NCBI GenBank assembly: GCA_943329845.2
Contig: CALQFM020000017.1
Location: 1 to 59,814, forward strand
Length of the DNA stretch: 59,814 bases
Source: Candidatus Kuenenia stuttgartensis
Lineage (GTDB): Bacteria; Pseudomonadota; Alphaproteobacteria; SMXS01
Reading direction: 5' to 3'
The notes beneath the pieces are model-generated. The model was not told the origin of the DNA and did not search any database. It saw only the letters and a list, made by a program, of their open reading frames with translations. Of this stretch, positions 1-59,814 are shown in pieces. The translations under genes were made by a program, and so were the position numbers. Each line of letters starts with the position of its first letter. Position 1 is the stretch's first letter.

Positions 1-132
1 AAGCTGTTGCTACGAAAGGCAGCCGAACGATCCGTCGAGGCAACCTGGCGCCGCGTCGGCAACCTGCTCGACGCATTCCCTGCGCACGAATGCGCCAACT
101 ACTTCAGAAACTCCGGATACGCTTCAACCTAA
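1..132 (+). pseudogene. IS630-family transposase, C-terminal end (cut by window edge)
   Basis: The first frame reads 43 codons to a TAA at 130-132. The peptide begins KLLLRKAAERSVEATW and ends ANYFRNSGYAST, the C-terminal signature of IS630/Tc1-mariner-like DDE transposases, whose last residues are typically ANYF-x-NSGYAST. The rest of the protein lies outside the window, so it cannot be said whether the element is intact. The IS would end just after the stop. It sits directly upstream of two disrupted genes, which makes it a plausible agent of that rearrangement. The family call rests on the tail alone. Confidence 0.8.
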
Positions 133-176
133 ATGAAAACGAGTCTAGGATGTTGTCGGCCAAGGGGTGATTCTGC

Positions 177-512
177 ATGCGTATTGATCGGCGGGTCGCA
201 ATCGCGGGCGCTTTCATTGTTGCCGCGGCCGCGACGGCCTGGGCATGCGGGCCGTTCTTTCCCACCCAGCTTCTCGACGACAGGTCCGGCACGCTGAAGG
301 CGACGCCGGCCAACTCCTTCGCCTGGGAGACGGCGCATCTGGTCAAGCCTGCCGACACGCTGAAGGCCAACGAGATTTCCCCCTGGGCGCGGCAGGGCGC
401 CGATCCCGCCGAGCCGACCCCCGAGGAAAGCGCCGGACTGACGCTCGAGCAGGTCGCCAAGGTCCGGGCGATGCGCCAGGCCAGGGATGGCGACACCGCT
501 TATGCTGCAGGT
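177..512 (+). pseudogene. N-terminal remnant of a secreted protein (ACGPFFP type)
   Basis: ATG at 177 opens a frame with an N-terminal signal peptide (MRIDRRVAIAGAFIVAAAA, then AWACGPFFP) and about 112 residues that look like genuine coding sequence, with QLLDDR and LTLEQVAKVRAMRQARDGDTAYAAG. From about 512 the frame continues to 698, but its translation turns into Arg/Pro/Cys-rich sequence that is only the antisense of the hcp remnant. The family, recalled as large exported TPR-containing hypotheticals starting with a CGPFFP motif, is normally several hundred residues, so more than half is missing. The break coincides with the break in hcp on the other strand. Confidence 0.65.
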
Positions 513-945
513 GCCCCACCTTGTCCACATCCTTGTTCAGCGCGGCCAGGGGCGATGCTGCGACCAGTTCCTCCTTCGTCTTGCCTGGCTGCCAGGTGGC
601 GGCGGTCGGCATGCCGGCGGGTGGCAGGTTCTGATCGCGGCAGGCCCTCAGGTAGAGGTCACGGGCGGCATCGCGCAGTGCCAGCGCCTCGCCGATGAGG
701 TCGACGAAGAAGTCCTCATCGAAATTCACATTGGTGAGGGTCGTGAAATAGGCGCCCGGCATGAACCGGTCGATGGCGTCATCGACCGCTCCCAGCGCGC
801 GGGCGCGGCTGGCATAGGCCGAAATGCCCTGAAGCACCATGATCAGCACATCCTGAAGGTCGGCCGTTACTTCGGTCTTGCCGCAATTGCCGCTGCGCAC
901 CTGGCAGCCGCCCTGCTTGGTCTGTTCGCACTGGATGCAAAACAT
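508..945 (-). pseudogene. hcp: Hydroxylamine reductase / hybrid cluster protein, N-terminal remnant
   Basis: The minus-strand frame from ATG 945 starts MFCIQCEQT and carries the N-terminal cysteine set of hybrid cluster proteins (Cys3, Cys6, Cys14, Cys21), then VTADLQDVLIMVLQG, TTLTNVNFD and AATWQP, all typical of Hcp. Resemblance stops near residue 140-146 (NKDVDKVGHL), where the sequence runs into the opposite-strand remnant. Full-length Hcp is about 430-550 residues with the hybrid Fe-S-O cluster ligands in the C-terminal part, so this fragment cannot be an active NO/hydroxylamine reductase. Its promoter region still has a perfect FNR/DNR-type box. Either a genomic deletion or an assembly join is possible. 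Confidence 0.85.
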
Positions 946-1018
946 GGAAGTCCCCGTTGCATTGCTGGCGGCGCCATTGCCGCGCACGCAGCATCACGCC
1001 CAACCGGCCCGGGACTCG

Positions 1019-1032
1019 TTGATTCCGATCAA
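1019..1032 (-). promoter_or_regulatory. FNR/DNR-type box upstream of hcp remnant
   Basis: TTGATTCCGATCAA is a perfect TTGAT-N4-ATCAA palindrome, the consensus for FNR, ANR, DNR and NnrR regulators of the Crp/Fnr family. It ends 74 bp upstream of the hcp ATG. Bacterial hcp genes are typically induced by NO or anaerobiosis through such sites, which supports both the site and the gene call. Confidence 0.8.
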
Positions 1033-1069
1033 AAGATGTAAATTAAATACTGCTTTCTTGTCGGATGCC

Positions 1070-1540
1070 TCAGCGGCGGCTGGCGTCCGCGCTCAAGGCG
1101 GCGGCGTCCTCGATCGGCAGCATCTTCCAGCTTCGTTCGGCGAACAGCCACTGGCCGTGCCGCTTGATGAACTTGTCCTGGTACTCGCTGAGGATGCGGC
1201 GGCTGACGCCCGCCGAATCCGTATAGCTCTCGGTGGTGTAGGTGCGGCCGGTCGCCGTGTCCTGGTTGACGTTGATGGCGCCCGGCGTCGAGATGAAGAT
1301 GCAGGCGTCGGCGTTGTCCTCGGGTCCGTGGAACGCCTCCATCATCTTCAGCCATTCGGCGACGATGGTCTGCTTGCCCTTGATCTCTTCCCAGCCGGGC
1401 AGGTCGGGCAGGCACCAGCGGCCGTCCTCGGCCCAGCAGGCGGCCCAGGCGTTCACGTCGCGCTGGGTCACGGCGTCCCCGTAGGACTCGATCAGCTCGC
1501 GGATCGCGAGGCGGTCCTCGAACGGCCCGGTGAACGGCAT
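1070..1540 (-). CDS. SnoaL-like (NTF2-fold) protein, paralogue 1
   Basis: 156 residues. The opening (FEDRLAIRELIESYGDAV, then WAACWAEDGRW) is the SnoaL_4/NTF2-like pattern seen in small polyketide cyclases, dehydratases and the beta subunits of ring-hydroxylating oxygenases. It aligns without gaps over its first 70 residues with the next gene upstream, indicating tandem duplication. The start has GGGGG a few bases upstream. It follows that paralogue and a Rieske alpha subunit on the same strand with short gaps (18 and 21 bp), so the three probably form an operon. Whether it is catalytic or a structural partner of the oxygenase cannot be told from sequence. Confidence 0.8.
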   Translation of the reverse strand: MPFTGPFEDRLAIRELIESYGDAVTQRDVNAWAACWAEDGRWCLPDLPGWEEIKGKQTIVAEWLKMMEAFHGPEDNADACIFISTPGAINVNQDTATGRTYTTESYTDSAGVSRRILSEYQDKFIKRHGQWLFAERSWKMLPIEDAAALSADASRR

Positions 1541-1558
1541 GGCGGTGTCCCCCTTCGC

Positions 1559-1972
1559 TCAACCCGAATGCAGAACCTTGAACATGCGGCTCTTGAACAG
1601 CCACTTGCCGTTCTCCTTCACATACTGGTCGTCATAGCGGCCGGTCACCCGGTAGGTGGCCCCGGTCGCGTCGGTCACCAGCTCGGCCGTGTAGGCCCGG
1701 CACGCGGCGGTGGCGCCGATCACGGTCACCGCGCCCAGCGTCTGGACGTTGATGTTCATGGGATAGTTCTTCATCGCGTCGACCCAGGTCGCGACGATGG
1801 CCGACTTGCCCCTGATCAGCTCCCAGCCCGGAAAGTCGGGCATGGCCCAGACCGAATCCTCGGCCCACAGCGCGCCCCAATCCTCGGCACTATTGCGGGT
1901 GACCGCGTCGCCATAGGCGGCGACCAGCTCGCGGATCGCCAGCCGGTCCTCGGCGGGTCCATCGAACGCCAT
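1559..1972 (-). CDS. SnoaL-like (NTF2-fold) protein, paralogue 2
   Basis: 137 residues, MAFDGPAEDRLAIRELVAAYGDAV followed by WGALWAEDSVWAMPDFPGWE. This is a SnoaL-like NTF2-fold domain of usual length and a close paralogue of the gene downstream. A GGGAG ribosome site precedes ATG 1972. It is placed immediately after the Rieske alpha subunit, the position a dioxygenase beta subunit often occupies. Classical beta subunits are also NTF2-fold but longer (about 160-190 residues), so a beta-like role is an inference only. Confidence 0.8.
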   Translation of the reverse strand: MAFDGPAEDRLAIRELVAAYGDAVTRNSAEDWGALWAEDSVWAMPDFPGWELIRGKSAIVATWVDAMKNYPMNINVQTLGAVTVIGATAACRAYTAELVTDATGATYRVTGRYDDQYVKENGKWLFKSRMFKVLHSG

Positions 1973-1993
1973 GGTGTGCTCCCGCGAAAGGTT

Positions 1994-3322
1994 TTAGCGG
2001 CGGCCCTCGATATAGTCGTTCAGCACCTCATGGAAGCGCCGCACCCGGCTTTCCTGGCCGCTGAGGAAGGCGTCCGTGTAGCCCCGCGAATGGAAGCCGT
2101 TCTGCTGGCCCACCGCCACGCCCAGATCCTGGATCAGGAACGACTCCATCATGTCCGGGATCGGCTGGCCGCTGCCATAGGGGATGAACTCGTAGTCCGC
2201 CTCGCGCAGCGGCCGCATGCCGACGATGGTGGCCACTTCCTCGGCGCCGTCGATCTTCGGCACCAGGCACCAGTAGTCGAAGGTGCACTTCTCCGGGTCG
2301 GTCGGATGCGGCTCGGTGCGGAAGAAATGCACGCCGTCGGCGGTGCCCGTCATGGTCACGTTGGGGAACAGGGTGTGGTGGAAATAGTCGGTCAACTCGT
2401 CGTCCGACCAGCTGGCGTAGTGGTGATAGCCCTTCTGCGGCCCCAGCTTGCGGCGCTGTTCCTGCAGCGCAAGGCGCCCGTCGCGCGAGCGGCCGGCGAA
2501 ATCCTTGGGATCGAGACCCCACTGCGCCAGCATCATGTCCCACGGCTGCTCGACCTCGTTCGGATGGGGCGCGCGCATCGACGGCTGGCCCTGCTCGATC
2601 ATCCGGTTGTGGCCGTTGGGATACATCTCGAAGATGGTGTTCTTGTAGTCCTCGTCCGTGGTGGTCGCGAGCTCGGGATGGACCGTCGGCAAATGGTACG
2701 ACTCGTTGAAATTGTCCGACGAGAACTTCCAGTTGGCGTCCACGTCGAAGGTGCGCCAGACCACGCGGACCATGTTCTCCATGTCGCGGTTGCGGAACAG
2801 CCACGGGATCGGATCGAGGAAGTCCAGCAGCGGGCGCGGGTTCGGGTCCATGTTGTACCAGATGAAGCCGCCCCAGGTGTCGACCGCCACTTCCGACAGC
2901 TTCAGCTTGCCGCATGGGTCGCCGCCCTCGAAATCATCCGGGTCCTGGACCTGCTCGAGCGTGCCGTCGATGCCCCAGCGCCAGCCGTGATACGAGCACA
3001 CCAGCTCGCCGCCGCCCAGCGTGCTCCACGCCAGCCGGTTGCCGCGATGCTTGCAGGAATTATAGAAGGCGCGGATGGAGCCGTCGGCCTGGCGGAACAC
3101 CACCACCGATTCGCGCCTGAAATTGTGGACGACGTAGTCGCCGGTTTCGGGGATATCGCTCAGGCGGCCGGCAACGTGCCAGACCCTGGTCCACATGTGG
3201 TCCCATTCCAGCTTGGCGAACTCGGGCGCGTAGTAGCGATCGCCGGTGATCCGGTCGCCGCGTAGCCGCTCGCTGATCGGCCTAGTGCCGGTATTGATGC
3301 CGGCGATTTCGTCTTTCCCCAT
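1994..3322 (-). CDS. Rieske 2Fe-2S ring-hydroxylating oxygenase, alpha subunit (1)
   Basis: 442 residues from ATG 3322, chosen over ATG 3382 because AGGAG sits 6 bases upstream. The Rieske domain has Cys90-x-His92 and Cys109-x2-His112 (NSCKHRG, CSYHGW). The mononuclear iron site of the C-terminal catalytic domain is in DNFNESYHLPTVHPEL (His210, His215). The length fits alpha subunits of aromatic or terpenoid dioxygenases and monooxygenases. It needs a ferredoxin and reductase for electrons, and neither is encoded in the window. It heads an apparent operon with the two SnoaL-like genes. Substrate unknown. Confidence 0.92.
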   Translation of the reverse strand: MGKDEIAGINTGTRPISERLRGDRITGDRYYAPEFAKLEWDHMWTRVWHVAGRLSDIPETGDYVVHNFRRESVVVFRQADGSIRAFYNSCKHRGNRLAWSTLGGGELVCSYHGWRWGIDGTLEQVQDPDDFEGGDPCGKLKLSEVAVDTWGGFIWYNMDPNPRPLLDFLDPIPWLFRNRDMENMVRVVWRTFDVDANWKFSSDNFNESYHLPTVHPELATTTDEDYKNTIFEMYPNGHNRMIEQGQPSMRAPHPNEVEQPWDMMLAQWGLDPKDFAGRSRDGRLALQEQRRKLGPQKGYHHYASWSDDELTDYFHHTLFPNVTMTGTADGVHFFRTEPHPTDPEKCTFDYWCLVPKIDGAEEVATIVGMRPLREADYEFIPYGSGQPIPDMMESFLIQDLGVAVGQQNGFHSRGYTDAFLSGQESRVRRFHEVLNDYIEGRR

Positions 3323-3365
3323 TTTCCGCTCCTGTTGCCCGTCCTGACATTGGACAAACGACCAA

Positions 3366-3395
3366 AATATTCCGCGATCCACGCCCGCCTGTCAA
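3366..3395 (-). promoter_or_regulatory. Candidate sigma70 promoter for Rieske/SnoaL operon
   Basis: On the minus strand a perfect -35 TTGACA (3395-3390) is followed after 18 bp by AATATT (3371-3366), four of six matches to the -10 consensus. It lies 44 bp upstream of the Rieske start. A CGGTT-N6-AACCG palindrome at 3415-3430 is just upstream and could be an operator. Pattern match only. Confidence 0.4.
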
Positions 3396-3585
3396 TTGGC
3401 GGCCGCATACATGTCGGTTGTTATAAACCGGCGGGCGGCAATTGCCAGGGCCCTGCAGGTCTGCCCGAAGCGGCGTCGACGGGTTAATTCCAGATTTTGG
3501 CGCTGATCGGCTGCCCGGACTCGACTGCCGGCCAACAGATCGTTATCGCAATGTACAGCCACACGCGAACGTCGGAGGGGGAGAC

Positions 3586-4434
3586 ATGACGGCGGACCAG
3601 ACACTGGCGACCGACGACTGGGAGGGGGAAATGGGCAGGAAATGGCTTGCCCGGCTCGACCGCTTCGAAAGCATGATCGGCCCGGCCGGCGCCGCGCTGA
3701 TGACGCATGCCGGCTTCAAGGCAGGCGATCGGGTCATCGACATCGGCTGCGGCGGCGGCGGCACGACTCTGGAGATCGCCAGGCGGGTCGCGCCCACGGG
3801 AACCGTCCTGGGCCTCGACATCTCAGGCGATCTCATCGAGGCAGGGCGCGGTCGTGCCCGGCAGGCCGGCCTTGGAAACATCGCATTCGAGAACGCGGAT
3901 GCGTCCGTCGCCCGTCCGGCCGGTGCGCCGTTCGACAGGATGTTTTCCCGCTTCGGCTGCATGTTCTTCGCCGACCCTTACCCGGCCTATGCGAATCTCC
4001 ACCGCATGCTGGCTCCGGGCGGAAGGATCGATCTCGGGGTCTGGGCGCCGGCGCGGGACAATGGCTGGATGGCGTCGCTGGCGGGCGTGCTGGGCAAGTA
4101 TATCGAGCTGCCCGCGCCGGTGCCGCGCGCGCCGGGTCCGTTTGCCATGGACGATCCGGATTACATCCGCGACCTGCTGCGGCAGGGCGGCTTCAGTGCC
4201 GTGACCATCGACCCATGGACCGGCGACCAGCTCGTCGGCGGCGCTGAAGCCAGCCCGGCCCAGGCCGTCGATTTCGTTCTGTCAGTGCTGTCCGTCGGCG
4301 AAGCGCTGGCGAAGGCGGATCCGGCAGTCCGCGACCAGGGGACGGAGGAGCTCCGGGCCCTGTTCGAGCGATTCCATACGGCACGCGGGATCGTCATGCC
4401 GGCGAAGGTGTGGCTGGTGTCTGCCTATGCCTGA
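3586..4434 (+). CDS. Class I SAM-dependent methyltransferase
   Basis: 282 residues from ATG 3586, preceded by GGAGGGGG; the longer upstream frame to 3442 has no ribosome site. Motif I is VIDIGCGGGGTTLEIA (about residues 46-61), followed by LGLDISGDLIE for the ribose-binding acidic loop and FDRMFSRFGCMFFADP in the motif II region, matching the UbiE/Methyltransf_11 and _25 families. It is divergent from the Rieske operon across a 263 bp region. Acceptor unknown; by context it may modify a metabolite of the catabolic locus. Confidence 0.88.
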   Translation: MTADQTLATDDWEGEMGRKWLARLDRFESMIGPAGAALMTHAGFKAGDRVIDIGCGGGGTTLEIARRVAPTGTVLGLDISGDLIEAGRGRARQAGLGNIAFENADASVARPAGAPFDRMFSRFGCMFFADPYPAYANLHRMLAPGGRIDLGVWAPARDNGWMASLAGVLGKYIELPAPVPRAPGPFAMDDPDYIRDLLRQGGFSAVTIDPWTGDQLVGGAEASPAQAVDFVLSVLSVGEALAKADPAVRDQGTEELRALFERFHTARGIVMPAKVWLVSAYA

Positions 4435-4482
4435 TACCGCGCGGGCGTTTCAGCGCGGCCATCGCCAGGCATCGGCAAAACC

Positions 4483-4770
4483 TCACACTCGGGAGATGAG
4501 CGACTCATCGGGGTGCTGCAGGCATCTGGTGCAGGTGATGGGCTCGCGGCTCTGCGCAACGTTCCCGCTGGGAACCAGAATGCCGCAGAGCGTATAGAAG
4601 GCCGGGTACGCAGTCGCATTGGCCTGACGCAGCACGCATTGGTGGGTGTGCTGTTCGGCGACCGCGGTCGGTCTTGGCATGGGCGACACGCCAGACCGGG
4701 GAGCGCCGGGACGGCGATGGCTGCCTCGGCTCTGGTTGCGGAACGCGGCGATGCAGGTGGCGTGCATCAT
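4483..4770 (-). CDS. Hypothetical small cysteine-containing protein
   Basis: 95 residues. ATG 4770 overlaps the TGA of the upstream gene in an ATGA arrangement, implying translational coupling; an internal ATG at 4680 would give 65 residues. The C-terminal half (HTHQCVLRQANATAYPAF, LCGILVPSGN, REPITCTRCLQHP) has Cys, Cys and a CxxC, suggesting a small metal-binding knuckle. I do not recognise a named family. The N-terminal 30 residues are Arg/Gly-rich and less convincing. Real coding is likely from the coupling and the ordered C-terminal half. Confidence 0.5.
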   Translation of the reverse strand: MMHATCIAAFRNQSRGSHRRPGAPRSGVSPMPRPTAVAEQHTHQCVLRQANATAYPAFYTLCGILVPSGNVAQSREPITCTRCLQHPDESLISRV

Positions 4771-5021
4771 GACATCCTCTGGGAAACCCGCGGCGACACG
4801 ACGATCGGCACGCCGTTGGCGAGGGCGCGCGCCCCAACGATCAGGGAACCGAGAACGGTCAATTCGCGCAACGCCGCTTCGGGAACGCCGGAGTCGCGCG
4901 CCGCAGCCAATAGCCGCGCCACCCATTCAGCTGTTTCGGCATCCTGCATCTTGAGTGGATCGCCTCGACCCACATTCTGGAATGCCCAGTCCTTCAGGAA
5001 TAATTCTGCTCGCTTGCGCAT
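4767..5021 (-). CDS. Hypothetical protein, DUF768-like
   Basis: 84 residues, MRKRAELFLKDWAFQNVG followed by DAETAEWVARLLAAARDSGVPEAALRELTVLGSLIVGARALANG. The pattern FL-x2-W-x3-NV, a helical middle and a second helix resembles the DUF768 proteins common in rhizobia. It forms a coupled pair with the downstream gene (ATGA overlap). Function unknown. Confidence 0.55.
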   Translation of the reverse strand: MRKRAELFLKDWAFQNVGRGDPLKMQDAETAEWVARLLAAARDSGVPEAALRELTVLGSLIVGARALANGVPIVVSPRVSQRMS

Positions 5022-5145
5022 GGCTCATCCTCACTTCGGGATGACTATGCGGGATGGTAGCTGAAAATTTACTGAACGGATGATTTGTGTCCGCGGCCCG
5101 GATCATTGTTCGGGAGTGCTCACTACTGGCTTTATTCCTGAGCCG

Positions 5146-5176
5146 AAAACGAAAACAGCGCCCGCGAGGGGCGCTG
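5146..5176 (-). terminator. Rho-independent terminator after Nif11-like gene
   Basis: Arms CAGCGCCC (5156-5163) and GGGCGCTG (5169-5176) enclose a 5-base loop. On the minus strand the stem is followed by TTTTCGTTTT (complement of 5146-5155). It lies 28 bp past the Nif11-like stop codon, as expected for its terminator. Confidence 0.75.
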
Positions 5177-5203
5177 CTTGGCGGATCGCGATGGCGCGCT
5201 CGG

Positions 5204-5377
5204 TTACTTCTTCAGGCCGTCGATGACCGCGCAGACGAAGTCGTAGGCGGTGCACGAGGCGCCGGCCTCGGCGCTGACCTGCTCGAAGTTTTCCGGGCCG
5301 ACCGACTTGGCCTTCTGCGCCAGCGACGGGTCTTCCTTCATGAAGCGGATGAACCGCTCAGCGTTCTCGACTGACAT
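5204..5377 (-). CDS. Nif11-like leader/domain peptide
   Basis: 57 residues beginning MSVENAERFIRFMKEDPSLA and ending DFVCAVIDGLKK. It fits the Nif11 family (small proteins of nitrogen-fixing bacteria, and leader domains of some ribosomally made peptides): ENA-x-RF, DP-x-L, an AEAG turn before a final helix. It has two Cys but no Gly-Gly or Gly-Ala cleavage site with a core peptide behind it, and no modification enzyme is adjacent. It is thus an orphan Nif11 domain rather than an obvious natural-product precursor. It is monocistronic with its own terminator. Confidence 0.7.
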   Translation of the reverse strand: MSVENAERFIRFMKEDPSLAQKAKSVGPENFEQVSAEAGASCTAYDFVCAVIDGLKK

Positions 5378-5535
5378 GTCTCGTTTCCCTGTTTCGTTTC
5401 GAATCCGGCTGCCCTACCAGCAGGCGTAAATGTTTTAAGACATTTGCGCGGGCGGGCCAAGAGGGCAGTAGGGCGAAAGCCGCAATCGAGAGCCGTCGAG
5501 TGCGGATGGCCGTCAGGAACCGTGGCGCGTTGATA

Positions 5536-5564
5536 TTGACCTAGTGCAATGAATGCACTATCTT
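5536..5564 (+). promoter_or_regulatory. Promoter with palindromic operator for the DUF4160/DUF2442 pair
   Basis: TTGACC (5536-5541), a 17 bp spacer and TATCTT (5559-5564) form a candidate promoter. A perfect palindrome TAGTGCA-ATGAA-TGCACTA (5542-5560) fills the spacer. The -10 ends 5 bp before ATG 5570, so the transcript could be leaderless, in keeping with the lack of any ribosome site. Operator-in-spacer design is typical of autoregulated toxin-antitoxin-like operons. Confidence 0.55.
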
Positions 5565-5569
5565 TACGT

Positions 5570-5797
5570 ATGGTGACGCTGTATCGCACTGGCCGGTGGA
5601 AAATCGCCGTGTATGGCCGTGAGCATGGCGTGCCGCATTTTCACATCGAGGGGCCCACATTCCGGTGTTCCGTGTCCATCGCGGACCTGGAGGTCATCGT
5701 GGGCACCGTGCCCGCAGATGTCCGCGCCGAAGCGCTGCGGTGGGCAAGCGACAATCGGGGCATGCTGATGCAGACCTGGAAGGACCTGAACGAATGA
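5570..5797 (+). CDS. DUF4160 protein (toxin-antitoxin-like pair, first gene)
   Basis: 75 residues from ATG 5570; ATG 5549 is in frame but lies inside the operator palindrome. The sequence GRWKIAVYGREHGVPHFHIEG is the DUF4160 hallmark (hydrophobic strand, then HG-x-PHFHI). Its TGA overlaps the ATG of the DUF2442 gene (ATGA). DUF4160 and DUF2442 genes are frequently found as adjacent pairs and have been proposed as toxin-antitoxin-like modules; the activity is not established. Confidence 0.8.
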   Translation: MVTLYRTGRWKIAVYGREHGVPHFHIEGPTFRCSVSIADLEVIVGTVPADVRAEALRWASDNRGMLMQTWKDLNE

Positions 5798-6240
5798 TCG
5801 CTGTCGACAGGATGCGCACCATCAAGGGCGTCGCGGCCGTAGGGCAGGCCTCGCTGCGGATCGACTGGTCCAACGGCGTGTCGGCTGACCTCGACCTGGG
5901 CCTGCTGATCGCCGGCCGGGCGTACGCCGCGCTTCGCGAACCCGAGGCGTTCGCCGCCGTACAGGTCGGCGACTGGGGTCACAGCTTGGCGTGGCCGTCC
6001 GGGGCTGAACTCGGTGCCGACGCGCTCTGGCTTGAGACGTTGTCGGCGACCGGTCATGACGACGCGCGGGCGTTCCTGGAATGGCGGCTGCGGCATGGGC
6101 TGTCGCTCGCCAAGGCCGCCGAGGCGATCGGCATCTCCCGGCGCATGGTTGCTTACTACTCGAACGGCGAGCGGCCCGTTCCCAAGCCGATCCTGCTGGC
6201 GTGCCGGGGCTGGGAAGCGGAGATGATGCCCGCCGCCTGA
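5794..6240 (+). CDS. DUF2442 protein with C-terminal HTH
   Basis: 148 residues. The N-terminal part (LRIDWSNGVSADLDLGLLI, then REPEAFAAVQVGDWGHSLAWPSG) is a DUF2442 fold. The C-terminal part (GLSLAKAAEAIGISRRMVAYYSNG) is a helix-turn-helix of XRE type, a likely DNA-binding antitoxin or autorepressor domain. ATG overlaps the upstream stop. The TAGTGCA-N5-TGCACTA palindrome in the promoter is a natural candidate target. It ends 4 bp from the convergent Rieske gene. Confidence 0.8.
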   Translation: MIAVDRMRTIKGVAAVGQASLRIDWSNGVSADLDLGLLIAGRAYAALREPEAFAAVQVGDWGHSLAWPSGAELGADALWLETLSATGHDDARAFLEWRLRHGLSLAKAAEAIGISRRMVAYYSNGERPVPKPILLACRGWEAEMMPAA

Positions 6241-6244
6241 TCTC

Positions 6245-7624
6245 CTACCGGCTCAGGTATTTGTCCATGGTCTCATGGACCCGACGGATGCGGGATTCCT
6301 GATAGCGGGCGAGGGTCTCGGCGCCCTTCGCGCTGGCGAGCATGCCCTCGTGCTGCCAGGCCAGGATCTGGGTGTCCTGGTCGAGCACATTGCCCATGAA
6401 CTCGCTGACGCCGGGCACGTCCTTGTACGAGTTGGCCTCGGTGATCCGCACCACCTGAGCCGGATCGGGCTGCTCGCCGGGCTTGCACGGGCGGAACACG
6501 ATGACGTCGAGCGTGCAGCGGTTGACGTCCATGCCCAGCGGCCGGGCCTGCTGGATCTGCGGCAGGCCGGGGCCGCCATAGATGAACAGGTTCGGGAAGA
6601 TGTTGTATTTCAGCGAGTCGATGACTTCGGCGTCGGACAGGTGCGACAGGTCCAGGTCATAGGTTTCCCTGAACGTCTTGCGCATCTCGCGCGCCATGAC
6701 GATACGGGCGGTTTCGCCTTCCGGCACCATCACGCGCTTTTCGCCCGGCACGATCTCCGGATCGCCCAGCAGCGACCGGTCCAGCAGGTCCTGCTCTGTC
6801 AGGCCCAGCTTGGACGTGGGGCTGGAGACGGCCAGCGCGCACAGGTCGCGGCTGACATGGTCGCCGAAGATGTCGTGCTGCATGTTCCAGTCACCGACAA
6901 CGTGGGTCATTTCCGGATGCACCAGCGGCGTGTGATAGGCCTCCATGAATGCCTCCTGCGCGGTCTTCCAGTTGCAGCTCAGTTCCTTCTGGATGTGCAG
7001 GTACGGGTACCAGTTGGTGAAGTCCCATTTGGCGAAGTGCTCCGGCACCACTTCCAGGTAGTCGAGCAGCGGCACGGCGTTCAGGTCCATGTTGATGAAG
7101 ACGAAGCCGTTCCAGCTCTCCACCAGCGCCTCGGGCAGCCGGTTCTTCTCGTAGTCCAGGTGCGGGAACTCCCAGGCGCACGGCACCTCGTTGAGTGTGC
7201 CGTCCAGGTTCCAGGTCCAGCCGTGATAGGGGCACTGGATGGTGGCGGAATAGCCCGACGACGCCGACGGCTTCAGCTTGGTGCCGCGGTGCAGGCAGGA
7301 ATTGTGATACGCCTTCAGGCCGCCGTCCTCGGTGCGGACGATGACGATGGAATAGCGGCCGATGTCGTAGACATAGTAGTCGCCCGGCTCGCGCACATGC
7401 TCGTCGCGGCAGGCGAACTGCCACACCTTGCGCCAGATCTTCTGCATTTCCAGCTCGAAGAACTCGGGCGAGGTGTAGCGGTAGAACGGAATGTCGTTGG
7501 TGCTCTGGGGCGGGTTGGCGCGGCGCAGCAGCACCTCGGCGGGCGGCGTGCTGTCGCCGCGGATGATGTCCTCGTATGACTTGCCGGGAGTCTTGCTCTC
7601 GATCTTGCCAACTTCCACGTTCAT
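6245..7624 (-). CDS. Rieske 2Fe-2S ring-hydroxylating oxygenase, alpha subunit (2)
   Basis: 459 residues; GGGGAGA precedes ATG 7624. Rieske ligands are Cys110/His112 (NSCLHRG) and Cys131/His134 (CPYHGW). The catalytic iron motif is EAFMEAYHTPLVHPEM (His231, His236). It is a full-length alpha subunit only distantly like the other two in the window, so it is not a recent duplicate. It follows the acyl-CoA dehydrogenase gene by 105 bp on the same strand, with its own upstream motif resembling the one in front of that gene. Substrate unknown. Confidence 0.92.
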   Translation of the reverse strand: MNVEVGKIESKTPGKSYEDIIRGDSTPPAEVLLRRANPPQSTNDIPFYRYTSPEFFELEMQKIWRKVWQFACRDEHVREPGDYYVYDIGRYSIVIVRTEDGGLKAYHNSCLHRGTKLKPSASSGYSATIQCPYHGWTWNLDGTLNEVPCAWEFPHLDYEKNRLPEALVESWNGFVFINMDLNAVPLLDYLEVVPEHFAKWDFTNWYPYLHIQKELSCNWKTAQEAFMEAYHTPLVHPEMTHVVGDWNMQHDIFGDHVSRDLCALAVSSPTSKLGLTEQDLLDRSLLGDPEIVPGEKRVMVPEGETARIVMAREMRKTFRETYDLDLSHLSDAEVIDSLKYNIFPNLFIYGGPGLPQIQQARPLGMDVNRCTLDVIVFRPCKPGEQPDPAQVVRITEANSYKDVPGVSEFMGNVLDQDTQILAWQHEGMLASAKGAETLARYQESRIRRVHETMDKYLSR

Positions 7625-7675
7625 CCGTCGTCTCCCCAGACCGCCGAGCGTCGCTTGTTACAAACCGAAGCGTCA

Positions 7676-7697
7676 GTTTATACCCGAATATAGTTCT
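7676..7697 (-). promoter_or_regulatory. CGGGTATAAA-type motif upstream of Rieske 2
   Basis: On the minus strand AACTATATTCGGGTATAAAC closely matches AACTATACCGGGGTATAAAG in front of the acyl-CoA dehydrogenase gene. It lies 52-73 bp upstream of ATG 7624. It may be a shared operator or promoter core. Confidence 0.5.
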
Positions 7698-7729
7698 TGA
7701 GTCACTGCGCTGTGTAGCGCGCCCTTCAC

Positions 7730-8932
<1,203 letters not shown>

Positions 8933-8933
8933 G

Positions 8934-8955
8934 ACTTTATACCCCGGTATAGTTC
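8934..8955 (-). promoter_or_regulatory. TATACC-CC-GGTATA palindrome at the acyl-CoA dehydrogenase start
   Basis: A perfect palindrome TATACC-CC-GGTATA (8938-8951) within a 22 bp stretch shared with 7676-7697. It directly abuts the ATG. Its proximal half reads TATAAA on the gene strand and could itself be the -10 element. Confidence 0.55.
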
Positions 8956-9003
8956 AGGCCGCGGACGTTACCGCCGATCGCTCCGGCGGCGCAAGCGGAA
9001 CGC

Positions 9004-10179
9004 CTAGAGCTCGGGCGGACGCTCGTGCGGGTTGTCGCTGATGTAGTAGTCCACCCAGCGGTGGAAATACTGGTTGCCGCGTTCGTTCCGGCCGAACACC
9101 ACGTTGTCGAACGGCAGCGCGCTCAGGCTCTTCTGGATGCGCTCGCCCAGCACGTAGTCCTCGCCATAGGTGACGTCGTAGAGGAACTGGGCCGTCGCCA
9201 GCAGCGACGCCTCTTCCTCGGCGTCCTTAGGCGGGCGCGGATGGACGTAGTAGAGGATGGTGCGGTTCCTGTCGGGCGTCGGTCCCGGGATGATCTGGGC
9301 GATCTGACCGAGCCCTAGGCCGAGATACATGGAGATGTTAGGGAACAGGGTGCGCACGAAGGTGAAGCCCTGCTCCTCGAACTTGTGCAACTCGTCGCGC
9401 TTCGCCTCGTCCATCACCCCAATATTGGTGGTGCCGTAGGCAACCCGCATGTGCGGCCCGAAGGCGTGGAACTCCATCAAATTGTTCAAGGTCACCTTCA
9501 GGATGGTTTCCTTGTGCAGGGTCGAGAAGTGGTAGCCCTCCAGGTAGCCGTCGAAGGCGATCTTCCAGTTGGCGCCCGTCATCTCCTTGGAGGTGAGGAA
9601 GTGCCAGTTCTCGAAGCCGTGCGGCGCCACGTCGTCAATCATGCCGCCCAGCCAGTCGTCCAGGTCCAGTTCGATGCCCGGCTTGAGGATGGCGAAGATC
9701 ATGCCGGAGCGCTCGTCGCACGACAGCTCGGTCAGGCCGTAATCGTTCTTGTCGATCTGGCCGAACTTGTGCGCCTCGGAGACGGCGAACAGCGAGCCGT
9801 CGTTGCGGAACGTCCAGCCGTGATACGGGCACACGAACCGGTTGGCGTGGCCCAGGCCGTCCACGGCGATGGGCGCGCCGCGGTGACGGCAGGCGTTGAT
9901 GAAGGCGCGCGGTTTGCCGTCCTTGCCGCGGGTGATCAGCAGCGGGATGCCGACCATCTCGCAGGCCTTGTAGTCGCCCGGCTTCGGCATTTCGCAGGTC
10001 AGCGCCACCATGACTGGCAGGTGCTTGAAGATCACCTCCACCTCGCGCGCCCAGCGCTGCGGGTCGCTGTAGGAACTGACCGGCACCTCCATGATATCGT
10101 CGGCCTGGTCGGTGGTGTCGTTATGGTGATGCGCGACGATGCGCTCGGCGATCGCGTTGTATTCTTCCGCGCGGTCCAT
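9004..10179 (-). CDS. Rieske 2Fe-2S ring-hydroxylating oxygenase, alpha subunit (3)
   Basis: 391 residues from ATG 10179 (GGGGAA upstream); the longer frame to 10284 runs into a repeat. Rieske ligands are Cys97/His99 (NACRHRG) and Cys117/His120 (CPYHGW); the iron site is DGYLEGYHFSTLHKET (His217, His222). Shorter than the other two alphas. A CTACCG-N6-CGGTAG palindrome lies 36-53 bp upstream. It is 71 bp upstream of the acyl-CoA dehydrogenase start on the same strand. Substrate unknown. Confidence 0.9.
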   Translation of the reverse strand: MDRAEEYNAIAERIVAHHHNDTTDQADDIMEVPVSSYSDPQRWAREVEVIFKHLPVMVALTCEMPKPGDYKACEMVGIPLLITRGKDGKPRAFINACRHRGAPIAVDGLGHANRFVCPYHGWTFRNDGSLFAVSEAHKFGQIDKNDYGLTELSCDERSGMIFAILKPGIELDLDDWLGGMIDDVAPHGFENWHFLTSKEMTGANWKIAFDGYLEGYHFSTLHKETILKVTLNNLMEFHAFGPHMRVAYGTTNIGVMDEAKRDELHKFEEQGFTFVRTLFPNISMYLGLGLGQIAQIIPGPTPDRNRTILYYVHPRPPKDAEEEASLLATAQFLYDVTYGEDYVLGERIQKSLSALPFDNVVFGRNERGNQYFHRWVDYYISDNPHERPPEL

Positions 10180-10214
10180 CGTGTTCCCCGTATGGCATGC
10201 GGCCAGCGGGCATT

Positions 10215-10232
10215 CTACCGGATCGGCGGTAG
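10215..10232 (-). promoter_or_regulatory. Palindrome upstream of Rieske 3
   Basis: CTACCG (10215-10220) and CGGTAG (10227-10232) are perfect inverted arms around 6 bases. The position, 36-53 bp before the ATG, suits an operator or a leader hairpin. No regulator gene is nearby. Confidence 0.35.
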
Positions 10233-10252
10233 CGCCGCCATCGCGGCGACCC

Positions 10253-10355
10253 GTCATCCGGCGCTTCGCGCCACCTTCTCCCACAAGGGGAGAAGGGGTC
10301 GATATGGCTCTGCCGGAGCCCCTCTCCCCATGAGGGAGAGGGTTAGGGTGAGGGG
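10253..10355. repeat. Intergenic palindromic repeat, copy A
   Basis: Begins GTCATCCGGCGCTTCGCGCC, contains CCTTCTCCC...GGGGAGAAGG and CCCCTCTCCCC...GGGAGAGGG hairpins, and ends TTAGGGTGAGGGG. The same architecture recurs at 13125-13245, 20278-20387 and 29402-29495, always between genes. REP/BIME-like; may also act as an mRNA 3' structure for the AtuA-like gene. Confidence 0.85.
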
Positions 10356-10371
10356 TAGCTCTCCGCCGCTC

Positions 10372-12186
10372 CTACGCCGCCAGCTTGATGCCCTTGGCGA
10401 GCGCCACCGGTATCGGCACCGGAATCTCCAGCAGCTGCTGGGCCTTGCCCTTGGCGAGTTGGTCGACCCGCAGGGTCGCCATGCCGCCGCCGCCCAGCGC
10501 TTCGTGGAGCAGGAAGTTGATCGCGTGCATGGCGGGGACGTCGAAGCGTTCGACCCTCGGATTGGCGGCGCCGCGGAACTCGTGGGCGAACCACTCCATC
10601 ACGACTTCCTCGGTCAGCGCGGCGCGGATATAGGGCATGAACTCCGGCTTGCGGGCGATGACCGCGACGTTGAACTTGTCGCCCTTGTCGCCGGACCGGC
10701 CCCAGGCAATGTCCACCAGCCGCACGCGGACGGCATCCTTGTCCAACGGCGGCGCGTCGGCGACGGCCGGACGCCGGATAGCGGCCGGGTCGAAGCCGCC
10801 GCTGGTGGTGAGGGTGACGGACTCGGTCTTGCCGCCGATGTCGACGGATGCGCGCACACGCTCCTTCGGCAGGGCAAACGAGAACAGCCGCACCACCTTG
10901 TTCACGTCCGGACGACCGCCGTGCCAACCGGTGTTGCCGACCATCATCGAGGTCATGGGTGCGGTCAGTTCGCGGCTGAACAGGGCGCAGGCGTGCTTGT
11001 TCTCATGCTCGACGGAGATCTTCGAGACCACCTCGCGCGTATCGCGGGCGCGCGAGTGGGCGCCGTAGGAGCTTTCCGCGCCGAGCGATTCGACGTTGGT
11101 TGCCCGGAACGGACCCATGTTGCGGTCGCGCAGCATCTCGTCGAGGCGCTCCAACAGCGCTGCGGCCTGGCGCTCGGCCTTGGCCACGGCGTTCATGCCC
11201 AGCACCGGCAGGATGCCAACCGAGCGGTAGCCGTCCTCGAAGGTGGTGCAGACCTTAAACGTACCGGTCGGCGCCGAGCCTTTCGCACCCCACACGCGAA
11301 CGCGGTCCTCACCCACCTGCTCGATCTTCACCTCGGTCCAGTCGCAGGCCACGTCGGGCAGCAGATAGGCCTGCGGGTCGCCGACCTCGTAGAGCGTCTG
11401 TTCGGAAACTGTGCCGATGTTAACCATGCCGCCGGTGCCCGGCGCCTTGGTCACCACGCAGCTGCCATCGGCGAAACACTCGGCGATGGGATAGCCGATA
11501 TGGGCCCAGTCCTCGACCTGATCCCAGTCGGTGCAGATGCCGCCTGTCGACTGCGCGCCGCACTCGAGCAGATGGCCGGTAAGGCTACCTGCCGACATCA
11601 TGTCGTAGTCGGTATCGGCCCAGCCGAACTCGTGCATCAGCGGGCCGAGCACGAGCGCCGAATCGACCACGCGGCCCGTGATCACCACGTCGGCGCCGCG
11701 CGCGAGCGCCTCGGCGATGGGCCGTCCGCCCAGATAGGCGTTGGCGCTGGCGATGCGCGACGGGTCCGGGAACGCCTCGCCCGAATACATCTCGGTGATG
11801 CCGGAGGCGGCCAGGTCCGAGATCTGGTCCAGAATGTTGTCGCCCTCGACCACCGCGATCTTCAGCGACACGCCGGCTTCCGCGGCGATCTGTTCCATGC
11901 GGGTGCGGCAGGCACGCGGGTTCACGCCGCCCGCGTTGGTGACGATCTTGATGCCGCGGCGGGCGATCTCGCGGACATTGTCCTTCCACACCCACTCGGT
12001 GAAATCGTGGGCATAGCCGCCCTCCGGGTTTCGCGCGTGCGCCTTGGCCAGCACCGACATGGTCAGCTCGGCCAGATAGTCGAGCATGAGATAGTCGACG
12101 TTTCCGCCCTTGATCAGCTGGGGCGCGGCCACCGAGCTGTCGCCCAGGAAGCCGCCGGCCGATCCGATCCTAACCGTCTTGCTCAT
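10372..12186 (-). CDS. AtuA-like protein (DUF1446, acyclic terpene utilisation family)
   Basis: 604 residues. ATG 12186 is chosen because GGGAG lies 6 bases upstream; ATG 12192 would touch it. The start VRIGSAGGFLGDSSVAAPQL, then YLMLDYLAELTMSVLA, KIVTNAGGVNPRACR and ADVVITGRVVDSALVLGPL follow the DUF1446/AtuA domain. The last 110 residues (VRLVDIAWGRSGDKGDKFNVAVIARKPEF) form the AtuA C-terminal domain. AtuA acts in citronellol/geraniol breakdown in Pseudomonas, but its reaction is unclear and many homologues occur outside terpene pathways. It begins the catabolic block on the minus strand, divergent from the ThuA-like gene. Confidence 0.88.
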   Translation of the reverse strand: MSKTVRIGSAGGFLGDSSVAAPQLIKGGNVDYLMLDYLAELTMSVLAKAHARNPEGGYAHDFTEWVWKDNVREIARRGIKIVTNAGGVNPRACRTRMEQIAAEAGVSLKIAVVEGDNILDQISDLAASGITEMYSGEAFPDPSRIASANAYLGGRPIAEALARGADVVITGRVVDSALVLGPLMHEFGWADTDYDMMSAGSLTGHLLECGAQSTGGICTDWDQVEDWAHIGYPIAECFADGSCVVTKAPGTGGMVNIGTVSEQTLYEVGDPQAYLLPDVACDWTEVKIEQVGEDRVRVWGAKGSAPTGTFKVCTTFEDGYRSVGILPVLGMNAVAKAERQAAALLERLDEMLRDRNMGPFRATNVESLGAESSYGAHSRARDTREVVSKISVEHENKHACALFSRELTAPMTSMMVGNTGWHGGRPDVNKVVRLFSFALPKERVRASVDIGGKTESVTLTTSGGFDPAAIRRPAVADAPPLDKDAVRVRLVDIAWGRSGDKGDKFNVAVIARKPEFMPYIRAALTEEVVMEWFAHEFRGAANPRVERFDVPAMHAINFLLHEALGGGGMATLRVDQLAKGKAQQLLEIPVPIPVALAKGIKLAA

Positions 12187-12291
12187 CGTCATCTCCCGCT
12201 CGTCAACCGCGCTGCATATGATAATCTGCGCCCGCGCTGGTTTCACCGTCCGCTTATATACCCGGCGCAGGGAAAACAGGGGAAGTAAACA

Positions 12292-13110
12292 ATGACGCTG
12301 AATGTTCTGCTGGTCACCAAGGGCCACCCGTTCGACTACAACGGTTTTTACGCGATCTTCGACGAGAACAAGGAACTCAACACCACGGTGGTCGAGCAGC
12401 CGGCGGCGCAGATCATCCTTCGTCCGGAATACGTCAAGGATTACGACGCGGTGGTGTTCTACGACATGTGGGGCACCGAGCACGACGGTTCGCGCGCGTT
12501 CAAGGAGCCGCCGGCCCACTATATCGACACCATCAACAAGCTGCTCGACAGCGGCAAGGGCCTCGTTCTGCTCAACCACGCGCTCGTGCAGTGGCCGGGC
12601 TGGTCGACCTGGCGCGATATCTCGGGCACCTCGTTCATGCTGGAAGAGGGCGAGCTCTACGGCGAGAAGGTGCCCGGGTCGGGCTATCGCGGCGGCGGCG
12701 GCGAGCCGCACCGGAACGGCACCCATTTCCTGTCGGTGGTCGACCCGTCGCACCCGGTGACGAAGAACCTGGGCAAGGGCTTCACGGTGACCGACGAGAT
12801 CTACATCAAGACCCCGGGCTTCGAGAAGAACCCGGACATCCTGCCGCTGCTGCGCAGCGACTACGATTTCTCGCCGGCGAACTTCAACCCGCCGCCGCTC
12901 GCGCCCAAGGAGCAGCAGCAGAACTGGAACCACCCGCACGGCTCCAACCTGATCGCCTGGGCCAAGCGCAGCGGTAACAGCCCGGTGGTGTGCAGCGAGG
13001 CCGGCGACGGTCCGGCGGCCTATTCGAATCCGGCGTTCCGCCAGTTCCTGGCCGACGCCATAAAATGGGTCGCGTCGGACGAGGGCAAGGCCTGGGCGCG
13101 GAAGAAGTAG
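12292..13110 (+). CDS. ThuA-like domain protein
   Basis: 272 residues; GGGGAAG precedes ATG 12292. The sequence LNVLLVTKGHPFDYNGFYAIFDE, then YDAVVFYDMWG, LDSGKGLVLLNHALVQWPGW and TDEIY is a ThuA (trehalose utilisation, class I glutamine amidotransferase-like) fold. The family handles carbohydrate-derived compounds but its chemistry is poorly known. Divergent from the AtuA-like gene with a 105 bp shared promoter region that contains CCGGGTATATAA on the minus strand. Confidence 0.85.
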   Translation: MTLNVLLVTKGHPFDYNGFYAIFDENKELNTTVVEQPAAQIILRPEYVKDYDAVVFYDMWGTEHDGSRAFKEPPAHYIDTINKLLDSGKGLVLLNHALVQWPGWSTWRDISGTSFMLEEGELYGEKVPGSGYRGGGGEPHRNGTHFLSVVDPSHPVTKNLGKGFTVTDEIYIKTPGFEKNPDILPLLRSDYDFSPANFNPPPLAPKEQQQNWNHPHGSNLIAWAKRSGNSPVVCSEAGDGPAAYSNPAFRQFLADAIKWVASDEGKAWARKK

Positions 13111-13124
13111 GAACCGCTTCGCGG

Positions 13125-13245
13125 TCACCCTCATCCGGCGCTACGCCACCTTCTCCCCGGCGGGGAGAAGGGCTCGATACGGCACTGGCGGAGTCCCCTC
13201 TCCCGTCCTCGGGAGAGGGTGGCCGCGTAGCGGCCGGGTGAGGGA
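13125..13245. repeat. Intergenic palindromic repeat, copy B
   Basis: Same family as copy A: CCTCATCCGGCGCTACGCC, CCTTCTCCCCGGCGGGGAGAAGG, then CCCCTCTCCC...GGGAGAGGG. This copy carries an insertion (GGCCGCGTAGCGGCC, itself a palindrome) before the terminal GGGTGAGGGA. It lies between two convergent genes and could terminate both. Confidence 0.85.
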
Positions 13246-13247
13246 CC

Positions 13248-13424
13248 TTAGCTGTTGTCCTCGACCGGTGCGCCGGGGCCGTTCTTCTTGAAGGAATCGA
13301 TGGCGTTCTGGGCGGCGGCCTTGGACGAGTATCCCTCGGTGGAGAACATGACCTCCGAGTTGAACTTGAACTTCACGCGGTATTCGCCGGCCTTGTCCTT
13401 GGTGATCTCGAACTTGTGCGCCAT
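13248..13424 (-). CDS. DUF1508 (YegP-like) small protein
   Basis: 58 residues, MAHKFEITKDKAGEYRVKFK, then FSTEGYSSKAAAQNAIDSFKKN. This is a single DUF1508 repeat (FEI-x-KD-x2-GEYR, SEGY-x-SKA-x2-N-I). E. coli YegP carries two such repeats. Function unknown. The stop lies directly beside repeat copy B. Confidence 0.85.
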   Translation of the reverse strand: MAHKFEITKDKAGEYRVKFKFNSEVMFSTEGYSSKAAAQNAIDSFKKNGPGAPVEDNS

Positions 13425-13475
13425 CGGAATTGCTCCATAGGTTGCCGAGGGAGCATCATTCTACCACTCGGATTG

Positions 13476-13907
13476 TTACAGCCCATTCACCAGATCGAGA
13501 GTGCGTGGATCAGGCACTCCACCATAGAAGGCATCGAGCGCCGCGTCGAACAGCGCGGCGTCGGGCTCGTCCGCCGCCTCGCGGAACAGGGTGAGGCACG
13601 AGCGGAACTTCATGTCGTCGGGCGAGCCGAGGACGTCCATCACGGGTCGCCCCGCCTGCAGCAGCATCAGCCGGACGCCCTCGCGCAGCCGCGGACCCAG
13701 CACCGGATCGGCCAGGTAGCGGCGGGCGTGGTCCAGGTCCCTGATGGCGTAACGCTGCGCCCGGTGGCTGAGGCCCAGGCCGGCGATCTGCGGGAACACG
13801 AACCACATCCAGTGGGTGCGCTTGTGGCCGGCCTCTAGCTCGGCCGCCACCTGCGGCCAGACGAAGTTCTGCGCCTCGATGAAATGGGCAAGGTCGGAAG
13901 AGGTCAT
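13476..13907 (-). CDS. DUF1810 family protein
   Basis: 143 residues. LAHFIEAQNFVWPQVAAELEAGHKRTHWMWFVFPQIAGLG is the DUF1810 hallmark (F-x2-AQ, HWMW-x-FPQ). A calpastatin-like annotation exists for the family, but no biochemical role is established. Full length. Confidence 0.9.
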   Translation of the reverse strand: MTSSDLAHFIEAQNFVWPQVAAELEAGHKRTHWMWFVFPQIAGLGLSHRAQRYAIRDLDHARRYLADPVLGPRLREGVRLMLLQAGRPVMDVLGSPDDMKFRSCLTLFREAADEPDAALFDAALDAFYGGVPDPRTLDLVNGL

Positions 13908-13967
13908 GGGTTCAATTTAGGCCGTCACGATGGCGAACGAAGCGCCTTGATGGAGGTTAAATCATAT

Positions 13968-14041
13968 CCGTGTCCCTGAGCCTGTCGAATGGCCTTGCAC
14001 GAAGGGCTGGGCAAGGCCATTCGACAGGCTCAGGGACACGG
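13968..14041. repeat. Perfect 31-bp inverted repeat
   Basis: Arms 13968-13998 and 14011-14041 are exact reverse complements over 31 bp around a 12-base loop. The arm contains GTCCCTGAGCCTGTCGAA, a sequence I recall as a recurring dispersed repeat in several proteobacteria. It is placed between the leuA stop and the DUF1810 start. No T-tract follows, so it is more likely a mobile repeat unit than a simple terminator. Confidence 0.9.
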
Positions 14042-14100
14042 TGAAACTACAGCGTTGCACTACGCTTGAATCGCGCGCTTTGCCGCAATGACGGAAAAAC

Positions 14101-16257
<2,157 letters not shown>

Positions 16258-16719
16258 ATGACGTCCGAGGAAATGGCCCAGCACGTCGCCGCCATCTGCC
16301 GGGACGAAGGTATCAGGGTGCTGTCCCACTCGCGCGGCGGCCGCGCCTCCAAGACCCACAAGGTCATCGCCATCAGGCCGGTGAAGAGCGCCATCACCTA
16401 CGCGGTGGCGCTGCACGAGCTTGGCCATGTGCTCGGTCCGTGGCAGTCTCAGCCCCGGCTCTACGCCGAGGCGGGCGCGTGGAAATGGGCCAGGGAGGTG
16501 GCCGGCATCTGGACGCCGTCCATGGAGGACAAGATGTCCCGCTCGCTGCACTCCTACGTGCTGTGGGCCGAACGCCGCGCCCCCAGGATCAAACTGCCCG
16601 AGGACGACCACGAATTCTGGATGCTGCTGGGCGTCCCGCCCGAGCCGAGGAAGCGCAAGGCGCCCGCCAAGCGGAAAGTTCGCCGGATCAGCGTGCTGCG
16701 GATGATTTTTGGGCGGTAG
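16258..16719 (+). CDS. Small protein with HELGH zinc-protease-like motif
   Basis: 153 residues. YAVALHELGHVLG contains HExxH (His53, Glu54, His57), the zinc site of gluzincin and ImmA/IrrE-like peptidases. The C-terminal third is Arg/Lys-rich (PRKRKAPAKRKVRR). There is no signal peptide. No family name recognised; similar small HELGH proteins occur in phages and prophages. No strong ribosome site. Convergent with the GH19 gene across a perfect palindrome. Confidence 0.6.
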   Translation: MTSEEMAQHVAAICRDEGIRVLSHSRGGRASKTHKVIAIRPVKSAITYAVALHELGHVLGPWQSQPRLYAEAGAWKWAREVAGIWTPSMEDKMSRSLHSYVLWAERRAPRIKLPEDDHEFWMLLGVPPEPRKRKAPAKRKVRRISVLRMIFGR

Positions 16720-16734
16720 CGCTTTTAAACACCG

Positions 16735-16764
16735 TCTTCATTCCCGCGCGCGCGGGAATGAAGA
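16735..16764. terminator. Perfect 30-bp palindrome between convergent genes
   Basis: TCTTCATTCCCGCGC and its exact complement meet without a loop. It sits 15 bp past the stop of the HELGH gene and 13 bp past the stop of the GH19 gene. A shared terminator or REP-type unit; no T-tract on either side. Confidence 0.55.
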
Positions 16765-16777
16765 TTGAGGTTAGCGC

Positions 16778-17602
16778 TTACCCCAGCCCCAGCGCCCTGA
16801 TCAGGGCGTCATCCACGACACCCGGCGGCAGGCCCTGGTCCAGCCTGAACCGGGTGATGGCAGCCCTTGTATTGCGGCCGATGTCGCCGTCGGCGGCGCC
16901 CACTTCTGCATAGCCGAGTTGGCGCAGCCGCACCTGGATGGCGATCACATCCGGCGCGTCGGGCTGCTCGTCCAGCGGGACCGGTGCGCCCAAGGTGCGG
17001 CGCACCTTGTTCAGCCAGGCTTCGCGGTCTTCCTGGCCGTTCAGGCCGCCATTGATGCGGCGGGTGACGTTGCCGAAATTGCCGGTGTCGCAGATGTCGT
17101 TGAGGCCCTTCCAGCGCCAGAAGCCGCACGCCACGACCAGGGCGTACTCCGCCGCGAACGCCAGGTCGGGCGAGCCTTCGAGGTCGAGGCCGGTGCGCTG
17201 GCCCACCTCATAGTAGCCGTCGCGGCCGGTGACCTGGATATAGCCGCGGCCCCGGTAGCGCCAGCCATCGCCCGAGGCGCTGCCCCGGTTGCCCATGCGC
17301 TCGCCATAGACGGTGTTGGCGAGCAGCTCCGGGTTGCCGGCGCAGCGGCCGGCCGCGCCCAGGTCCGGGAAGCGACTGGGCCAGACCTCGCACAGCCGCT
17401 GGGCGCGGTAGTTGAGGTTTTCCTGCATGATGGTGAGCCCGCCGGATTCGTGGCCGATCTGCGCCAGGAAGAAGTGCAGCCGCGTCGGCGTGTCGCTGAT
17501 GCCGAAACGGCCCAGAACCTCGTCGGCCTGCGCGGCGAACGCCGCCAGGTGCTCGGCCGGTGCGCGCGGATAGAGCGCACGGATGGTGTCGATTGACAGC
17601 AT
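16778..17602 (-). CDS. Glycoside hydrolase family 19 protein with peptidoglycan-binding domain
   Basis: 274 residues from ATG 17602 (GGAGGGG upstream). The N-terminal domain (FLAQIGHESGG, likely catalytic Glu52; then YRGRGYIQVTGRDGY and FWRWKGLNDICD) is GH19 chitinase/lysozyme-like. The C-terminal 60 residues (IQVRLRQLGY, IGRNTRAAITRFRLDQGL) form a PG_binding_1 domain, which points to peptidoglycan rather than chitin. No signal peptide, as in phage endolysins that rely on a holin. May be a domesticated phage lysin. Confidence 0.9.
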   Translation of the reverse strand: MLSIDTIRALYPRAPAEHLAAFAAQADEVLGRFGISDTPTRLHFFLAQIGHESGGLTIMQENLNYRAQRLCEVWPSRFPDLGAAGRCAGNPELLANTVYGERMGNRGSASGDGWRYRGRGYIQVTGRDGYYEVGQRTGLDLEGSPDLAFAAEYALVVACGFWRWKGLNDICDTGNFGNVTRRINGGLNGQEDREAWLNKVRRTLGAPVPLDEQPDAPDVIAIQVRLRQLGYAEVGAADGDIGRNTRAAITRFRLDQGLPPGVVDDALIRALGLG

Positions 17603-17681
17603 GATCCCCTCCAAGTCCCCCAGGCGCCCATGTAACGGGAGCCATTTTACCTGAAGCCGGGGCGCGAGTCCCCGGCGCGAA

Positions 17682-19562
17682 TCAGGCGCTGAGGGCGGCG
17701 TCGAGCTGTTCCTGGGCTTCCATCCAGAGGGATTCCTCGCGCGCCAGCTCGGCCTTGATCTCGTTCACCAGCCGGCTGAGGCGCTCGATGCGCGGCTTGT
17801 CGCCGGCGGCATAGATCTTGGGATCGGCCAGGTTGACCTCGGCCTTGGCCAGGTCGGCTTCCAGCTTGGCGATGCGCGCCTCGTGGTCGCGGACTTTGTT
17901 GCGCAGCGGCGTGGCGTTCTGCCGCGCGGCCTTGGACGGGCCGGGCGCGGCGGACGCCCGGTCGTCGCCCTTGCGGTTGGCGCCGGGTTCCTTCTTGGTG
18001 CCGCGCTGCGACAGCAGAAGCCGCTTGTAGTCCTCCATGTCGCCGTCGAACGGCGCCACCTTGCCGCCCTGCACCAGCCAGAGCTGGTCGGCGACGGTCT
18101 CGACCAGATGCGGGTCGTGGCTGATCAGGATCACCGCGCCCGGATAGTCGTTGAGCGCATGGACCAGCACCTCGCGACTCTCGATATCCAGATGGTTGGT
18201 CGGCTCGTCGAGGATCATGATGTGCGGCGCGTCCAGCGCGGCCAGCGCCATCAGCAGCCGGGCCTTCTGGCCGCCGGACAGTTTCTCGACGGGGTTGAGC
18301 ACGATGTCGGCGCCGATGCCCGCCGCGCCGAGCCGCGCGCGCAACTTGCTCTCGCCTTCCTGCGGCAGCTTGCGCATCAGGTGCTGCAGCGAGTTCTCGC
18401 CCTCGACCAGCTCGTCGAGCTGGTGCTGGGCGAAGAAGCCGATGCGCAGCTTGGACGACTTGGTCAGCTTGCCGGCCATCAGCGGCAGCCGCCCGGCCAG
18501 CAGCTTGGCGAAGGTGGACTTGCCCTCGCCATTGGCGCCCAGCAGAGCGATGCGGTCGTCCTGGTCCAGCCGCAAATTCAGGTTCTTCAGCACCGGCAGG
18601 CCGTCATAGCCGACGACCGCGTTCTCGAACGTCACCAGCGGCGGCGCCAGCTCTTCCGGCGCCGGGAAGTGGAACGGCGCGACGGCGTTTTCGGACACGG
18701 CCAGGATCGGCTTCATCCGCTCCAGCATCTTCACCCGCGACTGGGCCTGGCGGGCCTTCGATGCCTTGGCCTTGAACCGGTCGACGAAGCTCTGGATGTG
18801 GGCGCGCTGGGCGTCCTGCTTGCGCTTCATGGACAGCTGCTGTTCCAGCTTCATCCGGCGCTCGGTGTCGAACTGGTCGTAGGTGCCGGTGTAATAGGTC
18901 AGCTTCTGGCCGGTCAGGTGCAGGATGCCGTCCACCGACCGGTTCAGCAGCTCGCGGTCATGGGAGATGATCAGCGCCGTGTGCGGGTACTTGGCGATGA
19001 AGCTTTCCAGCCAGACCGTGCCTTCCAGGTCGAGGTAGTTCGTCGGCTCGTCGAGCAGCAGCAGGTCGGGCTGGGAGAACAGCACCGCGCCCAGCGCCAC
19101 GCGCATGCGCCAGCCGCCGGAGAATTCATGGCAGGGCCGCTGCTGCGCCTCGGCGTCGAAGCCCAGGCCCGACAGGATCTGGCCGGCGCGCGCCTCGGCG
19201 GAATAGGCGTCGATGTCGGCCAGGCGGATCTGGATCTCGGCGATGCGGTGCGGATCGGTCGCGGTCTCGGCTTCCTGCATCAGCGCGTGGCGCTCCACGT
19301 CGGCCATCACCACGGTCTCGAGCAGCGTGTGATCGGTCGCGGGCGCTTCCTGGGCGACGCCGCCGATGCGGAAGTTGCGCGGCACCTCGATCTCGCCGTC
19401 GTCCAGCGACAGCTCGCCGCGGATCAGCCGGAACAGGGTGGTCTTGCCCGTGCCGTTGCGGCCGACCATGCCGACCTTGTGCCCCGTCGGGATCACCGCC
19501 GAGGCATTGTCGAACAGGCGGTTGCCCACCATGGTGAAGGTTATGTTCCGGATCGCCAGCAT
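17682..19562 (-). CDS. ABC-F family ATPase (Uup/YheS type)
   Basis: 626 residues with two ABC domains and no membrane segment. Walker A motifs GRNGTGKTTLF and GANGEGKSTFA, signatures FSGGWRMRVALGA and LSGGQKARLLMALAAL, Walker B LLLLDEPTNYLD and MILDEPTNHLD. A linker and a charged C-terminal coiled coil (VRDHEARIAKLEADLAKAE) complete the ABC-F plan. These proteins act on ribosomes in translation quality control; antibiotic resistance is not implied for this subgroup. Confidence 0.94.
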   Translation of the reverse strand: MLAIRNITFTMVGNRLFDNASAVIPTGHKVGMVGRNGTGKTTLFRLIRGELSLDDGEIEVPRNFRIGGVAQEAPATDHTLLETVVMADVERHALMQEAETATDPHRIAEIQIRLADIDAYSAEARAGQILSGLGFDAEAQQRPCHEFSGGWRMRVALGAVLFSQPDLLLLDEPTNYLDLEGTVWLESFIAKYPHTALIISHDRELLNRSVDGILHLTGQKLTYYTGTYDQFDTERRMKLEQQLSMKRKQDAQRAHIQSFVDRFKAKASKARQAQSRVKMLERMKPILAVSENAVAPFHFPAPEELAPPLVTFENAVVGYDGLPVLKNLNLRLDQDDRIALLGANGEGKSTFAKLLAGRLPLMAGKLTKSSKLRIGFFAQHQLDELVEGENSLQHLMRKLPQEGESKLRARLGAAGIGADIVLNPVEKLSGGQKARLLMALAALDAPHIMILDEPTNHLDIESREVLVHALNDYPGAVILISHDPHLVETVADQLWLVQGGKVAPFDGDMEDYKRLLLSQRGTKKEPGANRKGDDRASAAPGPSKAARQNATPLRNKVRDHEARIAKLEADLAKAEVNLADPKIYAAGDKPRIERLSRLVNEIKAELAREESLWMEAQEQLDAALSA

Positions 19563-19722
19563 GGCGCGAACAAGTGGCGGTTCAGGCCGCCGATGTCAAC
19601 GCCCGGGACTCGGCAAGTCCCATGCGCGCGGCGCTTGGCGGAAGCGGGCGCGCCACGGCGTGAGTTGCCAGCAGGCGGTCCTTTCCCCTAAGCTTCGCTC
19701 CCAATCTGGAAAGGGGAGCGAC

Positions 19723-20268
19723 ATGAGCATCTACGATATTCCGGTTCGCAAGATCGATGGCAAGGACGCCTCGCTGAAGGATTACAAGGGCGACGTGCTG
19801 CTGGTGGTCAACGTGGCGTCGAAGTGCGGACTGACGCCGCAATACGAGGCGCTGGAGAAGACCTACCAGTCCTACCGCGACAAGGGCTTCAAGGTGCTGG
19901 GTTTCCCGGCCAACAATTTCGCCGGTCAGGAACCGGGCACCGACGAAGAGATCCAGGATTTCTGCTCGACCAAGTTCGATGTGGATTTTCCCATGTTCTC
20001 GAAGATCAGCGTCCAGGGCGACGACCGGCACCCGCTGTACAAGGAACTGATCGCCGAGCATCCCGGCCGCATCAACAAGCCCGACAGCCAACTGAAGAAG
20101 ATCCTCGACGAGCGCGGCCTGGCGTCAAAGAACGAAGCCGACATCATGTGGAACTTCGAGAAATTCCTCGTCAGCCGCGACGGCAAGGTCGTCGGCCGCT
20201 TCGCTCCCGACATTGCGCCGGACGATCCGGTGATCGCCGGGGCCATCGAGAAGGAACTGTCGGCCTAG
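19723..20268 (+). CDS. Glutathione peroxidase family protein
   Basis: 181 residues from ATG 19723, with AAGGGGAG upstream. Peroxidatic Cys35 in NVASKCGLTPQY, Gln69 in FPANNFAGQEPG and Trp143-Asn144 in MWNFEKFLV form the catalytic set; Cys81 may serve as resolving Cys. Cysteine GPx enzymes of bacteria commonly use thioredoxin to reduce hydroperoxides. Cytoplasmic, no signal peptide. Confidence 0.94.
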   Translation: MSIYDIPVRKIDGKDASLKDYKGDVLLVVNVASKCGLTPQYEALEKTYQSYRDKGFKVLGFPANNFAGQEPGTDEEIQDFCSTKFDVDFPMFSKISVQGDDRHPLYKELIAEHPGRINKPDSQLKKILDERGLASKNEADIMWNFEKFLVSRDGKVVGRFAPDIAPDDPVIAGAIEKELSA

Positions 20269-20277
20269 GCCGACAGC

Positions 20278-20387
20278 ACCCCTCATCCGGCGCTACGCGC
20301 CACCTTCTCCCACAAGGGGAGAAGGTTTCGATGCGGCACCGTCCGAGTCCCCTCTCCCCTTGTGGGAGAGGGCTAGGGTGAGGGGGA
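20278..20387. repeat. Intergenic palindromic repeat, copy C
   Basis: CCCTCATCCGGCGCTACGCG, CCTTCTCCCACAAGGGGAGAAGG, CCCCTCTCCCCTTGTGGGAG and the terminal CTAGGGTGAGGGG match copy A almost throughout. Begins 10 bp past the glutathione peroxidase stop. Confidence 0.88.
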
Positions 20388-20423
20388 CCGTGCCGCGCGT
20401 TCATCCTCGCCGCAGGGAAGCCC

Positions 20424-21605
20424 ATGCACATCGAACCCTTCACCGTCGCCATTCCCGACGAGGCGATCGACGATTTGAAGCGCCGCCTCAAGGCGACGCG
20501 CTTCCCCGACGACTTCGCCAATGACGACTGGAAGTACGGCACGCCGACCGCGTACCTGAAGTCGCTGGTCGATTACTGGATCGAGGAATATGACTGGCGC
20601 GCCGCCGAGCGGGAGATGAATGCGTTCTCGCACTTCCGCACCGAGATCGACGGCGTCCCGGTTCACTTCATCCACCACAGGAGCCGGAAGAAGAACGCCA
20701 TCCCGATCATCGTCAGCCATGGCTGGCCGTGGTGCTTCTGGGACATGCGGCACATCATCAAGCCGCTGGCCGAGGGCAAGCCGGCGTTCGACGTGATCGT
20801 GCCGTCGCTCCCCGGATTCGGCTTCTCCACGCCGCTGAAGGTGCCGGGCATCAACTGGTGGCGCACCGCGGACCTCTGGCAGAAGCTGATGACCGAGGGC
20901 CTCGGCTACCCGAAATACGCGGCAAGTGGCGGCGACTGGGGCGCGCTGGTCACCAGCCAGCTCGGACACAAATACGCGGCCAGCCTGCACGGCATCCACC
21001 TGATGCACGCCATCCCGCTTACCCTGTTCAACCACGAGCGGCCGTGGGACATCACCGGCGGTGCGCTGGTGCCGCCGTCGGTCACCGGCGAACTGCGCGA
21101 GGCGGTCCATGCCCGCCAGCGGCGCATCGCCAGCCACGTGGCCGTCCAGGTGCTCGACCCCATGACCCTGGCCAACGGCCTCAACGATTCGCCGGCCGGG
21201 CTGTTGTCGTGGTTGGTCGAGCGGCGGCGCGCCTGGGGCGACACGCATGGCGATGTTGAATCACGCTTCCCGAAGGAACACCTGATCACCACGACGATGC
21301 TCTACTGGCTGACCGGCAGCTTCCACACGTCGGCGCGGTACTATGCCGAGGCGGCGCACAATCCGTGGAAGCCGTCCCACGACCGCATGCCCGCCGTCGA
21401 GGCGCCCGTCGCCATCACCTTCCTGGGCGGCGAGAAGGATCCGGCGGTATCCGACTCCGTCGCCGCCTTCAAGGGCAGCGAGCGGGCCAAGGTATACAAT
21501 CTCAGGCAGGTGACGGCGCACCCGACCGGCGGCCATTTCGGCCACTACGAGGAGCCGGAGGCGGTCGTCGCGGCGATCCGCTCCATGTTCGGCTCGTTGC
21601 GCTAG
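20424..21605 (+). CDS. Epoxide hydrolase (EHN-domain alpha/beta hydrolase)
   Basis: 393 residues. The N-terminal EHN domain starts MHIEPFTVAIPDEAIDDLKRRL and contains YLKSLVDYWIEEYDWR. The alpha/beta-hydrolase core has the oxyanion motif SHGWPWCFWDM, the nucleophile elbow ASGGDWGALV (Asp) and a C-terminal His in TGGHFGHYEEPE. This matches microsomal-type epoxide hydrolases, which open epoxides to diols. It may detoxify or process hydrophobic substrates. Confidence 0.92.
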   Translation: MHIEPFTVAIPDEAIDDLKRRLKATRFPDDFANDDWKYGTPTAYLKSLVDYWIEEYDWRAAEREMNAFSHFRTEIDGVPVHFIHHRSRKKNAIPIIVSHGWPWCFWDMRHIIKPLAEGKPAFDVIVPSLPGFGFSTPLKVPGINWWRTADLWQKLMTEGLGYPKYAASGGDWGALVTSQLGHKYAASLHGIHLMHAIPLTLFNHERPWDITGGALVPPSVTGELREAVHARQRRIASHVAVQVLDPMTLANGLNDSPAGLLSWLVERRRAWGDTHGDVESRFPKEHLITTTMLYWLTGSFHTSARYYAEAAHNPWKPSHDRMPAVEAPVAITFLGGEKDPAVSDSVAAFKGSERAKVYNLRQVTAHPTGGHFGHYEEPEAVVAAIRSMFGSLR

Positions 21606-21666
21606 TGGCAACCAGCGCTTGCCCTTATGCTGGCGGGAAACTGCCCGCCACCAGGAGGATTCAGCC

Positions 21667-22371
21667 ATAGCGAAGAAGGCCAAGCGCGGCGCGGGCCGCC
21701 GGATCCTGCGCCTGCTCGGGATGCTGTTGCTGTTTCTGGCGCTGGCGCCGCCGGTCATCATTCTGGCTTACCGCTTCGTGCCGCCGCCCTTCACGCCGCT
21801 GATGCTGATCCGGCTCACCGAGGGCTACGGCATCGACAAGGACTGGACGTCGATCGGGCATATCTCGCCCAACCTGCAGCGTGCGGTCATGGCGTCGGAG
21901 GATGCCAAGTTCTGCATCCATGACGGCTTCGACTGGGAAGCGCTGGAAGAGAACGTCGACAAGCTGCAGCATGGCAAGCACTCGCGGGGCGGCAGCACCA
22001 TCTCCATGCAGACGTCGAAGAACCTGTTCCTGTGGCCGGCGAGGTCGTTCGTTCGCAAGGGGATCGAAGCGTACCTGACGCTCTGGGTGGAGTTGCTGCT
22101 GCCGAAGGAGCGTATCCTGGAGCTGTATTTGAACATCGCCGAATGGGGCAAGGGCATCTACGGCGCCGAGGCGGCGTCCCGGCACTATTTCGACGTTCCG
22201 GCGGCGAAGCTCGGCCCGCGCCAGGCGGCGCTGCTGGCGGTGACGCTGCCCAGCCCGCTGCGCTACAACCCGGGCAAGCCCGGCCCCTATCTGTCGTCGC
22301 GGGCCGGGGTGATCCAGGGCCGCATGTATTCGGTGCCGTATACCGCCAAAGGCGTCTGCAAGGAGCAATGA
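21667..22371 (+). CDS. mtgA: Monofunctional peptidoglycan transglycosylase (ATA at expected start)
   Basis: 234 residues if started at codon 21667. AGGAGG at 21653-21658 is followed after 8 bases by ATA GCG AAG AAG, exactly where an ATG is expected; the only other in-frame option is TTG 21619, without a ribosome site. The protein has an N-terminal membrane helix ([20 protein letters not shown]) and the GT51 motifs [15 protein letters not shown] (catalytic Glu), [17 protein letters not shown] and [19 protein letters not shown]. It polymerises lipid II without a transpeptidase domain. A rare AUA start, a mutated start or a sequencing error are all possible. Confidence 0.85.
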
Positions 22372-22375
22372 AGCC

Positions 22376-23896
22376 ATGACCCTGCTCAAACCGGACAGCA
22401 TCTATCTCGGCACCGGGGCGGCGCCCCAGTACCTCAGCCTGAAGCGCGGCAACCGCCACGGCCTGATCGCCGGGGCGACCGGCACCGGCAAGACCGTGTC
22501 GCTGCAGATCCTGGCCGAGGGATTTTCCCGCGCCGGCGTGCCGGTGTTCATGGCCGACGCCAAGGGCGACCTGTCGGGCATCTGCCAGGCCGGCGCGCCG
22601 AAGGACTTCCTGCTGAAGCGGGCGGCGCAGATCGGCCTCGACGACTACGGATTCGAGGCGTTCCCGGTGGTGTTCTGGGATCTGTTCGGCCAGCAGGGCC
22701 ATCCGGTGCGCACGACGGTGTCCGAGATGGGCCCGCTCCTGCTCAGCCAGATGCTGAACCTCAACGACGTGCAGGAAGTGGTGATCAACATCGCCTTCCG
22801 GGTGGCGGACGAGCAGGGCCTGCTGCTGCTGGACCTGAAGGACTTGCGCGCCATGCTGAGCTATATCGGCGACAACGCCGCCCAGCTCACCAACGCCTAT
22901 GGCAACGTCTCGAAGGCGTCCATCGGCTCGATCCAGCGTGCGCTGCTGACGCTGGAGAACGAGGGCGCCGAAGGCTTCTTCGGCGAGCCGGCGCTGGAAC
23001 TGCAGGATTTCCTCGCACACGGGCCGGACGGGCGCGGCACCATCAACATCCTGGCGGCCGACAGGCTGATCCAGTCGCCCAAGACCTACGCCACTTTCCT
23101 GCTGTGGCTGCTGTCCGAACTGTTCGAGGACCTGCCGGAGGTGGGCGACCCGGACAAGCCGACGCTGGTGTTCTTCTTCGACGAGGCGCACCTGCTGTTC
23201 AAGGATACGCCCAAGGCGCTGATCGACAAGGTGACGCAGGTGGTGCGGCTGGTGCGCTCGAAGGGCGTCGGCGTCTATTTCATCACCCAGAGCCCGGACG
23301 ACATCCCGGACGATGTGTTGGGCCAGCTCGGCAACCGCATCCAGCATGCGCTGCGCGCCTTCACGCCGCGCGACCAGGCGGCGGTGCGCACCGCGGCGCA
23401 GACCTTCCGGCAGAACCCGGCGTTCGATACCAGCCAGGTGATCACCGAGCTGGCGGTGGGCGAGGCGCTGGTGTCGACGCTCGACGACAAGGGCGTGCCG
23501 ACCATGGTCGACCGGGCGCTGATCCGGCCGCCCCAGTCGCGGCTCGGGCCGGTCAGCCCGCAGGAGCGGCAGCAGGTGATGAGCGCCAGCCCCATGGCGG
23601 GCCGCTACGACACCATGCGCGACCGGGAGTCGGCCTATGAGCGGCTGACCCAGCGGGTCGAGCCGCGCCAGCAACAGCAGCAGCCGCGGCAGCAGGGCCC
23701 GTGGGGCGGCGCCGGCCGGGACGACAGTCCACCGCCGCGCGACTACGATCCGCCGCCGCGTCCCGCGCCACGCGCACCGTCTTCCCGGCAGCGCCAGGGC
23801 GTCGGCGAAACTTTCGCCAAGTCGATCGCGTCGTCGGTGGGCAGGGAAATCGGCCGGGCGCTGCTGCGCGGCCTGATGGGGTCGCTGAAAAGATAA
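22376..23896 (+). CDS. DUF853 / HerA-like ATPase (YjgR type)
   Basis: 506 residues; begins 5 bp after mtgA. Walker A in [16 protein letters not shown], Walker B in [13 protein letters not shown], and [28 protein letters not shown] are characteristic of DUF853 (E. coli YjgR), a HerA/FtsK-related P-loop family. The C-terminal tail is low-complexity, rich in Gln, Pro and Arg (residues about 420-470). Cytoplasmic; cellular role not established. Confidence 0.9.
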
Positions 23897-23899
23897 GGC

Positions 23900-24355
23900 C
23901 TAGTCGCGGCGCCGCGGGCGGTTGAAGAAGATCAGCGAGGCGACGGCGCCGACCAGCAGCGCGCCACCAAGCGCGGTGAGCGGCTTCGCGGCCACCCAGT
24001 CCTCGGCGGCTTCCACGCCCCGCAGTGCCTCGTCGGTCAGCATGGACAGCTCGTTGCCGGGCTGGTGGGGCAAAGGGCGGGTCAACAGACTGTGCAGCAC
24101 GAAAATGAAGATGCCCCCGATCGGCAGCAGGCCGGCGCCGACCGTGAACGCCGCCCAGCCTGCTCCCCAGAGCGGCTCCAGCCACAGGTACACCGCCGCC
24201 AGCAGGAAGCCGACGGCGGTGGTGAAAATGGCGAAGCAGGCCCCACCGATGGCAACCATCGCGGGTATCCTGCCCCACGGTATTGTGGTGGCGGGCCTGG
24301 CCGCTGCCGAGACCGTCAGAAAAAGTGTAACGGCCTTGGTCAGCAATCCCATCAA
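23900..24355 (-). CDS. Phage-holin-like membrane protein (YqjE-like)
   Basis: 151 residues with two central hydrophobic segments (MVAIGGACFAIFTTAVGFLL and AAFTVGAGLLPIGGIFIFVL) and a third near the C-terminus (ALGGALLVGAVASLIFF) before a basic tail. The pairing with the upstream DUF883 gene (ATGA overlap) resembles the yqjD-yqjE arrangement. Inner-membrane protein of unknown function. Confidence 0.6.
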   Translation of the reverse strand: MMGLLTKAVTLFLTVSAAARPATTIPWGRIPAMVAIGGACFAIFTTAVGFLLAAVYLWLEPLWGAGWAAFTVGAGLLPIGGIFIFVLHSLLTRPLPHQPGNELSMLTDEALRGVEAAEDWVAAKPLTALGGALLVGAVASLIFFNRPRRRD

Positions 24356-24684
24356 CGGCGACCGCCCGCCAGCAACAGGGCCAGGATGGCGCCGACGCTG
24401 AACGCGACGCCAAGGCTGGTGAGTGGCTGCTTCTGCACGTTCAGCCTGACCGAGTCGACAGCCTGCTGGCTGCGGTCGCTCAGAATCACGCCCAAATCCT
24501 CCAGCCGCTCGCGGAGGGCTTCGATTTCTGCTTTTGCTTCGTTCATACCGGTTCTCGTTCCTTCACGCAGGACCTGCTGAGTCGAAGCGACCAGAGCGTC
24601 CCAATCCTTCTGCAACTTGCGCAGATCCTTCTTCAGGTTTTCCACCGTCACGGTGTCTACATCGTCAGCCGGTCCATCCGCCAT
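24352..24684 (-). CDS. DUF883 (ElaB/YqjD-like) membrane-anchored protein
   Basis: 110 residues. An acidic N-terminus, a long amphipathic helix (TVENLKKDLRKLQKDWDALV and following) and a C-terminal membrane anchor (LTSLGVAFSVGAILALLLAGGRR) give the ElaB/YqjD/YgaM plan. These tail-anchored proteins bind ribosomes in stationary phase in E. coli. Translationally coupled to the downstream membrane gene. Confidence 0.85.
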   Translation of the reverse strand: MADGPADDVDTVTVENLKKDLRKLQKDWDALVASTQQVLREGTRTGMNEAKAEIEALRERLEDLGVILSDRSQQAVDSVRLNVQKQPLTSLGVAFSVGAILALLLAGGRR

Positions 24685-25045
24685 CGCGATTTCCTTTCCG
24701 TTGTCCGTTGTTCCGGTCGCGCGGCGGCCAAGTCAGGGCCGCGTCGCCCGGATGCGTTAAAGAGCAGGCCTGCCAGAAACAGCAACAAATGCCAAGTATA
24801 GCATTTTTTTCCATCTCCTTAGATGACGTCGGGCCACTTCCCCCGGAATCACGGCCCGTTCCTGTCATCAACGTTGGTGGCGGGGAACGGTTCCTCCTGA
24901 GCGTCGGGTAAGACATTACCAGCGCACGCCTATCGGGCTCAACGTGGTTCTCCGGCCCCGAGGGATGGAACAGGTGATCCGATGCCTTAATCATTTGACT
25001 TAATCATTCGATTGAATACAGTCCACCTGACATCGGGGGCGGAGC
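24685..25045. other. 361 bp divergent intergenic region
   Basis: Lies between the DUF883 gene (minus) and the TetR gene (plus). No credible gene. Contains an AT-rich stretch near 24794-24815 (AAGTATAGCATTTTTTT) and, at its right end, the tandem 13-mers listed separately. Confidence 0.6.
24986..25011 (+). promoter_or_regulatory. Tandem 13-bp repeats before the TetR-family gene
   Basis: CTTAATCATTTGA (24986-24998) is followed at once by CTTAATCATTCGA (24999-25011), 12 of 13 identical, then TTGAAT. They lie 35-60 bp upstream of ATG 25046, the typical place for TetR autoregulation. Confidence 0.5.
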
Positions 25046-25708
25046 ATGCAGGTGGCACAGGAAAAGGCTGACGCGAAGCAGCGGCTCATCGAAGCGGCGC
25101 TGAAGGTGTTTGGCGAGCATGGTTTCAAGGGCGCCTCGACCCGCGCCATTGCCGGCGAGGCGGGCGCCAACATCGCCGCCATTCCCTATTATTTCGGCGG
25201 CAAGGAAGGTCTTTATCTTGCGGTTGCGGGCCATATCGCCGACCAGATCACAGGGCGCATGGGACCCGGGCTCAGCGCCGCCGCGCAGCTCGCCGGCAAC
25301 CCGGCGACCACGATCGAGCAACGCCGCCAGGCCCTGCTCGCGTTGGGCGACGGCTTCGTTTCCATGCTGGTCGGCACCGAGGAGGCGGCGCTTTGGGCCC
25401 GCTTCATGGTGCGCGAGCAGTTCGACCCCACGGAGGCTTTCGACGTGCTCTACAACCGGGTCATGGGGCCGTCCTATGTGGCGATCTCGCCGCTGCTGGG
25501 GCCGCTGCTGGGATTGCCCGCCGACTCGGAAGAACTGAAGCTGCGGATTTTCTCGGTGATCGGCCAGGCGCTGGTGTTCCGCGTCGCCCGCGCCGCGATC
25601 CTGCGGCGTCTGGAATGGGACGCCTACACACCCGAGCGGCTGGAGCAGATCCGCGCCGCGCTGCGCGCCAACATCATCGCCATCATGGACGCCGGGAGGC
25701 CCGCATGA
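25046..25708 (+). CDS. TetR-family regulator, CecR-like
   Basis: 220 residues. The N-terminal HTH is AKQRLIEAALKVFGEHGFKGASTRAIAGEAGANIAAIPYYFGGKEGLY. The C-terminal domain (ALWARFMVREQFDPTEAFDVLYNRVM) is the DUF1956 ligand domain of E. coli CecR (YbiH). CecR controls the ybhGFSR ABC exporter, and the same order (regulator, HlyD protein, ATPase, permease) follows here with ATGA overlaps. It probably represses its own operon in response to a toxic compound. Confidence 0.92.
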   Translation: MQVAQEKADAKQRLIEAALKVFGEHGFKGASTRAIAGEAGANIAAIPYYFGGKEGLYLAVAGHIADQITGRMGPGLSAAAQLAGNPATTIEQRRQALLALGDGFVSMLVGTEEAALWARFMVREQFDPTEAFDVLYNRVMGPSYVAISPLLGPLLGLPADSEELKLRIFSVIGQALVFRVARAAILRRLEWDAYTPERLEQIRAALRANIIAIMDAGRPA

Positions 25709-26658
25709 GAAAGTTCGTTTCCCTTGGCCTTCTGGCTGGTCTGCTCGCCGCCTGCGGCGACGGCGGATCGCCGTCCTGGCAGGGCTATGTGGAGGGCGAC
25801 CCGCTGCTCGTCGGCCCCAAGGCCTCCGGCCAGCTCAGCAAGCTCGCGGTCGATTCGGGCGCGCGGGTGGAGCAGGGAGCGCTGCTGTTCATCCTCGACG
25901 CCGACACCGTGCTCGCCCGACGCGACCAGGCCATGGCGCGCCAGCAGCAGGCCCAGGCCCAGCTCGACGACCTTCTCAAGGGCAAGCGTCCCGAGGAGAT
26001 CGCCGTGGTCGACGCCCAGATCCGGGAAGGCGAGGCGCGGTTCTCCGTCGCCCAGCGTGAATACGACCGGCTCGAGAAGCTGGTTGCCGCCAAGGTCGCC
26101 TCGGTGAAGGCGTTCGACAACGCCAGGGGCGACCGCGACGTGGCCGCGGCCGAGTTGGAACGGCTGAAACGCGAGCGCCGCAGCCAGCTGCTGCCAGGCC
26201 GATCGGACGCCGTCGAGGCGGCGCGGCGCAACGTCGCCGCCGCCCAGGCCCAGCTCGCCGAAGCCGAAACGGCCTTGCGCGAGCGCTCGGTCTACGCGCC
26301 GAAGGCGGGCGCGGTGCAGGACGTGTTCTTCCGCGAGGGCGAGGTGGTGACCGAAGGCCGGCCGGTGGTGTCGATCCTGCCGCCCTCGGGCCGCAAGGTG
26401 CTGTTCTACGTGCCCGAGGCCGACCTGGCGCGGGTGAGGCCGGGCGCCATGGTCGGCGTCGGCTGCGACAACTGCCCGTCCGGCATGACCGCCAGGGTGA
26501 CCTTCGTGTCCGGCGAGGCCGAGTTTACCCCGCCCGTGATCTTCTCGGTCCAGACCCTGGACAAGCTGGTCTACAAGGTTGAGGCGGTGCCGCAATCGAA
26601 CGCCGCGTCCCTCAAACCCGGCCAGCCCGTTGACGTGGTGCTGAGCGATGAACGGTGA
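25705..26658 (+). CDS. HlyD/YbhG-like membrane-fusion lipoprotein
   Basis: 317 residues. ATG overlaps the regulator stop. The signal peptide ends in LLAGLLAAC, a lipobox. A lipoyl-like half (GQLSKLAVDSGARVEQGALLFILD), a long coiled-coil hairpin (residues about 70-195) and VYAPKAGAVQDVFFREGEVV are the HlyD_D23 plan. It would link the ABC transporter to an outer-membrane channel. No TolC gene is near. Confidence 0.92.
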   Translation: MRKFVSLGLLAGLLAACGDGGSPSWQGYVEGDPLLVGPKASGQLSKLAVDSGARVEQGALLFILDADTVLARRDQAMARQQQAQAQLDDLLKGKRPEEIAVVDAQIREGEARFSVAQREYDRLEKLVAAKVASVKAFDNARGDRDVAAAELERLKRERRSQLLPGRSDAVEAARRNVAAAQAQLAEAETALRERSVYAPKAGAVQDVFFREGEVVTEGRPVVSILPPSGRKVLFYVPEADLARVRPGAMVGVGCDNCPSGMTARVTFVSGEAEFTPPVIFSVQTLDKLVYKVEAVPQSNAASLKPGQPVDVVLSDER

Positions 26659-27577
26659 GGTGAACGCCATCGAGGCGGTCGACCTGACCAAGCGCTTCGG
26701 CGAGAAGACGGTGGTCGACCACGTCTCGCTGGAGGTGAAGCAGGGCGAGATCGTCGGCTTCCTCGGGCCCAACGGCTCGGGCAAGACAACCACCATCCGC
26801 ATGCTCACCGGCCTGCTGACACCAGACAGCGGCACCGGCAGCTGCCTGGGCTTCGACATCGTCCGCGAGGCCGACCAGATCAAGCGCAACATCGGCTACA
26901 TGACCCAGCGCTTCAGCTTCTACGAGGATCTGTCGATCCGCGAGAACCTGGAGTTCGTCGCCCGGCTCTACAGCCTCACGCCGATGAAGGATTATGTCGA
27001 CCGCACCCTCGAACGGCTCGGGCTGGTCAGCCGCCAGAAGCAGCTCGCCGGCCAGCTCTCCGGCGGCTGGAAGCAGCGGCTGGCACTGGCGGCGTGCATC
27101 ATGCACGAACCCCGGCTGCTGATGCTCGACGAGCCCACCGCCGGCGTCGACCCGCAGGCCCGCCGTGAGTTCTGGGACCAGATCCACCAGCTCGCCGACG
27201 AGGGCCTGACCGTGCTGGTCAGCACCCATTACATGGACGAGGCCGAGCGCTGCCACCGCATCGTCTACATCTCCTACGGCAAGGTGGTCGCGCGCGGCAC
27301 GGTCGAGGAGGTCATCGCCGACTCCGGCCTGACCACCTGGGTCATCCGCGGCGTCGCCAATGGCGCGCTGGCCGAGGAGCTGCGCCGCCAGCCCGGCGTG
27401 GAGCAGGTGGCCCAATTCGGCACCACGCTGCACGTGGTCGGCTCCGATGCGGTCGCCCTGCGCGCCACCGTCGACCGCTACGCCGGCCGTCCGGGCCTCG
27501 AGATCGCGCCCGGCGAGACCAGCCTCGAGGACGTGTTCATCCGGCTGATGAGCCAGCACGGGGAGGCGCGCCAGTGA
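26648..27577 (+). CDS. ABC transporter ATP-binding protein (YbhF-like)
   Basis: 309 residues with one ABC domain, whereas YbhF of E. coli has two. Walker A GPNGSGKTTTIRML, signature LSGGWKQRLALAA, Walker B LLMLDEPTAGVD, and a C-terminal extension typical of drug-export ATPases. Overlaps the previous gene by 11 bp and the next by 4 bp. Confidence 0.93.
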   Translation: MNGEVNAIEAVDLTKRFGEKTVVDHVSLEVKQGEIVGFLGPNGSGKTTTIRMLTGLLTPDSGTGSCLGFDIVREADQIKRNIGYMTQRFSFYEDLSIRENLEFVARLYSLTPMKDYVDRTLERLGLVSRQKQLAGQLSGGWKQRLALAACIMHEPRLLMLDEPTAGVDPQARREFWDQIHQLADEGLTVLVSTHYMDEAERCHRIVYISYGKVVARGTVEEVIADSGLTTWVIRGVANGALAEELRRQPGVEQVAQFGTTLHVVGSDAVALRATVDRYAGRPGLEIAPGETSLEDVFIRLMSQHGEARQ

Positions 27578-28701
27578 CCGCCGGGAGCCGCATCCGGGCG
27601 ATCCTGATCAAGGAGTTCATCCAGCTCCGGCGCGACCGGCTGACCTTCGGCATGATGGTCGGCATCCCGATCATGCAATTGATCCTGTTCGGCTTCGCCA
27701 TCAACACCGACCCCAAGCAGTTGCCGACGGCGATCATCGCCCCCAACCCCAACGCCTATACCCGCGACATCCTCGCCGGCATGCGCAACTCGGACTATTT
27801 CCGCTTCGAGAAGGACGCTGTCACCGAGGCCGAGGCCCGGGAAGGCCTGCAGCGGGGCGAGCTGTCGTTCGTGGTGACCTTTCCCGCCGATTTCGGCCGC
27901 GACCTGGTGCGCGGCCAAAGGCCCCAGCTGCTGATCGAGGCCGACGCCACCGACCCCTCGGCCGCCAGCAACGCCGTGGGCGCGTTCAACCGGATCGTCG
28001 ACGACGCCCTGCGCGACGACCTGGTTGGCCCGATGGCCCAGGAGAAGCGCGGCCGGCCCGCCGTCGACGTGGTCGTCCACCGGCTCTACAACCCGGAAGG
28101 CATCACCCGCTACAACATCGTACCCGGCCTGCTGGGCGTGATTCTGACCATGACCATGACCTTGATGACGGCGATCTCGCTGACCCGCGAGGCCGAGCGT
28201 GGCACCATGGAGAACCTGCTGGCCATGCCGGTGAAGCCCGTCGAGGTGATGATCGGCAAGATCGCGCCCTATATCGGCATCGGCTTCGTGCAGGTGACCA
28301 TCATCCTGCTGGCGGCGTATTTCGTCTTCGGCGTGCCGATGATGGGCTCGTTCGTGGCGCTGTTTGTCGGCCTGACCGCGTTCATCGCCACCAACCTGGC
28401 GCTGGGCTACACCTTCTCGACCATCGCCCGCAGCCAGATGCAGGCGATGCAGATGACCTTCTTCTTCTTCCTGCCGTCGATCCTGCTGTCGGGCTTCATG
28501 TTCCCGTTCCTCGGCATGCCGCAATGGGCCCAGTGGATCGGCTCGGTGCTCCCCCTCACCCATTTCCTGCGCATCGTCCGCGGCACCCTGCTGAAGGCCA
28601 GCGACTTGTGGGACATCCTGCCCAATCTGTGGCCGATCCTGCTGATTTTCACGGTGGTCTCCACGATCGCCCTGCTGCGCTACCGCAAGACGCTGGACTA
28701 G
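27574..28701 (+). CDS. ABC-2 type permease (YbhS/YbhR-like)
   Basis: 375 residues. A first membrane helix near residues 25-45 (FGMMVGIPIMQLILFGFAI), a large periplasmic loop, then a cluster of five helices from about residue 180 (LLGVILTMTMTLMTAISL onward) with the ABC-2 signature TREAERGTMENLLAMPVKPVEVMIGKI. Only one permease gene is present instead of the ybhS/ybhR pair, so a homodimer is likely. Confidence 0.92.
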   Translation: MTAGSRIRAILIKEFIQLRRDRLTFGMMVGIPIMQLILFGFAINTDPKQLPTAIIAPNPNAYTRDILAGMRNSDYFRFEKDAVTEAEAREGLQRGELSFVVTFPADFGRDLVRGQRPQLLIEADATDPSAASNAVGAFNRIVDDALRDDLVGPMAQEKRGRPAVDVVVHRLYNPEGITRYNIVPGLLGVILTMTMTLMTAISLTREAERGTMENLLAMPVKPVEVMIGKIAPYIGIGFVQVTIILLAAYFVFGVPMMGSFVALFVGLTAFIATNLALGYTFSTIARSQMQAMQMTFFFFLPSILLSGFMFPFLGMPQWAQWIGSVLPLTHFLRIVRGTLLKASDLWDILPNLWPILLIFTVVSTIALLRYRKTLD

Positions 28702-28751
28702 GGCGGCGGCGACCGCTGATACTCCGGTCGGGGGCTGAACCGGAGGATGAA

Positions 28752-29375
28752 GTGAAACTCTACGAATTCGGACCGACCCGCTCTATCCGCGTCCGCTGGA
28801 CGCTGCAGGAGCTCGACGTGCCGTTCGAGCCGATCGTCGTCAACATGATGAAGGGCGAGCACCGGCAGCCCGCGTTCCTGGACATCAACCCGGCCGGCAA
28901 ACTGCCGGCGATGGTCGATGACGACCTGGTTCTGACCGAGTCCATGGCCATCGTCATCTACCTGGCGGAGAAGTATTCCGAGAAGGGCTTCATCCCCGCC
29001 GATGTCAAGCAACGCGCCGAGTTCCACAAATGGATGATGTTCACCGCCACCGAGCTGGAGCAGCCGCTGTGGCGGATCGCCCGGAACACGAACCTCTATC
29101 CCGAAGAAAAGCGCCAGCCTACCGACGTCGAGATGGCGGCCGACGATTTCAGGCCCATGGCGACGGTACTGGACGAGCATCTCGACGGCCGCGAATACGT
29201 GGTCGGCGACCATGCGACCGTCGCGGACTTCGCGCTGGCCTATACCCTCGACTGGGCGAATGAGGCGTTGCTCCTCGGCGAGTTCCCCAGGCTGCAAACC
29301 TACATGATGCGCATGTATGCGCGACCCGCGGCGCCGATGCGCATCGCCACGGCATTTGCGCGGGTGATGCGGTAA
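28752..29375 (+). CDS. Glutathione S-transferase
   Basis: 207 residues from GTG 28752 with GGAGG 5 bases upstream; ATG 28747 reads into a stop after two codons. The thioredoxin-like N-terminal domain (VKLYEFGPTRSIRVRWTLQEL, NPAGKLPAMVDDDLVLTESMAIVIYL) and an all-helical C-terminal domain are standard. The SIR stretch probably holds the catalytic Ser. Starts 50 bp after the exporter, perhaps co-transcribed as a detoxification unit. Confidence 0.92.
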   Translation: MKLYEFGPTRSIRVRWTLQELDVPFEPIVVNMMKGEHRQPAFLDINPAGKLPAMVDDDLVLTESMAIVIYLAEKYSEKGFIPADVKQRAEFHKWMMFTATELEQPLWRIARNTNLYPEEKRQPTDVEMAADDFRPMATVLDEHLDGREYVVGDHATVADFALAYTLDWANEALLLGEFPRLQTYMMRMYARPAAPMRIATAFARVMR

Positions 29376-29401
29376 GGGGCAGGGTTCCCTGCATCGACAA
29401 C

Positions 29402-29495
29402 GCCCCTCACCCTAACCCTCTCCCAGCGGGAGAGGGAATGTGCCGCGTACTCGTTGAGAGAACCCTCTCCCCTTGGGAGAGGGCAGGGTGAGGGA
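29402..29495. repeat. Intergenic palindromic repeat, copy D (shortened)
   Basis: CCCTCACCCTAACCCTCTCCC at the left and CCCTCTCCCCTTGGGAGAGG with GGGTGAGGGA at the right. It keeps the terminal modules of copies A-C but lacks the CATCCGGCGC block. Confidence 0.8.
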
Positions 29496-29522
29496 CGTTG
29501 CATCCGCCGCATCGGCCTTTGT

Positions 29523-29558
29523 CTAAAAGAAAAGCCCCGCTCTTTCGGGCAGGGCTTT
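29523..29558 (-). terminator. Rho-independent terminator of the F0 operon
   Basis: Stem AAAGCCC-C-GC / GC-A-GGGCTTT with loop TCTTTCGG, followed on the minus strand by TTTTCTTTTA. It lies 25 bp past the atpF stop. Confidence 0.8.
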
Positions 29559-29582
29559 CGTATTCAGGCGTGCGGGAACCGC

Positions 29583-30131
29583 TCAGTGCAGGTGCTTGGG
29601 CAGCTCGCGGATGGCGTCTTCCACCAGAACGTTGTTCTTGCCGGCGTCGATGCTGGCGGCGATCACCTTGCGGGCGGCTTCCGTAGCCACCTCGACGGCG
29701 ACCGTCCGGACTTCCTTCACCGCGGCGGCTTCGGCCTGGGCGATCTTCTCCACGGCCAGTTGCTCGCGCCGGGCAATGCTGGCTTCCAGCGCCTTCTGGG
29801 CGTCGGCGGCCACGCGCTTCGCCTCGGCTTCGGCGTGGGCGACGATCTCCTGCGCCTCGGCCTGGGCCTCGCGCTCCTTGCTCTGGTACTGGGCGAGCAG
29901 GGCTTCCGCCTCCTCGCGCAGCCGGCGGGCTTCGTCGATCTGGGTGGCGATGGCCGCCGAGCGCTTGTCCAGCGCGGCGGCGATCAGCTTCGGGACCTTC
30001 ACGTAGAGCAGCAGCGCGACGAAGAACAGGAACGCGATGGCGACCCAGAACTCCGGCGATTGCAGGAAGGGCTCGGCGTGCTCGGCGGGTTCGTGGCCCA
30101 CCTCGGTCATGGTGCCGTCCTGGTGCTCCAT
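29583..30131 (-). CDS. atpF: ATP synthase F0 subunit b
   Basis: 182 residues; GGGGAG lies 9 bases before ATG 30131. One N-terminal membrane helix (FWVAIAFLFFVALLLYVKVP) is followed by a long charged helix that forms the peripheral stalk with b'. Last gene of the F0 operon, with a terminator behind it. Subunit b links F1 delta to subunit a. Confidence 0.93.
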   Translation of the reverse strand: MEHQDGTMTEVGHEPAEHAEPFLQSPEFWVAIAFLFFVALLLYVKVPKLIAAALDKRSAAIATQIDEARRLREEAEALLAQYQSKEREAQAEAQEIVAHAEAEAKRVAADAQKALEASIARREQLAVEKIAQAEAAAVKEVRTVAVEVATEAARKVIAASIDAGKNNVLVEDAIRELPKHLH

Positions 30132-30132
30132 G

Positions 30133-30717
30133 TTACTTCACTCCCCGGCGCGACAGTTCCTCGCCCACCGCCTGGTCGATGCTGGCGCCGTCCGGCTGGT
30201 TGCCCAGCAGGCGGGTGACCACGGCGACCGCCGTATCGGTGGCGATCTCCCGGACCTGGCCGAGAGCCTGGTCGCGGGTGGCGCGGATGCTGGCTTCAGC
30301 CTCGGCGGCCTGGGCCGACAGCCGGGCTTCGGCTTCCGCCTGGCGGGCGTCGGCGTCGGCCTGGATGGTGGCGCGGGTCTGGGCGGCGATCTGGGTCGCC
30401 TTGGCGCGGGCTTCCGCCAGCGCCTGCTCGTAACCCTTGAGCGCCGCGTCGGCGTCGCGGTTCAGCTGGTCGGCCCGGTTCAGGTCGCCGGCGATCTTCT
30501 CTTCGCGGGTGCGGAGAATATCGCCCACCCGCGGCAGCGCGAGCTTCGACATGAGCAGGTAGAGCAGCAGGAACGAGACCGCCAGCCAGAACAGCTGCGG
30601 CGGAAACCGCGTCAGGTCGAGCTGGGGCAGGCCGCCCTCCGCGGCGTGCGCGGCCTGTCCGGCCGCGACGGCGAAGGATCCGGTCAGGACCAGAGCCGCT
30701 GTTGAGAACTGGCGCAT
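30133..30717 (-). CDS. ATP synthase F0 subunit b'
   Basis: 194 residues. An N-terminal hydrophobic stretch (ALVLTGSFAVAAGQAAHA), then FPPQLFWLAVSFLLLYLLMSKLALPRVGDIL and a long Ala/Glu/Arg helix. The second b-type subunit is typical of alphaproteobacteria and cyanobacteria. It ends one base before the b gene begins. Confidence 0.93.
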   Translation of the reverse strand: MRQFSTAALVLTGSFAVAAGQAAHAAEGGLPQLDLTRFPPQLFWLAVSFLLLYLLMSKLALPRVGDILRTREEKIAGDLNRADQLNRDADAALKGYEQALAEARAKATQIAAQTRATIQADADARQAEAEARLSAQAAEAEASIRATRDQALGQVREIATDTAVAVVTRLLGNQPDGASIDQAVGEELSRRGVK

Positions 30718-30742
30718 GCGGGGCGTCCCCGATCCGGTTCGG

Positions 30743-30967
30743 TTAGCCGAACAGGATCATCATGGAGACCAGCAGACCGAACAGGCCGGTCGCCTCGCAG
30801 AGTGCGAAGCCCAGAAACATGTTGGTGGTCTGGGTCGAGGCGGCGGCCGGGTTGCGCAGCGCACCCTGCAGATAGCTGCCGAACACGATACCCACGCCGA
30901 TACCGGCACCGATGAGGGCGGTGGCGGCGATACCGGCACCAATGAGCTTTGCGGCTTCAGCTTCCAT
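30743..30967 (-). CDS. atpE: ATP synthase F0 subunit c
   Basis: 74 residues with two membrane helices around a polar loop (LQGALRNPAAAST). The proton-carrying Glu lies in FALCEATGLFGLLVSMMILF. Gly-rich first helix (GAGIAATALIGAGIGVGIVFG). Proton rather than sodium coupling is likely from the helix composition, but not proven. Confidence 0.96.
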   Translation of the reverse strand: MEAEAAKLIGAGIAATALIGAGIGVGIVFGSYLQGALRNPAAASTQTTNMFLGFALCEATGLFGLLVSMMILFG

Positions 30968-31004
30968 GGATCAATTCCTTAGCTGTGTGTTGTTGTTTTC
31001 TTGC

Positions 31005-31748
31005 TTAGTGGAGATGGATTGCATCGTTGAGATAGATGCAGGTCAGGATCGAGAAGATGTACGCCTGCAGGACCGCGACCAGCACTTCGAGGCCGGTCAG
31101 CGCGACCATGAAGGCCAGCGGGAAGATGCCCAGCGGGATCAGGATGGCGCCCAACGAGATCACGAAGCCGGCGAACACCTTCAGCATCACGTGGCCGGCC
31201 ATCATGTTGGCGAACAGTCGGACCGACAGGCTGATCGGGCGCATCAGATACGAGATGATCTCGATCGGCACCAGCAGGAACAGCACGGGAAGTGGCACGC
31301 CCGACGGCGCGAACAGCTTCAAATAGCCAAGGCCATGCTTGGCGAAACCGATGATGGTGACGCCGAGGAACACCACGGCGGCCAGGGCGAAGGTGACGGC
31401 GATATGGCTCGTCACGGTGAAGGTGTAGGGGACCATGCCGGTCAGGTTGGCGACCAGCACGAACATGAACAGGCTGAACACGAACGGGAAATACTTCTTC
31501 CCGCCGGAGCCGACGGTGTCGCGGATCATCCCCGCGATGGCCTCGTAGCTCATCTCCACCATGGATTGCCAGCGGCCCGGAACGAGGGCCTTCTTGCTGG
31601 TGCCAAGGAGCATGAACAGGGTGATCACCGCGATGGTGGTGACCATGAACACCGAGGAATTGGTGAAGGAAATGTCGTAACCGCCCGCTTCGAGGGGCAG
31701 AAGCGTCTTGATCTGGAACTGTTCGAGCGGATTATGACCAGCAGCCAC
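31005..31748 (-). CDS. atpB: ATP synthase F0 subunit a
   Basis: 247 residues, five to six membrane helices. The conserved PISLSVRLFANMMAGH carries the essential Arg of the proton half-channels, and LEVLVAVLQAYIFSILTCIYLNDAIHLH is the typical C-terminus. Second gene of the F0 operon. Confidence 0.96.
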   Translation of the reverse strand: MAAGHNPLEQFQIKTLLPLEAGGYDISFTNSSVFMVTTIAVITLFMLLGTSKKALVPGRWQSMVEMSYEAIAGMIRDTVGSGGKKYFPFVFSLFMFVLVANLTGMVPYTFTVTSHIAVTFALAAVVFLGVTIIGFAKHGLGYLKLFAPSGVPLPVLFLLVPIEIISYLMRPISLSVRLFANMMAGHVMLKVFAGFVISLGAILIPLGIFPLAFMVALTGLEVLVAVLQAYIFSILTCIYLNDAIHLH

Positions 31749-31763
31749 GGGGCGTTCCCTGTA

Positions 31764-32078
31764 TCAGGGCCCGGTATCGGTGTCCTTCCGGGCCTTCCTT
31801 GTTTCCTCCTGCGCGGCCCGGATGGTGTTTCGCAGTCCGGCCGCGATGCCCAGTATCATGAGCACGACCATCAGCCACGGCGCGGTGCCAAGCCAGCGGT
31901 CCAGCGAGATCCCGGCGATGAGCCCGAACGCCACACCCGCGAACAACTCGATCCCGGCTCTCATGCTCACAGCCTTGGGGCTGGGCGCCTTCGAGGGCGG
32001 CGGCGCGGCCTTGCGGCGCGCCTCGTCGATGCGGGCCTGGAGGTCCGACGCCGCGCTGGGCGGATCACGATCGTCCAA
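31764..32078 (-). CDS. atpI: AtpI-like F0 assembly protein
   Basis: 104 residues from TTG 32078, selected because AGGAGG sits 5 bases upstream; ATG 32153 has no ribosome site. Two membrane helices (LFAGVAFGLIAGISLDRWLG and WLMVVLMILGIAAGL) give the AtpI/AtpZ fold that assists c-ring assembly. First gene of the F0 operon, in its standard place. Confidence 0.88.
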   Translation of the reverse strand: MDDRDPPSAASDLQARIDEARRKAAPPPSKAPSPKAVSMRAGIELFAGVAFGLIAGISLDRWLGTAPWLMVVLMILGIAAGLRNTIRAAQEETRKARKDTDTGP

Positions 32079-32232
32079 ACAAGCCTCCTTTCGGGTATCG
32101 ACTCGATTCCCCAAAGGCGCGTGAACCATAGGCGGGCCAATATGGCCTGTCAAGCATGCGGGGAAACGTCATAAGCTATTGACTGATATGCAAAAAATGG
32201 CGACGCGACGTTAGTGCAACAGTGCCCTGCAC

Positions 32233-35200
32233 TTACTCCGCCGCCACCAGTTGCTCAGCTTCTCCCAAGTCCACGGAAACCAGTTGGGAGATGCCGCGCT
32301 CCGACATGGTAACGCCGTAGAGGCGATGCAGGTTCGCCATGGTCAGCGCGTGGTGGGTGACCACCAGGAATCGGGTGCCGGTCTGGCCCGAAATGTCGTG
32401 CAGCAGGTTGCAGAACCGCTCCACATTGGCGTCGTCGAGCGGCGCGTCCACCTCGTCCAGGATGCAGATCGGCGCGGGATTGGTCAGGAACACGGCGAAG
32501 ATCAGCGCCAGCGCGGTTAACGCCTGCTCGCCGCCCGACAGCAGCGACAGGTTCTGCAGCCGCTTGCCGGGCGGGCTGGCGAAGATTTCCAGGCCCGCGT
32601 CCAGCGGATCGTCGGAGTCCGACAACTCCAGATGAGCGGCGCCGCCGCCGAACAGGTGGGTGAACAGCTGCTCGAAATGGTCGTTGACCGTGCCGAACGC
32701 CGCCTGCAGCCGCTCGCGGCCTTCCTTGTTGAGGGCGGCGATGGCGTGGCGCAGCTTGCCGATGGCGGCGTCCAAATCGTCGCGCTCGCGCACCATGTTG
32801 TCGAGCTGGGCCTGGACCTCGACGGCTTCCTCGTCGGCGCGCAGATTGACCGGACCCATGGTGTCGCGCTCGCGCTTCAGCCGGTCCAGGTTCTGCGCGA
32901 CGTTTTCCATCTCGGGCAGCGGCGCGCCCTCGGCGTGCTCGGCCAGCCCAAGCGTTTCCCCGGGCGTGCAGTCCAGGTCCTCGGCGATCTGGCCGATGAC
33001 GTTGTCGAACCGCTCCTGGGAATGCTCGGCGTCGGCCTCGGCGCGAACGCGCAGCTCGCGGGAGCGGGACAGCTCCTGTTCGGCGGCACGAAGGGCGGCG
33101 TCTTTTTCCGACAGCCCGGATTCCGCTTCGGCCAGCGCGGCGGCGGATGCCTGGCGCCTGTCCTCGGCGGCGGCGATGAGCTCTGCGAGGCGCAGGCGCT
33201 TTTCCTCGATGCCGGCAGGTTGATCCTTGAGTTCGTCGAATGACGCTTCCGCCTCTGCCTTGCGGGCGCCGAGCTGGGCGATCTGGCCGGCGGCGCTTTC
33301 GGCGCGGCTCTTCCACGACACCTCGTCGCGGCTATTGGCGGCGATGCGGTTGGCGCGGAAGCCGGCCTCGCGGGTCAGGCCGTCGCGGGCGGCCTTGGCC
33401 TCGGACAGCGCGTTGCGGGCGGTGTCGACGGCGCGGCGCAACTCCTGCAGCGGCGCGGCGAAGCTGTCGGCGGGCGGCAGCGCCTCGATGGACTGGAGGA
33501 TTTCCTTGAGCCGTCCGTCATTGCCGCCCAGCTCCTCGCGCAGCCGGGCCTCGGTGTCCTGCAGCGCGGCGATGCGGCTGTTCTGCTCGGCCAGCAGCCG
33601 GGCGACCCGCGCCTCGGCGTTACGGGCGGCGATCAGGCCGTCCTCGGTCTCGCGCACCTGACGCTGTGCGGTCTTGTCGCGGGTCGCGGCCTTGTCCAGC
33701 GCGTCGACCAGGGCCGACAGTGCCTGCTGTGATGCGGCCTGCTCGGCTTCCACGTCGGCCAGTTCCTTGCGCACGGTCTCGAGCCGGTTGCGCTGCTCCA
33801 GCCGGGTGGCGGCGGCGCTCGGCGCTCCGGCCCGGGTGACCTTGCCGTCCCAGCGCCAAGCGTCGCCCGACCGGCTCACCAGCACCTGGCCGGGGAGCAG
33901 CGAGGGTTGCAGCCGGTCACCTTCGGCGGCGTCGACCACGCCGATCTGCGCCAGCGCGCGGGCCAGCGCGACGGGGCCGGTGACGAAGCCGGCCAGCGCC
34001 TTGGCGCTGGCCGGCAGGGCGGCGGCGCCGTCGATCGGCGGCAGGGTCTGCCAGAACGCGGCGGCCTCGCTGCTGTCCGACAGGTCCAGGTCCTCGCCGA
34101 AGGCGGCGGCCAGCGCCGCCTCGTAGCCGGACTTGACCATGATCTGGTCGAGAATGGGCGTGAACCCGCCGCGCGCCGTCTGGGTCAGCGCGGCGAGGCC
34201 CCGTTCCTCGGCCTGCAGCTCCCGCACGCGGCCACGAATTTCGTCGAAGCCTGCGCGGGATTCGGTTTCCTCGGCCTGGGCCTTCAGTCTCGCGGCGGCG
34301 GCTGCTTCGGCTTCCTCGCGCGCGTCCTCGACCTTGCGGCGGGACAGCTCGACCGCGCGGGCGGCTTCCTGCTCGGCATTGTCCTCGGCCTTGCCGGCAA
34401 CCAGCTTGGCCTTTTCAGCCTCGGTCGCCTGCAGCCGTTCCTTCAGCCGCGCAACCTGCTGGGATAGCTGGTTGGCCTGCTCGGTCAGGCCGCGGCGGCG
34501 GGCGGCGGCTTCCTGGGCCTTGCCGTTCATCGTGTCGAGCGCGGCTTCGGCGGCGGTTGTCTCCGCGGCCACCTGCTCGACGGCCTTCACGGCGGCGTCC
34601 ATGCGGGCGGGATGGCCGGCCTCCTCCTTCGCCAACTCCGCGCGCTCGGCGGCGAGTTGCTCCAGATGGCTGGCGGCGTCCTTGCCCTGGGCTTCCTCGC
34701 GGCCGATGTCGCCGGCGATCTGGGCGAGGCGCGCCTGCAGACCGGCGATGGCGTCGCGCAGACGCTTTGCCTCGGCGTCCAGATTCTCCTGCTCCACCTT
34801 CAGCCGGTGGGTCGCGGCGGCGGCCTCGGCGGCGGCGTCGCGCAGCGGCGGCAGCTTCGCGCTGGCTTCCGCCTGGGCGGTGCTGGCGATGGCGGCGGCG
34901 CGGGTGCGCTCGGCGACGATGGCCTCAGCCTGCTTGAGGTTCTCCCTGGCGGTGGCCAGCGCGTCGGTGGCGTACAGCCAGCGGAGATGCAGCATCATCG
35001 CCTCGGCGGCGCGCAGCCGCCCGCTCAGGGTCTTGTAGCGGGCCGCCTGGCGCGCCTGCCGCTTCAGGCCGGCGAGCTGGGCCTCGATCTGCACCATGAC
35101 GTCGGCGAGACGCTCCAGATTGGTCTGCGCCGCCTTCAGCCGCAGCTCGGCCTCGTGGCGCCGCGAATGCAGGCCGCTGGTGCCGGCCGCTTCCTCGAGG

Positions 35201-35688
35201 ATGGCGCGCCGGTCCTTCGGCTTGGCGGCGATCAGCGCGCTGATCCGCCCCTGCGACACCAGCGACGGGGAATGGGCGCCGGTCGCCAGGTCGGCGAACA
35301 GCAGCTGCACGTCGCGGGCGCGGACCTCCTTGCCGTTCAGCCGGTAGACCGAGCCGGCCTCCCGCTCGATGCGGCGCGAGATCTCGATCTGCTCGTGCTC
35401 GTTGAACGTCACCGGCGCGGTGCGGTCGGCGTTGTCCATCATCAGCGTGACTTCGGCCAGGTTGCGCGGCGGGCGCAGCGCCGTGCCGGCGAAGATCACG
35501 TCCTCCATGCCGTCGCCGCGCATGTTGGTGGGCTTGGTCTCGCCCATCACCCAGCGCAGCGCCTCGAGCAGGTTCGACTTGCCGCAGCCGTTCGGGCCGA
35601 CGATCCCCGTCAGGCCGGGCTCGATGTACAGCTCCGTCGGATCGACGAACGACTTGAACCCGGTCAGTCTGAGGCGCTGGAACTGCAA
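32233..35688 (-). CDS. smc: Chromosome segregation ATPase SMC
   Basis: 1151 residues. N-terminal Walker A GPNGCGKSNLLEALRWVMGE (residues 31-50), R-loop LVSQGRISALI, long coiled coils on both sides of a hinge (about residues 495-640), C-terminal signature LSLLSGGEQALTALAL and Walker B ICILDEVDAPLDDANV. Full length. ScpA and ScpB are not in the window. Downstream of the DsbA-like gene (19 bp gap), as in many alphaproteobacteria. Confidence 0.96.
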   Translation of the reverse strand: MQFQRLRLTGFKSFVDPTELYIEPGLTGIVGPNGCGKSNLLEALRWVMGETKPTNMRGDGMEDVIFAGTALRPPRNLAEVTLMMDNADRTAPVTFNEHEQIEISRRIEREAGSVYRLNGKEVRARDVQLLFADLATGAHSPSLVSQGRISALIAAKPKDRRAILEEAAGTSGLHSRRHEAELRLKAAQTNLERLADVMVQIEAQLAGLKRQARQAARYKTLSGRLRAAEAMMLHLRWLYATDALATARENLKQAEAIVAERTRAAAIASTAQAEASAKLPPLRDAAAEAAAATHRLKVEQENLDAEAKRLRDAIAGLQARLAQIAGDIGREEAQGKDAASHLEQLAAERAELAKEEAGHPARMDAAVKAVEQVAAETTAAEAALDTMNGKAQEAAARRRGLTEQANQLSQQVARLKERLQATEAEKAKLVAGKAEDNAEQEAARAVELSRRKVEDAREEAEAAAAARLKAQAEETESRAGFDEIRGRVRELQAEERGLAALTQTARGGFTPILDQIMVKSGYEAALAAAFGEDLDLSDSSEAAAFWQTLPPIDGAAALPASAKALAGFVTGPVALARALAQIGVVDAAEGDRLQPSLLPGQVLVSRSGDAWRWDGKVTRAGAPSAAATRLEQRNRLETVRKELADVEAEQAASQQALSALVDALDKAATRDKTAQRQVRETEDGLIAARNAEARVARLLAEQNSRIAALQDTEARLREELGGNDGRLKEILQSIEALPPADSFAAPLQELRRAVDTARNALSEAKAARDGLTREAGFRANRIAANSRDEVSWKSRAESAAGQIAQLGARKAEAEASFDELKDQPAGIEEKRLRLAELIAAAEDRRQASAAALAEAESGLSEKDAALRAAEQELSRSRELRVRAEADAEHSQERFDNVIGQIAEDLDCTPGETLGLAEHAEGAPLPEMENVAQNLDRLKRERDTMGPVNLRADEEAVEVQAQLDNMVRERDDLDAAIGKLRHAIAALNKEGRERLQAAFGTVNDHFEQLFTHLFGGGAAHLELSDSDDPLDAGLEIFASPPGKRLQNLSLLSGGEQALTALALIFAVFLTNPAPICILDEVDAPLDDANVERFCNLLHDISGQTGTRFLVVTHHALTMANLHRLYGVTMSERGISQLVSVDLGEAEQLVAAE

Positions 35689-35707
35689 GCGGTCTCTCCG
35701 TCAGGCC

Positions 35708-36454
35708 TTACTTCGGCGTTGCCTCGTTGATCGCCTTGGCTACCTCGGCATAGGACGGCGACGACGTCAGCTTGCCGTTGACCACGATCGCGGGCGTGCC
35801 GTTCACCTGATAGCGGTTGCGGGCCTCGTCCATGCGGTTGGCCAGGTGATCCTTCAGCGGCTTGTTGTTCAGGCACGCCTGGTACTTCGTCTCGTCGACG
35901 CCGAAGTCTTCGCCATAGTTCGCCAGCCGGCCCTGGGTCGCCTTGCGCGACACCTCGCTGATCGGGCCGGGCGCGGGCATCCATTGCGGCTGCTCGGCGA
36001 ACAGCTTGGTCAGTACCTTGAAGTAGTTCTCAGCGCCGGTGCAGCGGGCCAGGATCGAGGCGTCGACCGCGTAGCTGTCCAGCGGGAACTCGCGGAAGAT
36101 GAAGCGGATCTTGCCGGTGTCGACGAAGTCGCGCTTCAGCAGCGGGTAGGTTTCCTTCTGGAAGTGCGCGCAGTGCGGGCAGGTCATCGACGCGAACTCG
36201 ATCACCGTGACCGGCGCGTCGACCGAACCCTCCGCCATGTCGTCCAGCGGCACGCCGGGAATCGGGTTGGCGTTTGCCGGATCATCGGCGGCGGGCGTCG
36301 CCGGCTTGGCGGGTTCGGCGGCTTCCGCCTTCTTCTCGGGCTCGGGCGCCTTGGCGCCGCCATCGCCGCAAGCGGCGAGGGTCAGGCCGAGCGCCAGCAG
36401 CAGCGCGGCGGGCAGGCGAGACAGCTTGGACATCAGATTTGGGTGCTGCGTCAT
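35708..36454 (-). CDS. DsbA-family thiol-disulfide lipoprotein
   Basis: 248 residues from ATG 36454; ATG 36433 would give a tighter signal peptide. The signal ends LGLTLAAC (lipobox Cys29). An Ala/Pro/Glu-rich linker follows, then a thioredoxin fold with the redox pair Cys92-Pro-His-Cys95 (MTCPHCAHF) and cis-Pro in VNGTPAIVV. It resembles the BdbD/DsbA-like group (Thioredoxin_4) and acts in the periplasm. Sits between DUF721 and smc. Confidence 0.9.
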   Translation of the reverse strand: MTQHPNLMSKLSRLPAALLLALGLTLAACGDGGAKAPEPEKKAEAAEPAKPATPAADDPANANPIPGVPLDDMAEGSVDAPVTVIEFASMTCPHCAHFQKETYPLLKRDFVDTGKIRFIFREFPLDSYAVDASILARCTGAENYFKVLTKLFAEQPQWMPAPGPISEVSRKATQGRLANYGEDFGVDETKYQACLNNKPLKDHLANRMDEARNRYQVNGTPAIVVNGKLTSSPSYAEVAKAINEATPK

Positions 36455-36526
36455 GGTTCATCCACAAGATGTTGTGTGAGTATAAAAGGTTCATGGGGGC
36501 GCCACAATAGTCAGTGGACGCTGTTT

Positions 36527-37012
36527 TCACCCCTCGTCATCGGCCAGAAGACGCCGTCCGAGTCGGTTCAGCGCATCCTTCAGGGGGCCCGATTTCATGC
36601 CCTCCAGGCTGCTCTCCAGCCCGGCTTCCGCCTGGGCCGGCAGCGGCTTTTCCGCCGCCTTGGAGCGTGCCGCGGGACGCGGGATCGGGCCCTGCTTCAT
36701 CACCAGCTTCACCACCGCCCGGTAGCCGTAGAATGTATTCACCCGTTCCAGGATCTGGGGAGTCAGGTGCTGGAACTCCAGCGCGAAGCTGCTCTCGACC
36801 CGGATGAACAGGGTCCCGTCGATTCGCTCGCCCTGCGGGAAGCGCAGCCGCTCGGGCATGGAGCGGGAGGCGAGCAGCGGGCCGACCACCTCGGTCCAGC
36901 GGGTGACGATCTCGTTCTGGGCGAACCCCTGCTTGCGCAGCGCCGGGCTCAGCAACGGCCGCGCCAGGTCGCCGAATCGGCGCGGTCCGTGGCCTGTGCG
37001 GTTGTCGGTCAT
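36527..37012 (-). CDS. DUF721 (DciA-like) protein
   Basis: 161 residues. IVTRWTEVVGPLLASRSMPERLRFPQG and GTLFIRVESSFALEFQHLTPQILERVN define DUF721. Members of the family (DciA) load the replicative helicase in bacteria lacking DnaC. The C-terminal part is unstructured and Ala/Pro-rich. Divergent from mutY over 63 bp. Confidence 0.88.
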   Translation of the reverse strand: MTDNRTGHGPRRFGDLARPLLSPALRKQGFAQNEIVTRWTEVVGPLLASRSMPERLRFPQGERIDGTLFIRVESSFALEFQHLTPQILERVNTFYGYRAVVKLVMKQGPIPRPAARSKAAEKPLPAQAEAGLESSLEGMKSGPLKDALNRLGRRLLADDEG

Positions 37013-37075
37013 GAGCCAGTGTTTTGACAGCGCCCCGGTTGACTGGCAACGATTTTAGCAGACAGTGCGGAAACG

Positions 37076-38131
37076 ATGACCTTGCCGAAAACTCAGCGTC
37101 TGCAGGCCGACCTGCTCGCCTGGTACGACCGTCACCGGCGCGTGCTGCCGTGGCGCGCCGCGCCGGGCGACCGGGCCGATCCCTACGCCGTCTGGCTCAG
37201 CGAGATCATGCTGCAGCAGACCACCGTGGCGACGGTGAAGGGCTATTTCGAGCGGTTCCTGAAACGCTGGCCCACCGTGAAGCACCTGGCCGCCGCGCCG
37301 CTCGACGACGTGCTGACCGAATGGGCCGGGCTGGGCTACTACGCCCGCGCCCGCAACCTGCACAAATGCGCCGGTGCGGTGGTCGAGCGACACGGCGGAA
37401 GGTTTCCCGCCGAGGAGGCGGCGCTGCTGGAACTCCCGGGCATCGGCCGCTACACCGCCGCCGCCATCGCCGCCATCGCCTTCGACCGGCCGGCGACGGT
37501 GGTCGACGGCAATGTGGAGCGGGTGATCAGCCGGCTGCACGCCATCGAGACGCCGCTGCCCGACTCGAAACCCGAGATCTGGCGCCGCGCCGAGGCGATC
37601 ACGCCCGAGAAACGCGCCGGCGACTTCGCGCAGGCGATGATGGACCTGGGCGCCACCGTCTGTACGCCGCGCAACCCTCTCTGCATGGTCTGCCCGTGGA
37701 CATGGGCGTGCGACGCGCGCGCCACCGGCATCGCCGCGGAGTTGCCGCGCAAGAAGGACAAGAAGCCGCGCCCGACCCGCTACGGCATGGCATTCTGGCT
37801 CGAGCGGGACGGCGCCGCTGGCCGCGAGGTGCTGCTGCGCCGCCGGCCCGAGGAGGGGCTGCTGGGCGGGATGATGGAGGTGCCGTCCAGCCCATGGGTC
37901 GAGGACGAGACCGCCGATGGCTGGAGCCATGCCCCTGCCCAGGTGCAGTGGACAGCGGTGGACGAGGCAGTGGTGCACGTGTTCACGCATTTCCGGCTGG
38001 AACTGGATGTGGTGCGGGGAGAGGTGGGGGGATCGGCTCCGGCGGACGGCATCTGGGTGCGGCTCGATAGTCTGGCGGGCTACGCGTTGCCAACTGTGAT
38101 GACGAAAGTGATCAAAGCGGCAAGAGGTTAG
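37076..38131 (+). CDS. mutY: A/G-specific adenine DNA glycosylase
   Basis: 351 residues. Catalytic Glu in WLSEIMLQQTTV, helix-hairpin-helix LLELPGIGRYTAAAI, catalytic Asp in VVDGNVERVI, and the 4Fe-4S loop CTPRNPLCMVCPWTWAC (C-x6-C-x2-C-x5-C). The C-terminal domain is NUDIX-like for 8-oxoG recognition (GLLGGMMEVPSSPW). It removes adenine opposite 8-oxoguanine. Confidence 0.96.
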   Translation: MTLPKTQRLQADLLAWYDRHRRVLPWRAAPGDRADPYAVWLSEIMLQQTTVATVKGYFERFLKRWPTVKHLAAAPLDDVLTEWAGLGYYARARNLHKCAGAVVERHGGRFPAEEAALLELPGIGRYTAAAIAAIAFDRPATVVDGNVERVISRLHAIETPLPDSKPEIWRRAEAITPEKRAGDFAQAMMDLGATVCTPRNPLCMVCPWTWACDARATGIAAELPRKKDKKPRPTRYGMAFWLERDGAAGREVLLRRRPEEGLLGGMMEVPSSPWVEDETADGWSHAPAQVQWTAVDEAVVHVFTHFRLELDVVRGEVGGSAPADGIWVRLDSLAGYALPTVMTKVIKAARG

Positions 38132-38156
38132 CTGCGCTTCCTCTACCCCAAAAATC

Positions 38157-38292
38157 GTCATCCCCGCGCACGCTGGGACCCAACTCTTCGTAGGGCTGGT
38201 TGAGTACGGCACAACGAAGAGATTCTTCGGCACCGAGCGGTTGAGAGGCCACGTGACAGCCCCATCTGGGTCCCCGCGTGCGCGGGGATGAG
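38157..38292. repeat. Composite inverted repeat between mutY and ccrM
   Basis: Left arm near 38158-38183 (TCATCCCCGCGCACGC, then GGGACCCA) and right arm 38267-38292 (TGGGTCCCCGCGTGCGCGGG) are complementary over about 25 bp with one mismatch, 83 bp apart. The right arm is itself a hairpin. REP/MITE-like; it separates two convergent genes. Confidence 0.75.
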
Positions 38293-38322
38293 GATATATT
38301 TTAAGGGTTTAGGTCGAATCCC

Positions 38323-40127
<1,805 letters not shown>

Positions 40128-40154
40128 CCGGATTTTGTAGCGGTGGAGCTGCCC

Positions 40155-41261
40155 TCAGAAAAGCTTCAACTGGTCGCCCGGCGCCGGCGGTGGCCTGAAT
40201 TTCGAGAAATCGACCGGATGCGGCGCCTTGTTCATGTCCAGCCGGCGGCACGCCGCGCGGAACCGCTGGCCGATCAGTTCGGCGTAGGGGCCCTTGCCCT
40301 TGCCCCGGGTGAAGAACTCGCTGTCATAGTCCTTCCCGCCGCGGGTCGAGCGGATCAGGTTGATCACCTTCTTCGCCCGGTCGGGAAAGTTCTCGGCCAG
40401 CCAGTCGCGGAACAGGTCCTTGATCTCGAACGGCATGCGCAGCAGCACGTAGCCGGCCCGGCGCGTGCCCACGTCGTGGGCGGCCTGAAGCAGCGCGTCG
40501 ATCTCGTGGTCGTTGAGGCCGGGGATCAGCGGCGCGGTCATGATCGTCGTCTGCACGCCGGCCTTGTTCAGCGCCTCCAGCGTCGCCAGCCGGCGCGGCG
40601 GCGTCGCCGCGCGCGGCTCCATGCGCCGCGCCAGGTCCCGGTCGAGCGAGGTTATCGACAAGGCCACCATGACAAGTTGGCGGGCGGCCATGTCGGACAG
40701 GATGTCGATGTCGCGCCGGACGAGCTGTGACTTGGTGATGATGCTCACCGGATGGTTGAAGGCGCTCAGCACTTCGAGGAGACGGCGGGTGATGCGGTGC
40801 TCGCGCTCGATGGGCTGGTAGCAATCGGTGTTGACCCCCAGCGCGATCATGGCCGGCTCGTAGCCCTTCTTGCGCAGCTCCTTCGCCAGCAACTCGGGCG
40901 CGTCGAACTTGGCGAACAGCCGGCTTTCGAAGTCGAGGCCTGGCGACAGGCCCAGATAGGAATGGGTCGGCCGGGCGAAGCAATAGACGCAGCCATGCTC
41001 GCAGCCCCGGTAGGGATTGATCGACCGGTCGAAGTGGATGTCCGGCGACTGGTTGTAGCTGATGATGGAGCGCGCGGTATCGGCCTGTACGGTCGTGCGC
41101 AGCGGCGGCAGGTCCTCCTCGACGGTATCCCAGCCATCGTCGAACACTTCGGTCCGGAAGCGCTCGAACCGTCCGGCTGATTTCGAGGCGGTGCCGCGCC
41201 CGCGGCGGGCGTCGGCCTGGACAGCGTGAACGGTCGGCGGTGGTTTGTAGAGGCGGGGCAT
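40155..41261 (-). CDS. PA0069-family radical SAM protein
   Basis: 368 residues from ATG 41261 (MPRLYKPP); ATG 41291 is an alternative. The radical SAM cysteines are in YRGCEHGCVYCFARPTH (C-x3-C-x2-C). Downstream GVNTDCYQPIEREHRITR and SIITKSQLVRRDIDIL match the SplB-like PA0069 group. The target is unknown. It is 27 bp upstream of rnhB. Confidence 0.9.
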   Translation of the reverse strand: MPRLYKPPPTVHAVQADARRGRGTASKSAGRFERFRTEVFDDGWDTVEEDLPPLRTTVQADTARSIISYNQSPDIHFDRSINPYRGCEHGCVYCFARPTHSYLGLSPGLDFESRLFAKFDAPELLAKELRKKGYEPAMIALGVNTDCYQPIEREHRITRRLLEVLSAFNHPVSIITKSQLVRRDIDILSDMAARQLVMVALSITSLDRDLARRMEPRAATPPRRLATLEALNKAGVQTTIMTAPLIPGLNDHEIDALLQAAHDVGTRRAGYVLLRMPFEIKDLFRDWLAENFPDRAKKVINLIRSTRGGKDYDSEFFTRGKGKGPYAELIGQRFRAACRRLDMNKAPHPVDFSKFRPPPAPGDQLKLF

Positions 41262-41314
41262 GAATCGGATTCTAGAAGCGCATTCGAACAAAACAAGAAC
41301 AAAGAGTCAAAAAC

Positions 41315-41429
41315 TCAGCCGTCATCCCGGCGCAGGCCGGGATCCAGCAGGCTTGGCGAGTGCGCGTTGCCGCGCCGGTTTGTTCACAAGAAAGGTCTGG
41401 ATACCGCCCTCCGGCGGTATGACGGCTGA
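41315..41429. repeat. MITE-like composite inverted repeat
   Basis: Two 33-bp ends (41315-41347 and 41397-41429) share the inverted terminal words TCAGCCGTCAT and ATCCAG but carry different internal hairpins (CCCGGC..GCCGGG and CCGCC..GGCGG). The spacer is about 49 bp. No coding content. Confidence 0.7.
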
Positions 41430-41450
41430 GGGGAGATCGAAGCGGCTATC

Positions 41451-41813
41451 TCAGCGGTCGGTCCGGGTGCCGCGTTCGTAGGTGGCGACCACATCGATGG
41501 TGCCCAGAATTTTGCCGTTGAACTCGTCGAGCTCTTCGGCCGGCACCCACAACTCACGGTGCATCGCCGCGCCGACTGTTTGCGGTTCGTAGCGGGCCGC
41601 AAACGCGTCATCGACCGCGAATTGAACAACGACCCCACGGTAGCCGGTGTCCTCCCGTGTGGAGTTCCAGTCGCGAGCGATCTGCTCGGCATAGGGGAAG
41701 TTCAGCACCGGGTAGAAGATCGGCTGATCCGGCAGCCGGGGCGGGAACGTGCGAAAGCCGCTCTCTTCGATCAGGGCCAACTCGCGCGGACCCGTTGGTC
41801 GAAACAGGATCAC
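41451..41813 (-). CDS. Conserved hypothetical protein
   Basis: 120 residues. VILFRPTGP-like start ([20 protein letters not shown]), then [28 protein letters not shown] and [23 protein letters not shown] recall homologues annotated without basis as ADP-ribosylation/crystallin J1. Coupled to moaB through an ATGA overlap, last in the ung-slt-moaB operon. No membrane segment or catalytic motif seen. Confidence 0.75.
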
Positions 41814-42352
41814 TTCCGCCCCTTCACGTGCTCCTGCAGTCTCGGCATCAGCTCGACGAAATTGCAGGGCTTGAAGCGGTAGTCCAGCTGGTCCTTCAGG
41901 ATGCCGTCCCAGCCGTCGCGGCAGGCGCCGGGCGAGCCGGGGAGGGCGAACAGGTAGGTGCCGCCGGCCACGCCGCCGGTGGCGCGGGACTGGATGGTCG
42001 AGGTGCCGATCAGCTTGTAGCTGAGCATGCGGAACACCTCACCGAAGCCCTCGATCTTCTTCTCATAGACCTGCTCGAATGCCTCCGGCGTCACGTCGCG
42101 GCCGGTCACGCCGGTGCCACCCGTCGAGACGACCACGTCGACCTCCGGATCCGCGATCCAGGCGCGGAGCTGGGCGACGATGGCCTCGACGTCGTCGGTG
42201 ACGATGGCGCGCGCCGCCAGCGTGTGGCCCGCCGCCGCGATCCGGTCGACCAGCGTCTGGCCCGACTTGTCGTCCTCGAGCGTTCGGGTGTCCGAGACGG
42301 TCAGGACCGCGATGGCGACGGGTACGAAGGGCCTGCTCTCGTCGATGCTCAT
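41810..42352 (-). CDS. moaB: Molybdenum cofactor biosynthesis protein B
   Basis: 180 residues. [40 protein letters not shown] and [16 protein letters not shown] are the MoCF/MoaB-Mog motifs for molybdopterin binding and adenylation. Overlaps both neighbours by 4 bp (ATGA). No other moa genes here. Confidence 0.93.
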
Positions 42353-44145
42353 TGCGCCGCCAGCTCCCGCGCGTCGCTGCGCGAATAGAGCGGCGCCTCA
42401 CCGACGACCATGGCGTCGAGCGACGGCGACGGCTGGTTGAACCGGGCGCGGTAGACCCAGAGATTCTCCAGCACGTGCTCGACGTAGCCGCGCGTCTCCA
42501 TGATCGGGATCGATTCCATGAACAGCAGCCAGTCGCCCAGCGAGTCGTCGCGGTCGAGCCATTTGGTCACGTTGCCCGGCCCGGCGTTGTACGACGCCGC
42601 GACCAGGATCAAATTGCTCTGGGTCACGCCCTTGTCGAACAGGTAGAGCAGGTATTTCTGCCCCAGCATCATGTTGAAAGCCGGATCGAACAGCTTCTCG
42701 GCGTTGCGGTCCTTGAGGCTGGGATCCTCGGAAATATAGGCGGCGGTCGCCGGCATCAGCTGCATCAGCCCGCGGGCGCCGGCCGAGCTGACCACCCGGG
42801 TCATGAAGTTGGATTCCTGCCGCGTGAAGGCATAGAGCAGCGCCCGGTCCAGCTTGAAGCCGTCCTGCGGCCGCCAGTTGGGCAGCGGATATAGCGCCGC
42901 CTCGACGACCGGGCCGCCCTTGCGCTCGGTCTGGCGCGCCAGGGTCACCGCCGAGCCGATGAAGTCGAGCCGGAAGGCGACCCGCAGCAACCCGGCGCGC
43001 GGCGCGTCGGGCGCGAGGCGCCGGATCACCAGCCGCATCTCCTCGTCGGCCTCGGCCGCATTGCCGACCTGGGACAGCGCCATCGCGCGGCGGACGCCCG
43101 GGTTGTTGAGGGCTTCGTTCAGGTCGGCCTGGGTCAGCATCGGCGCCGACCAGTCATAGGGCAGCGGCAGGCCGAGCTGGCGGCCGGCCAGGATGCCGTA
43201 GAACGTGCGGCGGTTCTGCACCGCCAGGTTCAGCATCTCGAAGGCCTTTTCCGGCTCGCGGTCCTTAAGGTGGGCGCGCGCGGCCCAGTAGGCGCCAGCC
43301 GAGCCGAGGCTGTTGCCGGCGTCGCGGGCGCGGGCACATTTCTCGAACAGCTTTGCCGCCTTGCCGTATTTCTGCATGCGCCAGGCCGACAGGCCGGCCA
43401 CCCACGCCGCCTCGGCGATGTCGCCCTCGTTGCGCTCGGCGGCGTCCTCGCCCAGGTCCAGCGCCTTCTTGTACTTCTGGTTGAAGTAATAGGCCTTCGC
43501 GATCAGCGACATCTGGGTGTCGAAGCCGGCCGGCAGGAAGATGCCCTTGCCCTTGGCGGCCATCAGGGTCCGTTCCGCCTTCTCCGGGTCGCGGTCGCCC
43601 AGCGCCGAGGAGATCTGCGAGCGCACGGCGGATTCCCTGCGGCGGCGCTCCAGTTCCTCGGGTGCCAGCGCCTCGCCCTCGCCGAAGATCTCCGGCGGTA
43701 CGTATTTCTGCGGCACGGGCGGCACCGGGGCCACGTCGCGCTTGGGCTTGCGCTTCATGGCCAGCTCGTAGATCTCGTCCGCTTCTGGATGATCCGAATA
43801 CAGCGTCATCCAGTCGCGCAGCTCGTAATAGGTCGAGCGGTACTTGGTCGGGTGGAGGTAGCGCTGGTAGAGCACGTGGCCCATCAGCGCCGTGTCCTTG
43901 ATCTTCTTGATGTGCTTGTCGGCCTCGGCCCAGCGCCCGTCCTTTTGCAGCTCGAACACCTGGCGGTAGGCCTCGGCGTCCTCGGGCGACAGCACCCTGG
44001 GTTCCACGCCGACTGGCACGGAGACGCTGGCAGGCGAGGGCACAGGACCGGCGGCCTGCGCCGCCGCGTCCTGGGCGAGCGCCGTACCGCCCATCAGCAG
44101 GAGCAGACCCGCCGCCGTCGTGATGCCCTTGAACTGCAATTTCAT
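42349..44145 (-). CDS. Soluble lytic murein transglycosylase
   Basis: 598 residues from ATG 44145, which begins a clear signal peptide ([20 protein letters not shown]); ATG 44181 lies inside the preceding gene context. A long superhelical alpha domain is followed by the SLT domain with [20 protein letters not shown] (catalytic Glu), [12 protein letters not shown] and [14 protein letters not shown]. It cleaves peptidoglycan glycan strands in the periplasm. Stop overlaps moaB start. Confidence 0.93.
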
Positions 44146-44170
44146 ACGCCCTGTTGTGTCGTTGGTCCCG

Positions 44171-44974
44171 TCATACGCCATTAGTTGAATCTAGACGACT
44201 TTTTACCTCGAGAAAATCCCGCCACGCTTCGCGCTTGGCCGGGGCGTTGCGCAGCAGGTAGGCCGGATGGTAGGTGGGCATCACCGGCAGGTCGAGGCCG
44301 CTCCTGGTATAGGACTTCCATTTGCCGCGCAGGCGGGTGATGCCGTCGGCGGTTTCCAGCACCACGGTGGCCGCCTGCTTGCCCAGCAGCACCAGCATCT
44401 TCGGCCGCACCAGCTCGATGTGACGCTCGAGGAACGGCACGCACAGTTCGGATTCCAGAGGAGTCGGCGTGCGGTTTCCGGGCGGCCGCCAGAAGATGGT
44501 GTTGGTGATGTAGGCGCTGGTCCGGTCGCGGCCGATGGCGGCCAGCATCCGGTCGAGCAGCTTGCCGCTGGCGCCGACGAAGGGCAGGCCCTGGCGGTCC
44601 TCGTCGGCGCCCGGCGCCTCGCCGATGAACATCAGGCCACTGTCCGGGTTGCCGTCTGCGAACACCAGGTTGGTGGCGGTCGCCCTCAGCGGGCACAGGT
44701 CGAAGCGCAACAGCGCCTCGCGAAGCTCGTCCAGGCTGTTGCATCCCTGGGCGATCCGGCGTGCGGTCGACACGGATTCCTGCACCGGCTCCAGCGCCAG
44801 CGCCTGTGGCGCCCTCGCCGCTTGCGGGGTGGCCAGACGCGGCTCGGCGGACTTCGGCGGGGGAGGCGGGGGCGCCGCCAGGCGGTTGACCGGCGTGTCA
44901 CCGACCGCCTCGTCCGCGCCCATCTCCACCTGCCAGCGCAGCATGGCAAGGGCCAGGTCGTGGTCGTCGGTCAT
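44171..44974 (-). CDS. Uracil-DNA glycosylase, family 4-like
   Basis: 267 residues. An N-terminal Pro/Ala-rich extension (about 75 residues) precedes the catalytic domain with GEAPGADEDRQGLPFVGASG (motif A) and MPTYHPAYLLR (motif B). Cys residues in FDLCPLRATATN and ESELCVPFLERH may be iron-sulphur ligands, but the usual CxxC of family 4 is reduced to one Cys, as in related alphaproteobacterial proteins I recall. First gene of a minus-strand operon. Confidence 0.9.
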   Translation of the reverse strand: MTDDHDLALAMLRWQVEMGADEAVGDTPVNRLAAPPPPPPKSAEPRLATPQAARAPQALALEPVQESVSTARRIAQGCNSLDELREALLRFDLCPLRATATNLVFADGNPDSGLMFIGEAPGADEDRQGLPFVGASGKLLDRMLAAIGRDRTSAYITNTIFWRPPGNRTPTPLESELCVPFLERHIELVRPKMLVLLGKQAATVVLETADGITRLRGKWKSYTRSGLDLPVMPTYHPAYLLRNAPAKREAWRDFLEVKSRLDSTNGV

Positions 44975-45056
44975 GGAGGCTCCGGTTCAGCGGTGTGTTG
45001 GCGGCGGTGGCGCGCGAGCCATATAGTAGGGCAAATCCCGACCGAGGAGCACCCCT

Positions 45057-45347
45057 ATGGACAAGCAGACCCAAACCGAACTCGAGGCCGCCGCGTTCCG
45101 CCGGCTGGTCGATCACCTTCGCGAGCGGCCGGACGTGCAGAACCTCGACTTGATGACCCTGGCGGGCTTCTGCCGCAACTGCCTGTCGAACTGGTACCAG
45201 GAAGCGGCCAGGGAAATGGGCGTCGACATCAGCAAGGACGCGGCGCGCGAACGGGTCTACGGCATGCCCTACGAGGAATGGAAGGCCAGGCACCAGACCG
45301 AGGCGTCGCCTGAGAAGCTGGCCGGCTTCCAGCCGCATAAGCACTGA
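45057..45347 (+). CDS. DUF1244 protein
   Basis: 96 residues. AAAFRRLVDHLRERPDVQNLDLMTLAGFCRNCLSNWYQEAA matches DUF1244, with the conserved CRNCLSNWY and YGMPYEEWK. Function unknown; the CxxC may bind metal. Divergent from the uracil-DNA glycosylase gene. Confidence 0.9.
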   Translation: MDKQTQTELEAAAFRRLVDHLRERPDVQNLDLMTLAGFCRNCLSNWYQEAAREMGVDISKDAARERVYGMPYEEWKARHQTEASPEKLAGFQPHKH

Positions 45348-45457
45348 ACCTGGTCCGGCTTCAGCGATTGTCCCCGCCGGGCCTCTGCCGGCTCTTCTGG
45401 CGGGAAGGCGCCGTCGGCGGCGAAATCGTTGAGGCGGGGCTCCGATTCGACCTATCG

Positions 45458-45486
45458 TTGACCCTCGTGCCCGGCGGCGCATATAA
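45458..45486 (+). promoter_or_regulatory. Candidate sigma70 promoter for ETF-QO
   Basis: TTGACC (45458-45463), 17 bp spacer, ATATAA (45481-45486), ending 38 bp before ATG 45525. Good match to housekeeping promoters of the lineage. Confidence 0.5.
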
Positions 45487-45524
45487 GGCGGGCACCTCAG
45501 GAGCGAACACAAGGGGCGCGCACC

Positions 45525-47171
45525 ATGGAACGTGAATCGATGGAGTTCGACGTCGTCATCGTCGGCGCCGGTCCCGCCGGACTGGCCGCGGCGATCCGGC
45601 TGAAGCAGCTCTGCCAGCAGAACGACGTCGATTTCAGCGTCTGCGTCATCGAGAAGGGCTCGGAAGTTGGCGCCCACATCCTGTCGGGTGCGGTGTTCGA
45701 GCCGCGCGCGCTGGGCGAACTGATCCCGGACTGGAAGGAAAAGGGCGCGCCGCTCGACACGCCTTGCGTCGAGGACAAGTTCATGTACCTCACCGAGAAG
45801 GGCTCGATCAGCTTCCCGAACTTCATGCTGCCCCCTGTGCTGCACAACAAGGGTAACTACATCGTAAGCCTGGCGAACGTGACCCGCTGGCTCGCCACCC
45901 AGGCGGAAGCGGCCGGCGTCGAGATCTATCCCGGCTTCGCCGCCGCCGAGGTGCTCTATCACGAGGACGGCAGCGTCAAGGGCGTCGCCACCGGCGACAT
46001 GGGCGTCCACCGCGACGGCACGCATGGCCCCAACTACACGCCCGGCATCGAACTACACGCCAAATACACCTTCTTCGCCGAAGGCGCGCGTGGCTCGCTG
46101 ACCCGTCAGCTCTCCGACAAATTCCGTCTGCGCGACGACAGCGGCCCGCAGAAGTTCGGCATCGGCATCAAGGAGCTTTGGGAGATCGACCCGGCCAAGC
46201 ACAAGCCGGGTTATGTCCAGCACAGCTTCGGCTGGCCCATGGACTCGAATACTTATGGCGGCTCGTTCCTGTACCATTTCGGCGAGAACCTGGTGTCGGT
46301 AGGCTTTGTGGTCGGGCTCGACTATGCCAATCCCTATCTGTCGCCGTTCGACGAATTCCAGCGCTACAAGAGCCACCCGGCGGTGCGACACTTCTTCGAA
46401 GGCGGCAAGCGCATCGCCTATGGCGCGCGTGCGATGACTGCCGGCGGCTTCCAGTCGGTCCCCAAGCTGACCTTCCCGGGCGGCGTGCTGATCGGCTGCA
46501 CCGCCGGTTTCATGAACGTGCCGAAGATCAAGGGCTCCAACAACGCCATGAAGACCGGCATGCTGGCCGCCGAGGCCGCGTTCCAGTCGCTCAAGGAAGG
46601 CTCCGAGGGTCATGACGAGCTGACCGGCTACAGCAAGGCCTACCAGAAGTCCTGGGTCTACGACGACCTGAAGAAGGTGCGCAATGCCAAGCCGGCCTTC
46701 GCCTGGGGCCTGATTCCGGGCGTGCTGATGACCGGCATCCAGGGCTGGCTGGGCGGCCACATGCCGTTCACGCTGAAGCACAAGAAGGCCGACCACGAGG
46801 CGCTGCGGCCCAAGACCGAATTCCAGCCCATCGTGTATCCGAAGCCCGATGGCGTGGTGACCTTCGACAAGCTGTCGTCGGTGTTCATCTCCAACACCAA
46901 CCACGAGGAAGACCAGCCGATCCACCTGACGCTGAAGGATGCGTCGGTGCCGATCGAGATCAACCTGGCCAGGTACGACGCGCCCGAGCAGCGCTATTGT
47001 CCGGCCGGCGTCTACGAAATCGTGCGCGATGAAAACGGCGGAAATCCGCGGCTGCAGATCAATGCGCAGAATTGTGTGCATTGCAAAACTTGCGATATCA
47101 AGGATCCGACGCAAAATATAGTGTGGGTGACGCCCGAAGGCGGCGGCGGCCCCAACTACCCCAACATGTAA
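45525..47171 (+). CDS. Electron transfer flavoprotein-ubiquinone oxidoreductase
   Basis: 548 residues. FAD site [22 protein letters not shown], substrate/quinone region [33 protein letters not shown], and a C-terminal ferredoxin-like 4Fe-4S domain with [16 protein letters not shown]. It passes electrons from ETF, and thus from acyl-CoA dehydrogenases such as that at 7.7 kb, into the quinone pool. Full length. Confidence 0.96.
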
Positions 47172-47179
47172 GGCACCGA

Positions 47180-48958
47180 ATGACCACAGCAGCGCCCGAG
47201 GGGCGAGGAAAAGCTCCAGGTTCACGGCCCGGCTACCGGCGCTTGTGCCGGTTGCTGCTGGTAAGCGGGATGGCGATGGCCGTGCCGGTCACGTCCGTCG
47301 CCTCGCAGCAGCCCGGCCAGGGTCATCCGTCCCGCGCCACCCAGGACGCCGACGCCAAGGCGTTCGGCGATTACCTGGCAGGCCGCTTCGCCATCGTCAA
47401 CCGCGACACCGAAGCCGCCGCCGACTACTACATTCGCGCGGTCCAGGGCGATCCCAACAACGTCGAACTGCTGCACCAGGCGTTTTCCGTCGCGGTCGCC
47501 AGCGGCCGGCACGACGACGCGGTCCGGCTGGCCCGCCGGCTCGCCGACCTCAAGGAAAAGCCGACCGGCCTCACCGAACTGGTGTTGCTCGCCGACGATC
47601 TGAAGAAGAACGACCTGAAGGGCGCCCGCGCCCGGCTCGATACCATCTCGAAGACCGGCATCGTCGAGCTCATGGCACCGGTGATTTCGGCCTGGATCGA
47701 CGCTGCCGAAGGCAACACCGACAAGGCGCTCACCAGCCTGGACGCGCTGGCCGGCAACAAGGGCTTCGCCTCGTTCATGAAGACCCACCGGGCCTACATC
47801 CTGGATTTCGCCGACCGGGTCGATGAGGCGACGGCCGCCTATGACGAGGCGATCGCGCTGCAGAAGGGCTCGGACCTCCGGCTGGTGCTGGCATATGGAA
47901 GGTTCCTGACCCGCCACGGCAAGGCCGACCAGGCCAAGGCGGTCTACAAGGCCTATCTGGAATCCTATCCCAGCAACGTGCTGATCGAGGCGGCCCAGAA
48001 GGGCTCCAAGAGCGACGGCGCGCTCTATCCGGTGATTCGGGGCGCCGCCGACGGCGCGGCCGAGGCGTTCTTCAGCACCGGCCGGGCGCTGGCCCAGGAG
48101 CGCTCGCGCGGCCCGGCGGTGATGTATCTCCGGCTCGGCCTGGCGCTGAAGCCTGACTTCCCGGTGGCCTACCTGCTGCTGGGTGATGTGCTCGACCGCG
48201 ACGGCCAGTATGATGAGGCGCTGGTTGCCTACCGGGCGGTGATGAAGGATCCGGTGCTCGGCTGGGACGCGCGCTTCGAAGCCGCGCTCCTGCTGGGCCA
48301 GATGGACAAGCCAGACGAGTCGATTAAGGCGCTGCAGGCCATGCTGGTCGAGCAGCCGGACAATCTGAATGTGCTGACCTCGCTGGCCGATACGCTGCGC
48401 GCCCAGGAACGCTTTTCCGAGGCCAAGGCGGCCTATGACAAGGTCGTCGCCAGGATCGGCACCCCGGCCGAGCGGCACTGGGCGCTGTTCTATGCGCGCG
48501 GCATCACGCTGGAGCGTCTGGAACGCTGGAAGGACGCCGAGGCCGACCTGAAGAAGGCGCTCGAGCTATCGCCCGACCAGCCGCTGGTGCTCAACTATCT
48601 CGGCTATAGCTGGATCGAGCAGCGCGTCAACCTGGACCAGGCGCTCGCCATGATCCAGAAGGCGGTCGAGCAGCGGCCCGACGACGGCTACATCGTGGAT
48701 AGCCTCGGATGGGCGTTCTACAAGCTGGGCCGCTACAAGGAAGCCATCGAATGGCTGGAGAAGGCGGCGGCGCTGATCCCCGAGGATCCGACCATCAACG
48801 ACCATCTCGGTGACGCCTACTGGCAGATCGGGCGCCGGCTCGACGCCACTTTCCAGTGGCGGCACGCGGCGGCGATGAAGCCGGAAGCGGATGCCCTCGC
48901 CAAGATCGAGGCCAAGATCAAATCGGGCCTCGACACTGAAAAACGCAGCGAGAAGTGA
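47180..48958 (+). CDS. Exported tetratricopeptide-repeat protein
   Basis: 592 residues from ATG 47180. An N-terminal signal or anchor (LCRLLLVSGMAMAVPVTSVA) is followed by at least ten TPR-like helical repeats, clearest at the end (AEADLKKALELSPDQPLVLNYLGYSWI, AIEWLEKAAALIPEDPTINDHLGDAYW). It resembles alphaproteobacterial scaffold TPR proteins placed next to ispE. Starts 8 bp after ETF-QO and ends 3 bp before ispE, so the three are likely one operon. Confidence 0.9.
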   Translation: MTTAAPEGRGKAPGSRPGYRRLCRLLLVSGMAMAVPVTSVASQQPGQGHPSRATQDADAKAFGDYLAGRFAIVNRDTEAAADYYIRAVQGDPNNVELLHQAFSVAVASGRHDDAVRLARRLADLKEKPTGLTELVLLADDLKKNDLKGARARLDTISKTGIVELMAPVISAWIDAAEGNTDKALTSLDALAGNKGFASFMKTHRAYILDFADRVDEATAAYDEAIALQKGSDLRLVLAYGRFLTRHGKADQAKAVYKAYLESYPSNVLIEAAQKGSKSDGALYPVIRGAADGAAEAFFSTGRALAQERSRGPAVMYLRLGLALKPDFPVAYLLLGDVLDRDGQYDEALVAYRAVMKDPVLGWDARFEAALLLGQMDKPDESIKALQAMLVEQPDNLNVLTSLADTLRAQERFSEAKAAYDKVVARIGTPAERHWALFYARGITLERLERWKDAEADLKKALELSPDQPLVLNYLGYSWIEQRVNLDQALAMIQKAVEQRPDDGYIVDSLGWAFYKLGRYKEAIEWLEKAAALIPEDPTINDHLGDAYWQIGRRLDATFQWRHAAAMKPEADALAKIEAKIKSGLDTEKRSEK

Positions 48959-48961
48959 CGC

Positions 48962-49846
48962 TTGCAGAACGCCGTTGAAGGCCGGCTGGTCGAGACCGCC
49001 TGGGCCAAGCTCAACCTCTACCTGCACATCACCGCGATCCGCGAGAACGGCTACCACGAGCTGGACAGTCTGTTCGTGTTCACCGGATTCGGCGACACGC
49101 TGACCGTGGAACCCTCGGAGGAGCTGGGCTTTTCCGTCGATGGTCCCTTCGCTGCCGGCGTGCCCGTCGATGGCGACAATCTGGTGGTCCGGGCAGCCCG
49201 CGCGCTGTCGCCGGACGGCGCGCGCGGTGCGCGCATCCGGCTGACCAAGAATCTGCCGGTGGCTTCCGGCATCGGCGGCGGCTCGGCAGACGCAGCGGCG
49301 ACACTTCGGGTGCTCAACGCGCTGTGGGGGTTGGACTTGCCGGATATGCGGCTCGAGCGTATCGCCGAAGGACTGGGCGCCGACGTGCCCGCCTGCGTGC
49401 GCAGTGTGCCCTCGCAGGTTTCCGGCATCGGTGAGATCCTCGGCCCCGCCGCGCCGCTGCCCGAATGCTGGGTGGTGCTGGTCAATCCGGGCGTGGCGGT
49501 ATCGACACCGGCGGTATTCCGCCGCTTCGATGCCGAGGTTACCCGTTTCCGCCCCGCGGCGCCGCTGGGCGCGGCGGGATCGGCAGTGAAGCTGGCGGCG
49601 GCGCTGGCCGAGCGCGCCAACGACCTGGAGCCGCCCGCGCTCGCCATGGAGCCGGTGATCGGCGAGGCGCTGGCGCTGCTGCGCAAGACCACCGGCTGCC
49701 TGCTGGCGCGCATGTCGGGCAGCGGCGCCACCTGCTTCGGCCTCTATGCCGGCCAGGCTGAGTCCCGCGCGGCTGCCGCCCGGATCACCGACAACAATCC
49801 GTCATGGTGGACCATCTCCGGCCCGCTTCGGGCTGGCGGCGCCTGA
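48962..49846 (+). CDS. ispE: 4-diphosphocytidyl-2-C-methyl-D-erythritol kinase
   Basis: 294 residues from TTG 48962, the best start available. AWAKLNLYLHITAIRENGYHELDSLF and the GHMP kinase ATP loop NLPVASGIGGGSADAAATLRVLN identify IspE of the MEP isoprenoid pathway. C-terminal MSGSGATCFGLY is the third GHMP motif. Confidence 0.95.
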   Translation: MQNAVEGRLVETAWAKLNLYLHITAIRENGYHELDSLFVFTGFGDTLTVEPSEELGFSVDGPFAAGVPVDGDNLVVRAARALSPDGARGARIRLTKNLPVASGIGGGSADAAATLRVLNALWGLDLPDMRLERIAEGLGADVPACVRSVPSQVSGIGEILGPAAPLPECWVVLVNPGVAVSTPAVFRRFDAEVTRFRPAAPLGAAGSAVKLAAALAERANDLEPPALAMEPVIGEALALLRKTTGCLLARMSGSGATCFGLYAGQAESRAAAARITDNNPSWWTISGPLRAGGA

Positions 49847-49895
49847 CGGGGCTGCGTATCATGCCCGGCCTGCGCACCAGCATCCCGGACCCGCC

Positions 49896-50753
49896 TTGAG
49901 AATTCTCCCTATCGTTTCGGCTTTTGCAGCCGCCCTGGCGCTTACGGCCTGCGCCAGCGACGCCACACCGGTCAATCGCATGTCCGACCTGGAGCTGACC
50001 TGGCACCAGGCCCAGTCGGCGGTGCCGGACATGATCGGCGGCGGCGTCACCTACATTTCCGATCCGTCGCGGCAGGAACTGCTGGCGAGCACCGGGCGGA
50101 AGTTCCCGGTGGTCATGTACATGCATGGTTGCACCGGCATCAGCGATGCCGACCGGGGATTGATGCGCACCATCGCCAAGGCCGGCTACGTCGTCGTCGC
50201 GCCCAACAGCATGGCGCGCAAGTACCGCCCGTTGCAGTGCGCCTCGTGGAACAAGGAAGGCGGCTTCAACCTGTTCGTCTTCGATTTCCGCCAGGAGGAG
50301 ATCAACTTCGCCCTGCAGCAGATCGCGGGCACTCCATGGGCCGACTGGGACAATCTTTTCATAGTCGGTGTCAGCGAGGGCGGCCTGGCCGCGGCGCACT
50401 TCCGGGGCGGCCTGTTCAAGGCGCGGGTGATCACCCAGTGGACCTGCCACGGCTCTACCTGGGTGCGGGGCATCGACGGACCCGAGGACACGCCGGTTCT
50501 GGCCGTGGTCCGCAAGGACGACCCCTGGTACAGCAGCGGCTCCGGCAAGCAGGCCGGCGACTGCAGCAGCTATTTCGGCGACAAGCGCCCCGGTTCGGAA
50601 TCCATCGTGCTGGAGGAGGGCAGGGGCCACGACGTGATCGACGACGAGGGCGTGGCGGCGCGCATCGTCGATTTCCTGGGACGCTACCGCAAGGTGAAGC
50701 CGGAGCCGCCGGTTCAGCGCGGGAACAATGCCGACGTCCTGCCCTTGAGGTGA
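49896..50753 (+). CDS. Dienelactone-hydrolase-like lipoprotein
   Basis: 285 residues from TTG 49896, which yields a signal with lipobox (SAFAAALALTAC). The alpha/beta-hydrolase fold shows FPVVMYMHGCTGISD, a nucleophile elbow GVSEGGLAAAH (Ser) and a late EEGRGHDVIDD (His). It resembles dienelactone hydrolase relatives; the substrate is unknown. Its 3' end overlaps the convergent ydcF-like gene by 40 bp. Confidence 0.8.
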   Translation: MRILPIVSAFAAALALTACASDATPVNRMSDLELTWHQAQSAVPDMIGGGVTYISDPSRQELLASTGRKFPVVMYMHGCTGISDADRGLMRTIAKAGYVVVAPNSMARKYRPLQCASWNKEGGFNLFVFDFRQEEINFALQQIAGTPWADWDNLFIVGVSEGGLAAAHFRGGLFKARVITQWTCHGSTWVRGIDGPEDTPVLAVVRKDDPWYSSGSGKQAGDCSSYFGDKRPGSESIVLEEGRGHDVIDDEGVAARIVDFLGRYRKVKPEPPVQRGNNADVLPLR

Positions 50754-51478
50754 TAGGCGATCAGCGCCATCCACTCCCGGGCGACGAAGTCGAACTGCGC
50801 CAGCCGGTAGCCGACGCTCACGAATGGGCCGCTCGTGGTGCCGTCGGTCAAGTAGTCGACTGGATAGGGGATGACCTGCCAGCCCAGCTTGCGGAACACG
50901 CCGACCGCGCGCGGCATGTGGAACGCAGATGTCACCAGCACCCAGACCTGTCCGGGCCTCGGACGCGCGACTTCGCGGCTGAGTGCGCCGTTCTCCCAGG
51001 TCGTGCGCGACTTGTCCTCGAGCAGCATGTGGTCCGGCGGATGGCCCAGCTCGACCAACAGGTCGCGGGCGATATGGGCCTCCGGAATCCTGTCATCGGG
51101 ATCGTAGTGGCCGCCCGAGATCAGCAGCGTTGCTTCGGGATAGCGGCGCGACAACGTCAGGGCCTCGGTCAGGCGCTCCGCATGGCCGTTAATCTGCGGC
51201 CGCTTCCAGCGCTCGGTCGTGTGGCTGTTGAGCGGGCCGCCCAAGGTGATGATGCCGTCCACATGCCCCGGCAGCGTCGGCGCGGGAAAGCGGGTTTCCA
51301 GCGTGAGCATCAGGTAGTTCGAGACCGGCAACACCATGATGGCCGCGAAGGCGGCGACCGAGAGCGACATCAGCCAGGCGGCGATCCGCCGCCGGCCCGC
51401 GAACCGCAGGACGGCGCCCAGCGCGAACAGCAGGAACAGGCTGTTGCTTGGCTGGAAGACGTCCCAGAGCAGTCTCAA
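50714..51478 (-). CDS. YdcF/DUF218 envelope protein
   Basis: 254 residues from TTG 51478, whose TTGA overlaps the epimerase stop. Two N-terminal hydrophobic segments precede the DUF218 domain (GIITLGGPLNS, LISGGHYDPDDRIPEA, LEDKSRTTWENG, VLVTSAFHMPRAVGVFRKLG). Family members (YdcF, SanA, ElyC) act in envelope biogenesis; the biochemical role is open. The longer frame to 51868 is antisense noise. Confidence 0.88.
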   Translation of the reverse strand: MRLLWDVFQPSNSLFLLFALGAVLRFAGRRRIAAWLMSLSVAAFAAIMVLPVSNYLMLTLETRFPAPTLPGHVDGIITLGGPLNSHTTERWKRPQINGHAERLTEALTLSRRYPEATLLISGGHYDPDDRIPEAHIARDLLVELGHPPDHMLLEDKSRTTWENGALSREVARPRPGQVWVLVTSAFHMPRAVGVFRKLGWQVIPYPVDYLTDGTTSGPFVSVGYRLAQFDFVAREWMALIAYHLKGRTSALFPR

Positions 51479-52449
51479 GCAGGCAGTCCCCGCCAGCCGC
51501 GATACCACTCCACGAACCGGTGCACACCCTCCTCCAGCGGCGTTGTCGGCTCGAAGCCGTGATCGCGCCTGATCGCGTCGATGTCGGCATAGGTCGCCGG
51601 CACGTCGCCCGGCTGCATGGGTTCGTTGATGGTCTGGGCCTTGCGGCCGGTGGCGTGTTCGATGATCTCGACCAGCCGGGTCACCCGTTCCGGTTTGTTG
51701 TTGCCGATGTTGTAGACCCGGTGGGGCCGTTCGCCGGCCGGCGGGCCGTCCAGCACGGCGAGCACGCCGGCGACGATGTCGTCCACATAGGTGAAGTCCC
51801 GCAGCAGCGTCCCGTTCTCGAACAGCCGGATCGGCTTGCCGTCGAACAGTGCCTCGGTGAACAGCCACACCGCCATGTCGGGCCGCCCCGAAGGGCCGTA
51901 GACGGTGAAGAAACGCAGGCCGGTCTGCGGGATGCCGTAGAGATGGGCGTAGGTGTCGCTCATCAGTTCGTCGGCCCGCTTGGTCGCGGCATAGAGCGAC
52001 ACAGGATGGTCGACCGCGTCGGACTCGGAGAACGGCAGCTTGGTGTTGCCGCCATAGACCGAGCTTGAGCTGGCATAGACCATGTGCCTGAGCCCCTTGA
52101 TGCCCCGCGCCAGTTCCAGCATGGCCAGGTGCCCGGTCAGGTTGGCCGTGGCATAGGCCATCGGGTGATCGATCGAATAACGCACGCCCGGCTGGGCGCC
52201 GAGATGGACGATGCGGTCGATCTCGGCCCAGCCGACCGCCTTGCGCAACCCGTCCAGGTCGGCGAAGTCCTGTTTCAGGAAGGTGAAGCCGTTATGCGGC
52301 TTCAGGTCGGCGATGCGGGACTCCTTCAGCGCCACGCTGTAGTAGGCGTTGATGTTGTCGACGCCGATCACCTGTTCGCCGCGCGCCAGCAATTTCCTGC
52401 AGACATGGTAGCCGATGAAGCCGGCGGCACCGGTGACGAGAACGGGCAT
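51475..52449 (-). CDS. NAD-dependent UDP-sugar epimerase (UDP-glucuronate 4-epimerase type)
   Basis: 324 residues from ATG 52449 (MPVLVTGAAGFIGYHVCRKLL, the Rossmann Gly motif). ASSSSVYGGN and the catalytic YAATKRADELM (Tyr-x3-Lys) are present; GVDNINAYYSVALKESRIADL is typical of UDP-glucuronate 4-epimerases. Makes precursor sugars for LPS or capsule. Coupled to the ydcF-like gene and divergent from the dehydrogenase fragment. Confidence 0.9.
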   Translation of the reverse strand: MPVLVTGAAGFIGYHVCRKLLARGEQVIGVDNINAYYSVALKESRIADLKPHNGFTFLKQDFADLDGLRKAVGWAEIDRIVHLGAQPGVRYSIDHPMAYATANLTGHLAMLELARGIKGLRHMVYASSSSVYGGNTKLPFSESDAVDHPVSLYAATKRADELMSDTYAHLYGIPQTGLRFFTVYGPSGRPDMAVWLFTEALFDGKPIRLFENGTLLRDFTYVDDIVAGVLAVLDGPPAGERPHRVYNIGNNKPERVTRLVEIIEHATGRKAQTINEPMQPGDVPATYADIDAIRRDHGFEPTTPLEEGVHRFVEWYRGWRGLPA

Positions 52450-52570
52450 AAGGGGGAACCTCACAGGACGCGCATACAACCTGGACGATACAGGAATCGC
52501 TCTGCGGTTTCATGCGCCGGATCGGATCTTCACCACAGGAAAAGTCTTCACCACCAAGGCGCGCACCGCC

Positions 52571-52825
52571 GAAAGCCCGGCGCTGGCCATCACCGAGGCG
52601 CTGGCCGGCGGCACGGCGGCGAAAATCCTGGCGGTCGAGCCCTATGCGGACGAATGCCCGCTGACGCTGCAGGGCCTTCCCAATGTGGAGTTCGTCGGCG
52701 TCGGCGAGGCGCACAGGGGCACCGACATCCTGCTGCCGCTCGTCGACCACGACCGCTTCAAGCTGATCGAGCGCGAGCAGCTCGCCAGCAAGGTGCTGAT
52801 CGATACCCGTGGCCTGTTCCGCTGA
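52571..52825 (+). pseudogene. C-terminal fragment of a UDP-sugar dehydrogenase (WecC-like)
   Basis: The frame ends with ESPALAITEALAGG, ILAVEPYADECP, DILLPLVDHDRFKLI and KVLIDTRGLFR, the C-terminal UDP-binding domain of WecC-type UDP-N-acetylmannosamine dehydrogenases. The NAD and central domains are absent: upstream the frame turns into the antisense of the epimerase start. About 84 of 400 residues remain. It stands 53 bp from tRNA-Gln, a common site of island turnover. Confidence 0.8.
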
Positions 52826-52878
52826 GCGTTCTGGCGGTTGATCGGGTGCGCCTCTCGCACTATTGTCCGCCGCCTTGC

Positions 52879-52953
52879 TGGGGCGTAGCCAAGTGGTACG
52901 GCAACGGATTTTGATTCCGTCATTCGCAGGTTCGATCCCTGCCGCCCCAGCCA
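52879..52953 (+). tRNA. tRNA-Gln (anticodon TTG)
   Basis: Acceptor arms TGGGGCG and CGCCCCA, D-arm GCCAAGTGGTACGGC, anticodon arm ACGGA-TTTTGAT-TCCGT with TTG, T-arm GCAGG-TTCGATC-CCTGC, discriminator G, and an encoded CCA at 52951-52953. Cloverleaf complete. Confidence 0.97.
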
Positions 52954-53009
52954 GCATCACCACACAAAGGTACCCGGACGGCGGCCCCGCGCTATGCGTT
53001 CGTCGGGCG

Positions 53010-53240
53010 TCAGGCCTTCTTTGCCTTTACCTTCGCCGCAGCCTTGTCGGCCTTGTCGGATTTCGCCTGGGCGGCGGCTTCCTTGTCGGCGGTTTCCTTC
53101 GCGAGGCGCAGCGCCTTCAGGCGGGCGGTCTTGTCCATCAGTTCCCTGTGCGCTTTGTCGCGCGCCTTGATGGCGTCGTCCTCGTTCGGGCGCAGCTTGG
53201 CGAACTTTTCCTCGGCGCGGGATCTGGCTGGGTCGGCCAT
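53010..53240 (-). CDS. Small Lys/Ala-rich protein
   Basis: 76 residues from ATG 53240 with AGGAGA upstream. MADPARSRAEEKFAKLRPNE, then a charged helical repeat ending KADKAAAKVKAKKA. No catalytic motif. It resembles histone-H1-like tails and small stress proteins of alphaproteobacteria, but no family is assigned. Confidence 0.7.
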   Translation of the reverse strand: MADPARSRAEEKFAKLRPNEDDAIKARDKAHRELMDKTARLKALRLAKETADKEAAAQAKSDKADKAAAKVKAKKA

Positions 53241-53602
53241 GGATGTGTCTCCTTGAGTTCGTTGATGTCGCCGCTGCGGCGCGCGGGCGTCGTGCTGGCC
53301 GGAAACGGAATCGGAGCGTGCTCGTCGGGAAGATCGGGCGCGCCCGCTTGGTCTTTGGTCGAAAGGGCCGCGCTGGTCCCCACTGACCGGCGCGGAAGGC
53401 GGCTTTCGCGCCGCCACTTGCAGCATCAGACGCGGCTTGGTTGCCGCATCCAACGGTCTTGAGCCTATACCCTATAGGTAAACCGGTGCGTCGGGCAATC
53501 AAGTTGGTGCCGGGCCGCGGCTGCACCGGTGAGGGCGCCATGTAAATGCCGGCGCGCGCGAGCGCCGGGCCATCACGGGAGCCGACTGGCGCCGGCGACG
53601 GC
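53241..53602. other. 362 bp intergenic region
   Basis: Lies between the small Lys/Ala-rich gene and the Crp/Fnr gene, both on the minus strand. No credible gene. Contains the palindrome CCTATA-CCC-TATAGG at 53464-53478, a possible promoter operator for the small gene. Confidence 0.5.
53549..53568 (-). terminator. Candidate terminator hairpin after the Crp/Fnr gene
   Basis: CCGGCGC and GCGCCGG enclose 6 bases. On the minus strand it lies 35 bp beyond the Crp/Fnr stop. Only a short CATTTACA follows, so termination is doubtful. Confidence 0.35.
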
Positions 53603-54310
53603 TCAGCCGGAACGCGGCGACGAAAGGCGTTCCGCCGCGCCGTAGACGTCACCCGCCACCCTTTCGAGCGCGCCGCGGTCGGCGACGGTGATCAGGCCGC
53701 GACGCGAGGTCAGAATGCCTTTCGTCTGGAGAGCCTGGAGTGTCAGGGAGACACCGGCGCGCCGGACGTTCAGCATCAGCGACAAAATCTCGTGGGTCAT
53801 GAGCAGCTCGTCGCCCGGCGAGCGGTCGTGATACATCAGCAGCCAGCGCGCGAGGCGTTCTTCGAGCGTGCAGGACGCATTCGCCAGCGTGGTGCCGGCC
53901 ACCTGGACCAGCAGCGTGTGGGAGTAGCGGAGCAAGGCGCCGCGGAGAGTATCGCTCCGCTGCATGGCGTCCTGCAGCGCGGGTACGGCGATCCGGTAGG
54001 CTTGTCCTGGCGCCTGCACGAAGACGCGCAGCACCGACTGGTCGAGCGTATGCAGGACGGCGACGTCGACCATGCCGTCACGGCCAACCAGACCCACCTC
54101 GGTCTGATCGCCGCGCAGCGTGCCGGCGACAATCGACGCAATGCCCGCCTCGATGAACCAGCAATGCTCGATTTTCTCGTCCGGTTCGATCAGCACCTGG
54201 TACCGGGTCAACTCCACCAGTGCGAGATGCGGCATCAGAAGCGCCAGGTCGTCCGCGGACAACCCAGCCAACAGCTGATTGGTAAGCGTTGCGACGCTTG
54301 TGGATTCCAC
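53603..54310 (-). CDS. Crp/Fnr-family transcription regulator
   Basis: 235 residues. The N-terminal cNMP-like domain (LALVELTRYQVLIEPDEKIEHCWFIEAG, VGLVGRDGMVDVAVL) lacks the four-Cys cluster of FNR. The C-terminal HTH_Crp is LMTHEILSLMLNVRRAGVSLTLQALQTKGIL. The effector is unknown. Divergent from a response regulator over 306 bp containing two 5-N4-5 palindromes, the spacing used by FNR-class regulators. Confidence 0.92.
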   Translation of the reverse strand: MESTSVATLTNQLLAGLSADDLALLMPHLALVELTRYQVLIEPDEKIEHCWFIEAGIASIVAGTLRGDQTEVGLVGRDGMVDVAVLHTLDQSVLRVFVQAPGQAYRIAVPALQDAMQRSDTLRGALLRYSHTLLVQVAGTTLANASCTLEERLARWLLMYHDRSPGDELLMTHEILSLMLNVRRAGVSLTLQALQTKGILTSRRGLITVADRGALERVAGDVYGAAERLSSPRSG

Positions 54311-54430
54311 AGTGCCTCCCGTCTGCCCGGGCGGGAGGACCTACTCTCAGCCGGCTGCGCCCATTGAGCATCTGCAGCCGATGCCCCTCATTTAGGTCAG
54401 CTAGGCTAATTTCCCAAGAATCGTCCGTCA

Positions 54431-54444
54431 GTACGGACACGTAC
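54431..54444. promoter_or_regulatory. Palindrome GTACG-N4-CGTAC, site 1
   Basis: GTACGGACACGTAC. Identical arms to site 2, centre-to-centre distance 60 bp. Located 121 bp upstream of the Crp/Fnr start. Confidence 0.6.
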
Positions 54445-54490
54445 ATAATGATCGTTGATTGGAAATTTACTTGGCACTAAGCACTATTCT

Positions 54491-54504
54491 GTACGTTATC
54501 GTAC
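54491..54504. promoter_or_regulatory. Palindrome GTACG-N4-CGTAC, site 2
   Basis: GTACGTTATCGTAC. Located 113 bp upstream of the response regulator start. The 5-4-5 geometry equals that of FNR boxes (TTGAT-N4-ATCAA) with another half-site. Confidence 0.6.
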
Positions 54505-54616
54505 GTTGGTTCGTGATATTACTTTCTTCCGATGCGGCTCGTCCTCGCCTGGACACGGTGTTCCGACGACGATCAGCTCCCAGTGTTTCATGGGGAAATT
54601 CCCGAGGCGACACGAG

Positions 54617-54976
54617 ATGCTTGACGGCGCGCCCATTCTCATCGTCGAAGACGAGCCTTTCATCGCCATGGACCTGGCCGATGCTGTCAGGGCGGCCGGC
54701 GGGTCCGTGATCGGGCCGGTCACGACCGTCAGGGAAGGCCTGGCGCTGGTCAGGGACGCGCCTGTCGCCGGCGCGATCCTGGATTGCCACCTCAAGGACA
54801 GGGATGTATCGCCACTGGCACAGGTGCTGCTGGGGATCGGTACTCCGCTCGTCGTCTATACCGGGTCGGCGCTGCCACAGGCGCTGGCGCAATGGCGCAC
54901 CGAAATACCGATGATCAGGAAATCGGAAAGCCCCGGCGAAGTCGTCGCGCTGCTGGTGGCGCTCATCTGCGACTGA
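54617..54976 (+). CDS. Single-domain response regulator (CheY-like)
   Basis: 119 residues from ATG 54617. REC fold with acidic pocket Glu11-Asp12, phospho-acceptor Asp56 (AILDCHLKD), Thr82 (VVYTGS) and Lys102 (MIRKSES). There is no output domain. This type works in phosphorelays or by protein contact in alphaproteobacteria. No histidine kinase is adjacent. Confidence 0.9.
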   Translation: MLDGAPILIVEDEPFIAMDLADAVRAAGGSVIGPVTTVREGLALVRDAPVAGAILDCHLKDRDVSPLAQVLLGIGTPLVVYTGSALPQALAQWRTEIPMIRKSESPGEVVALLVALICD

Positions 54977-54983
54977 CCGACCG

Positions 54984-55781
54984 TCAGGCCCGGCGTCGAA
55001 ACGCTACCTGGTTGGCGATCACCACCATGCTGGTCACCACGACGATGAAGATGGTGGCGAGGGCGTTGATCTGCGGGCTGACGCCCATGCGCACGCTGGA
55101 GAATACCTCCATGGGCAGGGTCTTGGCGCCGGGGCCGGAGGTAAACGTCGCGATCACAAGGTCGTCGAACGACAGGGTGAAGGCCAGCAGCCAGCCGGCC
55201 AGCATGGCCGGCCAGATCAGCGGCAGGGTGATGACGCGCACCACCTTGAACGGCCGGGCACCCAGGTCCATGGCGGCTTCTTCCAGGCTCATGTCGATCT
55301 GGCCGAGGCGCGACTGGACGACGACGGTCACATAGGCCGTGGCGAAGGTGGCGTGGGCGATGACGATGGTCATCATCCCGCGCTCCGGCCAGCCGAGGAC
55401 GCCCTCCATGGCGACGAACAGCAGCAGCAGCGAGAGACCGGTGATCACCTCGGGCATCACCAGCGGCGCCGTCACCATGCCGGCGAACAGGGTACGACCG
55501 CGGAAGTTGCCGAAGCGGATCAGCGCGAACGCGGCCAGCGTCCCAAGCACCACCGCCACGCTGGCGGTCAGGAACGCGATCTGCAGGCTCAGCCACGCGC
55601 CGGACAGCAGCGCGTCGTTGTGCATCAGCGCGCCATACCACTTGGTGGAGAATCCGGCCCACACGGTGACCAGGCGCGACTCGTTGAACGAATAGAAGAT
55701 CAGCGAGACGATCGGGCTGTAGAGGAATAGATATCCCAGCACCAGGACGGAGATGGCGAACCAGGGCAGGCGGCCGTTCAT
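54984..55781 (-). CDS. potI: Polyamine ABC transporter permease
   Basis: 265 residues, six membrane helices. The coupling loop EEAAMDLGARPFKVVRVITLPLIWP (EAA motif) contacts the ATPase. Last gene of the potFGHI operon, 10 bp downstream of potH. Confidence 0.92.
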   Translation of the reverse strand: MNGRLPWFAISVLVLGYLFLYSPIVSLIFYSFNESRLVTVWAGFSTKWYGALMHNDALLSGAWLSLQIAFLTASVAVVLGTLAAFALIRFGNFRGRTLFAGMVTAPLVMPEVITGLSLLLLFVAMEGVLGWPERGMMTIVIAHATFATAYVTVVVQSRLGQIDMSLEEAAMDLGARPFKVVRVITLPLIWPAMLAGWLLAFTLSFDDLVIATFTSGPGAKTLPMEVFSSVRMGVSPQINALATIFIVVVTSMVVIANQVAFRRRA

Positions 55782-55791
55782 GCCAGAGTCC

Positions 55792-56730
55792 TCACGAACG
55801 CCCCCTGAAATAGCGGCTGGCGAACCGGTCGAACATCATCACCGGCACGACCAGCAGCGCCAGCATGGCGACGGCTACGGCCGACGCCACCGGCCAGTCG
55901 CGGTTGTTGAAGAACTCGGCCCACAGCACCTTGCCGATCATCGGCGAGCCGAGGCCGCCTAGCAGCTCGGGGATGACGAACTCGCCGACCGCCGGGATGA
56001 ACACCAGCAGCGAGCCGGCGACCACGCCGGGCATCGACAGCGGCAGCGTGACCCGCAGGAATGCCTTCCACGGCCTGGCGCCCAGGTCGCTGGCGGCTTC
56101 CAGCAGGCTGGGGTCCGTGCGCTCGAGCGCCGCGTAGATCGGCAAAATCATGAACGGCAGGTAGGAATAGACGATGCCGATATAGACCGCCAACGGCGTG
56201 TACATGATGGCCAGCGGTTGATCGATGACGCCCAGGCTCATCAGCAGGTTGTTGACCAGGCCGTTGTCCTTCAGGAAGCCGATCATGGCGTAGATGCGGA
56301 TCAGGAACGAGGTCCAGAACGGAATGATGATCAGCATCAGCAGCAGGTAGCGCCAGCGCAATGGACTGCTAACGATTCCATAAGCCATGCTGTAGCCGAC
56401 CACCACCGAGACCAGGGTCGAGATCGCGGCGATCTTCACCGAGTTCAGGTAGGCGACGACGTACATGTCGTCGCGCAGCAGCAGCACGAAGTTTGAGAAC
56501 GTCAGGTGGATCTGCACCGTGGCGTTCTCTGCCAGCCGCAGGAGCGGCTCATAGGGCGGAATGCCCATGACGCTTTCCGCAACGCTGATCTTCAGCACGA
56601 TCAGCAGCGGCAGCAGGAAGAACAGCGCCAGCCATGCATAGGGGATCACCAGCGCGGTCATACGGCCCGCCGCACCCGGCTGATTGAGCTTCCGGACCCT
56701 GGCGGCGAAGGATTTCGCTGGCGATTTCAT
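55792..56730 (-). CDS. potH: Polyamine ABC transporter permease
   Basis: 312 residues from ATG 56730, whose ATGA overlaps the potG stop. Six membrane helices starting with LVIPYAWLALFFLLPLLIVLKISV, EAA loop LLEAASDLGARPWKAFLRVTLPLS. The longer frame to 56913 lies within potG and is not used. Confidence 0.92.
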   Translation of the reverse strand: MKSPAKSFAARVRKLNQPGAAGRMTALVIPYAWLALFFLLPLLIVLKISVAESVMGIPPYEPLLRLAENATVQIHLTFSNFVLLLRDDMYVVAYLNSVKIAAISTLVSVVVGYSMAYGIVSSPLRWRYLLLMLIIIPFWTSFLIRIYAMIGFLKDNGLVNNLLMSLGVIDQPLAIMYTPLAVYIGIVYSYLPFMILPIYAALERTDPSLLEAASDLGARPWKAFLRVTLPLSMPGVVAGSLLVFIPAVGEFVIPELLGGLGSPMIGKVLWAEFFNNRDWPVASAVAVAMLALLVVPVMMFDRFASRYFRGRS

Positions 56731-57869
56731 ATGACCAGGAGAATGCCGTTGGCGGGATGCCACTCGAACCGAACCGTGTGATCCCACGAGATTTGAGTGT
56801 CCGCCGTGTGCAGCAGGTTGGTGCGCGACAACTGGATGCGCTTTCCCGACGGAAGTTCGACATGGTAGACCGACATGTCGCCCAGATAGGCGATTTCCCG
56901 CACCTGGCCGCATGCCGTATTGAAGCTCGGCGCCGGGCTTCCGTCCGGCACCACCTGGATCTTTTCGGGTCGAACCATCACACTGACGGTTGCGCCGACC
57001 GCCGCGGTGCCGCCGCCGCCGACGACGATCTCGCCGTCCAGGTCCGCGGAGTGCACGCGGGTTTCGCTCGCAGTCGACGAGGTCACCACGCCATCGAACA
57101 GATTGGCTGTCCCGATGAAGTCGGCGACGAAGCGTGAATTGGGGTACTCGTACACTTCCGACGGCGTGCCGACCTGTTCGACCATGCCCGCATTCATCAC
57201 GCAGACCCGGCTGGCCATGGTCATGGCCTCTTCCTGATCATGGGTGACGATGACGAAGGTCATGCCCAGCTTCTCCTGGATATTGACCAGTTCGAACTGG
57301 GTGTGTTCGCGCAGCTTTCGGTCCAGGGCGCCCAGCGGTTCGTCGAGCAGGACGAGCTTGGGCCGTTTGATCAGCGCCCGGGCCAGTGCCACGCGCTGCC
57401 GCTGGCCGCCGGAAAGCTGGTCGGGCTTGCGCCGGGCCAGTTCGCCGATCTGCACCAACTCGAGCATCTCGGCGACCCGCTCGGCGATCTCCGGCTTCGC
57501 CACGTCTTCCTGCTGCAGGCCGAAGGCCACGTTCTGGCCCACTGTCATGTGCGGGAACAGCGCGTAGGACTGGAACATCATGTTCACCGGGCGGCGGTAG
57601 GGCGGGATGTCCGCCATGTCGACGCCGTCGATGAAGATCTTGCCGGCGCTGGGCGTCTCGAACCCGGCCAGCATGCGCAGCAGGGTGGTCTTGCCGCAGC
57701 CGGACGCGCCGAGCAGGGCGAAGAACTCGCCCCGGCAGATGTTGAGGTCGACGCCGTTGACCGCCGCCACGTCGTCGAAATACTTCGTTACGCCCTGGAT
57801 ACGCACGAAGGGCTGCGCCTTCGGGTCGGTCCAAGGCTTGTCCTGGATGCCGCCGGCCCCGACGGCCAT
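56727..57869 (-). CDS. potG: Polyamine ABC transporter ATP-binding protein
   Basis: 380 residues. Walker [15 protein letters not shown], signature [15 protein letters not shown], Walker [13 protein letters not shown], and a C-terminal TOBE_2 domain ([16 protein letters not shown]). It lies 3 bp after potF. PotA-like annotation is equally possible. Confidence 0.94.
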
Positions 57870-57872
57870 CGG

Positions 57873-59012
57873 CTATTGGGCCTCCGTCTTGAGGGTGGAC
57901 CAGGCGCGCGTGCGTTCGCGTTCGTAATCCTTTTCGGCCGGCAGCACGGAGAAGCCCTTGGCGCGCTCCTCGTCGGACGGATAGATGAACGGGTCGGACT
58001 TGATCGCCTCGTCCACCTTCTCCAGCGACGCCGGCACGGCGTTCGCATAGCCGGTGGTGTTGGTGATCGCCGCCACCACCTCGGGCCGCATCATGTAGTT
58101 GATGAAGACGTGGGCGTTGTTCGGGTGCGGCGCGTCCTTGGGGATCGCCATGGTGTCGATGACGAAGGCGGTACCCTCCTTGGGCAGCAGCGCCATGACC
58201 TCGACGCCGTTCGCGGCTTCCTTGGCGCGGTCGCGGGCCTGGACCAGATCGCCGCCATAGCCCTGTGCCACGCACAGATCGCCATTGGCCAGGTCGTTGA
58301 TGTAGGACGACGAGTGGATGTATTTCAGGTTCTTGCGGATCTTCTGCAGCGCCTCGATCGCGGTCTGCAGGTCGGCGGTGTCCTGGCTCGTCGGATCCTT
58401 GCCCAGCCACGCGAGTACCGCCGGGATGACGTCGACCGGGTCGTCGAGCAGGCTGATGCCGCACTGCTTCAGCTTGGCGGTCACTTCGGGGCTGAACAGC
58501 AGGTCGCCGCTTCCCTGCGGTACGGCGCCTAGCGCCGCCTTGACCTTGGCGACATTGATGCCGATGCCGGTGGGCGCCACCATGTACGGCACGCTGTAGG
58601 CGTTCTCGGGATCGTTCTTCGACATGGTTTTCAGGATCGTCGGCGACAGTCCGGCGTAGTTGGACAACTTGGACTTGTCGAGCGGCTGGTAGATGCCGGC
58701 CTTGATCTGCTGGGCGAGGAAGGGAGTCAGCGACGGGAAAACCACGTCATATCCCGACTGGCCGGCGAGCAGCTTGGCTTCCAGCATCGGCATTGAATCG
58801 TAGACGTCGTAGCGGACCTTGATGCCGGTCTCTTTCTCGAAATTGGCGAGGGTGTCGGCCGCGATGTAGTCGGACCAGTTGTAGACGTTGAGGAGCTTCT
58901 CCTCTTCGCCCGCCTTCGCGCCCTCCGCCTTGTCGCCGGCCTTGTCGTCACCGCAGGCCGCCAGCGTTCCGCCCAGGACTAGGAGAAAGCACAGAGCAAT
59001 CCAGTTCCGCAT
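57873..59012 (-). CDS. potF: Polyamine-binding periplasmic protein
   Basis: 379 residues. Signal with lipobox (FLLVLGGTLAAC), then NVYNWSDYIAADTLANFEKETGIKVRYDVYDSMPMLEAKLLAGQSGYDVVFPS, the PotD/PotF hallmark. Choice of PotF (putrescine) over PotD is by operon order and length only. GGAGG precedes ATG 59012. Confidence 0.92.
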   Translation of the reverse strand: MRNWIALCFLLVLGGTLAACGDDKAGDKAEGAKAGEEEKLLNVYNWSDYIAADTLANFEKETGIKVRYDVYDSMPMLEAKLLAGQSGYDVVFPSLTPFLAQQIKAGIYQPLDKSKLSNYAGLSPTILKTMSKNDPENAYSVPYMVAPTGIGINVAKVKAALGAVPQGSGDLLFSPEVTAKLKQCGISLLDDPVDVIPAVLAWLGKDPTSQDTADLQTAIEALQKIRKNLKYIHSSSYINDLANGDLCVAQGYGGDLVQARDRAKEAANGVEVMALLPKEGTAFVIDTMAIPKDAPHPNNAHVFINYMMRPEVVAAITNTTGYANAVPASLEKVDEAIKSDPFIYPSDEERAKGFSVLPAEKDYERERTRAWSTLKTEAQ

Positions 59013-59032
59013 CAGATGACCTCCGTAGATGC

Positions 59033-59054
59033 TAGCCGGGCCGATGTCCGGCTA
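59033..59054 (-). other. Leader hairpin before potF
   Basis: TAGCCGG (59033-59039) and CCGGCTA (59048-59054) around 8 bases, 21-42 bp upstream of the potF start and just before its ribosome site. It may terminate transcription from the carbonic anhydrase gene or affect potF translation. No T-tract. Confidence 0.4.
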
Positions 59055-59165
59055 CCCCCAAAACCACAGCCGCTGGAGCAAGCGCCCCCTCAATCCAAAA
59101 CTCTGCGGACAACCGGTCCGGCAGTCAAACGGATGTACGGACGCGGCGTCAGATTTCGCGCGCGG

Positions 59166-59804
59166 TCAGAACGGCAGCGCGCCGAACCCGTCCGTGGCCG
59201 GATCGTAGGCGAGCAGATCGCCCGAATGGATGTCGAACCACCAGCCGTGGATGAACAACGTGCCCGCCTGCACGCGCTCGACGACGAAGGGGAAGCTGTC
59301 CAGATTCCTCAGCGACTGGACGATGGATCGTTGCTCCAGAAGGCGCTGCTGCTCGGCCACCGGCCGGTCGGCGGCGTCCCTGAGCACGGCGTTGCGGATC
59401 GGCGCGATCATCGATACCCAGGTTCCGATGAACTGGCTCTCGCCGGCCAGCTCGCCCATCAGCGCCGCACGGATGCCGCCGCATTCGGCATGTCCCATCA
59501 CCACGATGTGGCTCACGCCCAGGTTGGTCACCGCGAACTCCAGCGCGGCGCTGGTGCCGTGGTGGTGCATGTCCGGCTCGTAGGGCGGGATCAGGTTGGC
59601 GATGTTGCGGGCGATGAACAGGTCGCCGGGTCCGGCGTCGAGGATCAGCGCCGGCTCGACCCGCGAATCGCAGCAGCCGACCAGCATCACCTTGGGGTTC
59701 TGACCGTCACGCAGCTGCTCGAACAACCCACGGTTGTTCTCGAAATAATTCTGACGGAAGGCCCTGTAACCCTGGGCGAATCGCCGGATCCACTGTTGCG
59801 GCAT
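59166..59804 (-). CDS. Beta-class carbonic anhydrase
   Basis: 212 residues. AAGGAG precedes ATG 59804 at the window edge. Zinc ligands Cys44 (GCCDSRVEP, with the Asp46-Arg48 dyad), His105 and Cys108 (GHAECGGI). Interconverts CO2 and bicarbonate in the cytoplasm. A 153 bp gap separates it from potF, on the same strand. Confidence 0.95.
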   Translation of the reverse strand: MPQQWIRRFAQGYRAFRQNYFENNRGLFEQLRDGQNPKVMLVGCCDSRVEPALILDAGPGDLFIARNIANLIPPYEPDMHHHGTSAALEFAVTNLGVSHIVVMGHAECGGIRAALMGELAGESQFIGTWVSMIAPIRNAVLRDAADRPVAEQQRLLEQRSIVQSLRNLDSFPFVVERVQAGTLFIHGWWFDIHSGDLLAYDPATDGFGALPF

Positions 59805-59814
59805 CTCACTCCTT

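Follow-up and report, generated by a model that had tools for sequence, protein, structure and literature searches.

The window analyzed here, a stretch of 59,814 nucleotides, is contig C17 of its source genome (G000; 3.68 Mb in 107 contigs). It carries a gene for a Crp/Fnr-family regulator on the minus strand, referred to as crp below, and a gene for a single-domain receiver (REC) on the plus strand, and between these two genes lie two palindromes of the pattern GTACG-N4-CGTAC, box 1 and box 2 (Table 1). A sequence-only reading of this DNA had earlier described two 14-bp sites with identical arms and with centers 60 bp apart. Both sites are present exactly as described, and the distance between their centers is 60.0 bp. 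A sigma-70 scan for a promoter around the boxes found nothing sigma-70-like.

Table 1. Positions of genes, boxes, and leader elements at the crp-REC locus, with further leader copies
Feature	Position	Strand	Basis
Crp/Fnr-family regulator (crp), 235 aa, GTG start, HTH helix NVRRAGVSLTLQ	53603..54310	-	PF13545 HTH_Crp_2
5' leader region of crp, core GGCUGAGAG-N6-CCUCCCGCC	54308..54392	-	conserved sequence
Inverted repeat CCUCCCG / CGGGAGG in leader	54315..54338	-	moderate support
Box 1, GTACG-GACA-CGTAC, crp side	54431-54444	.	exact pattern match
Box 2, GTACG-TTAT-CGTAC, REC side	54491-54504	.	exact pattern match
Single-domain receiver (REC), 119 aa, PhyR/PRK13435-like	54617..54976	+	profile matches below the models' own cut-offs
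Other leader copies	L001 298-382 (C16); L055 1222-1306 (C24); L105 2396-2482		

The twin boxes are not a product of chance. When the intergenic region (54311-54616) was shuffled 20,000 times with its dinucleotides preserved, at least one exact site arose in 5 shuffles and two sites in none, and any pair of 5-4-5 palindromes sharing the same arms arose in 3. A genome scan for GTACG-N4-CGTAC, as proposed in the earlier reading, yielded 3 exact sites in the source genome, two of which are the twin of the window. Because the same genome holds 31 sites at up to one mismatch, a lone site is unremarkable and it is the pair that is notable. Of 385 genomes of the class, 3 contain an exact pair whose sites are separated by 30-60 bp, namely the source genome, the congener G005, and G184, where the pair is a tandem repeat.

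Profile searches place a Crp-type winged HTH at the C terminus of the regulator (PF13545, 47.9 bits against a cut-off of 27). For the N-terminal part of the usual Crp/Fnr architecture, a beta barrel of the cyclic-nucleotide-binding type followed by a long helix, PF00027 cNMP_binding scores 22.1 bits, below the cut-off of 27.5. A structure model of the protein is weak (pLDDT 63.9, pTM 0.50) and has CRP/FNR chains as its best fold matches. At the position of the GTG start, the ortholog of the congener G002 has an ATG. In proteins of the FNR class, four cysteines hold a [4Fe-4S] cluster; the window protein has only two cysteines in its 235 residues, which fits its earlier description as cluster-less. 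The receiver protein has no Pfam match at E 0.001 and no output domain, and the acidic E11-D12-E13 as well as D56, T82, and K102 are present in it as read by eye. As a lone receiver domain that is PhyR/PRK13435-like by profile matches below the models' cut-offs, it resembles the MrrA- and SdrG-type receivers of the alphaproteobacterial general stress response, but here the gene is divergent from crp and has boxes of its own.

Six genomes of the same genus (G001-G006) were compared with the window. An ortholog of the regulator with 71-79% identity is encoded in four of them and none in the other two. Both boxes are exact and 60 bp apart in G005; the spacing is again 60 bp in G004, with an exact box 2 and one mismatch in box 1. 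In G001, box 1 is exact and box 2, 61 bp on, is without its right arm; the REC gene there (contig C117, L053 345-705) is readable in two frames only, and it may be decaying together with box 2, or the assembly may be at fault. G002 keeps the regulator gene and an exact box 1, and both REC and box 2 are absent, the next gene being a permease-like frame that in the window is located beyond REC. Over the five genus members with a crp gene, box 1 is exact in four and carries one mismatch in one, and box 2 is exact in G000, G004, and G005. The arms of box 1 are kept while its spacer bases vary (GACA, AACA, GGTG, GGTG, and GACG), and constant arms around a variable spacer are the pattern expected of a protein-binding site. 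The joint loss of REC and box 2 points to an assignment of box 2 to REC and of box 1 to crp. At 60, 60, 60, 61, and 64 bp among the genus members and Microvirga terrae, the spacing between the boxes is not strictly fixed.

Loss of the palindromes with retention of the genes had been named beforehand as an outcome that would speak against the earlier reading. Within the genus we found a co-loss in G002 and a broken REC frame in G001, and the reading was not refuted. The comparison of divergent regions in relatives that it had also proposed revealed that the crp-box-REC layout recurs in the genus and in Microvirga terrae. Another version of the crp upstream region of G001, on contig C15 (L052 ~1300-1760), ends just past the leader described below in unrelated sequence; this break resembles an insertion or a strain variant, and the version on C117 continues to REC.

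Beyond the genus, we collected 47 regions upstream of crp homologs (-380 to +20), leaving out the window. Of these, 25 came from a class-wide search of the 385 genomes (five further matches without a locus were left out, and L132, without a tblastn hit, was dropped), 19 from named plasmid records hand-picked for rank and variety among 364 records with a homolog, and 3 from other sources (the source genome's own paralog, L028, and L029). A GTACG box with up to one mismatch is present in 15 of the 47 regions, in counts that do not collapse the near copies L028/L179 and L177/L178 and the close relatives L110/L111. Among all 1,024 pentamer palindromes, GTACG ranks first over the 47 regions, followed by GCCGC with 11/47, and in 200 shuffles of the regions GTACG averaged 0.2 and never exceeded 2. 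By source, the box was found in 5/25 regions from the class search, 10/19 from plasmid records, and 0/3 of the others. It occurs in 15 of the 32 nearer homologs, defined by 131 bits or more to the window protein, and in none of the 15 farther ones; for the remaining 17 nearer homologs, the 380 bp upstream contain no box. Named carriers are Microvirga terrae, Mesorhizobium jarvisii, Azospirillum brasilense, A. lipoferum 4B, Indioceanicola profundi, Shinella sp. HZN7, Neorhizobium galegae, Methylobacterium sp. FF17, Sinorhizobium meliloti 1021 (pSymA), and Sphingobium herbicidovorans. In a tree of 48 homologs, the box has a patchy distribution and is present in both main branches. It is only loosely clustered on the tree: it requires 11 gains or losses, shuffling the labels gives 14.1, and a value as low was reached in 28 of 500 shuffles. 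A literature search, judged from titles, found no published description of the GTACG box.

The paralog of the source genome on contig C24 (44% identity) has a one-mismatch box ~390 bp above the crp start, past the 380-bp cut and therefore outside the 15/47. A frame of ~70 codons lies there between the box with its leader and the crp paralog (L055 ~1000-1215). The Microvirga terrae plasmid pR24_1 was examined over its first 50 kb, where all 7 boxes (up to one mismatch) fall within 20.6-26.9 kb and adjoin four crp genes, one REC gene, and genes for DUF6894 proteins, a family for which our literature search found nothing. Twin boxes 64 bp apart are located between a crp and a REC gene of this island; one of them overlaps the annotated REC start, which may have been placed too early, and a later start codon would be needed. 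A receiver gene lies within 2-2.5 kb of crp in 3 of the 13 plasmid loci that carry annotation (L105, L176, and L178). The partnership of crp with a receiver gene recurs, and it is not general.

A set of 28 sites, the two of the window included, was compared with the 27 other one-mismatch sites of the source genome as background. The two central spacer bases, which are outside the search pattern, are both A/T in 25/28 sites compared to 2/27 in the background (Fisher p 3e-10). Among the arm mismatches of the 28 sites, 13/17 fall on the A of GTACG, and the flanks of the arms show a preference for T at -1 and A/T at -3; the refined pattern reads WNTGTnCG-N-WW-N-CGnACANW. Box 1 of the window belongs to the three sites that lack an A/T center. 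The twin sites have identical arms but are not equivalent in this respect.

These data bear on the possibility that the sites are GTAC-rich palindromes that arose by chance or for structural reasons and have no regulatory meaning. Single exact sites are present in 22 of 60 relatives, one exact site in G005 lies within a folK-like coding frame (C1:75626; named by eye), and in G184 a palindrome inside a 30-bp repeat unit imitates twin boxes and looks unrelated (L058 1501-1574), all of which such a reading would accommodate. It is strongly disfavored, and to our minds hardly credible, in view of the lack of a second site in any of the 20,000 shuffles, the enrichment across families, and the combined fingerprint of an A/T center and preferred mismatch position.

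The FNR box, TTGAT-N4-ATCAA, likewise consists of two 5-bp half-sites and a 4-bp spacer, and the half-site of CRP is TGTGA. With arms of GTACG, the boxes of the window depart from both half-sites, as had been stated. The 5-4-5 layout, known for FNR, is what the locus has in common with FNR, FixK, and DNR systems, from which it differs by the absence of a TTGAT half-site, of the recognition residues E and R, and of a four-cysteine cluster. Similarly, it shares with E. coli CRP a likely fold class, a 2-fold symmetric site, and R180 together with a G at -7, but the TGTGA half-site, E181, and R185 are missing, and the Pfam cut-off is not reached by the cNMP_binding match.

In CRP, R180 contacts the outer G of the half-site, and E181 and R185 contact the inner G-C pair. 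In the window protein, R180 is kept and E181 and R185 are replaced by A and L, respectively. The three residues are given as the base contacts of CRP in PMC12531629, which treats the set as a usual trait of the Crp/Fnr family and not as a strict criterion. We found R180 in 48/48 homologs. In the 17 box-bearing homologs, counting the window protein and its own paralog, P, A, or S occupies position 181, and T, V, L, D, or H is found at position 185. A similar helix is present in the 16 nearer homologs without a box, with E181 in one and R185 in none. Since these mostly share the helix type, the helix by itself does not predict the presence of a box. With R180 retained for the outer G and both E181 and R185 lost, a branch would be expected to read a G at -7 and no G at -5, and the loss of the two residues would permit a half-site that has G at -7 and A-C at -5/-4. 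The helix residues thus appear to agree with a reading of the GTACG box by this branch.

The box of NtcA, a CRP-family protein of cyanobacteria, is given as GTAN8TAC in the abstract of PMC3898017, and the boxes of the window conform to it in outer triplets and spacing (GTA-CGNNNNCG-TAC). By alignment, NtcA has an R at the position of R180 and a V instead of E181. Differences are that the inner CG is also fixed here, that NtcA keeps R185 where the box-bearing homologs have T, V, L, D, or H, and that the organism, the neighboring genes, and, as far as is known, the signal are others. Dependence on cAMP and control by 2-oxoglutarate and PipX are further traits of CRP and NtcA, respectively. The recognition helix of NtcA, GSTRVTVTRLLGDLR, is absent from the regulator, which has NVRRAGVSLTLQALQ. 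A possible new specificity had been suggested from the sequence before. The outer triplets are those of the NtcA box as given in PMC3898017, and because GTA...TAC is shared, the specificity appears to be a new variant of a known, NtcA-like one.

We consider it probable that GTACG-N4-CGTAC is an operator of an alphaproteobacterial branch of Crp/Fnr proteins that includes the neighboring protein, and that it serves this protein's own gene and the receiver gene. The regulator would bind both boxes, one dimer per box, and set the output of crp and REC. Box 1 would act on the regulator's own gene, and box 2 on the divergent gene for the single-domain receiver. Binding by this protein and autoregulation are what we infer for the window; the role of the receiver protein is likewise putative, and the regulator-REC circuit proposed earlier could be constituted in this way. 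It is alternatively conceivable, and in our view unlikely, that a different regulator, either another Crp/Fnr paralog or a member of another family, binds the boxes and that the neighboring protein, instead of binding them, is a target. The 17 of 32 nearer homologs without a box are consistent with such an arrangement, as are the four crp genes within one box-rich island in Microvirga and the second crp homolog of the source genome on C24, whose own one-mismatch box makes cross-regulation possible. Against it stand the recurrence of the box before crp homologs of several orders and in both main branches of the tree, the Crp/Fnr-like character of a 5-4-5 layout with an A/T center, and the persistence of crp and box 1 in G002 after the loss of REC. 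Comparative evidence supports the adjacent regulator as the likely binder, as the sequence-only reading had it, with the nearer homologs lacking a box as a point that weighs against this assignment.

In addition to the boxes, the region upstream of crp contains a conserved leader, which is presumably transcribed with crp. It consists of GGCUGAGAG, a short gap, CUCCCGCC, a hairpin partner that contains the ribosome-binding sequence, and the start codon; the 3' arm of the inverted repeat holds the likely ribosome-binding sequence before the crp start. The leader core CTCTCAGNCGGCNGNGCC is found exactly in three places of the source genome (C16, C17, which is the window, and C24), in each case 84-94 bp below a box; the box is exact at C16 and C17, and the one at C24 has a single mismatch. 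At C16 (L001 298-424), this third box and the leader copy lie beside queA (by eye) at a contig end; no crp is visible, and only a frame of ~47 codons follows. In 15 homolog loci, 8/8 leader-pattern matches have a box 73-117 bp above. Of the 15 upstream regions with a box, 6 show the leader pattern and the other 9 (L107, L110, L112, L115, L180, L185, L188, L189, and L190) do not.

A sequence-only model built from 11 leaders was used to search the 385 genomes of the class at E up to 0.01 per genome. Matches were obtained in 31/385 genomes, and 35 of the listed matches were examined; as the E-values apply per genome, several weak matches across 385 genomes are attributable to chance. An obligatory association of the leader with the box was rejected. 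Defining strong matches by E under 1e-5 and leaving out the known copy of G103 and, within the own genus, six copies that are crp-type or bear a box, we found that 11/11 other strong class-wide matches have no box with up to two mismatches in the expected stretch. As a control, boxes with up to one mismatch were found in 0/1,244 stretches of 80 bp from the same loci. The strong matches without a box imply that the leader is a separate element of wider occurrence, which accompanies the box at crp in some cases. It appears to be an undescribed leader that is widespread in alphaproteobacteria before crp, DUF6894, and other genes, with a box or none. A search of Rfam 15 gave no leader match up to E 1 in the window stretch or at six loci, and the one Rfam match in the six loci (L108 4764-4808) lies away from the leader.

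Over 34 instances of the leader pattern, one of which is inside a transposase gene and is a chance match, the best helix of the last hairpin has a mean of 6.3 pairs compared to 5.3 in shuffled tails, and a helix of six or more pairs is present in 21/34. The arms of the hairpin change, for example, GCGCUCC/GGAGCGC in comparison to GUGCUCC/GGAGCAC. On these grounds, a hairpin over the ribosome site is moderately supported. Single-sequence folding energies of the leader were no better than those of shuffles in 5/5 folds. An alternative pairing of GGCUGAGAG with CUCCCGCC is unproven because it is nearly invariant in the seven sequences compared. By covering the ribosome-binding site, the last hairpin of the crp leader could add a translational check, a role that we infer for the leader. 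One might ask whether the leader RNA, and not the palindrome, is the principal conserved element of control, with the palindromes added in a lineage-specific way, as the 11 strong leader matches without a box could be taken to indicate. We think this very improbable, given that 9 of the 15 box-bearing regions have no leader pattern, which argues for a box that is independent of the leader.

Returning to the box as the operator of a Crp/Fnr branch, a broader proposal can be made that we regard as possible, if doubtful. The locus might exemplify a wide two-layer module of alphaproteobacteria, in which a Crp/Fnr branch with R180 only reads TGTnCG-N-WW-N-CGnACA at its own gene, at genes for lone receivers, and at genes for DUF6894 proteins, and in which a new family of mRNA leaders has GGCUGAGAG and the ribosome-binding sequence compete for CUCCCGCC. 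Crp/Fnr genes of this type, for which we found no described targets, occur in rhizobia, Methylobacterium, Azospirillum, and sphingomonads. A box that can be read from sequence would offer a direct handle on the branch, with crp, REC, and DUF6894 genes as candidate targets and with a prediction of the residues that read it. It would also test how DNA sites respond when the Glu181/Arg185 pair is lost.

A genome-wide regulon signal was considered and rejected, as matches in the source genome are not clearly commoner than those to the backwards control: exact sites numbered 3 compared to 6, one-mismatch sites 31 compared to 187, and refined sites 10 compared to 9. In four congeners, the refined pattern and its backwards control gave 11/12, 5/5, 5/7, and 13/9 matches. 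As the refined pattern is not clearly commoner than its control, any regulon has to be very small. Inspection by eye of the one-mismatch sites at C31, C32, and C59 and of two at C5 showed no gene or leader in common. The one-mismatch box at C5:26643 (L207 1544-1557) is upstream of an ECF-sigma-like gene of the general stress response (named by eye); it may be due to chance because its center is not A/T. In G005, an exact intergenic box with extended symmetry (C1:928314; L226 1515-1528) is located ~100 bp upstream of a 123-codon frame.
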